43,947 bases of DNA, taken from the NCBI GenBank assembly GCA_011390785.1, contig JAABRR010000031.1:1-43947 (forward strand). Reading direction: 5' to 3'. The stretch's first letter is position 1. Every line of letters starts with the position of its first letter. Origin of the DNA: Sphingobacteriia bacterium. Its GTDB lineage: Bacteria > Bacteroidota > Bacteroidia > Bacteroidales > UBA7960. The notes below the pieces were generated by a model that made no database searches, was not told the DNA's origin, and saw only the letters and a program-made list of their open reading frames with translations. The position numbers and the translations under genes were made by a program. Of this stretch, positions 1 to 43,947 are shown one piece after another.

Positions 1-519
1 GATAAGATGCTCAGGAAGTTCAGTAAGTTCCAGGATGGATTGGTTGGTAAGATGTTTTACGTCCTTAAATCCATCAGGAATTAAAGGCCTGGCGCCAGTA
101 TTGATAAAAATATGATCTGCCTGAAGCTGCTCACCATTCACTTCCAGGGATTTAAACCCGGTAAATGAGGCTTTCCCTTTATAGGAAGTAATATTTTCAT
201 TGCTCTGCAGGCTGGATGCAATTCCTTCAGAAGATTTCCGGATCAGGGCATCTTTCCTTTCTTTCACTTTGGGCAAATTTATTCTTGCACCCGCAGGAAT
301 AGAAACTCCCAATTCTTCTCCATGTTGGGCATCCCACATTCTCCTGGCACTGGCAACGTAAGCTTTTGTTGGCGTGCATCCCACGTTCAGGCAGGTACCT
401 CCCCAATGTTCTTTTTCAATAAAAGCTACTTTTTTCCCTTTGGCGGCCAATTTAAAGGCCAGAGGAGTTCCGGCCTGACCAGAACCCACAATGATTGCAT
501 CAAATTTTTTTACTGTCAT
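1..519 (-). CDS. FAD-dependent pyridine nucleotide-disulfide oxidoreductase (mercuric reductase/lipoamide dehydrogenase type), N-terminal part
   Basis: The gene starts at the ATG at 519 and runs off the left edge, so only 173 residues are visible. Residues 9-16 carry the FAD-binding glycine motif (IIVGSGQAG). The redox-active disulfide follows as GGTCLNVGCTPTK, with Cys43 and Cys48. This is the class I disulfide oxidoreductase signature shared by mercuric reductase, lipoamide dehydrogenase and glutathione reductase. The second FAD contact (INTGARP) is near residue 140. The C-terminal half, which would tell these enzymes apart, is outside the window. It lies 251 bp after the last rhodanese gene on the same strand, so it may be the end of the arsenic/thiol gene set or have its own promoter. 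I saw no TAnnTTTG box in front of it. Family is firm; substrate is unknown. Confidence 0.85.
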   Translation of the reverse strand, partial: MTVKKFDAIIVGSGQAGTPLAFKLAAKGKKVAFIEKEHWGGTCLNVGCTPTKAYVASARRMWDAQHGEELGVSIPAGARINLPKVKERKDALIRKSSEGIASSLQSNENITSYKGKASFTGFKSLEVNGEQLQADHIFINTGARPLIPDGFKDVKHLTNQSILELTELPEHLI

Positions 520-770
520 ATTTATGGTTTTAGATTTGTATTATAAAAAATCTTTATTTTCCGGTAACATTGATACATTTACCGCAAAGCTGATTCTAAG
601 TAAAGTTTCTGTCGCTTTTGTAATAGGGAACAAATACTATAATTTGAGCGTATCTTTTTTATTGGTTCCCTGTACATTAAGTCGAATACATTTGTAAACC
701 TGACAAAATCCTTCTAAACAAGCATTATCAACCAATGACAGTTGTTGAAAAAATTCAATAACCCATATTG

Positions 771-1190
771 CTATTTCTTCCCCCGCTCCCTCGCCTTCAG
801 CTGGCATGCACAAGATCCGGAAAGCCGCTCGTTTACATCTGTTCGCACAGGTAATCCGTCGCGTTCCCATTCTACGAAACCACCGGCCAGGCTGGATACA
901 TGCAAAAAGCCATTATTTTGCATTTTCTTTGCAAAATAATGGCTTTTCAAACCTGATGAATCGGCAAGGATGTAAAAATTTTCCTTATTAAGATTATTGA
1001 TTTCCTTATCAAAGATTTCGGAGGGTATGCTAAGAACATTTGCGGTTTCAAACGCTTTAAAATCCGAAAAATCCAGGTCTCTTAAATCTATCAGGTAATC
1101 CCCTTGTTGTGTTAGTTGATAAGTTTCACGAGGGGTTAACACAAGTAAACCTTTTATGACCATTCCAGTTTTTTCAAACAAATTTCCCAT
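771..1190 (-). CDS. rhodanese-like domain protein lacking the catalytic cysteine
   Basis: This 139-residue protein has the rhodanese layout: LIDLRD at residues 33-38, an active-site loop at 75-83, and the closing segment LAGGFVEWERDGLP at 101-114. In active rhodaneses the loop begins with Cys. Here it reads ADSSGLKS, with Asp77 in that place, so sulfur transfer by the usual persulfide is not expected. The C-terminal tail contains GSCACQ (Cys127, Cys129), a possible metal or thiol site that echoes the CxC-rich tail of the rhodanese encoded at 1662-2096. It starts 17 bp after the preceding rhodanese gene and is probably co-transcribed with it. Its coding sequence contains a perfect 18-bp inverted repeat. 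The fold is likely; a sulfurtransferase role is doubtful. Confidence 0.75.
   Translation of the reverse strand: MGNLFEKTGMVIKGLLVLTPRETYQLTQQGDYLIDLRDLDFSDFKAFETANVLSIPSEIFDKEINNLNKENFYILADSSGLKSHYFAKKMQNNGFLHVSSLAGGFVEWERDGLPVRTDVNERLSGSCACQLKARERGKK
905..947. repeat. perfect 18-bp inverted repeat inside a rhodanese coding sequence
   Basis: The arms are 905-922 (AAAAGCCATTATTTTGCA) and 930-947, its exact reverse complement, around a 7-nt loop. The frame stays open through both arms and encodes the stretch just after the altered active-site loop. In the mRNA this would form a strong hairpin. I see no U-run directly after it on the coding strand. Confidence 0.9.
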
Positions 1191-1207
1191 GGTAGCATTT
1201 TTAACCG

Positions 1208-1597
1208 TTAATATTTTAAAGGTAGGTTATTTTCCTTCCAGCCAGTTAACCCATCCATGACCCCAAAAATCTCACCTTTATAACCGAGCTCTTTTAGTTT
1301 TTCAATGATGGTGTTGGTGCGACGGTTGGTGGTGCAAATGACCATTATTTTTTCTTTGGTAAGGTAGGGGATCAGATTTTCTTCAAGAGTTTCCTTAAAA
1401 GCATTGATAAGGATGGCTTTTTCAATATGCCCGGATGTAAACATGGTACTGTCGCGGCCATCAATCAGCACTCCGGTTTGGTGGTCGAAGCTCTTCAATA
1501 ATTCAAAAGCTTCCTGAGAATCGATTTCCTGAACCGATTGAGCCTGTAATTGATTGATTGTTAAAATCAAAACACAAATTGCTATAATTTTTTTCAT
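1208..1597 (-). CDS. secreted single-domain rhodanese-like protein
   Basis: The product has 129 residues. A signal peptide (MKKIIAICVLILTINQLQAQ, about 1-20) suggests a periplasmic location. The rhodanese domain follows, with VLIDGRDS near 43-50, SGHIEKAI near 55-62 and an active-site loop VICTTNRRT with Cys88. This loop keeps Cys but not the usual CxxGxRS spacing. The end, DGLTGWKENNLPL, is typical of the fold. It lies between two other rhodanese-like genes, 64 bp after one and 17 bp before the next, all on the minus strand. A persulfide carrier or thiol-redox role outside the cytoplasm is an inference. Exact substrate is unknown. Confidence 0.8.
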   Translation of the reverse strand: MKKIIAICVLILTINQLQAQSVQEIDSQEAFELLKSFDHQTGVLIDGRDSTMFTSGHIEKAILINAFKETLEENLIPYLTKEKIMVICTTNRRTNTIIEKLKELGYKGEIFGVMDGLTGWKENNLPLKY

Positions 1598-1661
1598 GGG
1601 TTCCGAAATTTATGTATTGGTTAAACGAGTAAAATTGTCTTTTGAGTTTTATCATTAAAAG

Positions 1662-2096
1662 CTAACAGCAACTTTCGTTACCTGTTGTTTTGGAAGTAGA
1701 GCAGCCACAGCCACATCCCGAGCCAGTAGCAAGATTGGATTCCCAGGGCAGGCCTTTTGCCTTCCACATGGTGAAGCCGCCATCCAGATTGGCCACGGCG
1801 GGATAACCTTGTATGTTTAGCAGATTGGCTACTTTAGAACTTCTTATACCACCGGGGCAGGCCAGTATAATATTCTGGTCTTTAGCAATGTAAGGCAATC
1901 GTTCCATGATTTTCGTCATAGGATGATTCAACACATTGTCCATGGAAATGCTTTCCAGTTTCACTTCATCGGCTTCTCTTACATCTATCAGTATAGCCTG
2001 ATTGTTTTTGATGGCTTCATAGGCCATTTCGGGCACAATGTGTTTTACACCCTCTATGTGGAAGTCCTGTAATTGGGGTTTTTCTGTTGTTGTCAT
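1662..2096 (-). CDS. cytoplasmic rhodanese-like sulfurtransferase with cysteine-rich tail
   Basis: The product has 144 residues with a complete rhodanese domain. ILIDVREADE lies near 35-44, the active loop ACPGGIRSS contains Cys80, and LDGGFTMWKAKGLP lies near 104-117. No signal peptide is seen, so it should act in the cytoplasm. After the domain comes a tail with GSGCGCGCSTS and a terminal CC (Cys128, 130, 132, 143, 144). Such CxCxC stretches often bind soft metals or metalloids, which would fit the arsenic genes just upstream, but that is an inference. It begins 67 bp after the arsP-type permease. Of the three rhodaneses it is the one most likely to be catalytically active. Confidence 0.88.
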   Translation of the reverse strand: MTTTEKPQLQDFHIEGVKHIVPEMAYEAIKNNQAILIDVREADEVKLESISMDNVLNHPMTKIMERLPYIAKDQNIILACPGGIRSSKVANLLNIQGYPAVANLDGGFTMWKAKGLPWESNLATGSGCGCGCSTSKTTGNESCC

Positions 2097-2163
2097 TGGA
2101 GAAAAGTTTTAGATGATCAATTTGATAGGATAAGGTTTGTAAGGTATGTGTTTTTTTGCATGA

Positions 2164-3507
2164 TTAAAAAAAGCTGCCATAAATTAACCCGGATATTGTG
2201 GCCATTATCACCACAAGGCCTATATACACCAGTGTTTTCTGGGTTCCCATCACGCCACGTATTACCAGCATATTGGGAAGTGACAGTGATGGCCCTGCCA
2301 GTAGAAGCGCCAATGCCGGACCTTTGCCCATACCGGATGCAATTAATCCCTGCAAGATAGGCACTTCGGTAAGGGTGGCGAAATACATAAAAGCTCCTAC
2401 TATGGAAGCAAAGAAGTTGGCAAAAACGGAGTTGCCGCCTACCAGCCATGCGATCCATTCGTTGGGAATAATGCCGGGGATGGCAACGTCGTCGTGGGTT
2501 GAACCCAGGAGAAAGCCTGCAGTTACCACACCTACTGCAAGCAATGGCATGATCTGCTTGGTAAATCCCCAGGCTGAAAGGGTCCATTCGCGGTTCTCAT
2601 CATCTCTTTTATCATAAAGGGTAATAATAGTCAGGGAGATAATCCCCACCAACATCGGAACTATGGGAGCCAGTTTGGCATCTGGAATAAAATTGAATGC
2701 CAGCAAAGCAGAAATAGCAGTAACAACCACAGCGCCGAGCACCCATTGCCATTTTATCTTCAGGATAAAGATTAGTGAATACGCGAGCAGCAGACCGAAA
2801 GCACCTGTAATATACCATTTGTAGGCCCATATATAATACCATGCACTGGAAGTATCATCGCTTGAAGGACTGCCCCAATTGGCAAAAACAAGGATCAAAA
2901 CCAGGGTGAAGAAGTGAAAGGAAGTTTGCCACATGGGTCGTTTTTCAGGTGGTACCTGAATATTCATTTGTTCTTCTCGTTTTGCTTTTTCCTCTTTTCG
3001 ATAGATAAGCGACATAACAATTCCGATAATTACACTAAACGAAACAGCACCAATAACCCTGGCTACACCCATCTCAAACCCCAGGATACGGGCAGTAAGA
3101 ATGATAGCCAGAATATTGATGGCCGGTCCGGAGTAGAGAAAAGCAACTGCGGGCCCTAAGCCAGCCCCTCGCTTGTGGATACTGGAAAACAAGGGTAAGA
3201 TGGTACAACTGCAAACGGCGAGAATGGTTCCTGAAACGGATGCTACCGTATAAGCAAGCCATTTTTTTGCATTGGCACCAAAATATTTCAATACAGATCC
3301 CTGGCTCACAAATACCGAAATAACCCCGGCAATAAAAAAAGCAGGCAACAGACATAAAACAACATGCTCGCGAGCATACCATTTTACCAGATCGAAGGTA
3401 GCATCTACAGCGGTCATAAACCTTGCACTCTCAATGGGCATAAAAAACGCTACCCCAAAAAGCAAAGCAATCCAAAACAATATCTTAAACTCTTTTTTTG
3501 TTTCCAT
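2164..3507 (-). CDS. arsP: ArsP/YraQ-family permease (PF03773 type), probable organoarsenical or metal efflux
   Basis: This 447-residue polytopic membrane protein has about ten hydrophobic segments. The first half carries the family signature: a CSCTILPLFSSIHKRGAGLGP motif near residues 95-115, followed by YSGPAINILA. The second half repeats the pattern with FATLTEVPILQGLIASGMGKGPALALLLAGP. The two-repeat design with conserved Gly-Pro and Cys residues is that of the ArsP/YraQ permeases; ArsP itself exports trivalent organoarsenicals. The gene follows the ArsG-like gene by 50 bp, and a copy of the putative ArsR operator lies just before it. Family is clear; the substrate (methyl- or aromatic As(III), or another metal) is inferred from context. 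Confidence 0.82.
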   Translation of the reverse strand: METKKEFKILFWIALLFGVAFFMPIESARFMTAVDATFDLVKWYAREHVVLCLLPAFFIAGVISVFVSQGSVLKYFGANAKKWLAYTVASVSGTILAVCSCTILPLFSSIHKRGAGLGPAVAFLYSGPAINILAIILTARILGFEMGVARVIGAVSFSVIIGIVMSLIYRKEEKAKREEQMNIQVPPEKRPMWQTSFHFFTLVLILVFANWGSPSSDDTSSAWYYIWAYKWYITGAFGLLLAYSLIFILKIKWQWVLGAVVVTAISALLAFNFIPDAKLAPIVPMLVGIISLTIITLYDKRDDENREWTLSAWGFTKQIMPLLAVGVVTAGFLLGSTHDDVAIPGIIPNEWIAWLVGGNSVFANFFASIVGAFMYFATLTEVPILQGLIASGMGKGPALALLLAGPSLSLPNMLVIRGVMGTQKTLVYIGLVVIMATISGLIYGSFF

Positions 3508-3518
3508 AAATATATTTT

Positions 3519-3545
3519 AGTATTTCGGAAAATGACGAAATGATT
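3519..3545. promoter_or_regulatory. second putative ArsR operator, before the arsP-type permease
   Basis: This holds the inverted repeat ATTTCG (3522-3527), 8 bp, CGAAAT (3536-3541). Over 27 bp it matches the site at 5376-5402 at 25 positions. It ends 12 bp before the permease start codon, within the 50-bp gap after the ArsG-like gene. Unlike the first site, its central 8 bp do not form a TAnnTTTG box on the minus strand, so how it would control transcription is unclear. Confidence 0.65.
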
Positions 3546-3557
3546 GTTTAAATTTTT

Positions 3558-4274
3558 TTATTTGATGTATACCAGCCATACATAGTATAGGCCTACAATG
3601 ATAAATACCACAGCTACTACCCGTCTGAACCAGAACTCGAAAGTTTTCACTTTGTTGTAAAAAGATCCGAGTCCGGAAACACTGAAAGCCAGTATCCAGG
3701 CGAAAATAATAACCGGTAGGCCGGTAGCAAAAGCGAATACAAGTGGCAGTGAGTAGCCTATGGATGACGAAACGGATAATGGCATCAATCCGCCAAAAAA
3801 CAAAACCCCGCTGTAAGGGCAAAATGCCAATGCGAATACAATTCCCAGCATCAAAGAACTCCAAAGACTTCCTTTGGTTGTGCGGTTTTCCATGTTTACC
3901 GACCAACGGTTAAAAAATGGGAGGTTGATTTTGATGATATCGAGCATAAAAATACCTATCAGGATTAAAAATGGGCCAATGGCCATCTCACCATAAGTGC
4001 TGATGGCTTTCTGTATTTTATAAATGCTGGCACCTTCTTTAAGGGTTACGATAAGAATGGTGCCCAATACGGTGTAGGATATGGTTCTTCCCAGGGTGTA
4101 AACCAGTCCGCTGAGAAATACTTTTCTACGGTTGGTAACATCCTTGCTGATAAACCCGATTGCTGAAATGTTGGTGGCCAGCGGACAGGGGCTTATGGCG
4201 GTTAAAATACCCAGCAAAAAGGCTGCCAGTAGCGGAAATTCAGTACTGCTGGCCAGTTGGTGTAAATATTCCAT
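3558..4274 (-). CDS. arsG: ArsG-like efflux permease (CcdA/DsbD superfamily)
   Basis: This 238-residue membrane protein has six or so hydrophobic segments and the DsbD/CcdA-type layout. The first segment contains GILTAISPCPLATNISAIGF near residues 22-41, where ISPCPLATN is characteristic of the ArsG-type branch. The second half has AFCPYSGVLFFGGLMPLS, again with a Cys-Pro. In Shewanella, ArsG exports trivalent aminoaromatic arsenicals made by ArsE and ArsF. Here it follows an ArsF-like gene (70 bp gap holding a stem-loop) and precedes an ArsP-type permease. The family call rests on these motifs and on gene order; a related thiol/disulfide electron carrier of the CcdA type is the main alternative. 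Confidence 0.78.
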   Translation of the reverse strand: MEYLHQLASSTEFPLLAAFLLGILTAISPCPLATNISAIGFISKDVTNRRKVFLSGLVYTLGRTISYTVLGTILIVTLKEGASIYKIQKAISTYGEMAIGPFLILIGIFMLDIIKINLPFFNRWSVNMENRTTKGSLWSSLMLGIVFALAFCPYSGVLFFGGLMPLSVSSSIGYSLPLVFAFATGLPVIIFAWILAFSVSGLGSFYNKVKTFEFWFRRVVAVVFIIVGLYYVWLVYIK

Positions 4275-4289
4275 TGGGTTAGTTTGAGA

Positions 4290-4329
4290 AATCTTCCCTG
4301 AAAACAGTTTTCTGAAATCAGGGAAGATT
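4290..4329. repeat. 12-bp inverted repeat between arsF-like and arsG-like genes
   Basis: Arms AATCTTCCCTGA (4290-4301) and TCAGGGAAGATT (4318-4329) are exact reverse complements with a 16-nt loop. In the minus-strand transcript this forms a stable hairpin between the two genes, with no U-run after it. It looks more like an mRNA processing or stability element than a full terminator. Confidence 0.7.
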
Positions 4330-4344
4330 CATGAGATAGTTGTA

Positions 4345-4773
4345 CTATAAAGAAAGAAACGCGTTGGTTTCTTTTACAATCAGCGCTTTTAAATCAGCCG
4401 GATTCCCTTTTGCCAGAGCAAAGCACTCCTTAGTAACATCTTTGTATTGCGAATCGTTGGCAATAATCAGGGTGCTGAAAACGGCTTCATATTTCTCTGC
4501 CAGTTCTTCATTTCCCGGTTCTGAAACATCTATTTCAATAAAAGCCACATCGGGGTTGTCAGCAAAGTTTTCTTTTATAGCTTCTTCGGCTACCTGCTGT
4601 GCAGTAACGCAGGTAACACAGCGTTGTTTTCCATGAAAATAATAAACTTTTACTTTGGCATCATTCGATGCAATTAAAGTAGTTTGCTCTGTGTTGGTTT
4701 CCTTACTGCCGGTGGTTTGGCCACACGAGAAAAGTACAAGGCTCAAAAGCCCTAAAATCATAAGGTTCTTCAT
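4345..4773 (-). CDS. arsF: ArsF-like thioredoxin-fold lipoprotein
   Basis: The product has 142 residues. A lipoprotein signal ends in LVLFSC with lipidated Cys17. The rest is a thioredoxin-like domain: VKVYYFHGKQRCVTC (Cys52, Cys55) gives a CxxC redox pair, and FIEIDVSEPGNEELAEKY continues the fold. Proteins of this kind are classed as the ArsF family, reported in Shewanella to be needed with ArsE for reducing the nitro group of nitroaromatic arsenicals such as roxarsone. The gene lies 5 bp downstream of the arsR gene and 70 bp before the arsG-like gene, which supports the assignment. The function in this organism is inferred. Confidence 0.78.
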   Translation of the reverse strand: MKNLMILGLLSLVLFSCGQTTGSKETNTEQTTLIASNDAKVKVYYFHGKQRCVTCVTAQQVAEEAIKENFADNPDVAFIEIDVSEPGNEELAEKYEAVFSTLIIANDSQYKDVTKECFALAKGNPADLKALIVKETNAFLSL

Positions 4774-4778
4774 AGGTT

Positions 4779-5108
4779 TTAGTGTTTAAGTATTATGTCA
4801 TCTACTTCATTGAATAAATATTCTGAGAAAGCGGTTTTAAGCTTTCCCCAGTTTTCTTTGTTGATGCAGTATTTAATAAAGGGTGCTTCAATTTCACCCT
4901 GGATTAATCCTGCATGTTTCAATTCTTTCAGGTGCTGCGATAGTGCAGAGCGACCAATGGGCAACTCGTCAACCAAATCGCCGCTATAGCAGCAGGAATT
5001 TCTGCTCGAGAGTTTCTTAAGAATATAAACCCGAACCGGATGGCTCATGGCTTTGGCAAAATCAGCGATCTGCTTTACATCGTCAGGTATTTCAATTTTT
5101 TTATCCAT
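4779..5108 (-). CDS. arsR: ArsR-family metalloregulator
   Basis: The product is 109 residues, the usual size for ArsR/SmtB repressors. The winged helix-turn-helix contains GRSALSQHLKELKHAGLIQG near residues 53-72. An earlier pair of cysteines (SRNSCCYSGDLVDELP, about Cys39-Cys40) sits near the place where classical ArsR carries its As(III)-binding cysteines. One more Cys lies in FIKYCINKENW. It overlaps the upstream thioredoxin gene by 8 bp and is followed 5 bp later by the ArsF-like gene, so it is co-transcribed with the genes it probably controls. Its likely operators are the two ATTTCG-N8-CGAAAT sites. Ligand is inferred to be As(III) or an organoarsenical. Confidence 0.88.
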   Translation of the reverse strand: MDKKIEIPDDVKQIADFAKAMSHPVRVYILKKLSSRNSCCYSGDLVDELPIGRSALSQHLKELKHAGLIQGEIEAPFIKYCINKENWGKLKTAFSEYLFNEVDDIILKH

Positions 5109-5346
5109 TTATTGCCTTTTCAATATGCTTTTTAATTTCGTCTTTTGATGGTACCCGGCCGCTGATCACCACTTTTTCGTTGATTACCAGCCCGGGGGTA
5201 GCCAGTATACCGTAGTTCATGATGTCCACAATATCTTCAACCTTGGTGATTTCAGCATCGAAGTTATTTTCGCTAACTACTTCAGTTGTGGCTTTTTCAA
5301 GGGTTTTGCACTTTTGGCATCCTGTGCCCAGTATTTTTATATTCAT
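5101..5346 (-). CDS. arsE: small thioredoxin-like protein, ArsE candidate
   Basis: The product has 81 residues, the size of the TM0996/MTH895 group of redox-active disulfide proteins. The CxxC pair is Cys10 and Cys13 in GTGCQKCKTLEKA, and the cis-proline comes in ATPGLVINEKVV near residues 49-60. It is the first gene of the arsenic set, overlaps arsR by 8 bp, and is read from the promoter at 5385-5414. In the Shewanella arsEFG operon ArsE is a small redox protein working with ArsF; position and family fit that role here, but sequence alone does not prove it. Confidence 0.82.
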   Translation of the reverse strand: MNIKILGTGCQKCKTLEKATTEVVSENNFDAEITKVEDIVDIMNYGILATPGLVINEKVVISGRVPSKDEIKKHIEKAING

Positions 5347-5375
5347 AAAGTTTATTATTTAAAAACAGGCAATTA

Positions 5376-5402
5376 AGTATTTCGCAAAATTACGAAATGA
5401 TT
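5376..5402. promoter_or_regulatory. putative ArsR operator in front of the ars gene set
   Basis: Inverted repeat ATTTCG (5379-5384) and CGAAAT (5393-5398) with an 8-bp centre. The 27-bp block matches 25 positions of the block at 3519-3545. The 8-bp centre is, on the minus strand, the -7 promoter element, so bound repressor would block RNA polymerase directly. Confidence 0.75.
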
Positions 5403-5414
5403 AATTAGTACCAA
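5385..5414 (-). promoter_or_regulatory. Bacteroidota-type promoter of the ars gene set
   Basis: On the minus strand a TTG (5414-5412) is followed after 19 nt by TAATTTTG (5392-5385), matching the Bacteroidota consensus TTG-N19-21-TAnnTTTG. The arsE-like start codon lies about 40 nt downstream. Confidence 0.7.
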
Positions 5415-5496
5415 GAAATATTATCAAAAAAAATGATTCATTTTTAAAACGTATATTTTACTTAGCTAAAGGTTGTTGATAATCAATTAAAAAGTA

Positions 5497-5524
5497 ATGT
5501 AACATCGATTAAAAGTTGTTACAT
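5497..5524. repeat. inverted repeat ATGTAACA...TGTTACAT upstream of the MFS gene
   Basis: Eight-base arms at 5497-5504 and 5517-5524 with a 12-bp spacer, in the divergent region between the ars set and the MFS exporter. It may be an operator. The same half-site (TGTAACA/TGTTACA) occurs at 18281-18301 with different spacing. Confidence 0.4.
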
Positions 5525-5565
5525 GCTTTATATGTTCCTTTCACCCACTTTATACCTATTCATTT

Positions 5566-5596
5566 GTTGCCGGTTAAGAAAAAATATGTAGGTTTG
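5566..5596 (+). promoter_or_regulatory. Bacteroidota-type promoter of the MFS exporter
   Basis: GTTG (5566-5569), 19-nt spacer, TAGGTTTG (5589-5596) fits the consensus closely. It leaves a very short leader before the TTG start at 5617, which supports a start close to that point. Confidence 0.6.
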
Positions 5597-5616
5597 CGCG
5601 GCAAAAAAATACTGTT

Positions 5617-6888
5617 TTGATTATTTTCAGAGGCATTAGCATTCCGCATGGTACATTGAAAACCATATTCAGGGCATTTCGTTACCCCAACTACCGTTTG
5701 TTTTATTACGGCCAAAGCATTTCTCTAATTGGTGTTTGGGTGCAGAATATTGCCATGGGCTGGTTGTTGTACAGGCTTACCGGATCGGCCCTATTGCTGG
5801 GTACAGTGGCTTTTGCTCAGCAAATTCCATCCTTGTTTATCATGCCATTTGCCGGGGTTCTGGCCGATCGGTTTAACCGCAGAAAGGTGTTGATTATTTC
5901 TCAGGCAGCCGCCATGGTAGTGGCTTTTGTTCTCGCTTTCCTGGTTCTTTATAATTTCATCACCATACCTGTTATCATAATTCTGGCGGCAGTAAATGGT
6001 GTAATTCTGGCCTTTGATACCCCTTTTCGTAATTCTTTTGTGCCGGACATGATCACAGAAAAGCAGGACCTGGGCAATGCCATAGCGCTGAATTCTTCCC
6101 TATACAATCTTGCCCGCTTTATTGGCCCACCCATTGGTGGGGTTTTGATTGCATGGGTAGGAGAGGGGTGGTGCTTTTTTATTAACGGTGTTAGCTTTTT
6201 AGCTGTTTTAGCAAGTTTATCGGCCATGAAAATAGGCCCGCAAAAACCCCGTTTAAAAAAATCATCTGTATTTCGTGAACTGCGGGAAGGAATTAATTAT
6301 GCCCTCAATGAAAAATCTATCCGTTATCTTTTGGTTTTGGTTGCCATGAGCAGTTTCTTTGGTTTGCCATTTCAGGCTTTACTTCCGGTTTTTGCTGCCG
6401 ATGTGTTGAAAGGGGGTTCTGAATTGCTTGGATTGCTTACCGGTGCATTGGGTTTTGGTGCTTTAACCGGTGCTTTTTACCTTGCTTCGCGAAAGTATGT
6501 TCATATTATTCCTGTAGCGGTTTTCCGAACGGCGCTTGTTTTTGCTGTCGGGCTTGGGATTTTTGCCCTTTCTTCTTACACAATCCTTTCTTTTATTATG
6601 ATGGCCATTACAGGTTTTGGAATGATAGTGCATTTCAACAGTACAAACGCCCTTATTCAAACCATAGCCGATGAAGACAAACGGGGTAGGGTAGTGGCTC
6701 TTTACAGCCTCTCTTTTATGGGAATTACCCCGTTGGGAAGTCTGGCAGCCGGTTGGGTTGCCGAGTTCATTGGGGTGCCTTACACGGTGTTTGCTTTTTC
6801 ACTGATATGTATTGTGTCTGCCTTGCTCTTTGGCAGAAGGCTTCCGGTAGTCTTTCGCAAGGTGGTCAGAAAGGTAGGGCGATCTTAA
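5617..6888 (+). CDS. MFS exporter of the EntS/MFS_3 type
   Basis: This 423-residue membrane protein has about 12 transmembrane segments. The N-terminus AFRYPNYRLFYYGQSISLIGVWVQNIAMGW is typical of the MFS_3 (EntS-like) exporters, and the loop motif GVLADRFNRRKVLI near residues 88-101 is the MFS motif A. No ATG is available at the 5' end: TTG at 5617 or TTG at 5656 (14th codon) are the possible starts, and the promoter at 5566-5596 allows either. Homologues export siderophores or drugs, but nothing nearby names the substrate. Its stop codon overlaps the stop codon of the convergent epimerase gene. Confidence 0.88.
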   Translation: MIIFRGISIPHGTLKTIFRAFRYPNYRLFYYGQSISLIGVWVQNIAMGWLLYRLTGSALLLGTVAFAQQIPSLFIMPFAGVLADRFNRRKVLIISQAAAMVVAFVLAFLVLYNFITIPVIIILAAVNGVILAFDTPFRNSFVPDMITEKQDLGNAIALNSSLYNLARFIGPPIGGVLIAWVGEGWCFFINGVSFLAVLASLSAMKIGPQKPRLKKSSVFRELREGINYALNEKSIRYLLVLVAMSSFFGLPFQALLPVFAADVLKGGSELLGLLTGALGFGALTGAFYLASRKYVHIIPVAVFRTALVFAVGLGIFALSSYTILSFIMMAITGFGMIVHFNSTNALIQTIADEDKRGRVVALYSLSFMGITPLGSLAAGWVAEFIGVPYTVFAFSLICIVSALLFGRRLPVVFRKVVRKVGRS

Positions 6889-7964
6889 ATCGATTTCAGA
6901 TAATCTACTATACTTTTCGTAATTTTTTCTGATGCTTTCCCATCGCCATACAATTCTTTTGGAAAAACAGTTTTACTACCTTTAAAGTGCTTGAAAGCCT
7001 TGATAATCATTTCTTTGTCAGCACCGCCCAAATGATTTACTCCTGCCCGGGTCAATTCGGTCCATTCTGTTTGATCCCGCAGCGTTATGCAGGGCTTCTC
7101 GAAAAAGTAGGCTTCTTTTTGCAATCCTCCGGAATCGGTCATCACCATCTCACAGTTTTGCAGCAACCAGATCATTTGCAGGTAACCCACCGGCGGAATG
7201 AAGAAAATGTTTTTCAGACTTTTATCCAGACCTGATTTTGCCAGAATATTGCGGGTTCTTGGGTGAAGGGGTAAAACAACAGGAATGTCTTTGGCAATTT
7301 CCTGCAATGCATCAAAAATGGCTTTTAGCCGCTCTGATTGATCTGTATTTTCAGCCCGGTGAATGGTGGTAAGAATGAACTTTTCAGGAATTTCATCCGT
7401 AGGTTGGGTAGCCCTGGGTTGATAATAACGGGCCGCATCGTACATTACATCCCCGGTTTTTATGATCATACAGTCGAAATTACTAAAACCTTCTTTTTCA
7501 AGATTATTTATGGCATCCGTAGTGGGGCAAAAAAGCAGGTTGCTTATTCGGTCGGTAAGGATTCTGTTCACTTCTTCAGGCATTTGCATGTTAAAAGAGC
7601 GCAATCCCGCTTCTACATGAGCTACCGGTATATGGAGTTTAGCTGCTGCCAGGGCACCGGCAAGGGTTGAGTTGGTATCACCGTAAACCATGAGCAAATC
7701 AGGCTTTTCCTTTAACAATAGTTCTTCAATTTTTTCCAGCATTCGGCCCGTCATAGCTCCATGTCCCACACTGTTTATATCAAGATTATAGGTTGGAATG
7801 GGTATGTTAAGTTCGTCGAAGAAAACTTTGCTCATATTCTCATCGAAATGTTGGCCTGTATGCACAATTATTTCTTCAAGATTATTGGTAGCGGCTATGG
7901 CTCTGCTTACTGCGGCTGCTTTAATAAACTGTGGGCGTGCCCCTATAACGGTTAATATTTTCAT
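6885..7964 (-). CDS. wecB: UDP-N-acetylglucosamine 2-epimerase (non-hydrolysing)
   Basis: The product has 359 residues from the ATG at 7964 (MKILTVIGARPQFIKAAAV), the usual start for this family; the open frame extends further upstream but those residues do not fit the family. Conserved elements are GARPQ (8-12), VYGDTNST (93-100), HVEAGLRSFNMQMPEEVNR (116-134), HRAENTD (202-208) and TDSGGLQKEA (276-285). The enzyme interconverts UDP-GlcNAc and UDP-ManNAc in the cytoplasm for surface polysaccharides. It is not part of a visible polysaccharide cluster. Stop codons of this gene and of the MFS gene overlap tail to tail. Confidence 0.95.
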   Translation of the reverse strand: MKILTVIGARPQFIKAAAVSRAIAATNNLEEIIVHTGQHFDENMSKVFFDELNIPIPTYNLDINSVGHGAMTGRMLEKIEELLLKEKPDLLMVYGDTNSTLAGALAAAKLHIPVAHVEAGLRSFNMQMPEEVNRILTDRISNLLFCPTTDAINNLEKEGFSNFDCMIIKTGDVMYDAARYYQPRATQPTDEIPEKFILTTIHRAENTDQSERLKAIFDALQEIAKDIPVVLPLHPRTRNILAKSGLDKSLKNIFFIPPVGYLQMIWLLQNCEMVMTDSGGLQKEAYFFEKPCITLRDQTEWTELTRAGVNHLGGADKEMIIKAFKHFKGSKTVFPKELYGDGKASEKITKSIVDYLKSI

Positions 7965-8109
7965 GGTGGCAAAATTAATTTTATTCTTTAATTTTAGAAG
8001 GATTAAATTGGGACTTGTAGAATCCGAAAGCATTATTTTTTTAACCCCATACATTTTAACTGTACTTTTGAAAGTGTATTTTTGATCAAATGATAAACCA
8101 GAACTAATT

Positions 8110-8613
8110 ATGATAATTTTCCTGATTGGATTTATGGGCAGTGGCAAAAGCACCCTGGGTAAGAGATTGGCTAAAAAACTTCAGTATGAATTCATAGATA
8201 TGGATCATTTTATTGAAGAGAAAAACGGAATGACGGTTCAGGAAATATTTGCTAAAAGAGGAGAACCATGGTTTCGAGATCAGGAAGAACAATTTCTTGA
8301 AACTGTTGATATTACAATAAATTTAGTTGTAGCTACAGGAGGCGGGGCTCCATGTCATGGGCGAAATATGGAATTGATGAATAAGAAGGGCATTACTGTT
8401 TATTTGAAATTAAATCCGCCTGTTTTAGCCAATCGATTGATTAATGCCCGGGTAATCAGGCCATTAGTTGCAGGGCTTAATCATGAAGAACTTTTGGCCT
8501 ATATAGAAACAAAAATTGCTGACCGGGAACCCTATTATTCTCAGGCTAAATGCATTATAAAGGGAGAAAATGTGAGAACAGAACATGTAATAAGCCTTGT
8601 TTTTGGCTCATAA
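8110..8613 (+). CDS. aroK: shikimate kinase
   Basis: The product has 167 residues. The P-loop GFMGSGKST is at 7-15, the shikimate-binding FIDMDHFIE at 28-36 (Asp30, Asp32), the GGG loop at 77-79, and the lid arginine in RVIRPLVAG near 114-122. It phosphorylates shikimate with ATP in aromatic amino acid synthesis. The start follows two overlapping candidate -7 boxes (TACTTTTG at 8063-8070, TATTTTTG at 8077-8084). It stands alone, divergent from the epimerase gene. Confidence 0.95.
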   Translation: MIIFLIGFMGSGKSTLGKRLAKKLQYEFIDMDHFIEEKNGMTVQEIFAKRGEPWFRDQEEQFLETVDITINLVVATGGGAPCHGRNMELMNKKGITVYLKLNPPVLANRLINARVIRPLVAGLNHEELLAYIETKIADREPYYSQAKCIIKGENVRTEHVISLVFGS

Positions 8614-8744
8614 TGCCGTGCTGGCACTTTATTTTATTGATTGGTGTTTCACGTATAATCGGCTTTAGGGGATTGTTTATTTTTATCTCTTAAAAAAAAT
8701 CGGGCTTAGATTATCAAGCCTTCTTATATCAATTAAATGTTTGT

Positions 8745-9587
8745 ATGATGCAAAAAATGATTCTTTTCACGTTTTTATCCATTCTTTTACTGGAAACATT
8801 TGCCCAGGTTCGACCTGCACGTAAAAAACATTACGAAAAGTTTTTTTACAGTACCACCTATGTGGTTGAAGATCGTGATCCATTTTCTCTTTATAATAGT
8901 ACAATGAAAAAGGCAATGGAAAAACACTGGAATATTACAGAATTTAAATTTATTAGCTATTCCGAATTTCAGCGAATGCGTACCAATGAAGATGCTTCGT
9001 TTATGATCTTTGCCAATATTAAGCAAAATAACCTCGATCAGACCTATGAGTTTATCAACTTCGTAATGGGAGATAAAAAACGCGAATTTGAGAAAATGCC
9101 AGACCTGGCTTCTGTTCCCCTGTCATACCTTGATGCAGATGACTTCAATTATTTATATAAAATGGGAGTGTTTGTGAAATTTATGCAAACCTACGTTCAA
9201 ATGCAGGCCACCACACCCCGTATGCGATTGAGTAACGTGTGGAACGTGCAAAATAAAGAAGTTCACGCGATGGAATTGTGGCTTTTGGAAGAAGAATTGG
9301 CAGAAAATGTCAATACTCCTGATAAAATACGTGAATTTTATCCTTTTATAGTAAAGATTGTAACCCGCGATGAAATAGAAGAAGCTATTTATAACGATCG
9401 TGAAGATGTGGCCATTTTGCATAAAATAGGCCCCGAAGATACTACCCGAAGCGGAAGGGGGAAGTGTTGGAAATTTATTGTTTCTGTTAAGGATGGCCGT
9501 ATACTTTTTTCATCGCAACATGATGTTGACAGACAAAATCCTGATGCTTTGCTGGCAGATGATCTGGTAAAAATAGCAGAAGAATAA
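8745..9587 (+). CDS. secreted protein of unknown function
   Basis: The product has 280 residues. An N-terminal signal peptide (MMQKMILFTFLSILLLETFAQ) predicts export. ATG at 8745 or the second ATG at 8748 could start it. The mature part is rich in charged and aromatic residues; it contains FMIFANIKQNNLDQTYEFINFVMGD near residues 87-111 and ends with VSVKDGRILFSSQHDVDRQNPDALLADDL. I recognise no catalytic motif or named domain. Proteins of this general look occur in Bacteroidales as conserved unknowns, but I cannot assign a family. It lies between shikimate kinase and the convergent yqgE gene. Confidence 0.8.
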   Translation: MMQKMILFTFLSILLLETFAQVRPARKKHYEKFFYSTTYVVEDRDPFSLYNSTMKKAMEKHWNITEFKFISYSEFQRMRTNEDASFMIFANIKQNNLDQTYEFINFVMGDKKREFEKMPDLASVPLSYLDADDFNYLYKMGVFVKFMQTYVQMQATTPRMRLSNVWNVQNKEVHAMELWLLEEELAENVNTPDKIREFYPFIVKIVTRDEIEEAIYNDREDVAILHKIGPEDTTRSGRGKCWKFIVSVKDGRILFSSQHDVDRQNPDALLADDLVKIAEE

Positions 9588-9602
9588 GGCAATAAAGGCA
9601 AA

Positions 9603-10166
9603 TTAATTAAGTATCGGATCTGTGGGAAAGTTTGCCCATATGGCATAATCATTACCCAATTTTTTGAGTGTATTGGCCCAAAGGGTTTCAGCATTGTCTG
9701 CCAAAACACAATTTTGAGTTGCCTGGGTAACAATCCATGAGTTTTCGCCCATTTCTTTATTCAGTTGGCCTGCATCCCATCCTGAGTAACCAATAAAAAA
9801 TCTTACCTGAGAAGGGCTAACGAGTTTGAGATCTATCAATTCCATTATTTTTTTTATTTCTCCTCCCCAATAAAGATCTCCAAAAATATTGATGCTGCCA
9901 GGAATCTGGTCGCCCAGCGTATGAATATAAAAGAGCCTTTCCGGATGAACGGGGCCGCCAAGATAAAGGGGGAAATCTATTTCAGGGAAATCTTTTACCA
10001 CTTCATTTAACTTAAGGTGTATGGGTTTATTAACGATAAGTCCAAAAGTGCCTTCTTCGGTAGTATGCTCCACAAGCAATACAACACTCTTACTGAAGTA
10101 GAAGTCTCTCAGTGAAGGTTCGCTTATCAGAAGCCTGCCTTGCAATGGTTGTAATTTGCGGTTCAT
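9603..10166 (-). CDS. YqgE/AlgH family protein (DUF179)
   Basis: The product has 187 residues. The start LQPLQGRLLISEPSLRDFYFSKSVVLLVEH and the following GTFGLIVNKP are hallmark sequences of the UPF0301/YqgE family, and the GGPVHPERLFYIHTL segment near residues 91-105 completes it. The molecular role of the family is not settled; AlgH in Pseudomonas was described as a regulator of alginate. The gene is divergent from murL and convergent with the unknown secreted protein (15 bp between their ends). Confidence 0.93.
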   Translation of the reverse strand: MNRKLQPLQGRLLISEPSLRDFYFSKSVVLLVEHTTEEGTFGLIVNKPIHLKLNEVVKDFPEIDFPLYLGGPVHPERLFYIHTLGDQIPGSINIFGDLYWGGEIKKIMELIDLKLVSPSQVRFFIGYSGWDAGQLNKEMGENSWIVTQATQNCVLADNAETLWANTLKKLGNDYAIWANFPTDPILN

Positions 10167-10202
10167 TAAAAATATTTTTTGTTAATACAGGAAATAATTA
10201 GA

Positions 10203-10218
10203 ACAGATTCCAATCTGT
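10203..10218. promoter_or_regulatory. palindrome ACAGATT-CC-AATCTGT upstream of murL
   Basis: A perfect 7-bp inverted repeat around CC lies in the divergent yqgE/murL gap. It ends 17 bp before the TATCTTTG box of murL, so it covers the -33 region. An operator role is plausible but untested. Confidence 0.45.
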
Positions 10219-10235
10219 GAAAAAAATTAAAATTC

Positions 10236-10243
10236 TATCTTTG
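10236..10243 (+). promoter_or_regulatory. candidate -7 element of the murL-murD2 unit
   Basis: TATCTTTG matches the Bacteroidota -7 consensus TAnnTTTG; a weak -33 (TCTG, 10214-10217) lies 18 nt upstream. The murL start codon is about 58 nt downstream. Confidence 0.5.
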
Positions 10244-10300
10244 CTAAATTTATAACCTTACAACAAGATTAAGTTTACCATTGTTCATAATCTGGAACTT

Positions 10301-11689
10301 ATGCAAGGCAACAATTCCAACACCTTTAAAAAGCTCAGAAAGAATTATCCTTTAATAACTTACGAGGGTTTTCATTGGCAGGCTCAAAATAGCATACTGT
10401 CTATAACCTATCATTTTAACATTTCAGGGAAGTATGATTTCTTCCCGAAATATGAAATTCCCCTTGCAGATCACAATCTTGATTCTTTCAATATTTCTTT
10501 TATCGATAGTATGATTTTTCATATTGGTATGGTTGAGTTAATCAGCTATTGGAAGTTGACTTGTTCTCCCAGAATATTGATAAAGCCTTTTCGGATAAAA
10601 GCATTTCAACAGGATTGGTGGCGAAAGCTTTATTTTTTGGGCCTGAGTGAGTTTTTTTACCTGAATGGCATTGACGTTGAAGAAAACTCTTTGCTAACTT
10701 TTGAGTTTGAAAAAATGTCGAAACTGGTAGGTCGGAATTTTTCGCTTGATTCAGGAAACGGAGTTTTGGTTCCGGTTGGCGGGGGAAAAGATTCTCTGGC
10801 AACATTGAGCGTTCTATCGGGTTTTTCCGAAGGCCAAATGGCTTTTGCTATCAATCCTGGTATGGCTACAGTAGAATCAGTTAAGATCGCTGGTCTGGAA
10901 AATAATTTCGTGAAAGTTGAGCGGATTCTTGATCCATTATTAATCACCTTAAACAACAAGGGTTTTCTTAACGGGCATACTCCTTTCTCGGCTCTGATAG
11001 CTTTTGTCAGTTCCTTTGTTGCTTCTTTATATGGTTATCGCTATATCGCATTATCAAATGAATCCAGCGCCAATGAAGCTACTATTCCAGGTACAAATAT
11101 AAATCATCAGTATTCCAAATCATTTGATTTTGAAAACAGCTTCCGTAAGTATATAGTTAATTTCATAACCAGAGATTTATACTATTTTAGCCTGTTACGG
11201 CCCTTAAATGAATTACAGATCGCTTCGCTTTTTTCTCAGAATCCCGGTTATTTTAAGATTTTCAGATCGTGCAATGTAGGCAGCAAAACCAATTCTTGGT
11301 GTTGTAAATGTTCAAAGTGCTTATTTACTTACATAATGTTATCCCCATTTTTAACGACTGAAATCCTTGTTTCCATTTTTGGCGAAAATTTACTTGAAAA
11401 AAAAACTCTGATTCCTTTGCTTGACCAGCTTACCGGAATCGCACCAGAAAAGCCCTTCGAATGTATTGGTACCATCGACGAGGTGAATTCAGCCCTGGGG
11501 TATCTGGCTTCAAAATATGCAGGAAAGGAATTACCTGCATTACTTAAACATCATCAAAAAGTTACTGAAAATATTATGTTTACCGGGCTTCCTAATCAGT
11601 TAATTAGCTGGAATGAGTGTCATAACCTTCATGATCAATTTGAAAAGTTGTTAAAAGATAAGCTTGGCATAGAAATTACTTCCCGATAA
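10301..11689 (+). CDS. murL: MurL-like UDP-MurNAc-L-Ala-L-Glu epimerase
   Basis: The product has 462 residues and no signal peptide. The N-terminal half lacks familiar motifs. A PP-loop ATP-pyrophosphatase motif follows, PVGGGKDSLATL (Gly160-Ser165), then ALSNESSANEA (250-260) and NINHQYSKSFDFE (266-278). A cysteine cluster CNVGSKTNSWCCKCSKC (Cys324, 334, 335, 337, 340) resembles the zinc site of QueC-like PP-loop enzymes. This combination fits MurL, described in Xanthomonas as the ATP-dependent epimerase that turns the L-Glu of UDP-MurNAc-L-Ala-L-Glu into D-Glu. The next gene, 8 bp downstream, is a MurD-like ligase, exactly the partner expected. The pairing makes the call strong; without it one would say only PP-loop protein. 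Confidence 0.82.
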   Translation: MQGNNSNTFKKLRKNYPLITYEGFHWQAQNSILSITYHFNISGKYDFFPKYEIPLADHNLDSFNISFIDSMIFHIGMVELISYWKLTCSPRILIKPFRIKAFQQDWWRKLYFLGLSEFFYLNGIDVEENSLLTFEFEKMSKLVGRNFSLDSGNGVLVPVGGGKDSLATLSVLSGFSEGQMAFAINPGMATVESVKIAGLENNFVKVERILDPLLITLNNKGFLNGHTPFSALIAFVSSFVASLYGYRYIALSNESSANEATIPGTNINHQYSKSFDFENSFRKYIVNFITRDLYYFSLLRPLNELQIASLFSQNPGYFKIFRSCNVGSKTNSWCCKCSKCLFTYIMLSPFLTTEILVSIFGENLLEKKTLIPLLDQLTGIAPEKPFECIGTIDEVNSALGYLASKYAGKELPALLKHHQKVTENIMFTGLPNQLISWNECHNLHDQFEKLLKDKLGIEITSR

Positions 11690-11697
11690 GATATTTT

Positions 11698-13095
11698 ATG
11701 ATAGAAAAATTCTTCAACGGTTTTTTTGGCCGGCAAAGCATTTGTTTGTTGGGTTTTGGGCGGGAAGGGAAATCTACTTTTGGCGCCTTGAGAAGATATT
11801 TGCCTGGCAATAAGATTATTATTGCTGATGTAAACGACCAGACAGAAAATAATTTTCAAAAAGAATTCGACCAAAAAGAGAATGTGGTGTTCTTTTGTGG
11901 CAAACATTATACATCTGGCTTGAAAGAAGCAGATTTGATCATCAAATCGCCCGGTGTATCTCTTAAATCGTTAAAAGAAGATGGAGTGACAGAGGAGTAC
12001 AATTATCTGTCTCAAACCGAGATTTTTTTAAGGCTTTTCAGGGAGCAGATTGTAGGCGTAACCGGCACAAAAGGAAAAAGCACAACAGTTAGTTTAATCT
12101 ATGCTATTCTTAAAAATGCTAACCGAAATGTTTTACTTGTTGGAAATATTGGCGTGCCGCCCTTCGATCTTTTAGATAAAATTACAGATGAAACCTCAAT
12201 TGTTTTTGAGATGAGTAGCCATCAGTTGCATACTGTTAAGCAGTCGCCGGGTATTGCTGTATTGCTCAATATTTTTCAGGATCACCTGGATCATTATGAC
12301 TCTTTTGAAGAATATCAGCAGGCAAAGCTTAATATTGCCCGGTGGCAAAAACAAGGTGATAAATTTATCTTTAATGCCGGAAATAATTTATTGAGCCAAT
12401 TGATCCTGGATATAAGAACCCCGGCAACTATTTATGGTCTAAATTCCAGAGATAATAAATATAACAGGGTTTTTTGTAAAGATGACGGGTTTTATATTGA
12501 GCATGGGCAGAAGTCTTATTTTCTGGAGGATATTTGTAAAGAAAGGCGTTTGCAAGGCGATCATAATCTTATAAACATTGGAGCAGCAGTTACTGCAGCT
12601 TTTGTTTTGGGTGTTTCTTCTGATGATATAAGAACTACCGTAGCATCCTTTTCCGGGTTACCTCACAGGCTCGAATTTGTAAGGGAATTAAGAGGTGTTC
12701 GCTACTACAACGATTCTATAAGCACTATACCGGAAGCAACCATAGAAGCTCTGAAAACATTTCAGAATGTAGGAACCCTTTTGCTGGGTGGCTTTGATAG
12801 GGGTATTGATTATTCAATACTTGTTGATTATTTGGTCGAAAATCCTGTTGAAAGTATCATTTTTACAGGAAGGGCAGGCAAAAGAATCAGGAAAGAATTT
12901 CTCTCTAAGGCATCTGTTAAATGCAAAATTGACATTATTCTCGTTGACGATTTTGAATCGGCTGTTAAAAAGGCCGTAGAAGTTTCTCTTCCTGGTAAAG
13001 TTTGTCTTCTGTCTCCGGCTGCTGCCAGTTATGATATGTTTAAGAATTTTGAAGAGAGGGGAGAAAAATTCAAACAGATGATTGTTGCCATTTAA
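11698..13095 (+). CDS. murD2: MurD-family ligase, probable UDP-MurNAc-L-Ala:L-Glu ligase (MurD2)
   Basis: The product has 465 residues with the three-domain Mur ligase plan. An N-terminal Rossmann-like part begins with ICLLGFGREGKS (15-26). The ATP loop is GTKGKST (123-129), followed by EMSSHQL (171-177) and the metal/substrate segment NIFQDHLDHY (191-200). The C-terminal domain begins with YNDSISTIPEATIEAL, where ordinary MurD has NDSKATN. Ordinary MurD adds D-Glu; the MurL-linked MurD2 adds L-Glu, later epimerised. The immediate coupling to the MurL-like gene is the reason for choosing MurD2. Whether a standard murD and glutamate racemase also exist cannot be seen here. Confidence 0.82.
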   Translation: MIEKFFNGFFGRQSICLLGFGREGKSTFGALRRYLPGNKIIIADVNDQTENNFQKEFDQKENVVFFCGKHYTSGLKEADLIIKSPGVSLKSLKEDGVTEEYNYLSQTEIFLRLFREQIVGVTGTKGKSTTVSLIYAILKNANRNVLLVGNIGVPPFDLLDKITDETSIVFEMSSHQLHTVKQSPGIAVLLNIFQDHLDHYDSFEEYQQAKLNIARWQKQGDKFIFNAGNNLLSQLILDIRTPATIYGLNSRDNKYNRVFCKDDGFYIEHGQKSYFLEDICKERRLQGDHNLINIGAAVTAAFVLGVSSDDIRTTVASFSGLPHRLEFVRELRGVRYYNDSISTIPEATIEALKTFQNVGTLLLGGFDRGIDYSILVDYLVENPVESIIFTGRAGKRIRKEFLSKASVKCKIDIILVDDFESAVKKAVEVSLPGKVCLLSPAAASYDMFKNFEERGEKFKQMIVAI

Positions 13096-13186
13096 TAATT
13101 ATCTGGCCATGCTTTGGGTATTGTACTTTTCGAAGATGATTCAGTTTAAGCTACTTTTAACTTCGTCTAAAGCTGATTGGCTCTTT

Positions 13187-13891
13187 TTATTGTTGAAAAG
13201 GTTTCTCATAGCTTCTTAGCAACGTTTTCAATACCTTTTGCGGTTCTCTGACAGATTTAATGGCATATTCAAAAAGCAACTCTTCTTTTTCATCGGAAGT
13301 GAGTTGCCAGGGGTAAGATGAATCTTTCAACCGCCCTGCAAGATGATACAAGCAAAGAGCCACCGAAACAGAAATATTGTAACTTTCAGTAAATCCATAA
13401 ATGGGGATTTTTACAAAAGCATCCGCATCTGCCAGGGCTTGTTCCGATAATCCGAAACCTTCATTACCAAAAACAAGGGCAGTTTTATGATCAATGGGCA
13501 GATCCTCGAGCAGGCAATCATTTTTATGCGGACTGGTAGCAATAATCCTGTATCCATTCTTTCTTAACTTTTTAAAGCAGGTAAGGGTATTGTAATCAGC
13601 ATGGTTGTATTTATAAATATTGATCCATTTATTTGAACCCACAACTATATCGGGGTTAATCTCGTAAGGATTATTATTTTCAATAACATAAAGGTCCTGA
13701 ATACCGGTAAGCTCGCAGGTTCGAATTACTGCACTGGCATTATGAGATTGGTAAATATCTTCCAGTACCACGGTTACATGGCGTGTTCTGTTACTAAGAA
13801 CTTCGTTAAACTTGTTCCATCTTTCTTCGGTTATCATTTTCTGAAGGTTTTCCAGCAGATAACGGCGCGTTTCTTTCGAATACTTTGTCAT
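13187..13891 (-). CDS. trmH: TrmH-type (SpoU) tRNA 2'-O-methyltransferase
   Basis: The product has 234 residues. SpoU motif 1 is NASAVIRTCE (51-60, with Arg57), motif 2 FGNEGFGLS (141-149) and motif 3 IPIYGFTESYNISVSVAL (162-179), which form the knotted SAM-binding fold. Length and the N-terminal extension match TrmH, which methylates Gm18 in the D-loop of tRNAs. The start ATG overlaps the stop of the arginase-family gene (ATGA), so the two are translationally coupled. Another SpoU target is possible. Confidence 0.9.
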   Translation of the reverse strand: MTKYSKETRRYLLENLQKMITEERWNKFNEVLSNRTRHVTVVLEDIYQSHNASAVIRTCELTGIQDLYVIENNNPYEINPDIVVGSNKWINIYKYNHADYNTLTCFKKLRKNGYRIIATSPHKNDCLLEDLPIDHKTALVFGNEGFGLSEQALADADAFVKIPIYGFTESYNISVSVALCLYHLAGRLKDSSYPWQLTSDEKEELLFEYAIKSVREPQKVLKTLLRSYEKPFQQ

Positions 13892-14952
13892 AGTCTGTTA
13901 TTTGATTTCAGCATCAGAGCAATGGTTTTGTATAGAATACGACATGCAACAATACCATCGATAGGATTTGGTCCGGTTTCAACCAGGTCGAACCCAATAA
14001 TTGTTTTGCCCGAATTTACGAGTTGCTCAAAAAGGTAGAGCACCTGGCTGTAAGTTAAACCGCCGGGCACGGGTGTACCGGTTCCCGGGCACTGAGACGG
14101 ATCCAGTCCATCAATATCGAAGGTTATGTAAACTTTTTCAGGGAGGTTCTTAATTATTTCATTACAGACTGATTGCCAGGTTTGGCCTTCAAACAATTTT
14201 TTATCGATTTCGCGGGCATAATATCCGTAAAACCTACCTTTGTTTTGTTTGATAAAATTAGCTTCTTCTTCGCAAATATCGCGTAATCCAACCTGCGCAA
14301 AACTTTTAATAGGAATAAGTTTGGCCGCATTGTAAATAACAGATGCATGAGAGTGTTCGAAACCCATGAATGACGGATGCAGGTCAGCATGTGCATCAAT
14401 CTGAAGGACTCCAAATTCGGAATATTGTTCTGCCATTGCTTCGAGCATACCAAGAGGAGTGCTGTGATCGCCGCCAATGAGAGCTATCAGTTTTCCCTTC
14501 TTCAGATAACGAGCTGTTTTTTCTTTAATATCATTTTTCAGATTGTTACAAGCATCGTTTATTTCATCACGTATCCTGATCATTTCTTGGGTATTTCCTT
14601 TCTCCGGGTATTCTTCCAGTATATGGATATACTTTTGTGCCTTTTTTCTTAGGCTTTTGTTCTGTTTAAGGGTTTGATCAGATATTACTTCCATAGCAAT
14701 ACCGGCTTTCCATGGGGCATCAACTACTTCATCGAATAGGTCTATCTGGGGAGATTGATCAAAAATATTCTGCGGCCCCAAAGATGTGCCATCCTGGTTG
14801 GATACGGTAACATCCCAGGGAACAGGAATGATTACTACATCAGCTTCTTCGGGGGTAAAGGGTAATCCGAAAATATTGGCTTCTGTATGACCAACGCTAT
14901 TGGCATTAAACGAAGCAATTTTATCTTTCTTACTTTTTTTGGTATTATTCAT
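13888..14952 (-). CDS. arginase/agmatinase/formiminoglutamase-family ureohydrolase
   Basis: The product has 354 residues, somewhat longer than typical agmatinase. The two-manganese site is complete: GGDHS (His163), DAHADLH (Asp186, His188, Asp190) and DIDGLDPS (Asp279, Asp281), with substrate-loop HSHAS at 200-204 and PGTGTPVPGGL after it. An insertion of about 60 mostly charged residues lies between residues 85 and 150. The enzyme hydrolyses a guanidino or formimino group to give urea or formamide; motifs do not say which substrate. It is read from a good promoter at 14979-15009 and overlaps trmH by 4 bp. Confidence 0.9.
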   Translation of the reverse strand: MNNTKKSKKDKIASFNANSVGHTEANIFGLPFTPEEADVVIIPVPWDVTVSNQDGTSLGPQNIFDQSPQIDLFDEVVDAPWKAGIAMEVISDQTLKQNKSLRKKAQKYIHILEEYPEKGNTQEMIRIRDEINDACNNLKNDIKEKTARYLKKGKLIALIGGDHSTPLGMLEAMAEQYSEFGVLQIDAHADLHPSFMGFEHSHASVIYNAAKLIPIKSFAQVGLRDICEEEANFIKQNKGRFYGYYAREIDKKLFEGQTWQSVCNEIIKNLPEKVYITFDIDGLDPSQCPGTGTPVPGGLTYSQVLYLFEQLVNSGKTIIGFDLVETGPNPIDGIVACRILYKTIALMLKSNNRL

Positions 14953-14978
14953 CTATGCAATAATAAGAGTTATGCGGG

Positions 14979-15009
14979 CAAAAATAAGTTTTTTTGTTGC
15001 ATAGAACAA
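14979..15009 (-). promoter_or_regulatory. Bacteroidota-type promoter of the arginase-trmH unit
   Basis: Minus-strand TTG (15009-15007), 20-nt spacer, TATTTTTG (14986-14979). The start codon is 26 nt downstream of the -7 box. Confidence 0.65.
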
Positions 15010-15041
15010 TATTTATGGCAAGTTGAATGGTATGAAATAAA

Positions 15042-15070
15042 AAAACCCCGGAATCATATTCCAGGGTTTT
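15042..15070 (-). terminator. intrinsic terminator of the HU gene
   Basis: Arms of 12 bp (15059-15070 and 15042-15053, one mismatch) around TCATA, followed on the minus strand by a T-rich run. It sits 22 bp after the HU stop codon. Confidence 0.85.
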
Positions 15071-15091
15071 CTATAATTTTTTGATGACTGC

Positions 15092-15364
15092 TTACTTAAC
15101 AACATCAGCAAGTTCTGCACCTGCTTTGAATTTCACAACTTTTTTGGCAGGAATAGTAATTTCTTTACCAGTTTGTGGGTTTCTACCTTTGCGTTCTTCT
15201 CTCATAGAAACTGAGAAGGATCCAAATCCAACCAAAGCAACGCGATCGCCTGCTTTCAGCGCTTCAGTAGTTGCACCAATAAAAGCGTCAAGAGCTTTTT
15301 TTGCATCAGCTTTTGTTAAGCCTGAGTGAGATGCCATTGCATCAATTAATTCTGCTTTGTTCAT
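15092..15364 (-). CDS. hup: HU-family DNA-binding protein
   Basis: The product has 90 residues, the standard HU length. It begins [28 protein letters not shown], has GFGSFSV near 46-52 and the DNA-bending arm [13 protein letters not shown] at about 60-72 with the conserved proline. HU is an abundant nucleoid protein that bends and compacts DNA. The gene stands alone between its own promoter and a strong terminator, as expected for a highly expressed single gene. Confidence 0.97.
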
Positions 15365-15421
15365 TTTTTCCGTTTTTAGTTAGTTTCTCTTTAATAAATT
15401 AAAAATGTCCTTTAACCTTTG

Positions 15422-15451
15422 CAAATATAGGCTATTTCTTAAAAAATACAA
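15422..15451 (-). promoter_or_regulatory. Bacteroidota-type promoter of the HU gene
   Basis: Minus-strand TTG (15451-15449), 19-nt spacer, TATATTTG (15429-15422), a full match to the consensus. The start codon lies 57 nt downstream. Confidence 0.75.
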
Positions 15452-15563
15452 GCTAAATATGTGAAAAGTATGGGCTTTGTTGATAAAAAGGAATGTTTTG
15501 TTAATAACTTTGCTTGAAAGGCCTGTTTTTATTGCTGTTTCAGAAAGAATGTGATTAGAATGC

Positions 15564-16517
15564 CTATATTATCTCTGCATCATAAAAAGTGTATCCGCGT
15601 AGGAATTCCACAGTTTTCATGCTTTTTTTCCCGGGGATTTGTAACGTTTTAATATCAATGAATCCATTTTTCGTTGTGATTTTGATAAAGGTTCTGTTAT
15701 CTGTTATAAGTTTTCCGGCATTATGGCTACGTTTTTCCACTACTGGTAATGCTTCATAGATTTTTATGGTGATGGGACCCTTTCGGGTTTGTTGTATCTC
15801 AGTAAAAGCTCCCGGAAACGGGGAAAGACCACGAATAAAGTTATAAATATTCTTTGCATCCTGATTCCAGTCTATCCGGCAGTCATCTTTAAATATCTTG
15901 GGTGCTTTTTTAAGCACTTCATTTTCAGATAGTAACATTTTTTGATTAATGGGCTCAATTTTGTTCATCCTTATCATTTCAAGTGTATCAGTTACCAGAT
16001 CAGCCCCCAGGTTCATAAGCTTGTCGTGCAGGGTTCCGGCTGTATCGGTAAAGGAAACAGGAATTTCTTTTCTGGCTAAAATCTTTCCTGTATCAATTTC
16101 CTTATCAAGCAAGAAGGTAGTAACTCCAGATTTTTCTTCACCATTGATTACTGCATGGTTAATAGGCGCTGCACCCCTGTATTGAGGTAGTAGCGATGCG
16201 TGTAGGTTAAATGTGCCTTTGGGTGGCAATGCCCAAACCACTTCAGGTAACATCCGAAAGGCAACAACAACCTGTACGTCGGGTTTTAAATCCCGGAGTT
16301 GGGTATTAAAAGTTGAGTCTTTAAGGTTTTCTGGTTGTAAAAGATTTAATTTATGCGCAAGGGCATATTTTTTTACGGGGCTGATCTGAATTTTTCTTCC
16401 CCTGCCGGCTGGCTTGTCGGGGGCGGTAACTACTGCTGCAATATGATACCCTTCGTTTAAAATGGCTTTTAGAGAAGCAACGGCAAAATCAGGAGTTCCC
16501 ATAAATATTATACGCAT
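15564..16517 (-). CDS. fmt: methionyl-tRNA formyltransferase
   Basis: The product has 317 residues from the ATG at 16517 (MRIIFMGTPDFAVASL), the usual family start; an ATG five codons upstream (16532) is also in frame. The formyl-transfer residues are Asn104 and His106 in FNLHASLLPQYRGAAPI, with Asp142 in DKEIDTG. The tRNA-clamp sequence AGRGRKIQISPVK (37-49) and the C-terminal OB-like domain are present. It formylates initiator Met-tRNA using 10-formyl-tetrahydrofolate. Confidence 0.97.
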   Translation of the reverse strand: MRIIFMGTPDFAVASLKAILNEGYHIAAVVTAPDKPAGRGRKIQISPVKKYALAHKLNLLQPENLKDSTFNTQLRDLKPDVQVVVAFRMLPEVVWALPPKGTFNLHASLLPQYRGAAPINHAVINGEEKSGVTTFLLDKEIDTGKILARKEIPVSFTDTAGTLHDKLMNLGADLVTDTLEMIRMNKIEPINQKMLLSENEVLKKAPKIFKDDCRIDWNQDAKNIYNFIRGLSPFPGAFTEIQQTRKGPITIKIYEALPVVEKRSHNAGKLITDNRTFIKITTKNGFIDIKTLQIPGKKSMKTVEFLRGYTFYDAEII

Positions 16518-16634
16518 ATTATGTTTTTCCATCTTTCTTTAAGTTTTTTATGCTTATACGCAATCATCTATTCAATTGCTGTCAGTTTTAACTGACGGGT
16601 TAAATGTGCACAACGTAATAAAGACATCCAAAGA

Positions 16635-16671
16635 AAAAGAGAAAACCTTTATAGCAAAGATTTTCTCTTTT
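16635..16671 (-). terminator. intrinsic terminator after lumazine synthase
   Basis: Perfect 11-bp arms AAAAGAGAAAA (16635-16645) and TTTTCTCTTTT (16661-16671), with extra pairing CTTT/AAAG inside the loop. On the minus strand the stem ends in T-rich sequence, 33 bp after the ribH stop. Confidence 0.75.
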
Positions 16672-16704
16672 CAGTCCTGATATTAATTATTCTGGCTGAA
16701 CCAT

Positions 16705-17331
16705 TTAATTGAGTTTAGTAAAGTCGTTGGGATCATCATCTTCAAAATCATCCTCGTCATCATCAAAGGGGCCATCGCCAAATTCTTCATCTATTTCGCT
16801 CTTATAGGCAAACGGATCATCATAAATATCATTTTCTCTTTGTATCATGGAATCTTTTAAGGCCACCATTTTAATGGCTGTAATAGCGGCTTCATCTCCT
16901 TTATTTCCATGAATTCCACCTGCTCTTTCTTTGGCCTGTTCCCAGTTATCAGGAGTAAGAACCCCAAAAATAACAGGCACATCAGTTTGAAGACCAACAT
17001 TGGTAATACCGTTGGCCACTGCGTTATTTATAAATTCGAAATGACGGGTTTCTCCCTGTATTACACATCCCAGGCATATTACCGCATTGCAAAATAGTCT
17101 TTCACTAGCAAATTTGGCTGCCAGTGGCAATTCGAAACTGCCTGGTACATAATCAACAGTTATATTTTCCTCCAAAACTCCATGCTTTTTCAGTGTTTCT
17201 ATGGCTCCATCGCGCAAAGCAAAAGTAATTTCATCATTCCACTCAGAAACAAGGATCACAAAACTCATATTAAAGCCATCAGGAATAGAATGGATATTGT
17301 AGTCAGAGAGGTTTTTCTTTTTATCTGCCAT
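16705..17331 (-). CDS. ribH: 6,7-dimethyl-8-ribityllumazine synthase with an acidic C-terminal tail
   Basis: The product has 208 residues from the ATG at 17331 (MADKKKN); an in-frame ATG at 17373 would add 14 residues that do not fit the family. The core is standard: GSFELP (64-69), GCVIQGETRHFEF (88-100, catalytic His97), TDVPVIFGVLT (116-126) and GNKGDEAA (142-149). It makes lumazine, the riboflavin precursor, and normally forms a pentamer or a 60-mer shell. After about residue 165 comes an added tail of some 40 residues rich in Asp and Glu. It follows the TPR gene by 69 bp on the same strand and is closed by a terminator. Confidence 0.95.
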   Translation of the reverse strand: MADKKKNLSDYNIHSIPDGFNMSFVILVSEWNDEITFALRDGAIETLKKHGVLEENITVDYVPGSFELPLAAKFASERLFCNAVICLGCVIQGETRHFEFINNAVANGITNVGLQTDVPVIFGVLTPDNWEQAKERAGGIHGNKGDEAAITAIKMVALKDSMIQRENDIYDDPFAYKSEIDEEFGDGPFDDDEDDFEDDDPNDFTKLN

Positions 17332-17400
17332 AATAAACTTTTTTAATTCCTCGGATTTATAAGATTTTATCAATGATGATTAAAAGTCTGCTTTGAAGGG

Positions 17401-18090
17401 TTAGTTTTCGGCACGCACCCTTGCAATATGTCTTTCAATATTTCGTCCTTCGTTGGTATTTTGAAAGTCATTTTTAATGATTTCGTATGCTTTCAAGGCT
17501 TCTGATGGTTTATCCATTAGTTCGTAAGCTGTTCCGAGTTTCATCAGAAACGGGGGAGAAGTAAGTTCGTTGGGCTCATGTTTTGCGGCCCTGTTGTAAT
17601 AAGAAACTGCATTATCAAGATCATTAAGCTGCATATAGGCATCTCCAATAGCTCCGTAAGCCATCGCTCCCAGCAACTTGTCTCTTTTTCTGAATTTTTT
17701 CAGGTGTTCAATAGCGTTTTCATATTCACCCAGATTAAGGTAAGAAACTCCGGCATAATATCTCGCAAGGTTAGCCGTTTTGGTCATGCTGTAATCAGAA
17801 ATTATATCCAGAAAACCAAGGTTGGCACCATCACCGTTCAAGGCAAGTTCCAGGCTGTCTTGTTCAAAGAATTTTTCTGCCATGAAAATTTCCGAACGGG
17901 CCTCTTCTTCGCGAGGCTCCAGGATAAACCTGCTATAACCTATGTAAGCTCCAATTATCAATACAACAACAACAACTGCTCCTATAAGCATGTTTTGGTT
18001 GCGTTCAATAAACTGTTCACTTTTACTTAGTGCTTCTTCTACTGCTACAATATTTTTATCGCCTTGATCTGTTGTTTTGTTTTTCTTCAT
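17401..18090 (-). CDS. membrane-anchored tetratricopeptide repeat protein
   Basis: The product has 229 residues. After a short charged N-terminus comes one transmembrane segment (MLIGAVVVVVLIIGAYIGY, about 34-52). TPR-like units follow, for example ARYYAGVSYLNLGEYENAIEHL and AYGAIGDAYMQLNDLDNAVSYY. The layout resembles YfgM-like proteins that hold a TPR domain on the periplasmic side. It is probably co-transcribed with ribH. Partner proteins are unknown. Confidence 0.85.
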   Translation of the reverse strand: MKKNKTTDQGDKNIVAVEEALSKSEQFIERNQNMLIGAVVVVVLIIGAYIGYSRFILEPREEEARSEIFMAEKFFEQDSLELALNGDGANLGFLDIISDYSMTKTANLARYYAGVSYLNLGEYENAIEHLKKFRKRDKLLGAMAYGAIGDAYMQLNDLDNAVSYYNRAAKHEPNELTSPPFLMKLGTAYELMDKPSEALKAYEIIKNDFQNTNEGRNIERHIARVRAEN

Positions 18091-18259
18091 TTTTTTTGAT
18101 TTATTCGTTGAGTTTCTTACTAACGTTGATTTTCTTTCTTACTGTTTGGATTTCTCCGCAAAGTGTTTTATTATGTCAATTTTCCAGGTCCCCGGGTAAG
18201 TTGCTAACTAACATTTAATTAGTTCTTTTGTCAGGGGATAAGGATTTCGTTTTAGCCTG

Positions 18260-18289
18260 CAAAATTAAGCTAAATTTACGTGTAACAAA
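18260..18289 (-). promoter_or_regulatory. candidate promoter of the TPR-ribH unit
   Basis: Minus-strand TTTG (18289-18286), 18-nt spacer, TAATTTTG (18267-18260). The -33 element falls inside the palindrome at 18281-18301. The leader to the start codon would be about 165 nt. Confidence 0.5.
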
Positions 18290-18301
18290 TTTTTTGTTAC
18301 A
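18281..18301. promoter_or_regulatory. palindrome with arms TGTAACAAA and TTTGTTACA
   Basis: Nine-base perfect arms surround TTT in the 328-bp divergent gap between the TPR gene and the beta-helix lipoprotein gene (18091-18418). It overlaps the -33 of the minus-strand promoter and lies about 40 bp before the plus-strand -7 box (TAACTTTG, 18341-18348). It could be an operator, possibly for a CRP/FNR-like protein. The rest of this gap shows nothing else I can identify. Confidence 0.5.
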
Positions 18302-18340
18302 TTTTTTTATTGCTTTACAAAACAGGCCCAATGGTATTGT

Positions 18341-18348
18341 TAACTTTG
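18341..18348 (+). promoter_or_regulatory. candidate -7 element of the beta-helix lipoprotein gene
   Basis: TAACTTTG matches TAnnTTTG. The -33 region is weak. The chosen start codon is about 70 nt downstream. Confidence 0.45.
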
Positions 18349-18418
18349 CAGACAATAAACTTTTGCCAAAACAGTTATAAAATATTGAATTTACTTGATT
18401 TTAGCAGAATACATCTTT

Positions 18419-19900
18419 ATGATTATCAGGAAAATTAGTTTAATCGGATTACTGGCAACAGGTTTGTTTTTTGTTTTGCAAATGCAATCGTGCAGGCAGG
18501 ATGATTTTGATACATCACCCAACCTTCGGCTTGAGTTTGACACTGATTCGTTGCTTTTTGACACGGTTTTTACAACAGTTGGATCATCAACAAGATTCTT
18601 TAAAGTATATAACAGGCACAATTCACGCATAAGCATTTCAAACCTTGAACTGGCAGGGGGGGCGTCATCTTACTTTCGTATAAACGCTGATGGCAGATCG
18701 GGAACCCGCATTAGCGATCTTCAGATTGGACCAAATGACAGCATTTTTGTATTTGTAGAAGTCACCGTTGATCCGGTTATGCAAGATCTGCCGTTAATTA
18801 TTGCTGATAGTGTGGTTATAGACATAAACGGGAATAACCAGAATGTTAAACTCATTGCCTGGGGGCAGGATGCAAATTTTATCAGACCCAATTATACAGA
18901 TACTGTTAACAATATTTCTGCCCATATTATTACTGAAAACACAGTATGGGCCGGACCGAAACCTTATGTTGTTTATGGACTGGTATTGGTAGCACCCGGA
19001 GTTTCGCTCCATGTTGAGCAAGGCACCAATGTACATTTTCATAATAACTCAGCTTTGATTTTTTACCCTGAGTCAACTTTTAAGGTTAGGGGAACTCTGG
19101 AGGAACCCGTCTCATTTCTTGGAGACAGGCTGGAGAGTATCTACTCTGATTTACCCGGACAATGGGGCTATATCTGGTTAATGGCTACCAGTCGCGATCA
19201 TGAAATTGATTATGCCATTATTAAAAATGCCACGTATGGTATTGTTATGGACTCTATCGGGAGTCTTACTGAGCCTACCTTGCGCATAAGCAATACAATT
19301 ATTGAAAATATGGATCAAACAGGGCTCGAGCTAAGCGGGACATGGGTAGAAGGTAAAAATCTTGTTGTGGCCAATTGTGGTGTGCATGCTATTCAGATGC
19401 GCTGGGGCGGTACTTACAGTTTTAACCATGTTACTGTAGCAAATTATTATAGTTTGCCCGGTGCTATAAGGCAAACACCTTCTGTTTTTGTCAATAATTA
19501 TTATCTTGATACACTTAATGTGCCGGTAGTAAGAGATTTTGAAAGTATTTACTTCGGTAACTCTATAATATACGGTAGTGTTCAGGAAGAATTTCTTCAG
19601 GAGATGTATCCTTTAGATGCACAGGCAGATATTACTTTTGACCATTGTTTGCTAAAATCTACATTTAACAATCAGATTCCCACATATTTTGAAAACAGTT
19701 TCTTTAATGAGCAACCATTGTTTTATGATGTTGGAGAAAATGATTTTCGGTTGCTCGAAAACAGTCCGGTAATTGGACGTGGAAGCAAGGAAATTGCGCT
19801 TAGTGTACCCTTTGATATTCTGGGGAATAACCGCTCAGATACAATTGATCTGGGAGCATATCAGTATTATGAGATAGAAGAGGATGAAGAAGATGAATAA
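18419..19900 (+). CDS. lipoprotein with probable right-handed beta-helix domain
   Basis: The product has 493 residues from the ATG at 18419 (MIIRKISLIG). The lipoprotein signal ends in QMQSC, so it should be lipid-anchored in the envelope. The N-terminal region (FDTDSLLFDTVFTTVGSSTRFFKVYNRH) looks like a beta-sandwich. The later part contains short repeated beta-strand rungs, such as HFHNNSALIFYPESTFKVRGT and ISNTIIENMDQTGLELSG, typical of parallel beta-helix proteins. The last residues are acidic (EIEEDEEDE). Binding of polysaccharide or a surface role is possible; no catalytic residues are evident. Confidence 0.85.
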   Translation: MIIRKISLIGLLATGLFFVLQMQSCRQDDFDTSPNLRLEFDTDSLLFDTVFTTVGSSTRFFKVYNRHNSRISISNLELAGGASSYFRINADGRSGTRISDLQIGPNDSIFVFVEVTVDPVMQDLPLIIADSVVIDINGNNQNVKLIAWGQDANFIRPNYTDTVNNISAHIITENTVWAGPKPYVVYGLVLVAPGVSLHVEQGTNVHFHNNSALIFYPESTFKVRGTLEEPVSFLGDRLESIYSDLPGQWGYIWLMATSRDHEIDYAIIKNATYGIVMDSIGSLTEPTLRISNTIIENMDQTGLELSGTWVEGKNLVVANCGVHAIQMRWGGTYSFNHVTVANYYSLPGAIRQTPSVFVNNYYLDTLNVPVVRDFESIYFGNSIIYGSVQEEFLQEMYPLDAQADITFDHCLLKSTFNNQIPTYFENSFFNEQPLFYDVGENDFRLLENSPVIGRGSKEIALSVPFDILGNNRSDTIDLGAYQYYEIEEDEEDE

Positions 19901-20020
19901 TTAAGTAAAACATACTGATAATAAGTTGGTTATAAGCAGACGATGCAATCCGGACGCGAAGATGCATAATTGATAATCAGCTCATAAAACGTTGTCTGTC
20001 ATTCAAATTCCCGAAACATT

Positions 20021-20392
20021 ATGAAAACAGCAATTTATCTTTCAGGAATTACAGGAACACTGCTTTTGGTGTTTAGAATTATAGGAATAATGTTGGATTT
20101 TCCTTTGAATAATGTTTTTCTAATACTTGGGTTGGTTTTACTATTGATTGTTTTTCTACCCTTATTGGTTATAGATAGATATCTTCACAATAAGGAGATT
20201 GATAAAATCATTGATTCATACAAAGAAACTGATAAAAAGGTTGTTTCGGAGAAGAAAGGAGATTCAAAAGCCAAGGGATGGGTAGTGAATAATTCTCCCT
20301 ACAGAGAGCGTAAATCTGGATTGAGCTGGGGTGGAGGAAATATTAAAGGATCCGTTGCATCAAGGGGAACAAGAAGACCATTTTTAAAATAG
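20021..20392 (+). CDS. small two-helix membrane protein of unknown function
   Basis: The product has 123 residues. Two transmembrane segments are seen at about 5-26 and 30-52, followed by a soluble, Lys-, Ser- and Gly-rich tail ending GSVASRGTRRPFLK. The first helices (ISGITGTLLLVFRIIGIMLDFPLNNVFLILGLVLLLIVFLPLL) have a regular length and a short turn, which supports a real gene. I do not recognise a named family. No obvious operon partner is present. Confidence 0.65.
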   Translation: MKTAIYLSGITGTLLLVFRIIGIMLDFPLNNVFLILGLVLLLIVFLPLLVIDRYLHNKEIDKIIDSYKETDKKVVSEKKGDSKAKGWVVNNSPYRERKSGLSWGGGNIKGSVASRGTRRPFLK

Positions 20393-20592
20393 CATGTTCA
20401 CTATAGCAATATAAACTAACCAACCAATACAAAGAGTTCAGTTTATACTACTAATTATATTTAAGCATTACGATTTGAAAAATAATCAATTATTGTTAGT
20501 ACTTATGAGCGTCCTGTTTTTAACTGCATTTTACAGATTTCGGATGTGCTGGATTGAAATACCCCCTTCATCCAGAAAATATACTTCCTGAT
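20393..20592. other. gene-poor gap of 200 bp
   Basis: No gene is called here. A possible 38-codon plus-strand frame from a TTG at about 20475 (hydrophobic LLLVLMSVLFLTAF core, ends near 20591) and a CTGGAT...ATCCAG hairpin near 20551-20577 are present, but neither is well supported. Confidence 0.3.
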
Positions 20593-21435
20593 TCACGGTT
20601 CCAACTCAATAAACCTTTGCTCACTTCCGGCTTTTTTAATCTTATTGTCTGATCTGCTATACCGGAAAAAAACGCTTCTGTTTTCGGGTTTAAGGTCAGA
20701 ATTGTCTTCAACATGTTTGTTTAGCAGGAAATCAAAAATATACTGGGCGTTTTTCTCTCCGGCAAAGCGGTTGAGTTCATAAACATCTTCCAGTGTAATA
20801 AGATATGAACTGTATTCATAAAAAACATCTCCTGAAAAGGGCCTGTATCTGAAATTCCCGTTTATATCGTCAGATGTAAACAATGTACTGTATAAAACCC
20901 TTAAAGCCTGGTTTTCGTTGTGGTCATCGACCTTTACATATTCGAACCAGGTATTTTTTTCAATGGTACGCAATAAAAACGACTGTCGGTAAAGAATGGT
21001 GTCAATTAAGGCTCTGTCGTTATATTCGCTATCAAACTCAATCATTTCAGATTGGGCAATTGTGAAAATATTTTTGGGTCCATTATACCTTAGGAATTCA
21101 TCAAATTGTTCTGATGTATAGACCTTTAAACCGTAGCTTCTAAGCTCGCTGAGTAATGATTGCAGAAATATATCGGTAGCTTTTTGTTCATCAACTTCCC
21201 TTAAAAATTTGCTGTTTTCCAGATTTTGTCCACCATCAGGAAGGCTTTCAACAGGCATATCTGAAGGGTAATAATATAAAAAAGTAAAAGATGGAGGAAC
21301 AATGATTACTGCCTGATTATGGCTATCTTCCAGAAAGGAGGTGGCAATTTTTTTCCCTGGCACACAGGATGTAAGAACCCCCATGACAGAAGTAAAAACA
21401 AAATAAATGAGTAATCTCTTTAAATAAAAGGGCAT
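20593..21435 (-). CDS. lipoprotein of unknown function
   Basis: The product has 280 residues with a signal sequence ending in GVLTSC, so the mature protein should be lipid-anchored. The body is a mixed alpha/beta sequence: QAVIIVPPSFTFLYYYPSD near 39-57 and LLSELRSYGLKVYTSEQFDEFL near 93-114. It ends with a charged tail. I recognise no enzyme motif. It is on the same strand as the flavodiiron gene, 48 bp after it, so the two may share a transcript; a functional link is not shown. Confidence 0.8.
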   Translation of the reverse strand: MPFYLKRLLIYFVFTSVMGVLTSCVPGKKIATSFLEDSHNQAVIIVPPSFTFLYYYPSDMPVESLPDGGQNLENSKFLREVDEQKATDIFLQSLLSELRSYGLKVYTSEQFDEFLRYNGPKNIFTIAQSEMIEFDSEYNDRALIDTILYRQSFLLRTIEKNTWFEYVKVDDHNENQALRVLYSTLFTSDDINGNFRYRPFSGDVFYEYSSYLITLEDVYELNRFAGEKNAQYIFDFLLNKHVEDNSDLKPENRSVFFRYSRSDNKIKKAGSEQRFIELEP

Positions 21436-21483
21436 ATAGTTACTGCTTGATTACTGAAAAGAGCGTTGAATTGTATAAATGTC

Positions 21484-22704
21484 TTATTCCATTACAGCAA
21501 TTTTTTCTCCTATCTCTTTGCCGTATTCAATACATTTTTCGAATTCGTTTTCGTGCGGAGTAAATTTTATAAAAATTCCGGAACCTTGCACATTAAGTTT
21601 TAGATTTTCGAGGTTCGAATTGATTAATTTTAAAGCTTCACCACTCCATCCAAATGATCCAAAAGAGCCTGCTATTTTTCCTTTGTCGCGTATAGGACTA
21701 ATAACAGCAAACATTTTATAAATGGGCAAAAGTATGTTTTGATTGATGGTGGGACATCCCACAATAATACCTTTACTTTTGGCAACTCTCTCGTCGATGT
21801 CGCCCAATGGCATATTTTCGATGTCTGCAACTTCTACTTCAAAATCTCCGGCTAATCTTATCCCCTCCGCAATTTTTTCGGCAAGTAAACCCGTATTTTG
21901 ATAAGCTGAAACATAAGGTATAAAAACTCTTTTCTTTTCGGGTTCCTGTAGTGCTTCACGGGCATATTGTTCTGAAATGTTCAACCATTTTTCCCATTGT
22001 GTAAGCAAAAGCGGGCCATGGCCTGTAAGGATTCCTTTTAATGGAAGCGGACGAATTTTTTCAATAGCCTTAAGCATAAATTTACTGAATGGCTTCAGAA
22101 TAACATCAAAATAATATTTGAATGCTTCACTGAAATCGCCAACCTTATCGTCGTACATAACCGGATGTGCATAATGGCAACCAAAAGAATCGCATGTAAA
22201 AAGATATTGATCTTCTTCCAGGTAAGAATACATTGTATCGGGCCAGTGAAGATTGGGTGCAGAGATAAATCTCAGGGTTTTGTTGCCAAGGTCGAGCGTA
22301 TCTCCGTCTTTTACAACCATGTGAGGGAATGGTTTTCCAAGAAAATCTTTAAGATAATTAATTGCAAGGCGGCTACCTACAACGGTAGCATTAGGAGCAA
22401 TTTCCAGCAGGTTGACCAGATTACCACTGTGGTCAGGTTCGGTGTGATTTAATACAATATATTCAATTTCAGCCGGGTCAGTTACCTTTTTGATCTTTGC
22501 CAGGTAAGTATCCCAGAATTTTTCTTTGGTGGTTTCAACTACAGCCTTTTTGTCTGCATTAATGAAATAACTGTTATAGGTGGTACCGAACTCTGTGGAC
22601 ATCACCACATCAAATGATACAATGTCGTAATCCAAAACACCAATCCATTTTATATCATCGGTGATATCTAAAACATTCTTATCGGGTAATATATTTTCCA
22701 TCAT
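21484..22704 (-). CDS. fprA: flavodiiron protein (FprA family A-type flavoprotein)
   Basis: The product has 406 residues. The N-terminal beta-lactamase-like domain holds the di-iron ligands: NHTEPDHSG (His87, Glu89, Asp91, His92), His153 in NLHWPDTM, Asp172 in [11 protein letters not shown] and His229 in LTGHGPLL. The C-terminal flavodoxin domain starts near 245 with [21 protein letters not shown] and binds FMN. These enzymes reduce oxygen to water or nitric oxide to nitrous oxide and protect anaerobes. There is no added rubredoxin domain, so a separate electron donor is needed. The presence of this protein suggests a strict or facultative anaerobe. Confidence 0.96.
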
Positions 22705-22811
22705 TTTTTATTTTAATTTATTAGAGGTATCATATAAACAATGTTTTACTTATTTAGATTTCGTTTTAAGGAATTTTAAACAATTATACCTTCCAATTTT
22801 TTTCAATTGAT

Positions 22812-25523
22812 TTATTCGAAGTCAAGCGTTATTTGTCGCATATCCGGCGGATCAGATTTATCGTCTTTTTTATTAATCATTGATGAGCCTGGAGATTTTT
22901 CGTCACTTTCAGAAGAAGTAATCTCAGAGTCTGCTGATTCAGCGGGTTCTTTGATTTGATCTTCATCCTGATGATTATCCAGTGCCAGTGGTTCAAGCCA
23001 TTCTACTGATTCTATTTCGTATGTTGAAAGACGCTTGCCCCTGGCTTTAAATCCTTTTATTCCAATAAACTCATCAACATTAATTTCTTCTTCGTTTTTG
23101 AGTTTCCTGCCACCTGGAACAAGGCTTACTTTCAGCATCGGGTATTGAGCCACCGATATTGTTATCAATTTACTTTCCGGATGTTCACTGATAAAACTCT
23201 GAGGTTTATCTGATTGCTCAGGATGAAATCTTTTTATATAGAATTGTTTCGTTTCTCCATCAATGTATATTGCCGTAATAATCCTTTCAGGAAGGAATTT
23301 TTCGATAAACAATGGAATAACATCAAAATGCACTGAAAGATCGTACCCCATAGTTCGGAATGTTCCGGATGAGAAAATTGAAATAATTTTATCATCTCCT
23401 TTGTAAGATCCTATAAATTTACCGCGTTTATCAACATTAAGGCGAAGTACATTTTCATCAAACCAAATATTAAGTGCGCTAAGGGTAGATACTCCCTGAT
23501 CTTTCAGAACGATTTTTCTGATATGATGTTTGGTAAGCATATTGCCGCCAGCGTTTCGCCCTTTAATGGCCAGATCTTTAAACTCAAGATCAAAAACTGG
23601 TTTTCTTAATTTGGGTTTGTAGCGCAGGTGGATGGTTACTACTTCTGCTTCACCATTGGGGTTGGCTGTAAAATAGAGAACCTTTGAGCCTTTTGTACCT
23701 TTGGTTAATTCATATTCTTTATCGCGTGTAACCCCTTTTACATAAAATCTCTTCATGTACGACGGGCCACTTTGCCCATCCTGATAGATCATATTGTAGA
23801 TAGTGCGATCGTCATTTTTTTCAAATACAGCAATATGAATAATGTTTTTTCCTACAAAAGACTTATCAGAAACTTTGGTAACCACAAACGTGCCATCAGC
23901 CCTGAAAACGATTATATCGTCAATATCGGAACAATCGCAAACAAATTCATCTTTTCTGAGTGATGTACCAGCAAAGCCTTCGCTGCGGTTAACATATAGC
24001 TTTTCGTTGGCAACAGCTACACGGGTGGCTTCGATATTTTCGAATGAGCGGATTTCTGTTTTGCGTTCACGGCCTTTACCGTATTTTTCTTTAAGCTTTA
24101 AAAACCACGCAATCGTATACCCAATAAGGTTTTCAAGGTTTTTGTTAACCTGATCAAGTTTATCCTGCAGGCCTTTCATAATTTCGTCGGCCTTGAAGGA
24201 GTCGAACCGTGAAATTCGTTTGATCTTTATTTCGGTGAGCCTGATAATGTCGTCTCTTACTATCTCGCGATAAAATTGTTTTTTAAAGGGATCGAGTCCT
24301 TTATCGATGTTTTCTATTACTGCTTCCCATGTTTCGCACTCTTCAATATCGCGGTAAATTCTGTTTTCAATAAATATTTTTTCCAGGCTGGAGAAAAGGA
24401 GTTGTTCAAGCAGTTCGTGTTTCTCGATATCGAGTTCCTGGTTAAGCAGGTCAACAGTATGATCTGCAGAGATCTTAAGAATTTCACTCACTCCCAGAAA
24501 ACGTGGTTTGTTTCCCTCAATAACACAGCAGTTTGGCGAAATACCAATTTCGCAGTCGGTAAATGCATAAAGGGCATCAATGGCCTGGTCTGGCGAGATA
24601 TTAGGTGCCAGGTGTACGAGAATTTCTACGTTTCGTGCTGTATTGTCTTCTATTTTTTTTATTTTGATTTTCCCTTTATCGTTGGCATTCAGAATGCTTT
24701 CTATCAGGCTTCCTGTAGTTGTGGCAAAAGGTATTTCTGTAATAACAAGCGTTTTTTTATCCTGAATGCTGATTTTGGCCCTTATCCTTACTTTACCTCC
24801 CCTGAGTCCATCATTGTATCTGGAAAAATCAGCCTGTCCACCGGTAATAAAGTCGGGCAGAATTTCAAATTTTTCACCTTTGAGATAGGCAACGGATGCA
24901 TCGAGCAACTCCATAAAGTTGTGGGGAAGAATTTTAGATGCCAGCCCAACGGCAATTCCTTCCACTCCCTGGGCAAGCAAGAGGGGGAACTTTACGGGCA
25001 GACTTATGGGTTCATTATTTCTGCCGTCGTATGAGCTTTTCCATTTGGTGGTTTTTCCATTAAAAACAACTTCAAGGGCAAATTTTGATAGACGGGCTTC
25101 AATGTATCGGGGGGCTGCAGAACTGTCGCCGGTAAGTATGTTGCCCCAGTTTCCCTGGGTATCTATAAGAATGTCTTTCTGACCCAACTGCACCAGGGCA
25201 TCACCAATAGCGGCATCACCATGAGGATGGTATTTCATGGTATGACCAATAATATTGGCAACCTTGTTGTAGCGGCCGTCGTCAAGATCTTTCATTGAAT
25301 GCAGAATTCTTCGCTGCACGGGTTTAAGACCATCGCGAATTTCTGGTACGGCGCGCTCCAGAATTACATAGGATGCATAATCCAGAAACCAATCCTGGTA
25401 CATACCAGAGATCTTGGTTACTTTGCCGGAATCATCAGATTGTATGGGTGAATCTGTTGGCTCCATTCCATTGCCGGAAATATTATTTTCTTCAGGAATA
25501 TTGTTGTTCTCGTTCTCGTTCAT
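22812..25523 (-). CDS. parC: DNA topoisomerase IV subunit A
   Basis: The product has 903 residues. The 5Y-CAP domain contains GLKPVQRRILHSM (65-77), the HPHGDAAIGDALV loop (99-111) and the catalytic tyrosine Tyr140 in AAPRYIEARL. A coiled-coil region follows, and the C-terminal part is a degenerate beta-propeller without a clear GyrA box, so topoisomerase IV is preferred over gyrase. An unusual acidic and Ser/Pro-rich extension is present at both ends (first 34 and last about 60 residues). No parE lies in the window. A -7 box (TAACTTTG, minus strand 25575-25568) precedes it. Confidence 0.9.
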   Translation of the reverse strand: MNENENNNIPEENNISGNGMEPTDSPIQSDDSGKVTKISGMYQDWFLDYASYVILERAVPEIRDGLKPVQRRILHSMKDLDDGRYNKVANIIGHTMKYHPHGDAAIGDALVQLGQKDILIDTQGNWGNILTGDSSAAPRYIEARLSKFALEVVFNGKTTKWKSSYDGRNNEPISLPVKFPLLLAQGVEGIAVGLASKILPHNFMELLDASVAYLKGEKFEILPDFITGGQADFSRYNDGLRGGKVRIRAKISIQDKKTLVITEIPFATTTGSLIESILNANDKGKIKIKKIEDNTARNVEILVHLAPNISPDQAIDALYAFTDCEIGISPNCCVIEGNKPRFLGVSEILKISADHTVDLLNQELDIEKHELLEQLLFSSLEKIFIENRIYRDIEECETWEAVIENIDKGLDPFKKQFYREIVRDDIIRLTEIKIKRISRFDSFKADEIMKGLQDKLDQVNKNLENLIGYTIAWFLKLKEKYGKGRERKTEIRSFENIEATRVAVANEKLYVNRSEGFAGTSLRKDEFVCDCSDIDDIIVFRADGTFVVTKVSDKSFVGKNIIHIAVFEKNDDRTIYNMIYQDGQSGPSYMKRFYVKGVTRDKEYELTKGTKGSKVLYFTANPNGEAEVVTIHLRYKPKLRKPVFDLEFKDLAIKGRNAGGNMLTKHHIRKIVLKDQGVSTLSALNIWFDENVLRLNVDKRGKFIGSYKGDDKIISIFSSGTFRTMGYDLSVHFDVIPLFIEKFLPERIITAIYIDGETKQFYIKRFHPEQSDKPQSFISEHPESKLITISVAQYPMLKVSLVPGGRKLKNEEEINVDEFIGIKGFKARGKRLSTYEIESVEWLEPLALDNHQDEDQIKEPAESADSEITSSESDEKSPGSSMINKKDDKSDPPDMRQITLDFE

Positions 25524-25567
25524 TCAGTAACCTCAGAATAATTATTTTATTTGATAAAAAAACGTTG

Positions 25568-25575
25568 CAAAGTTA
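25568..25575 (-). promoter_or_regulatory. candidate -7 element of parC
   Basis: Minus-strand TAACTTTG matches TAnnTTTG; no clear -33 TTG at 19-21 nt. The start codon is about 45 nt downstream. Confidence 0.4.
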
Positions 25576-25631
25576 ACATATTAAATCCTTGGGGGAATAA
25601 TGATGTGGTGAATACAATTTGTTAAAACGGA

Positions 25632-27674
25632 TTATTTTAAAAATCTGATAAGAAATACTTCTATGATTAAAAAAAGGACTCCCAGTAAAAGAAAAAGTTT
25701 CCACAATTCACGGCCACCAATAAGTAATTCCATTTGCTTTTCTAAAGAAACACTGCCGGGTTCAAATAAGTTTAGATGGGGTGTATCAATATTTTCGATC
25801 ATGTTGCTCAGTTCAACTGTTGTAAACACATCAAGCAATGATTCTCTTCTGTCGTAATTGAAAGAAATGAATTTTAAAGCTGTTTCACCTGCACTAAGTA
25901 AATAATTTCCATGTGTGCTTATTTGATCGTGAAGGTTTAAGATTATGTTATTATCTCTGTTTATTCGTTCTGGGATAATTTCTGCCTGATTGCCGGTAAC
26001 CTGAAACAGATCGTTTGATGCCGGATTATAGTTTCTTACAAAGATATTTTCATTCTCATTGATGATATAATACAACGGATAAAATGAAGCACTCTGCAAT
26101 GCTATATTATATATTGTAGGCACAAAAATGGCATGCCGCGAAAAATTGCTGAATTTATCGTTGGCAGGAACAGCAGAAACAAAAACGTTTCCCTGGCCTG
26201 ATGAAGCAGAAATGAAAAAATAATTACCATTTTGAAGTAGAAGCAGATTTTCTTCATTACCCCTGGTTTGTCTGTCAATAACATAGTATTCGTTAACTAC
26301 GGGCAGATCAATATTTTCCGGAATTCGGTCAAACACGCCCCTGTAAACAGGATGGAGTTCATTAACAGACGAAACCCGGGTATTGGTAGTGTCTTTTTGC
26401 GAAAAAGATGCTATACCCAGCGATTGAAAGAGATTATTGTAGGATGTAATATCGGTATTTTCTGATGGAAAAATCAATAGATTTCCACCCTGATCAACAT
26501 ACCTTGTTAACTCCATGATCAAACCACTGCCGGGAGACCGTATTTCATTTAATATAATCAGATTCTGACTACTGGCGGTAGAAAAATCTATGGCTGTGGA
26601 TGGTACGTTCTTTAGAATAAATGTACTGTCGGCAGAAAGCAAAGCATTTAAAAACCTGTTGGGAAGATCCTGATTTATGATCATTACCGGAATATTGTCA
26701 TTGATGGTAAAGCTGAAGTAAAACTTATCATCGAAAGTTACCGGATGATCTGTAATTTCTACCCATGCTTCCTGAAATTTCTCATTATCGGGGGTATAGG
26801 TTAATTCTGCGATTGCTGATTGTTGTGCTTTAATATCAATTGTTGCAACAGTTCTTTGTAAGTTATTTACATACAATCTGGCTGGCTGATTTTGCAGATC
26901 GTCCATAGTATTATTAAAAATCTCTACACTTATTGTTACGGGTTGTCCGGGTAGTTTTACCGGATTTTCAATCCATACCGAATCAATAAATATATTCATT
27001 CTTTGTGCTGCCTGAAAGGGAATCAGAAAAAAATTCATCAACGAATCGGGTTGTAAATCATCAAACCGGGTAATATTTTTCTGGAAATCACTTAATATAA
27101 AAGCATATCCGCTTTCCTGTGCAAAATCATCCATCATCAAACTGGTTTGTCGTTTCATGATTTCAGGGATGGTTTTTATGGCTGGACTAAAATCAATCTC
27201 CGCGAGCATAGCCAGAAATTCTTCCTTGCTTACAAATCGCTGATGCTTTGCTTCAAAATCGTTTGTAAGGAGTAAAAATTTATCTGTTGCATCAAATGTT
27301 TCCAGAATTTCACGGGCCCTTACAATAGCATCATCAAGAATACTACCGGTAGATGAACCACTTTCCATACTAAACGAATTATCAATGTAGATGCTAACCT
27401 TTTTTGCCTGCCCGGGAGATACTACATTTTCTTCCGTAGGAATAAACGGCCTGGAAAAGGCCAATACCAGCATAATAATGGCCAGTATACGATTCAATAA
27501 AACCAGCAAATGTTTTAATCTTGCCTGCTTTTGAGTTTCATCATTTATTTTTTCAAGAAACCGTATACTCGAAAAATAAACTTTTTTAAATCTACGAAAT
27601 TGAAATAAATGGATAATAATTGGGATGGCAATAGCCGATAAAGCAAGTAAAAACCAGGGGTAATAAAAACTCAT
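25632..27674 (-). CDS. BatA/VWA-domain membrane protein
   Basis: The product has 680 residues from the ATG at 27674 (MSFYYPWFLLALSAIAIPIIIHLF). This is the typical BatA N-terminal domain, with a first helix at about 5-25 followed by the basic RRFKKVYFSSIRFLEK. A second helix (LLVLLNRILAIIMLVLAFSRPF) precedes a VWA-like domain with the metal site IYIDNSFSM. Large periplasmic beta domains follow, then a final C-terminal helix (LWKLFLLLGVLFLIIEVFLIRFL). An in-frame ATG at 27725 is rejected because a -7 box (minus strand 27730-27723) lies on top of it. Bat-type proteins are linked to aerotolerance in Bacteroides; the exact role is unknown. Confidence 0.9.
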   Translation of the reverse strand: MSFYYPWFLLALSAIAIPIIIHLFQFRRFKKVYFSSIRFLEKINDETQKQARLKHLLVLLNRILAIIMLVLAFSRPFIPTEENVVSPGQAKKVSIYIDNSFSMESGSSTGSILDDAIVRAREILETFDATDKFLLLTNDFEAKHQRFVSKEEFLAMLAEIDFSPAIKTIPEIMKRQTSLMMDDFAQESGYAFILSDFQKNITRFDDLQPDSLMNFFLIPFQAAQRMNIFIDSVWIENPVKLPGQPVTISVEIFNNTMDDLQNQPARLYVNNLQRTVATIDIKAQQSAIAELTYTPDNEKFQEAWVEITDHPVTFDDKFYFSFTINDNIPVMIINQDLPNRFLNALLSADSTFILKNVPSTAIDFSTASSQNLIILNEIRSPGSGLIMELTRYVDQGGNLLIFPSENTDITSYNNLFQSLGIASFSQKDTTNTRVSSVNELHPVYRGVFDRIPENIDLPVVNEYYVIDRQTRGNEENLLLLQNGNYFFISASSGQGNVFVSAVPANDKFSNFSRHAIFVPTIYNIALQSASFYPLYYIINENENIFVRNYNPASNDLFQVTGNQAEIIPERINRDNNIILNLHDQISTHGNYLLSAGETALKFISFNYDRRESLLDVFTTVELSNMIENIDTPHLNLFEPGSVSLEKQMELLIGGRELWKLFLLLGVLFLIIEVFLIRFLK

Positions 27675-27722
27675 ACCGTAAAACTTTATTGAGATTGTAT
27701 GTTCAATAAATTGAAAACCCAG

Positions 27723-27730
27723 CAAAATTA
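27723..27730 (-). promoter_or_regulatory. candidate -7 element of the BatA/VWA gene
   Basis: Minus-strand TAATTTTG matches TAnnTTTG and leaves about 48 nt before the start at 27674. No clear -33 was found. Confidence 0.4.
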
Positions 27731-27809
27731 CTTTTTATTGTGTAATGGGCATGTTTAAAAACCAGTAATTTAAGAATCAAATTTGAATGTCGTTTAGTTA
27801 AGATTATTC

Positions 27810-27876
27810 GACCCCGAATAGGGTCGCATGTTTATAGAAAACAAGGGCTTCTATAAACATGTGACTCCGAAGGAGT
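27810..27876. repeat. REP-like inverted repeat pair (BIME-like)
   Basis: Two copies of one unit lie head to head. The left unit has a small hairpin GACCC...GGGTC (27810-27825) followed by CATGTTTATAGAA (27827-27839). The right unit is TTCTATAAACATG (27849-27861) followed by the hairpin GACTCC-GAA-GGAGTC (27862-27876). Read on opposite strands, both give hairpin plus CATGTTTATAGAA. It lies in the divergent gap between the BatA/VWA and DEAD-box genes. I see no other copy in the window. Confidence 0.75.
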
Positions 27877-27925
27877 CAAACCAATCATAACCAAATGACA
27901 TTGAATCAAATTTGATTATTTGCGC

Positions 27926-27933
27926 TACCTTTG
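27926..27933 (+). promoter_or_regulatory. -7 element of the DEAD-box helicase gene
   Basis: TACCTTTG is a full match to TAnnTTTG; a TTG (27901-27903) lies 22 nt upstream. Its position argues for the GTG start at 27950. Confidence 0.6.
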
Positions 27934-27949
27934 CACAAAAAAAAATAAA

Positions 27950-29269
27950 GTGACTTTTCAGGATCTCAATCTTACAACTCCTCTTGTCAATGGCCTTACA
28001 GACATGGGCTTTGATACACCTACACCCATACAGCAAAAGGCCTTTCCGATAATTATGTCGGGTAAAGATACGGTGGGGATTGCACAAACCGGAACAGGGA
28101 AAACCTTAGCATATTTGTTACCTGTAATAAGGCAGTTGCGTTTTTCAGAACAAAGGCAACCCCGGGTTCTTGTATTGGTTCCAACCCGTGAACTGGTGAT
28201 TCAGGTTATGGAAGAGGCCAAAAAACTGGCTAAATATACCAGTCTGCGTATAGATGGTGTGTATGGCGGTGTAAATATTAATACACAAAGCGCCAGGATT
28301 TACCAGGGAGTTGATGTGCTTGTTGCTACCCCGGGCAGGCTGTTTGACCTGGCAATGAGAGGAACGCTCAGACTTAAGTCAGTTCAAAAACTGGTTATCG
28401 ATGAAGTGGATGAAATGCTCAACCTTGGTTTCAGACCGCAGCTGGTAAGTATACTCGAATTGCTTCCACCAAAAAGACAAAACCTGATGTTCTCGGCCTC
28501 GCTCGCTGATGATGTTGAAGCCATTATTCGCGATTTCTTTACTGATCCGCAGTGGATAGATGTTCATTTCAGGGGGATGCCGGTAGATCTTATCACACAT
28601 CATGTTTATCAGGTGCCTAATTTTGCTACCCGCTTTAACCTTTTAAGCTTGTTGCTCGAAGATGATGATGTCTTTGAAAAAGTTATGATTTTTACACCCT
28701 CCCGAAAGATTGCTGACAAGATCTTCAATAAACTAACGCCACGCTATGGTGGGCAAATGGGAGTAATACACTCCAATAAAAGTCAGAATCAAAGGTTTAA
28801 TACTTTACATGATTTTAAAACAGGTGATATTCGTATTCTTATTTCTACTGATCTGGTGGCCCGTGGCGTAGATATTTTTGAAGTAAGCCATGTTATCAAC
28901 CTGGGTTTGCCTGAAATACCTTCCGCATACCTGCATCGTACCGGTCGTACAGGTAGAGTTGACAAAAGGGGTTTGGCTATTTCCATTATCTCTGATCAGG
29001 AACTCGAATTAAAAAATGCCGTAGAAAAATACATCAATTTGCAAATGGAAGAAATGCCATTACCTGATGATCTGGTGATAAGTAAAGCTACCGATTGGGA
29101 TGACGATCTGAAGCCCCTGGCAGGTGATAAATCTTATTTGAAGCCACCAAAAATTAATCAGGGACAAAGTGCCTTCCATCAAAAAATAGCTAAAAATCAG
29201 AAAGTTAACTTAGGTGGACCCGGTAAGAAAAAAAGATTGGCAGCAAAGAAAAGAAAAACAAAAAAATAG
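27950..29269 (+). CDS. DEAD-box RNA helicase (RhlE-like)
   Basis: The product has 439 residues from the GTG at 27950 (read as MTFQDLNL). Motifs in order are the Q motif (FDTPTPIQQKAF), I (AQTGTGKT), Ia (PTRELV), Ib (TPGRLFD), II (DEVDEM), III (FSASL), IV (MIFTPSRKIADKI), V (STDLVARGVDI) and VI (HRTGRTGR). Motif II is DEVD instead of DEAD and motif III is SAS instead of SAT, both conservative. A Lys/Arg-rich tail (KKKRLAAKKRKTKK) probably helps RNA binding. The role is RNA unwinding, for example in ribosome assembly or RNA decay; the target is unknown. Confidence 0.94.
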   Translation: MTFQDLNLTTPLVNGLTDMGFDTPTPIQQKAFPIIMSGKDTVGIAQTGTGKTLAYLLPVIRQLRFSEQRQPRVLVLVPTRELVIQVMEEAKKLAKYTSLRIDGVYGGVNINTQSARIYQGVDVLVATPGRLFDLAMRGTLRLKSVQKLVIDEVDEMLNLGFRPQLVSILELLPPKRQNLMFSASLADDVEAIIRDFFTDPQWIDVHFRGMPVDLITHHVYQVPNFATRFNLLSLLLEDDDVFEKVMIFTPSRKIADKIFNKLTPRYGGQMGVIHSNKSQNQRFNTLHDFKTGDIRILISTDLVARGVDIFEVSHVINLGLPEIPSAYLHRTGRTGRVDKRGLAISIISDQELELKNAVEKYINLQMEEMPLPDDLVISKATDWDDDLKPLAGDKSYLKPPKINQGQSAFHQKIAKNQKVNLGGPGKKKRLAAKKRKTKK

Positions 29270-29408
29270 TGTATTGAATTGCTAAAAACCGCCAGAGTAT
29301 TAAGTATTGCAGTAGTTTATTACTGAAAATTTTAATTGTAATACCCTATTTGGAATGGTAAAAATTAGTTAAATTTGTCAAATTCTTTTGTTTCCAGACC
29401 GAATAATT

Positions 29409-29819
29409 ATGCATTCTTTCTCAGGTAATCAAAGACTTATTAGCGCTCCCCATATCTGCATTGTGTTGTTTACAATAATTGCAGGATGCAATATTATATT
29501 GGCTGTTGCGGATCACAGTAAAATGGAAGATTGTCTAAGTAACAGAGAAATAAAGACTATTTCTTTTCTTGGTGAAGAGAGTTTATCTGATCAACGGGGA
29601 AAATCTGGTAAAAAGAAACAACAACAACCCATCAAAGATAATCTACCTGATACCATTCTCCCTTTCGACCATATTCGCTTAAAACTCGAAGATCCTGATT
29701 ATGATGTCCGTTATGAAAAAGGGTCGATAAAACCCTGGCATGAAATAAAAAGCATTTATTTAAAAAGACAGATTTCTCCTTCCAACTTTGCTGCTATTCC
29801 TTCCCATTATGTTTGTTAA
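29409..29819 (+). CDS. small protein of unknown function with one N-terminal hydrophobic segment
   Basis: The product has 136 residues from the ATG at 29409 (MHSFSGNQR); a TTG seven codons upstream is less likely. A hydrophobic stretch (ICIVLFTIIAGCNIILAVA, about 17-35) could be a signal anchor or a lipoprotein signal with IIAGC. The remainder is charged, with a Lys/Gln run (GKKKQQQ) and LPFDHIRLKLEDPDYDVRYEKG. I recognise no domain. A -7 box TAAATTTG (29370-29377) precedes it. It may be real but is not certain. Confidence 0.5.
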   Translation: MHSFSGNQRLISAPHICIVLFTIIAGCNIILAVADHSKMEDCLSNREIKTISFLGEESLSDQRGKSGKKKQQQPIKDNLPDTILPFDHIRLKLEDPDYDVRYEKGSIKPWHEIKSIYLKRQISPSNFAAIPSHYVC

Positions 29820-29956
29820 TCCCTTCTTTATCATCATATTACATCCTTTGCTATTTTCTTCCTATTGGTTAGTTTTGAATCATTGGGTTATAAGATTTTC
29901 TTTCCCCCTTTTTCTTTAATATAAATTAGCTTATTACCCCATTCAACCATTACCCT

Positions 29957-29994
29957 GATTAGTTGTTATGCTGAGAGTTAATTTTTAACTAATC
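29957..29994. repeat. nested inverted repeats before the M28 peptidase gene
   Basis: GATTAGTT (29957-29964) and AACTAATC (29987-29994) form outer arms; a second repeat AGTTAA-TTT-TTAACT (29976-29990) overlaps the right arm. It ends 12 bp before the start codon at 30007. It could be an operator or a leader hairpin. Confidence 0.35.
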
Positions 29995-30006
29995 AAGAAA
30001 AACTAT

Positions 30007-31662
30007 ATGAAACGAGTTGATTGGAGTTTGCCTGTTAGAGTATTTGTAATAGGTATTTTGTTTTCTGTGGCTTCTTGCAATATAGAAAAACAGCCAGAAA
30101 TACCATCTTTTAGTGATAATTATAAGGGATGGGTAGAAGTACTTTCTTCTGATAATTTTGAAGGAAGAGCACCAACCACACCTGGCGGAAAAAAAACCAA
30201 GGCATTTATTGAAGCCGAATTCAGAAGGATAGGATTAAAACCTGCCAACAACGGCAGCTTTCGGCAGTCGGTTCCCCTCATTGAAACTACAAGCGATAAT
30301 TTTACCCCTATTTGGATTAAAACTGAAAAGGATAGCGTTTCATTTTCTTTGCCCGATGATTTTATGATTGGCTCAGTTTTGATGACTGATAGCATTAGCC
30401 TGGAAAACAGTGAGATGATTTTCGTAGGCTATGGAATTGTTGCTCCCGAATATAGCTGGAATGATTATGAAGGTATTGATGTAGAGGGTAAAACAGTTGT
30501 GATGCTGGTAAACGATCCGGGTTTTGAATTGCAAAATGAAGATCTTTTCACCGGACGCGCTATGACATACTATGGCCGTTGGACCTATAAATTTGAAGAA
30601 GCTGCCCGACAGGGTGCTGCTGCGGCACTTATTGTGCACGAAACAGAGCCAGCATCCTATGGTTGGGATGTAGTGCGCAATTCATGGTCGGGCCCACAAT
30701 ATAGGGTAGGAGGAAATAACAATCAGCCATTTCTCGAAATGCAGGGCTGGATTCAAAACTTTGTTGCCGATAGCATTTTTGGTCTTTCTGGTTATTCGCT
30801 TGATGAACTTCGTAAGCAAGCCTTGTCGCAAAATTTTCAACCCCTGCATCTTGCCATGAACCTTACATTATCGTTTACCAACACCTTTACAATAACAGAA
30901 TCTGATAACATAATAGGGTATCTTGAAGGAAGTCAGTTTCCTGATGAAACGATAATTTATATGGCACACTGGGATCACCTTGGCAAAATTGAAACACCCG
31001 AAGGAGACCAGATTTATCATGGAGCAATAGATAATGCTACAGGTACCGCTGCAATTATGGCCATTGCCGAGAAATTTGCCGCTTTGGATCCCCCACCAGC
31101 CCGCTCAGTAGTATTTATGGCCCTTACGGCCGAAGAATCCGGTTTGATAGGTTCTGAATATTACGCTCTCAATCCATTGTTTGAAATTGAAAAGACCGTT
31201 GGGGGAATCAATATCGATGGTTTAAATGTTTATGGGCCAACCCGCGATGTTTCCGTTGTGGGTTATGGAACTTCTACTATTCAGGACATACTACTAAAAC
31301 ATGCTAAAAATCAACAAAGGATTCTTATTCCTGAGAAATTCCCTGAACGGGGTGGTTTTTACCGTTCTGATCATTTTAACCTGGTAAAAGTGGGAGTGCC
31401 TATGATATATGCCAATAGTGGAGATGATTACATCGGCAAAAACCAGCGCTATGTTGATATGGTTAAGGAAGATGTTGAAGGGCGATACCACACTGTTAAT
31501 GATGTAATTAATGACCTTTGGAACTGGAAAGGCATCGATCAGAACCTTTGGCTGTTTTACGAAGTAGGGAAAGATGTGGCCAATAGTCGTAAATGGCCCG
31601 TATGGAATGAAGGAACAGAATTTAAAGCGATAAGAGAAGAAACTAACGATTTAAGAAACTAA
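30007..31662 (+). CDS. M28-family zinc aminopeptidase lipoprotein
   Basis: The product has 551 residues. The signal sequence ends in FSVASC, so it is a lipoprotein. A PA-like inserted domain lies at about 130-230 (YYGRWTYKFEEAARQGAAAALIVHE). The peptidase M28 core has zinc ligands in MAHWDHLG (His), GAIDNATGTAA (Asp), LTAEESGLIGSEYY (Glu-Glu), NIDGLNVYG (Asp) and RSDHFNLVKVGVP (His). It should remove N-terminal residues from peptides in the envelope. It is followed 12 bp later by the TspO-like gene. Confidence 0.95.
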   Translation: MKRVDWSLPVRVFVIGILFSVASCNIEKQPEIPSFSDNYKGWVEVLSSDNFEGRAPTTPGGKKTKAFIEAEFRRIGLKPANNGSFRQSVPLIETTSDNFTPIWIKTEKDSVSFSLPDDFMIGSVLMTDSISLENSEMIFVGYGIVAPEYSWNDYEGIDVEGKTVVMLVNDPGFELQNEDLFTGRAMTYYGRWTYKFEEAARQGAAAALIVHETEPASYGWDVVRNSWSGPQYRVGGNNNQPFLEMQGWIQNFVADSIFGLSGYSLDELRKQALSQNFQPLHLAMNLTLSFTNTFTITESDNIIGYLEGSQFPDETIIYMAHWDHLGKIETPEGDQIYHGAIDNATGTAAIMAIAEKFAALDPPPARSVVFMALTAEESGLIGSEYYALNPLFEIEKTVGGINIDGLNVYGPTRDVSVVGYGTSTIQDILLKHAKNQQRILIPEKFPERGGFYRSDHFNLVKVGVPMIYANSGDDYIGKNQRYVDMVKEDVEGRYHTVNDVINDLWNWKGIDQNLWLFYEVGKDVANSRKWPVWNEGTEFKAIREETNDLRN

Positions 31663-31674
31663 ACTTTTTTTATT

Positions 31675-32400
31675 ATGTGGATAAAAATTATTAACGTATT
31701 GATGTTTGGCCTGATGATCATGATGAATTATCTGGCCAATTCCCTTCCTATAAACGGAAAAACTACCGGAGAGCTTTCCGATCAATACCCCAATCTGTTT
31801 GTCCCGGCAGGTATTACCTTTTCAATTTGGGGAGTGATTTATCTTCTTTTGCTTGTATTTATTTTTATTCAATTTCGCGAATCCAATAAGTCTGTAGTCC
31901 AGTCCATTGGTTGGGCTTTTGCCTTAAGCAGCCTGTTAAACGGGGCATGGATTGTAGCGTGGCATTTTGAGAAGTTGCCATTGTCTCTGGCCATCATGCT
32001 GGGCATGCTCATTCTGTTGGTTTATATTGGAATTAATATTTCTGGCATAAGTGCCGGTTGGGTTAAAGCCGCTTTTGGTGTTTACCTTGGCTGGATTTGT
32101 ATAGCTACAATTGCCAACATTACAGCCTTATTGGTTAACAGCGGCTGGAATGGCTGGGGATTTTCCGATCAGTTCTGGACCATCACCATGATCATTGCCG
32201 GATTGTTGATTACAGCTTTTGCTGTGATCCGTTTACAAAATCCATTTATTGGGCTTGCTGTAATCTGGGCATTTTCAGGCATCGTGATCAAACAACTGGG
32301 CAACAACACTCCTATCGTTACCACAGCTTTGGTGGCAATTGGCATTATGGTCATCGTTACCTTCTGGCTATGGTCGTCTATCGGTTTTGTCAAATCCTGA
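31675..32400 (+). CDS. TspO/MBR-related tryptophan-rich membrane protein
   Basis: The product has 241 residues and about seven membrane segments, more than the five of classical TspO. The N-terminal YPNLFVPAGITFSIWGVIYLLL and many membrane tryptophans (for example GAWIVAWHFEKLPLSL) place it in the TspO-like superfamily. TspO proteins bind porphyrins or sterols; the role of this longer branch is not established. It begins 12 bp after the M28 peptidase and 66 bp before the RND operon. Confidence 0.75.
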   Translation: MWIKIINVLMFGLMIMMNYLANSLPINGKTTGELSDQYPNLFVPAGITFSIWGVIYLLLLVFIFIQFRESNKSVVQSIGWAFALSSLLNGAWIVAWHFEKLPLSLAIMLGMLILLVYIGINISGISAGWVKAAFGVYLGWICIATIANITALLVNSGWNGWGFSDQFWTITMIIAGLLITAFAVIRLQNPFIGLAVIWAFSGIVIKQLGNNTPIVTTALVAIGIMVIVTFWLWSSIGFVKS

Positions 32401-32466
32401 AAAGCATATCTGTCTTTTTTTGTAAATCAATTTAATTTTTTAAGTTATTAATTTAACCCCCTTTTT

Positions 32467-33543
32467 ATGAAGCTGATCCTTCCTGTTTTTTTCTTGAAAA
32501 ACCGATATTCTATATTTCTTATCCTGTCTCTTCCTGTCTTATTGGCTTCCTGTTCTTCAACAGATACACAATCACGTCAGGGGCCACCCACGGTTAATGC
32601 AGAGGGTTTCAGAGCCGAACCCGAAATTTTTACCACATCCATAAACGCTACCGGTAACCTTCTGGCCTGGGAAGAAGTGGAGCTACTTGCCCCGGTGGCT
32701 GGCAATGTTCTTAAAATTCATTTCGAAGAAGGCCAGGTAGTTCGAAAAGGGCAACCTCTTATTGAAATAGACAGCAGGGCATGGCAGGCCCAAAAACGTG
32801 GATTGGAAGCACAGCTGGCCAATTCGCAAAGAGAACTGGCAAGACGCGAACGGCTATTAGGTATAGAAGGCACAAGCCAGGAAAGTGTTGATCAGGCCCG
32901 CACAGCCATTGCAGATCTTCAGTCTCGTATCGATGAACTCGACGTAAGAATTGATCTGGCCAATGTTCGGGCACCCTTTGCCGGCAGGTTGGGACTTCGT
33001 GATTTTAGCGTGGGTGCTTTTATGGCTGTTGGGGCTCCTGTTACCCGGCTGGTGCAAACAGACAAGTTGAAAATCAGCTTCGATGTCCCCGCCCGTTATG
33101 CTTCTATGGTTAAATTGGGAATGAATGTAAATGTCATCGCATCCGGGGCTCCCGATACCACCCGCGCCCGGGTGTATGCCATTGATCCGGTAATAAATGA
33201 AACAAACAGAAGTCTTAAGGTTAGAGGAGTGCTCGAAAATGGTATTGGCAAATTTATTTCAGGAGATTTTGCCCAGGTAGAGATGAAGGTAGATATTTCG
33301 GAAGATGCTTTGCTCATTCCGTCAGAATCGATTATTTCCGAATTAAATACGCAGATTGTTTATGTCTATCGCGATGGAAAGGCCGTTCGCACACCCGTGG
33401 AAATGGGTGCCTCTACACGGGGCAGGGTTCATATCGTTAATGGAATTTCGGAAGGTGATACCATCTTAATCACCGGACTCATGAGTATCAGAGATAATAT
33501 GCCCGTAAATATTGCCACCTTAAACCAGGAGGCCGGCTTATGA
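32467..33543 (+). CDS. RND efflux periplasmic adaptor (membrane fusion protein)
   Basis: The product has 358 residues. A lipoprotein signal ends in LLASC (Cys29). The barrel-sandwich halves are ELLAPVAGNVLKIHFEEGQVVRKGQPL and ANVRAPFAGRLGLRDFSVGAFMAVG, separated by an alpha-hairpin coiled coil (QKRGLEAQLANSQRELARRE). It links the inner-membrane pump to the outer-membrane channel. Its stop overlaps the pump start by 4 bp (ATGA), so translation is coupled. Confidence 0.95.
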   Translation: MKLILPVFFLKNRYSIFLILSLPVLLASCSSTDTQSRQGPPTVNAEGFRAEPEIFTTSINATGNLLAWEEVELLAPVAGNVLKIHFEEGQVVRKGQPLIEIDSRAWQAQKRGLEAQLANSQRELARRERLLGIEGTSQESVDQARTAIADLQSRIDELDVRIDLANVRAPFAGRLGLRDFSVGAFMAVGAPVTRLVQTDKLKISFDVPARYASMVKLGMNVNVIASGAPDTTRARVYAIDPVINETNRSLKVRGVLENGIGKFISGDFAQVEMKVDISEDALLIPSESIISELNTQIVYVYRDGKAVRTPVEMGASTRGRVHIVNGISEGDTILITGLMSIRDNMPVNIATLNQEAGL

Positions 33544-36500
33544 CATTATCTGATCTGAGCATAAAAAGGCCCGTACTTACAACAGTATTTGCCATAGCCA
33601 TTGTTATTTTTGGCGCTGTAGCCTACTTTTCTTTGGGGGTACGCGAATATCCCAGTGTTGATCCACCCATTATTACTGTTACCACCAACTATACTGGTGC
33701 CAACGCCGCCATTATGGAGTCGCAAATTACTGAACCGCTCGAAGAAGCCATCAACAGGGTGGATGGAATAAAAACACTCACTTCCATTAGCTCAACAGGC
33801 CGCAGTACCATCAGGGTGGAGTTCGAACTGAGCCGTGACCTCGATAATGCTGCCAACGATGTGCGCGACAGGGTGGCGCAGGCTGTCAGGAATCTGCCCC
33901 CCGATGCTGATCCGCCCATTGTGGCCAAGTCTGATGCCGATGCCCAAACCATTCTCACAATCACACTTTCCAGTGAAAACAGGAGTTTGCTTGAGCTTAC
34001 CGATATTGCCCGCAATGTTTTTGCCGAAAGGCTTCAAACCATAGAAGGGGTTAGCCAGACCAATATCTGGGGCCAAAAAAGTTATGCCATGCGTCTTATT
34101 CTCGATGTTGAAAAAATGGACGCTTACAATATTACACCTTCAGACATAAAATTGGCACTTAATCGTCAGAATGTAGAATTACCCTCTGGCCAGGTGGAAG
34201 GCGACCGCACCTATATTACCATACAAACTTATGGAAGGCTGACCACCGAAGAAGAATTTAATGATCTTATCATTACCCGTCGCGATAATACCCTTATACG
34301 GTTAAAAGATGTGGGCAAGGCCGTTCTTGGTGCCCAGAATGAAAAGTCCATTTTAAGGGGAAACGGTGCCATTCCTATGGTGGGCGTTGCCATTCAGCCG
34401 CAGCCGGGGTCTAATTTTATTGAAATTGTTGATGAAGCGTTCAATAGGGTAGATGTGCTGCAAGATGATATCCCTGACGATATAATTATTGGTGTGGGCC
34501 TTGACATTACTGATAGCATTCGCAGGTCAATCCGCGATGTGCAATATACCATCGTCATAGCATTTTTCCTGGTACTTTTTATCATTTTCGTTTTCTTGCG
34601 AAGCTTGCGAACTACATTTATTCCCATTATTACCATACCCATTTCGCTGATTGGCAGTTTTGCTTTCCTTTATCTCGCAGGTTATTCAATCAATGTATTG
34701 TCGTTATTGGGATTGTTGCTTGCCACAGGTTTGGTTGTTGATGATGCCATTGTAATGATGGAGAATATTTATGCCAAGATAGAGCAGGGCATGAATCCTA
34801 TTCAGGCTGCGTTTAAGGGGGCGAGGCAGGTGTTTTTCGCCATCATTTCTACTACAATTACACTGGTCAGCGTATTTCTCCCCATCTTCTTTATGCAGGG
34901 ATTAACGGGTAGGTTGTTTCGCGAATTTGCGATGGTGGTGGCTGGTTCGGTAGTAATTTCCACGTTTGTCTCACTCACCTTTACAGTAATGCTTTCATCC
35001 AGAATGCTCACCAAATCCAACCGTGAGTATCGGTTTCTGCATTATTTACGTTTACCTATCGATTACATCCTGAATACCTACCCCGGATTATTACGCCGCA
35101 CCTTAAAATACAGGTTTACTTCCATACCGCTCGTTATAGTGATGGGTGTATTGATTTACATTTTATTTAATCAATTGCCTTCAGAGCTGGCTCCTTTGGA
35201 TGATAAAAGCGGACTAACCATATTATCTACCGCCCCCGAAGGAACATCTTACGAAATGATGGATGCCTACCAGTTGCAATTGATCAATTTGATTGATACC
35301 ATGCCCGAAAAGGCTTACCTTTTGTCGGTGACTTCACCTGGTTTTGGTGCTTCTGTATCGGTAAATACCGGTTTTATAAGGATCATGCTCGATCCACCCA
35401 ACCAACGCAATAAAACCCAGATGGAAATTGCCAATGAACTAAGGCCTCATCTGGCCAGATACAACATGGCCCAGAGTTTTGTAGTGCAACAGCCCACCAT
35501 AAGTGGCGGACAGGGTGGGGGAAGAGCACTCCCGGTTCAGTATGTGTTGCAGGCTCCCAACCTGGAGAAATTGCAGGAATTTCTACCTGAATTCCTGGCC
35601 CGTGCAAGAGAACACCCGGCATTTGATGTCGTTGACATAGACCTTCGTTTTACCAAACCCGAACTGGTTCTTAACATTGATCGCGACAAAGCCTTCGATA
35701 TGGGTATCAGCGTTCGCGATGTGGCAGAAACACTGCAAACCTACTTTAGTGAGCAGCGTGTAGGTTTCTTTATTCGCGATGGGAAACAATACTTTGTAAT
35801 AGCCCAGGCCGAACGTGAGCAAAGACTTACCCCGCAGGATATTGCATCTGTGCGCGTTAGAACTTCTTCGGGTGAATCAGTATCGCTTGATAATATTGTA
35901 ACCCTGAAACAGCAAAGCTTACCCCCGCAATTATTGCGGTTTAACAGGTATTCGTCTGCCACTGTTTCAGCATCTACTGCCCCCGGTTATACGCTGGGCG
36001 ACGGTATAGAAGCCATGAACGAGATCGCCGCTGAAGTACTCGATGATTCTTTCTTTACCACACTTACGGGTACATCGGCTGATTTTGCCGAAAGTTCTGC
36101 CAGTCTCCTACTTGTTTTTATTTTTGCACTGGTTTTGATTTATCTTACGCTGGCAGGTCAGTTCGAAAGTTTCCGCGATCCGCTTATCATCATGTTTACC
36201 GTACCCCTGGCCATTGCGGGTGCATTGATATCACTCTGGATTTTTGGCCAAACCATTAATATCTTCAGCCAGATAGGTATGATTGTGTTAATCGGAATAG
36301 TAACCAAAAACGGGATTTTGATTGTGGAATTTGCCAACCAGAAACGACTGGAAGGTATGGAAAAGTTGGAAGCCGTTATCCAGGCTTCAGCTGAACGTAT
36401 TCGTCCCATTCTTATGACGAGCCTTGCCACCTCGCTCGGTGCCATCCCGCTGGTTATTTCCATCGGGGGTACTGCCAATAGCAGGGTGCCCATGGGTGTA

Positions 36501-36611
36501 GCCATTATTGGTGGCTTGTTATTCTCATTGGTGCTCACGCTTTTTGTTATCCCGGCCCTTTACACTTATATATCAGGAAAAACCAAATCTTATGTGGAAG
36601 AAGAAGATTAA
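33540..36611 (+). CDS. RND multidrug efflux permease (AcrB/HAE-1 type)
   Basis: The product has 1023 residues, near the standard length of the HAE-1 family. It has 12 membrane helices in two repeats with large periplasmic loops. The start is LSIKRPVLTTVFAIAIVIFG. The proton-relay pair is Asp401-Asp402 in GLVVDDAIVMMENIYAK, which points to a proton-driven drug or lipid pump rather than a heavy-metal (HME) pump. The second half has GIVTKNGILIVEFANQ and ends with RVPMGVAIIGGLL. It overlaps the adaptor gene by 4 bp and the TolC gene by 20 bp. Substrates are unknown, and no regulator gene is adjacent. Confidence 0.97.
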   Translation: MTLSDLSIKRPVLTTVFAIAIVIFGAVAYFSLGVREYPSVDPPIITVTTNYTGANAAIMESQITEPLEEAINRVDGIKTLTSISSTGRSTIRVEFELSRDLDNAANDVRDRVAQAVRNLPPDADPPIVAKSDADAQTILTITLSSENRSLLELTDIARNVFAERLQTIEGVSQTNIWGQKSYAMRLILDVEKMDAYNITPSDIKLALNRQNVELPSGQVEGDRTYITIQTYGRLTTEEEFNDLIITRRDNTLIRLKDVGKAVLGAQNEKSILRGNGAIPMVGVAIQPQPGSNFIEIVDEAFNRVDVLQDDIPDDIIIGVGLDITDSIRRSIRDVQYTIVIAFFLVLFIIFVFLRSLRTTFIPIITIPISLIGSFAFLYLAGYSINVLSLLGLLLATGLVVDDAIVMMENIYAKIEQGMNPIQAAFKGARQVFFAIISTTITLVSVFLPIFFMQGLTGRLFREFAMVVAGSVVISTFVSLTFTVMLSSRMLTKSNREYRFLHYLRLPIDYILNTYPGLLRRTLKYRFTSIPLVIVMGVLIYILFNQLPSELAPLDDKSGLTILSTAPEGTSYEMMDAYQLQLINLIDTMPEKAYLLSVTSPGFGASVSVNTGFIRIMLDPPNQRNKTQMEIANELRPHLARYNMAQSFVVQQPTISGGQGGGRALPVQYVLQAPNLEKLQEFLPEFLARAREHPAFDVVDIDLRFTKPELVLNIDRDKAFDMGISVRDVAETLQTYFSEQRVGFFIRDGKQYFVIAQAEREQRLTPQDIASVRVRTSSGESVSLDNIVTLKQQSLPPQLLRFNRYSSATVSASTAPGYTLGDGIEAMNEIAAEVLDDSFFTTLTGTSADFAESSASLLLVFIFALVLIYLTLAGQFESFRDPLIIMFTVPLAIAGALISLWIFGQTINIFSQIGMIVLIGIVTKNGILIVEFANQKRLEGMEKLEAVIQASAERIRPILMTSLATSLGAIPLVISIGGTANSRVPMGVAIIGGLLFSLVLTLFVIPALYTYISGKTKSYVEEED

Positions 36612-37914
36612 TATTCTTGTTGTTTGTTTCCTATGGCTTTCTGTTTCCGCAACTTTTGCCCAAGCGGTAAGCCTTCAGGAAATCATCAATACAGCACTCG
36701 ATCAAAACTACAGTTTACAAATAGTAAGGAACAACGAACAGATTGCACAAAACCAGAATACTTTGGGTAATGCAGGCTTCTTGCCGTCGGCAGGAATACG
36801 CGCCGATCAGGCCTGGGGTGTTCAAAATAGCGAACAACAGTTTTTTAATGGCGATACGCGCAGCGGAAACAATGCCCGAAACGCCCGGTTCGATGCTTTT
36901 CTTGAAGTTGACTGGGTAGTTTTTGATGGCTTTCGAATGTTTGCACACCGCGATCAACTGGGTTATCTTCAGCAGATGAGTGAAGAAGATACTAAATATT
37001 ATGTTGAGCAAACTATTTCCGATATTGCCACATTGTATCACCAGCTAATAATGGAGCGTCAGATGCTTGAGTCCGGGAGAAAATCTCTTGGTATTTCGCG
37101 GTTTCGGCTCGATCTTGAAAAACAAAAGCGTGAAATGGGGCTGGGTAATATCCTGCAATATCACCAGGCATTAATTGATTTTCAGGCTGATAGTGTGGCA
37201 ATCATCAACCGTAAGATTGCCGTAAAAGAATTGCAGATACAACTCAACACCATCATGAGTCAGCATCATGACCAAACCATTGTGCCTGATGAAACAGGTA
37301 TTGCTCTTTCCGGGTTTGATGGTTTTGAATCCCTTGTAAGGAAATCCATTGAAAACAACCGCGATTTACAGCGTTCCCGACTGGAAGAGCTGATAGCAGA
37401 ATCCACACTGAGAATGGAACGGGCTGCCCGGTTTCCCCAGGTAAGTCTTTTTGGCAATTATTCCTACGCTAACCAAACCAATGAAGTGGGTTTTATAGAA
37501 TCATCAACATCCTACGGCGGACAATATGGTATTCGGGTAAGGTTTAATTTGTTTGATGGCGGAAAGCAGAATACCCGCATAAGAAATGCTCTCATTATGC
37601 AGGAAAATACTGCCATATCCCTTCAAAATGTATCGTCCTTAACGGAATCTTACCTGGCCAGTCTGGTAAATGCTTACGATGGGTATAAGGAGCAATATCG
37701 CCTGTTGAGTTCCAGCCTTGAAGCATCAGGGCAATCTCTTGCCATTGCCGGAGAACAATTCGAAGAAGGGCTTATCGATGGCTTTGATTTCAGGCAAACC
37801 CAGATTTCATCCATCATGATTGAAAATCAGATAGCAGCACTTCTTTTTGCCATGAAGTCGATAGAAATTGACATTTTCAGGGCTACCGGGGAGCTGTATC
37901 AGAATTTTCTTTAA
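36592..37914 (+). CDS. TolC-family outer membrane efflux protein
   Basis: The product has 440 residues from the ATG at 36592 (MWKKKINILVVC), which gives a proper signal peptide ending AQA; the frame is open upstream but those residues come from inside the pump gene. Two TolC repeats are visible: SLQEIINTALDQNYSLQIVRNN near 24-45 and SLVRKSIENNRDLQRSR in the second half, with RVRFNLFDGGKQ near the end. It is the outer-membrane channel of the RND system and starts 20 bp inside the pump gene. Confidence 0.94.
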   Translation: MWKKKINILVVCFLWLSVSATFAQAVSLQEIINTALDQNYSLQIVRNNEQIAQNQNTLGNAGFLPSAGIRADQAWGVQNSEQQFFNGDTRSGNNARNARFDAFLEVDWVVFDGFRMFAHRDQLGYLQQMSEEDTKYYVEQTISDIATLYHQLIMERQMLESGRKSLGISRFRLDLEKQKREMGLGNILQYHQALIDFQADSVAIINRKIAVKELQIQLNTIMSQHHDQTIVPDETGIALSGFDGFESLVRKSIENNRDLQRSRLEELIAESTLRMERAARFPQVSLFGNYSYANQTNEVGFIESSTSYGGQYGIRVRFNLFDGGKQNTRIRNALIMQENTAISLQNVSSLTESYLASLVNAYDGYKEQYRLLSSSLEASGQSLAIAGEQFEEGLIDGFDFRQTQISSIMIENQIAALLFAMKSIEIDIFRATGELYQNFL

Positions 37915-37950
37915 ATCAGTTTAAATTTTTCTGCCTGGCAAAATTTTGCC

Positions 37951-37958
37951 TATTTTTG
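37951..37958 (+). promoter_or_regulatory. candidate -7 element of the subtilase gene
   Basis: TATTTTTG matches TAnnTTTG and leaves a leader of about 20 nt before the ATG at 37983. It supports that start over the in-frame codon at 37956, which falls inside the box. Confidence 0.5.
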
Positions 37959-37982
37959 GCATTCGTAATTAAAAATTATCTT

Positions 37983-40900
37983 ATGCCCGTAAAAAACTAC
38001 TTTTTCATCATCCTGTTTCTGCTGTCAGGAACGGTTGGTTTGGCACAATCTGAATTTTCAATTGTAAGGGGTGAAAGGCCACCCGTTAATTTCAGTGAAT
38101 TATCTGACGAACATTACCATAAAGGTGTTTTGATTATCAAATTTAGTCCTGAGCTGGAAAAACATTTGGAGCAAAATCAGGCAACAGCAGATAAAGACGG
38201 TATTGTTAAATTTAATATCAGCGATGTTGATAAACTCAATCAACAATTTGGCGTAACACAAGCCAAACAGCATTTTAGCAGTGGTGCTCTCAAAAATGGT
38301 TTCACGGCACGACACAAGGCATGGGGTTTCCATCTTTGGTATCGATTACAGGTTGATGAAAAAACCGATATTCGCGCTCTTATAGAAGAGTACAAAAATC
38401 TGCGCGAAATCGAAGTTGCTGAACCGGAACTGGTTAAAGTTTTAATAGGAAGTGGTGATATTACTGATTACTCTTTGGCACAGGCCACCGAACTATCAGA
38501 TAATCTCTCCAAAGGCAAAAACTGGCAACCCAACGATCCACAATACTCAAACCAATGGCATTATGAGAATACCGGTCAACAAGGCGGTACACCCGGAAAA
38601 GACATCAGTCTGCCCGAAGCCTGGGAGCTGGAAAAGGGAAGTCCTGATGTTTTGGTAGCCATAGTAGATGGGGGTATCGATTACAATCATAATGATCTTG
38701 CGGGCAATATGTGGCCAGAGACTGGATTTAATTTCGTAACCAACTCAAATACCATTGAGCCTCATAACCACGGAACCCATGTTGCCGGCACTATTGCCGC
38801 GGTTAGCAATAACAACCTGGGGGTTGCCGGTATTGCCGGTGGTTCGGGCGATAATGACGGGGTAAGGTTAATGTCAGCACAGGTGTTTACTGCTGCCAGC
38901 AGTGGAGGGTTTCATCTGGCTCCTGTTTATGCCGCTGATAATGGCGCAGCCATTTCGCAAAATTCCTGGGGCTATACTTCTGCCGGGTTTTATGAACAGA
39001 ATGTTCTTGATGCCATTGATTATTTCAATGTAAACGGTGGCGGTGAAGCCATGGACGGCGGTATCACCATCTTTGCTGCAGGAAACAGCGATTCTTCAGA
39101 AGATTATTATCCCGGTTATTACTCCGGGGCGTTTTCGGTTGCCGCAACCAACAACAATGATCAAAAATCATGGTATTCCAATTACGGTTCCTGGGTTGAT
39201 ATTTCAGCGCCAGGCGGTGAAACAAATACTGTTACTCAACGCGGTGTATTGAGCACTGTAAACGGCAATCAATATGCCTATTACCAGGGCACTTCCATGG
39301 CTTGTCCGCATGTTTCCGGACTCGTAGCTTTGATGTTATCTGCTGTTTATGGCGAGTTTTCTACCGAAGATATAACAGATATATTGATCAACACAGTTGA
39401 TAACCATTATGCCACCAATCCTGGTTTTACAGGACAGATGGGTGCCGGAAGGATCAATGCATACAATGCTGTTGCTCTTTCACAACTCTATCTCAGCTTA
39501 CCATCAAATCCTACTGACTTTGAAGCCATCGCACCTGATGATTCACAAATAGACCTTTCGTGGCAAAAAAATGAAAATAACGATAGGGTTATGCTGGCTT
39601 ATAGTTCAACCGGTTCCTTTGGAATTCCCCTGGTTGGCACTGCATATCAGGCGGGTGATGTTATTGATGGTGGCGGAACTGTTTTACTGGTTGATGACAC
39701 AACATCTTTTGCCCATACTGACCTCAATGCAGCCACCCTTTACTATTACAGAATCTGGTCTGTAACCACAGAAAATGATTATTCCCTCGGACGTTCTACC
39801 AATGAATATACCCAATGCGGGGTTTTGAACCTGCCATCCTTCCAGGATTTCAATAGTTCTGAAATACCTTATTGCTGGCTATTGCCAGATGGTGGTAACT
39901 GGGCTATATCAACGGATAGCGGAAATCCAGCTCCCGGTGCAGAATTTAACTGGAGCCCGTCGCAAACAGATTATTCCTTTACCCTTGAAAGTCCGCCATT
40001 GGATGGCAATATTCCGGGTAATGCCATTGCCCTTGAGTTTGACCTGCTCCTGAATAATTATTCATCAGATACAGAAGAAAACATGAATGTTCAGGTTTTT
40101 GATGGCGGGAACTGGATTACCGTTGAATCTTTCAGCAACGCTCAGGGCGATATTGATTGGGAAGGATATAACATTGATATCACACCTTATGCTATAGACC
40201 GGGTATTCAAGGTAAGATTTACTGCTACAGGAGAAAATTCTTACAATATAAACTACTGGGTAATAGATAATTTTGCCGTTTATTCCTTTTCCTGTCCCAT
40301 GCCTGTTAATATTGCAGTAAATGATATTACCACCAATGCGGCCCTGGTTACCTGGGAAGCTGTAGGGGCTGAAACACAATGGGATTTACTGGTGGGGCCA
40401 GCCGGATTTAACCCGGAAACAGGGGGGATGCTAATAGCCGGAATCACCCAGGAAAGTTATTTATTGGAATCATTGGAAACTTTTTCCAATTACCAGCTTT
40501 ATGTAAGGGCCGATTGCAGCGAAGGCGATATCAGTTTGTGGAACGGCCCAATCGATTTTTCTACACTGGCCAGCTGTCCGGCTCCTGAAAATCTGCAGGT
40601 ATCTCAGATCACATCTGAAACAGCACTGGTTTCATGGGATCCTGTGGGTAATGAATCTTCCTGGACACTGGCTTGGGGCAACCCGGGTTTCAATCCTGAT
40701 AATAACGGAAACGCTGTTGAATTATCTTCAGGCTCCTATGTTTTGGAAGGCCTGGAGAGTGTAACCAGTTACGAAGTTTATGTTTTTGCCTATTGCGATG
40801 AAACTGACCAGAGCGTTTGGATTGGCCCCGAATCTTTTACCACGGTTTGCGACGTTTATTCGCTTCCCTTTACCGAATATTTTGATGCTGAATCTGTGGA

Positions 40901-42380
40901 ATGCTGGGCTTATCCGCAAGGGAAGGGCAACTGGGGAAACAGTACCAGTTATGCACCCCCATCTTCAATAAGTGGAACACCCCATGCTACATTTACATGG
41001 AGCCCTTCGCAGGTGGGATATTCATACTCCCTTACAAGCCCCCTGTTTGATGCATCCTTTTTGAACGAACCCGTTAAGCTTGACTTTGTGCTTCTTCTGG
41101 ATAGCTATAACAATGAAAACCTGGAGCAAATGTCGGTGGAGTACAAAGCATTTGAAGATACCGAATGGTCTTTGTTACTTAATTATACCAATGAAGGAGC
41201 CGGAAATAGTAACATAGAATTTAAGGTAGAAGGAGATCAGATACCGGGAATGGAGGGCAGGGTATTTCAAATCCGGTTTAGGGCACATGGACAAAATACT
41301 TTCAGTATTGATGGCTGGGGATTGGATGATGTTTCTGTTTACCAGGAATTTACCCAATGTTATGAACCTGTTGATCTGGCTGTAAGTGATGTAACAGCCA
41401 CGTCTGCAACAATTTCATGGGATCAGCCCGGCGCGGTGCAATCATGGGAAATAATTTTTGGCGAAGAAGGTTTTAATCCGCAAACAGATGGAAATTTGGT
41501 ACAGGATATTGAAACAAATTCTTATTTATTGGATGAACTGGCCCAGCTATCATCTTACCATGCTTATGTAAAAGCCGTTTGTGGTGCGGAAGATAATAGT
41601 GAGTGGGTTGGGCCATTAAATTTTACCACACTACTTCAAACCTACACTATACTTATTGAAAGTAGCGGGTTTGGAACTGTTGAGCCCCTGGGAGAAATTA
41701 TTGCAGATCATGGATCAGATCATGTAATTTCTGTTACCCCCGATCATGGCTCTCATCTGGCATCAGTAAAACTCGATGGTGCAGAAATATCAGATCAGAT
41801 GATCATGGATCAGGGGGGTATTTCTCCTGCCGGCCATCTGGAATTATCTGATATTAATGCCGATCATCACCTGATGTTTGAATTTGCCCGAAACCGTTAC
41901 CAGGTTACCCTGGATGTTTTTCCTGATGATGCCGGCACGGTAACCGGCGATGGAGAATACGTGCACGGACAGCCGGTTTCTGTTTTCGCTACCGGAAATG
42001 AAAACTACCAGTTCCTTTTCTGGAAAGAAAACGACCTTGAAGTAACCGGCCAGCCTGCCTTTACTTTTTCAGCCGGTTACAACCGTTATTTGGTTGCCCA
42101 TTTTCAGGATGTAACATTTGTAGAAGAGGGTTTTGATACCATGGATGTTGAAATCTATCCTAACCCTGCCAGTCAGCAGGTTTGGGTTACCTTTACCCAT
42201 TTGCAGTCCAACGAATTGGCCGTAAAGTTACTCACTACCGATGGCAGAATTGTAGCGCAGGAACTCGTTTCTGCACAAGGGCATGTAAAACTTTTATTTG
42301 ATCTTTCCGACCTTTCTGCCGGAGTCTATCTCCTGTCCATAGGGGATAGCGGCATTTTTAGAAGAGTGATTGTGCATTAA
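37983..42380 (+). CDS. large secreted subtilisin-like (S8) protease with T9SS sorting domain
   Basis: The product has 1465 residues from the ATG at 37983. A signal peptide (about 1-22) and a prodomain of roughly 180 residues precede the S8 domain. The triad is Asp near 229 (AIVDGGIDYNHNDL), His near 265 (HNHGTHVAGTIAA) and Ser near 437 (GTSMACPHVSG). After it come one fibronectin-III domain, a beta-jelly-roll with FNSSEIPYCWLLP, two fibronectin-III domains, a second jelly-roll with YFDAESVECWAYP, another fibronectin-III domain and an InlB-like beta-repeat region (GFGTVEPLGE, VFPDDAGTVTGDGEYVHGQ). The end, VEIYPNPASQQVWV...LSAGVYLLSIGDSGIFRRVIVH, is a type A T9SS sorting signal. It is thus exported across the outer membrane and probably attached to the surface. 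Confidence 0.95.
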   Translation: MPVKNYFFIILFLLSGTVGLAQSEFSIVRGERPPVNFSELSDEHYHKGVLIIKFSPELEKHLEQNQATADKDGIVKFNISDVDKLNQQFGVTQAKQHFSSGALKNGFTARHKAWGFHLWYRLQVDEKTDIRALIEEYKNLREIEVAEPELVKVLIGSGDITDYSLAQATELSDNLSKGKNWQPNDPQYSNQWHYENTGQQGGTPGKDISLPEAWELEKGSPDVLVAIVDGGIDYNHNDLAGNMWPETGFNFVTNSNTIEPHNHGTHVAGTIAAVSNNNLGVAGIAGGSGDNDGVRLMSAQVFTAASSGGFHLAPVYAADNGAAISQNSWGYTSAGFYEQNVLDAIDYFNVNGGGEAMDGGITIFAAGNSDSSEDYYPGYYSGAFSVAATNNNDQKSWYSNYGSWVDISAPGGETNTVTQRGVLSTVNGNQYAYYQGTSMACPHVSGLVALMLSAVYGEFSTEDITDILINTVDNHYATNPGFTGQMGAGRINAYNAVALSQLYLSLPSNPTDFEAIAPDDSQIDLSWQKNENNDRVMLAYSSTGSFGIPLVGTAYQAGDVIDGGGTVLLVDDTTSFAHTDLNAATLYYYRIWSVTTENDYSLGRSTNEYTQCGVLNLPSFQDFNSSEIPYCWLLPDGGNWAISTDSGNPAPGAEFNWSPSQTDYSFTLESPPLDGNIPGNAIALEFDLLLNNYSSDTEENMNVQVFDGGNWITVESFSNAQGDIDWEGYNIDITPYAIDRVFKVRFTATGENSYNINYWVIDNFAVYSFSCPMPVNIAVNDITTNAALVTWEAVGAETQWDLLVGPAGFNPETGGMLIAGITQESYLLESLETFSNYQLYVRADCSEGDISLWNGPIDFSTLASCPAPENLQVSQITSETALVSWDPVGNESSWTLAWGNPGFNPDNNGNAVELSSGSYVLEGLESVTSYEVYVFAYCDETDQSVWIGPESFTTVCDVYSLPFTEYFDAESVECWAYPQGKGNWGNSTSYAPPSSISGTPHATFTWSPSQVGYSYSLTSPLFDASFLNEPVKLDFVLLLDSYNNENLEQMSVEYKAFEDTEWSLLLNYTNEGAGNSNIEFKVEGDQIPGMEGRVFQIRFRAHGQNTFSIDGWGLDDVSVYQEFTQCYEPVDLAVSDVTATSATISWDQPGAVQSWEIIFGEEGFNPQTDGNLVQDIETNSYLLDELAQLSSYHAYVKAVCGAEDNSEWVGPLNFTTLLQTYTILIESSGFGTVEPLGEIIADHGSDHVISVTPDHGSHLASVKLDGAEISDQMIMDQGGISPAGHLELSDINADHHLMFEFARNRYQVTLDVFPDDAGTVTGDGEYVHGQPVSVFATGNENYQFLFWKENDLEVTGQPAFTFSAGYNRYLVAHFQDVTFVEEGFDTMDVEIYPNPASQQVWVTFTHLQSNELAVKLLTTDGRIVAQELVSAQGHVKLLFDLSDLSAGVYLLSIGDSGIFRRVIVH

Positions 42381-42492
42381 GGTAAGTTTGAGTGCACTCC
42401 GCAAAGTAAATTATCATCCAAACCCCTTTTAAGGGTTGAATCTGTCAGTGCAATTATTTAACTAAACATCATTGACAATTCAATGCAATCTT

Positions 42493-42762
42493 CTACCGTT
42501 TCGATATTTTGTTATTGGAAATCGGACGTTGCCTGGAGCATTTAAACCGGGTGATGTCGTCGCTACGTTTCATTAAATGCTTTTTACTGATACCGCTGTT
42601 TACCCTTTTTCTCCATAACCTGAATGAGCCGGGTTTCAGTTCGCGGCGCATCAGTTGAATTACGTCCGCTTGGCGCAAGCCAAACTGAATTTCGATGGCT
42701 TCAAAAGGCGTTCTGTCTTCCCATGCCATTTCTATCACCCTGTCTGTATCTTTTTCGTTCAT
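42493..42762 (-). CDS. DUF2805 / TIGR03643 family protein
   Basis: The product has 89 residues from the ATG at 42762 (MNEKDTDRVIEMAWEDRTPFEAI); another in-frame ATG at 42774 would add four residues. The segment IEIQFGLRQADVIQLMRRELKPGSFRLWRKRV is characteristic of TIGR03643 and looks like a small helix-turn-helix fold. A basic tail (HLMKRSDDITRFKCSRQRP) follows. The family is widespread in Bacteroidota and other aquatic bacteria; its function is not known. Confidence 0.9.
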   Translation of the reverse strand: MNEKDTDRVIEMAWEDRTPFEAIEIQFGLRQADVIQLMRRELKPGSFRLWRKRVNSGISKKHLMKRSDDITRFKCSRQRPISNNKISKR

Positions 42763-43111
42763 CATCTTTGGCAAATATTGAGGGTTGTTTCTGTTTTTTA
42801 TTTATAACAAGAAAGATAACAATAACGGTAGGTGGAAGTTTTTCCGTTTTTTTAAATTTCTCTGCCAGCCCGCAATTGCCAAGCCCACAAGCCTTCTCAC
42901 AGCCCAAACCTGATAATACCCCTGGGTTATTGGTAAAAACAAGGGCGATTCGTGGCTAAATATATTCCCTTTTGGGAATTTTTTTACTCAGATAATTGGC
43001 GGATATGCAATGTGGGTTAATGCTTTCAGCAAAGGCAAAAGACCTGGTAGGGCAACGCAATTATTTTAAAGAAACCCTACGCATTAATTCATACTGAAAC
43101 TTAAAAAATAA
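42763..43111. other. intergenic stretch with terminator-like hairpins
   Basis: No gene is supported here. Two plus-strand hairpins each followed by a T-run are seen: AACGG...CCGTT then seven T (42824-42853, weak), and ATTCCC-TTTT-GGGAAT then T-run (42964-42985, clearer). No plus-strand gene ends just before them. Confidence 0.4.
42964..42985 (+). terminator. orphan intrinsic terminator
   Basis: ATTCCC (42964-42969), TTTT loop, GGGAAT (42974-42979), then T through 42985. It faces the plus strand, but the nearest plus-strand gene ends about 580 bp upstream, so its transcript is unknown. Confidence 0.5.
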
Positions 43112-43348
43112 TTAACAAAAATCTATCTGTACTAAGTAAAATACTTTATATTTGACGTCATCAATAAACAGCTCAAAAATAAAAAGCACCATTTTAATGA
43201 AAACAAACACAACTGCGGGGAATGGCACAATTAAAAAACAACATCCCCAATATTCAAAAGCAACGATCAACCAAAAAGTTATGCCGAAGTAAAGTTGTGT
43301 TATAATAATGCATAACAACAATGGTGGTATGTAAACGTTGTGCTTCAT
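43112..43348 (-). CDS. possible small membrane protein
   Basis: The product has 78 residues. It is strongly hydrophobic, with likely membrane segments at about 7-30 (IPPLLLCIIITQLYFGITFWLI) and 35-58, and a polar C-terminus. No competing gene covers this stretch on the other strand, and codon use looks ordinary. I recognise no family. It would be divergent from the lipoprotein gene at 43381, 32 bp away. Treat as a candidate only. Confidence 0.45.
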   Translation of the reverse strand: MKHNVYIPPLLLCIIITQLYFGITFWLIVAFEYWGCCFLIVPFPAVVFVFIKMVLFIFELFIDDVKYKVFYLVQIDFC

Positions 43349-43380
43349 GCTGAAAAACCATTAAAAAAACTGATAATGAG

Positions 43381-43947
43381 ATGAAAAAGACAAATTTTTT
43401 TTTAATAGTAATAGCAGTTATTCTTTTTTTAGGGTCATGTGAAAAAGATGATGATGTAAATCCTCAGATTGACAGTATTGCAGGAGAAATACCCCTTCTA
43501 AAAGGAGATAATAGAATAGGAATAATTGAAGGATTTAACCCTTCAAATCCTGATGCTACAACTGATTCCATTGAAGCTAGATGGAATGAAGCCATAAATA
43601 CAGGGATGACTGTAGAGCGATTACAAATTGACTGGCCAGAGTTAGAACCATCTCCTAACACTTATGACAAAGTGAGTTTTGAGCAAAGGTTGGCGGAAAT
43701 GCAAGCCCAGGGTCTCCAGACATTTCTCTTGATTTCAGCCTATGACAGTGGAGAACCAGTAGTGCCTAGTGATTTGCAAAACAAAGACTTTGATGACCCT
43801 GAATTTATCCAAAGATTTAAAAATCTAATGGATTGGGTTATTCCATTGCTTGTGGAATATGATGGTTTTCTTATCTCAATAAGTAATGAAGCAGAAAATT
43901 CTTTTGGAGAAATACCAGGTCTGGATAGTCAAATGCTTATATTTTTA
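43381..43947 (+). CDS. lipoprotein with probable TIM-barrel glycosidase-like domain, N-terminal part
   Basis: The gene starts with the ATG at 43381 and continues past the right edge; 189 residues are visible. The signal sequence ends in LFLGSC, so it is a lipoprotein. The following sequence has a (beta/alpha)-barrel pattern: VERLQIDWPELEPSPNTYDKVSFEQRL, LQTFLLISAYDSG, and a strand ending ISISNEAENSF. An Asn-Glu pair at the end of a strand is the acid/base position in clan GH-A glycoside hydrolases, which suggests such an enzyme. The nucleophile strand lies outside the window. The fold is likely; the activity is a guess. Confidence 0.75.
   Translation, partial: MKKTNFFLIVIAVILFLGSCEKDDDVNPQIDSIAGEIPLLKGDNRIGIIEGFNPSNPDATTDSIEARWNEAINTGMTVERLQIDWPELEPSPNTYDKVSFEQRLAEMQAQGLQTFLLISAYDSGEPVVPSDLQNKDFDDPEFIQRFKNLMDWVIPLLVEYDGFLISISNEAENSFGEIPGLDSQMLIFL

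Follow-up and report, generated by a model that had tools for sequence, protein, structure and literature searches.

A Xanthomonas-type MurL-MurD2 pair as a probable alternative D-glutamate route to peptidoglycan in a Bacteroidales clade

The MurL-MurD2 pathway has been described in Xanthomonas (XOO_1319 and XOO_1320) by Feng et al. (2017), whose work we cite through two reviews (PMC8788868 and PMC5808125). Both reactions, the requirement for ATP, the formation of AMP, and operation in one direction only have been demonstrated by others for Xanthomonas. Adenylation is the published proposal for the MurL reaction, and reviews from 2018 and 2021 describe MurL as lacking known conserved domains. 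PMC8788868 presents the route as limited to a few genera of Proteobacteria and actinobacteria. It also states that R358 and E197 set the choice of L-Glu in X. oryzae MurD2, that E197D alone changed the specificity of this enzyme, and that K319T enables E. coli MurD to use L-Glu.

Here, we examined a related gene pair in a Bacteroidales genome. The window is the whole stretch of DNA analyzed, contig JAABRR010000031.1, with a length of 43,947 nucleotides. We consider it highly probable (roughly 0.88) that this pair constitutes an alternative D-glutamate route to peptidoglycan that replaces glutamate racemase; ordinary L-glutamate would be attached first and then flipped to D-glutamate.

The murL-murD2 locus

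The first-pass annotation of the window described a PP-loop protein with GGGKDS and SNESSANE motifs and a Cys324-Cys340 cluster, followed 8 bp later by a MurD-like ligase in which NDSKATN had become NDSIST. All of these elements were recovered: the three motifs lie within a single 462-aa ORF, 8 bp separate the murL stop codon from the murD2 ATG, and the altered box has Ile341 in place of the Lys. The features are as follows (coordinates, strand, description).

9603..10166, minus strand: gene that we take to be YqgE-like, divergent neighbor of murL, with a homolog in 68 of the 80 named loci
10301..11689, plus strand: MurL homolog ORF, 462 aa, NF041275 match, predicted PP-loop fold
10778..10795, plus strand: GGGKDS PP-loop motif, MurL residues 160 to 165, invariant in 39/39 alignment rows
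11054..11077, plus strand: SNESSANE motif, MurL residues 252 to 259
11270..11320, plus strand: four-Cys cluster C324-x9-C334-x2-C337-x2-C340, probable metal site, spacing kept in 39/39 rows
11698..13095, plus strand: MurD-like ligase (MurD2) ORF, 465 aa, TIGR01087 match, MurD2 clade
12280..12282, plus strand: MurD2 Asp195, aligned with D182 of E. coli MurD; X. sacchari MurD2 has Glu here
12709..12726, plus strand: NDSIST box, MurD2 residues 338 to 343, Ile341 equivalent to E. coli MurD K319
12799..12801, plus strand: MurD2 Arg368, equivalent to E. coli MurD K348
13187..13891, minus strand: presumably a TrmH/SpoU-like RNA methyltransferase gene, after murD2, with a homolog in 16 of the 80 named loci

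The window MurL matched the NCBIfam MurL model NF041275 with an E value of 1.3e-71 over 402 of 447 positions, and this match is therefore not due to chance; its score of 241 bits is far below the Xanthomonadales equivalog cutoff of 700. Across 439 aligned positions, the window MurL was 28.9% identical to X. sacchari MurL, and both proteins carry the motifs. The 39-row alignment consisted of the window protein and 38 of the 80 named MurL loci. Residues G160 to G162, D164, and S165 are also found in the Xanthomonas and Pseudonocardia MurL proteins (the motif Lys is Arg in Pseudonocardia), and N253, E254, S256, and A257 were invariant in an alignment of 11 sequences. The four Cys residues are likewise present in X. 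sacchari and Pseudonocardia, where the first gap is longer, and we infer that they hold a structural or catalytic metal.

No family was matched in a Pfam search of the window MurL, and a PADLOC run on it returned nothing useful. Foldseek searches with the MurL structural model (pLDDT, 90.9) gave best matches that were mostly PP-loop enzymes, among them QatC (9y02; E value, 4e-4), TtuA, and QueC (3bl5; probability, 1.00; TM-score on the target, 0.57). It is important to note that TM-scores normalized by the MurL model were at most 0.37 and that a single match fell below an E value of 0.001. In a profile search of the PDB, the PP-loop segment alone was matched (TtuA; E value, 9e-4). On the basis of the model, MurL is predicted to fold like QatC, TtuA, and QueC, and the GGGKDS loop together with this fold places it in the PP-loop ATP-pyrophosphatase superfamily. 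Assignment to the QueC family itself was rejected, given that no Pfam family was matched and that the likeness is one of fold only. QueC combines a Cys site with carboxylate activation. The PP-loop fold supplies a concrete chemical hypothesis for MurL, and adenylation by its PP-loop is our inference.

The ligase scored 351 bits against the NCBIfam murD model (TIGR01087). In a tree of 19 MurD2 rows (18 from Bacteroidota and Pseudobutyrivibrio, plus X. sacchari) and 20 canonical rows, it grouped with X. sacchari MurD2 and apart from canonical MurD (support, 100/99), with the caveat that X. sacchari and E. coli form long branches. This placement, and the alignment of both window proteins with the annotated X. 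sacchari MurL and MurD2, agrees with the Xanthomonas comparison made in the first-pass annotation.

Residues at the specificity positions were counted in 63 named MurD2s, obtained from 66 MurD2-bearing loci by keeping long stop-free matches. Ile at E. coli position 319 and Arg at position 348 were found in all 63, in the window MurD2, and also in X. sacchari; the window ligase lacks the Lys319 and Lys348 of canonical MurD, both of which are present in the other MurD of this genome (L003). Position 182 is Glu in 61/63, and Asp occurs in the window MurD2 and at two loci (L079 and L128) that each adjoin a MurL. Among the relatives of the order, position 182 is Glu in all 27 readable MurD2s. In a separate set of 30 MurD2 rows, one (L160) was recognized by its NDSIAT and DRG motifs, with position 182 not read. 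Because the window MurD2 has Asp rather than Glu at this position, a strict preference for L-Glu remains open.

D-Glutamate supply in the genome and across the order

The proposal that this bacterium may not need a glutamate racemase stands. The genome had 0 matches to PF01177 and TIGR00067 when searched for murI, and no D-amino-acid transaminase over the family cutoff was found. Three class IV aminotransferases are encoded, one of which is IlvE and the other two of which are below every cutoff; the L009 aminotransferase reached 92 bits to the D-amino-acid transaminase (D-AAT) model (cutoff, 277). This weak D-AAT-like protein aside, the organism has neither a racemase gene nor a D-amino-acid transaminase gene. 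MurC, MurE, MurF, and MurF-Alr were found. A standard murD, which the first-pass annotation had advised looking for but could not itself have seen, is also present: the canonical MurD (L003) lies in the dcw cluster with all checked catalytic residues intact. The possible dispensability of the racemase survives this result, but a simple replacement of one ligase by another does not, and the role still left to canonical MurD here can only be inferred.

Among 198 genomes of the order, MurL was present in 67, MurI over the cutoff in 120, and both in none. The original claim of a Xanthomonas-type pair in a Bacteroidota genome thus holds in amended form, as a clade-wide feature of the order and not an isolated oddity. 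MurL is also not found throughout Bacteroidota: in a phylum sample, 3 of 395 matched, namely, the window genome (241 bits) and two fragments of 20 to 22 bits in frames of ∼800 aa. The MurL genomes form one clade, and for this reason the exclusivity amounts to about one ancient switch; a single MurL/MurI change was reconstructed on the canonical-MurD tree with the rows having neither gene set aside. Independent MurI losses can therefore not be offered as proof of function, and the Fisher value (1.2e-41 for MurL versus MurI in the 198 genomes) does not measure independent events. We also rejected a hidden MurI, as the PF01177 proteins found in 14 of the 67 MurL genomes were below the TIGR00067 cutoff (10 weak and 4 unmatched). 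No D-AAT over the cutoff was found in any of the 67, and weak D-AAT-like aminotransferases occurred in 19, the window genome included.

MurD2 adjoins MurL in 66 of the 80 named loci, and no MurD2 was nearby in the remaining 14. The two are fused into a single ORF in two genomes (G472 and G499) and, judging by frame length, in a third (G574). A cultured bacterium, Pseudobutyrivibrio xylanivorans DSM 14809, also carries the two genes side by side. That the window enzymes catalyze the same reactions as the Xanthomonas pair is inferred. Several points count against our reading: an intact canonical MurD is kept, which would be odd if no D-Glu is made; Asp occupies MurD2 position 182, the residue whose change altered X. 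oryzae specificity; MurL is below the NCBIfam equivalog cutoff; some MurL genomes have the subcutoff PF01177 or D-AAT-like proteins counted above; the exclusivity reflects a single clade; 14 named loci have no MurD2 nearby; and there are no activity data.

Canonical MurD, headless MurD, and alternative readings

The dcw murD lacks two domains in 26 of the 67 MurL genomes. What is kept there, a C-terminal domain of ∼180 aa (MurD-C), is encoded between mraY and ftsW and begins with a Met already present in full MurDs. In about half of the MurL genomes, canonical MurD is intact at every catalytic residue checked. On an MraY tree (G399, with a cut mraY, was excluded), there were at least 6 changes between full and headless MurD. 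A tree of the MurD C-domain, for which 14 of 55 MurI rows were used, was poorly resolved; it gave 8 changes for MurD-C, and since well-supported branches force only 1, it provides no proof of its own for repeated truncation. The inference of repeated truncation rests on the MraY tree, and recombination restoring full murD could mimic the pattern. We slightly favor the view that the dcw murD was repeatedly beheaded after takeover by MurL-MurD2, with MurD-C kept as a noncatalytic part. The UDP-binding and ATP-binding domains would have been deleted and the C-terminal domain retained, free-standing, every time, perhaps as a docking or regulatory piece of a MraY-MurG-FtsW assembly or as a partner of MurD2 or MurL. 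MurD-C by itself cannot act as a ligase.

The intact canonical MurD in the window genome also allows a different, rather unlikely reading, in which it is the housekeeping ligase, working on D-Glu that is scavenged or comes from an unrecognized enzyme (for example, L009, a class IV aminotransferase with a subcutoff D-AAT score), and MurL-MurD2 serves as a backup or condition-specific system. One genome (G468; 99% complete) has kept canonical MurD while its murL-murD2 locus, adjoined by a TrmH/SpoU-like homolog, is a relic; canonical MurD can thus suffice in some member of the clade. However, the full-length MurD in 23 of the 26 headless-MurD genomes is of the MurD2 type, which indicates that the MurL-MurD2 pair can do the housekeeping, and even weak D-AAT-like matches are confined to the 19 MurL genomes noted above.

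It is more doubtful still that the Asp at position 182 has made the window MurD2 drift toward dual or D-Glu specificity, with MurL only partly needed in this species. In the tree, the MurD2 closest to it is L144 (from G538 of the same family), which has Glu where the window protein has Asp195, and the E197D result (PMC8788868) is in keeping with such a drift. Yet Ile341 and Arg368 are retained, the two other MurD2s with Asp also sit next to MurL, and the genome has no MurI as a D-Glu supplier. Contamination or a recent foreign insert, which would make the pair uninformative on this genome, is very unlikely despite an assembly of 158 contigs with an estimated 2.94% contamination: the YqgE-like homolog is upstream of and divergent from murL in 68 of the 80 named loci, nearly all of them Bacteroidota, the nearest MurD2 comes from the same family, and the whole genome is without MurI.

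Significance and comparison with known systems

The pathway itself is already known. In the papers searched, limited to open-license PMC articles, we found neither its spread in Bacteroidales nor a headless MurD. Narrow-spectrum antibacterials can target the supply of D-glutamate, and the MurL route is the rule in a large clade of Bacteroidales, most of it uncultured. This clade offers a natural experiment, with genomes that have both MurDs, genomes with MurD2 and a headless MurD, and one genus without the pair, in which the retention of canonical MurD without a racemase and a noncatalytic role of the last MurD domain become testable. Such a role, if true, would reveal a second, nonenzymatic job for MurD.

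Compared with PP-loop proteins of the QueC/QatC/Cap9 type and TtuA, MurL shares the PP-loop fold by Foldseek but has extra N- and C-terminal parts, and no sequence kinship outside the PP-loop segment has been shown. Like canonical MurD (TIGR01087; E. coli), the window MurD2 has the Mur ligase fold and K115, E157, H183, K198, and R302, whereas Ile and Arg replace Lys319 and Lys348 and it belongs to a separate, fully supported clade. With the Xanthomonas system, the window shares the adjacent murL-murD2 order, the absence of MurI, the MurL motifs and four Cys residues, and, judging from the X. sacchari pair, Ile and Arg at MurD2 positions 319 and 348. It differs in belonging to another phylum, in the low identity of MurL, and in the Asp at MurD2 position 182. 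Further, the canonical dcw MurD of these Bacteroidales either remains whole or is reduced to its last domain, and in some relatives of the window genome, MurL and MurD2 form a single ORF.

The gene pair and its genome

The pair consists of the following:

10301-11689, + strand: murL homologue
11698-13095, + strand: murD2-type gene, encoding the predicted L-Glu-type ligase paired with MurL

The sequence contains both open reading frames (ORFs), separated by 8 bp, and the motifs described in the first-pass annotation. Against the NCBIfam MurL model, the first product scored 241 bits (E, 1.3e-71) over 402 of 447 positions, below the Xanthomonadales cut-off of 700 bits for that model, and it had no match in Pfam; the second belongs to the MurD family of Mur ligases (351 bits). 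Our reference was the annotated adjacent murL and murD on a Xanthomonas sacchari megaplasmid record. The proposed likeness to the Xanthomonas pair was borne out by alignment: the window's MurL was 28.9% identical to X. sacchari MurL over 439 positions, and in both ligases K319 is replaced by Ile and K348 by Arg (Escherichia coli MurD numbering). Among 11 aligned MurL sequences from Bacteroidota, Pseudobutyrivibrio, Xanthomonas, and Pseudonocardia, the invariant residues included GGG160-162, D164, S165, N253, E254, N268-Q270, K273, C324, C334, C337, C340, and KPF384-386. We infer that the cluster of four Cys residues probably forms a metal site.

A 39-protein MurD tree placed X. sacchari MurD2 with 18 MurD2s from Bacteroidota and Pseudobutyrivibrio, including the window's (support, 100/99), opposite 20 canonical MurDs, with that of E. 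coli among them; X. sacchari and E. coli had long branches. The available passages of the review PMC8788868 name positions 319, 348, and 182 for MurD specificity. All 63 named MurD2 relatives had Ile at 319 and Arg at 348, with Glu (61) or Asp (2) at 182. Judged from the alignment, the sole mismatch of the window's MurD2 at these positions is Asp182, where X. sacchari MurD2 and the window's nearest MurD2 relative (same family) have Glu. Canonical MurDs kept D182, K319, and K348 in the window's genome and in all 32 read from other MurL genomes.

The contig (C88) belongs to an assembly of 4.82 Mb in 158 contigs (completeness, 100; contamination, 2.94). The annotation had suggested that this bacterium may not need a glutamate racemase (MurI), and a PF01177 (MurI superfamily) profile search, positive in 10 of 14 control genomes, gave zero matches here. 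Of three class IV aminotransferases, one is IlvE (above cut-off); the other two, PabC-like and D-amino-acid transaminase (D-AAT)/IlvE-like (L009), fell below every cut-off. A standard murD, also to be searched for, is retained between mraY and ftsW. Its product is one of seven Mur-ligase middle domains, the others, besides the window's ligase, being MurE, MurC, MurF, a MurF-Alr fusion, and a FolC-like protein (the MurE, MurC, and FolC labels are presumed from reading the sequences). The MurF type is represented twice, by a lone MurF and by the MurF-alanine racemase fusion (L002, L005). Without a racemase, the canonical MurD of this genome may draw on salvaged D-Glu, on an unrecognized source, or on something else used at a low level.

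Distribution of MurL and MurI

Among 198 genomes drawn evenly from the window's order, MurL was found in 67 (at 206 bits or more, save the lowest, G426, at 203.6), MurI above cut-off in 120, both in none, and neither in 11. Of these 11, G446 has a MurL cut at a contig end and G468 a short MurL fragment; no MurL trace was found in the other nine. Some PF01177 protein occurred in 14 of the 67 MurL genomes, and none of the 14 passed the MurI cut-off. D-AAT exceeded its cut-off in only 2 of the 198 genomes, both MurI bearing, with weak matches (E up to 1e-20) in 19 of the 67 MurL genomes. In a canonical-MurD tree of 96 rows (33 MurL genomes, 55 of the 120 MurI genomes, and 8 with neither), one group (support, 97) took in the MurL rows together with two of the "neither" rows. 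The exclusivity is therefore broad, yet it does not reflect many independent events, and the exchange within the order is essentially one switch.

G468 (99% complete, within the MurL clade) retains a full canonical MurD. Between its YqgE-like and TrmH-like genes lies only a relic of the pair (L300:2392-2564), in which the last 28 aa of MurL precede the last 39 aa of MurD2. Both genes can thus disappear together, as would fit one joint function. Single-frame MurL-MurD2 fusions occur naturally in G472 (L031; 885 aa), G499 (L039; 949 aa), and G574 (C6:2607-5033; 921 aa).

When 395 genomes were sampled across the phylum, few of them from the window's order, MurL exceeded 22 bits only in the window's own genome. 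A scan of named genomes gave at least 587 MurL-like stretches, at least 575 of them confirmed. The best 80 of these carried Bacteroidota titles except for two Pseudobutyrivibrio and one "uncultured bacterium", and these titles lead us to infer that the window's order is Bacteroidales; MurD2 lay directly downstream of MurL in 66 and a divergent YqgE-like gene upstream in 68. MurD2 was not seen near MurL in the other 14, some with 6 kb of downstream sequence; they include L057, L067, L087, L088, L104, L115, L122, and L126, several from rumen Bacteroidales. Pseudobutyrivibrio xylanivorans DSM 14809 (Bacillota) has an adjacent pair (L079:6001-8647; MurL 46% identical to the window's), flanked by genes that we take to be Ddl-like and MurF-like. 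A second Pseudobutyrivibrio pair lies in a MAG (L114), with MurL identities of 45 to 46% over both strains. Horizontal transfer is probable, and DSM 14809 is a cultured strain in which the pair could be tested. A MurL homologue on a Pseudonocardia plasmid (L050:3953-5347) adjoins integrases and has no murD neighbor.

The headless MurD

In the 67 MurL genomes, a full canonical MurD occurred in addition to MurD2 in 37 (33 of these were read, three are broken by contig ends, and G491 was counted only), its C-terminal part alone (MurD-C) in 26, and neither in 4, of which two have mraY without it and two gave no dcw cluster. MurI genomes had a single MurD match (E, 1e-50) in 116 of 120; the exceptions were G547, with two matches, and G411, G562, and G579, without any.

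MurD-C loci in MurL genomes of the order: L201-L216, L220, L222-L225, L227-L231

In all 26 genomes, MurD-C is an intact ORF of 176 to 187 aa directly after mraY. It is followed by ftsW in 16 of 16 loci of a first set and 7 of 10 of a second, the other three stretches of which gave no FtsW match. MurD-C covers MurD profile positions ∼260 to 440, and the ATP-binding loop is therefore missing. Full MurDs have Met at the MurD-C start position in 32 of 33 cases from MurL genomes and 12 of 14 from MurI genomes. In six congeneric pairs, synonymous sites were saturated (pS, 0.72 to 0.86) whereas pN was 0.16 to 0.34; a seventh, more distant pair had a pN of 0.51 and a pS of 0.70. Counted by a simple NG86 script without a formal test, these values are a sign of protein-level constraint. 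Some stumps (G574) lack the NDSKAT box and even a Pfam match, which means that the former active site is no longer constrained.

An MraY tree built from 58 MurL genomes (31 with full MurD, 25 with the stump, 2 with none) required 11 to 12 state changes, at least 6 to 7 of them on well-supported branches. Well-supported full/stump sisters were G551/G443, G587/G487, G568/G466, G540/G428, and the window's genome with G538 plus G426. The latter two, its closest relatives in this tree (same family), carry MurD-C, and the full MurD here places the window's genome in a two-ligase state. In each of the 31 genomes with a full MurD, its gene sits between mraY and ftsW. Either murD was beheaded many times, each time keeping the same domain, or full copies were restored by recombination; the C-domain tree alone did not decide between the two.

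G409 (L226, L302; 98% complete, 10 contigs) has a MurD-C-like ORF of 170 aa in its dcw cluster; MurL, MurI, and full MurD were not found, and no murC was evident in the interval from murG to the gene after it. G448 (L220; 92% complete) has MurD-C and a MurL with an in-frame TAA, and no full-length MurD of either kind was found at an E of 1e-40, reflecting either an assembly gap or decay.

Comparison with known systems

In a literature search of open-licence articles, neither a Bacteroidota MurL-MurD2 pair nor a headless dcw MurD was found described, and no paper treated QueC and MurL together. The "truncated MurD" of PMC12208494 was ruled out as a precedent, being, in the part of that article available, a two-hybrid construct of another MurD region. 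The accessible passages of PMC5808125 do not mention Bacteroid-, and those of PMC8788868 and PMC5808125 describe MurL as without known conserved domains.

The predicted MurL structure (39-row alignment; pLDDT, 90.9; pTM, 0.91) best matched the PP-loop protein QatC (E, 4e-4), the only match with an E of <0.001, followed by TtuA and then QueC (probability, 1.00; TM, 0.57 on target). Argininosuccinate synthases, Cap9, and NMN synthetase came further down, with some low-probability Rossmann oxidoreductases interspersed. PP-loop enzymes convert ATP to AMP and PPi, as established for the superfamily. This chemistry fits the AMP release reported and the adenylate proposed for MurL, as far as the excerpts of PMC8788868 and PMC5808125 go. 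According to the same excerpts, the MurL-MurD2 chemistry and the gene pair itself were already known from Xanthomonas.
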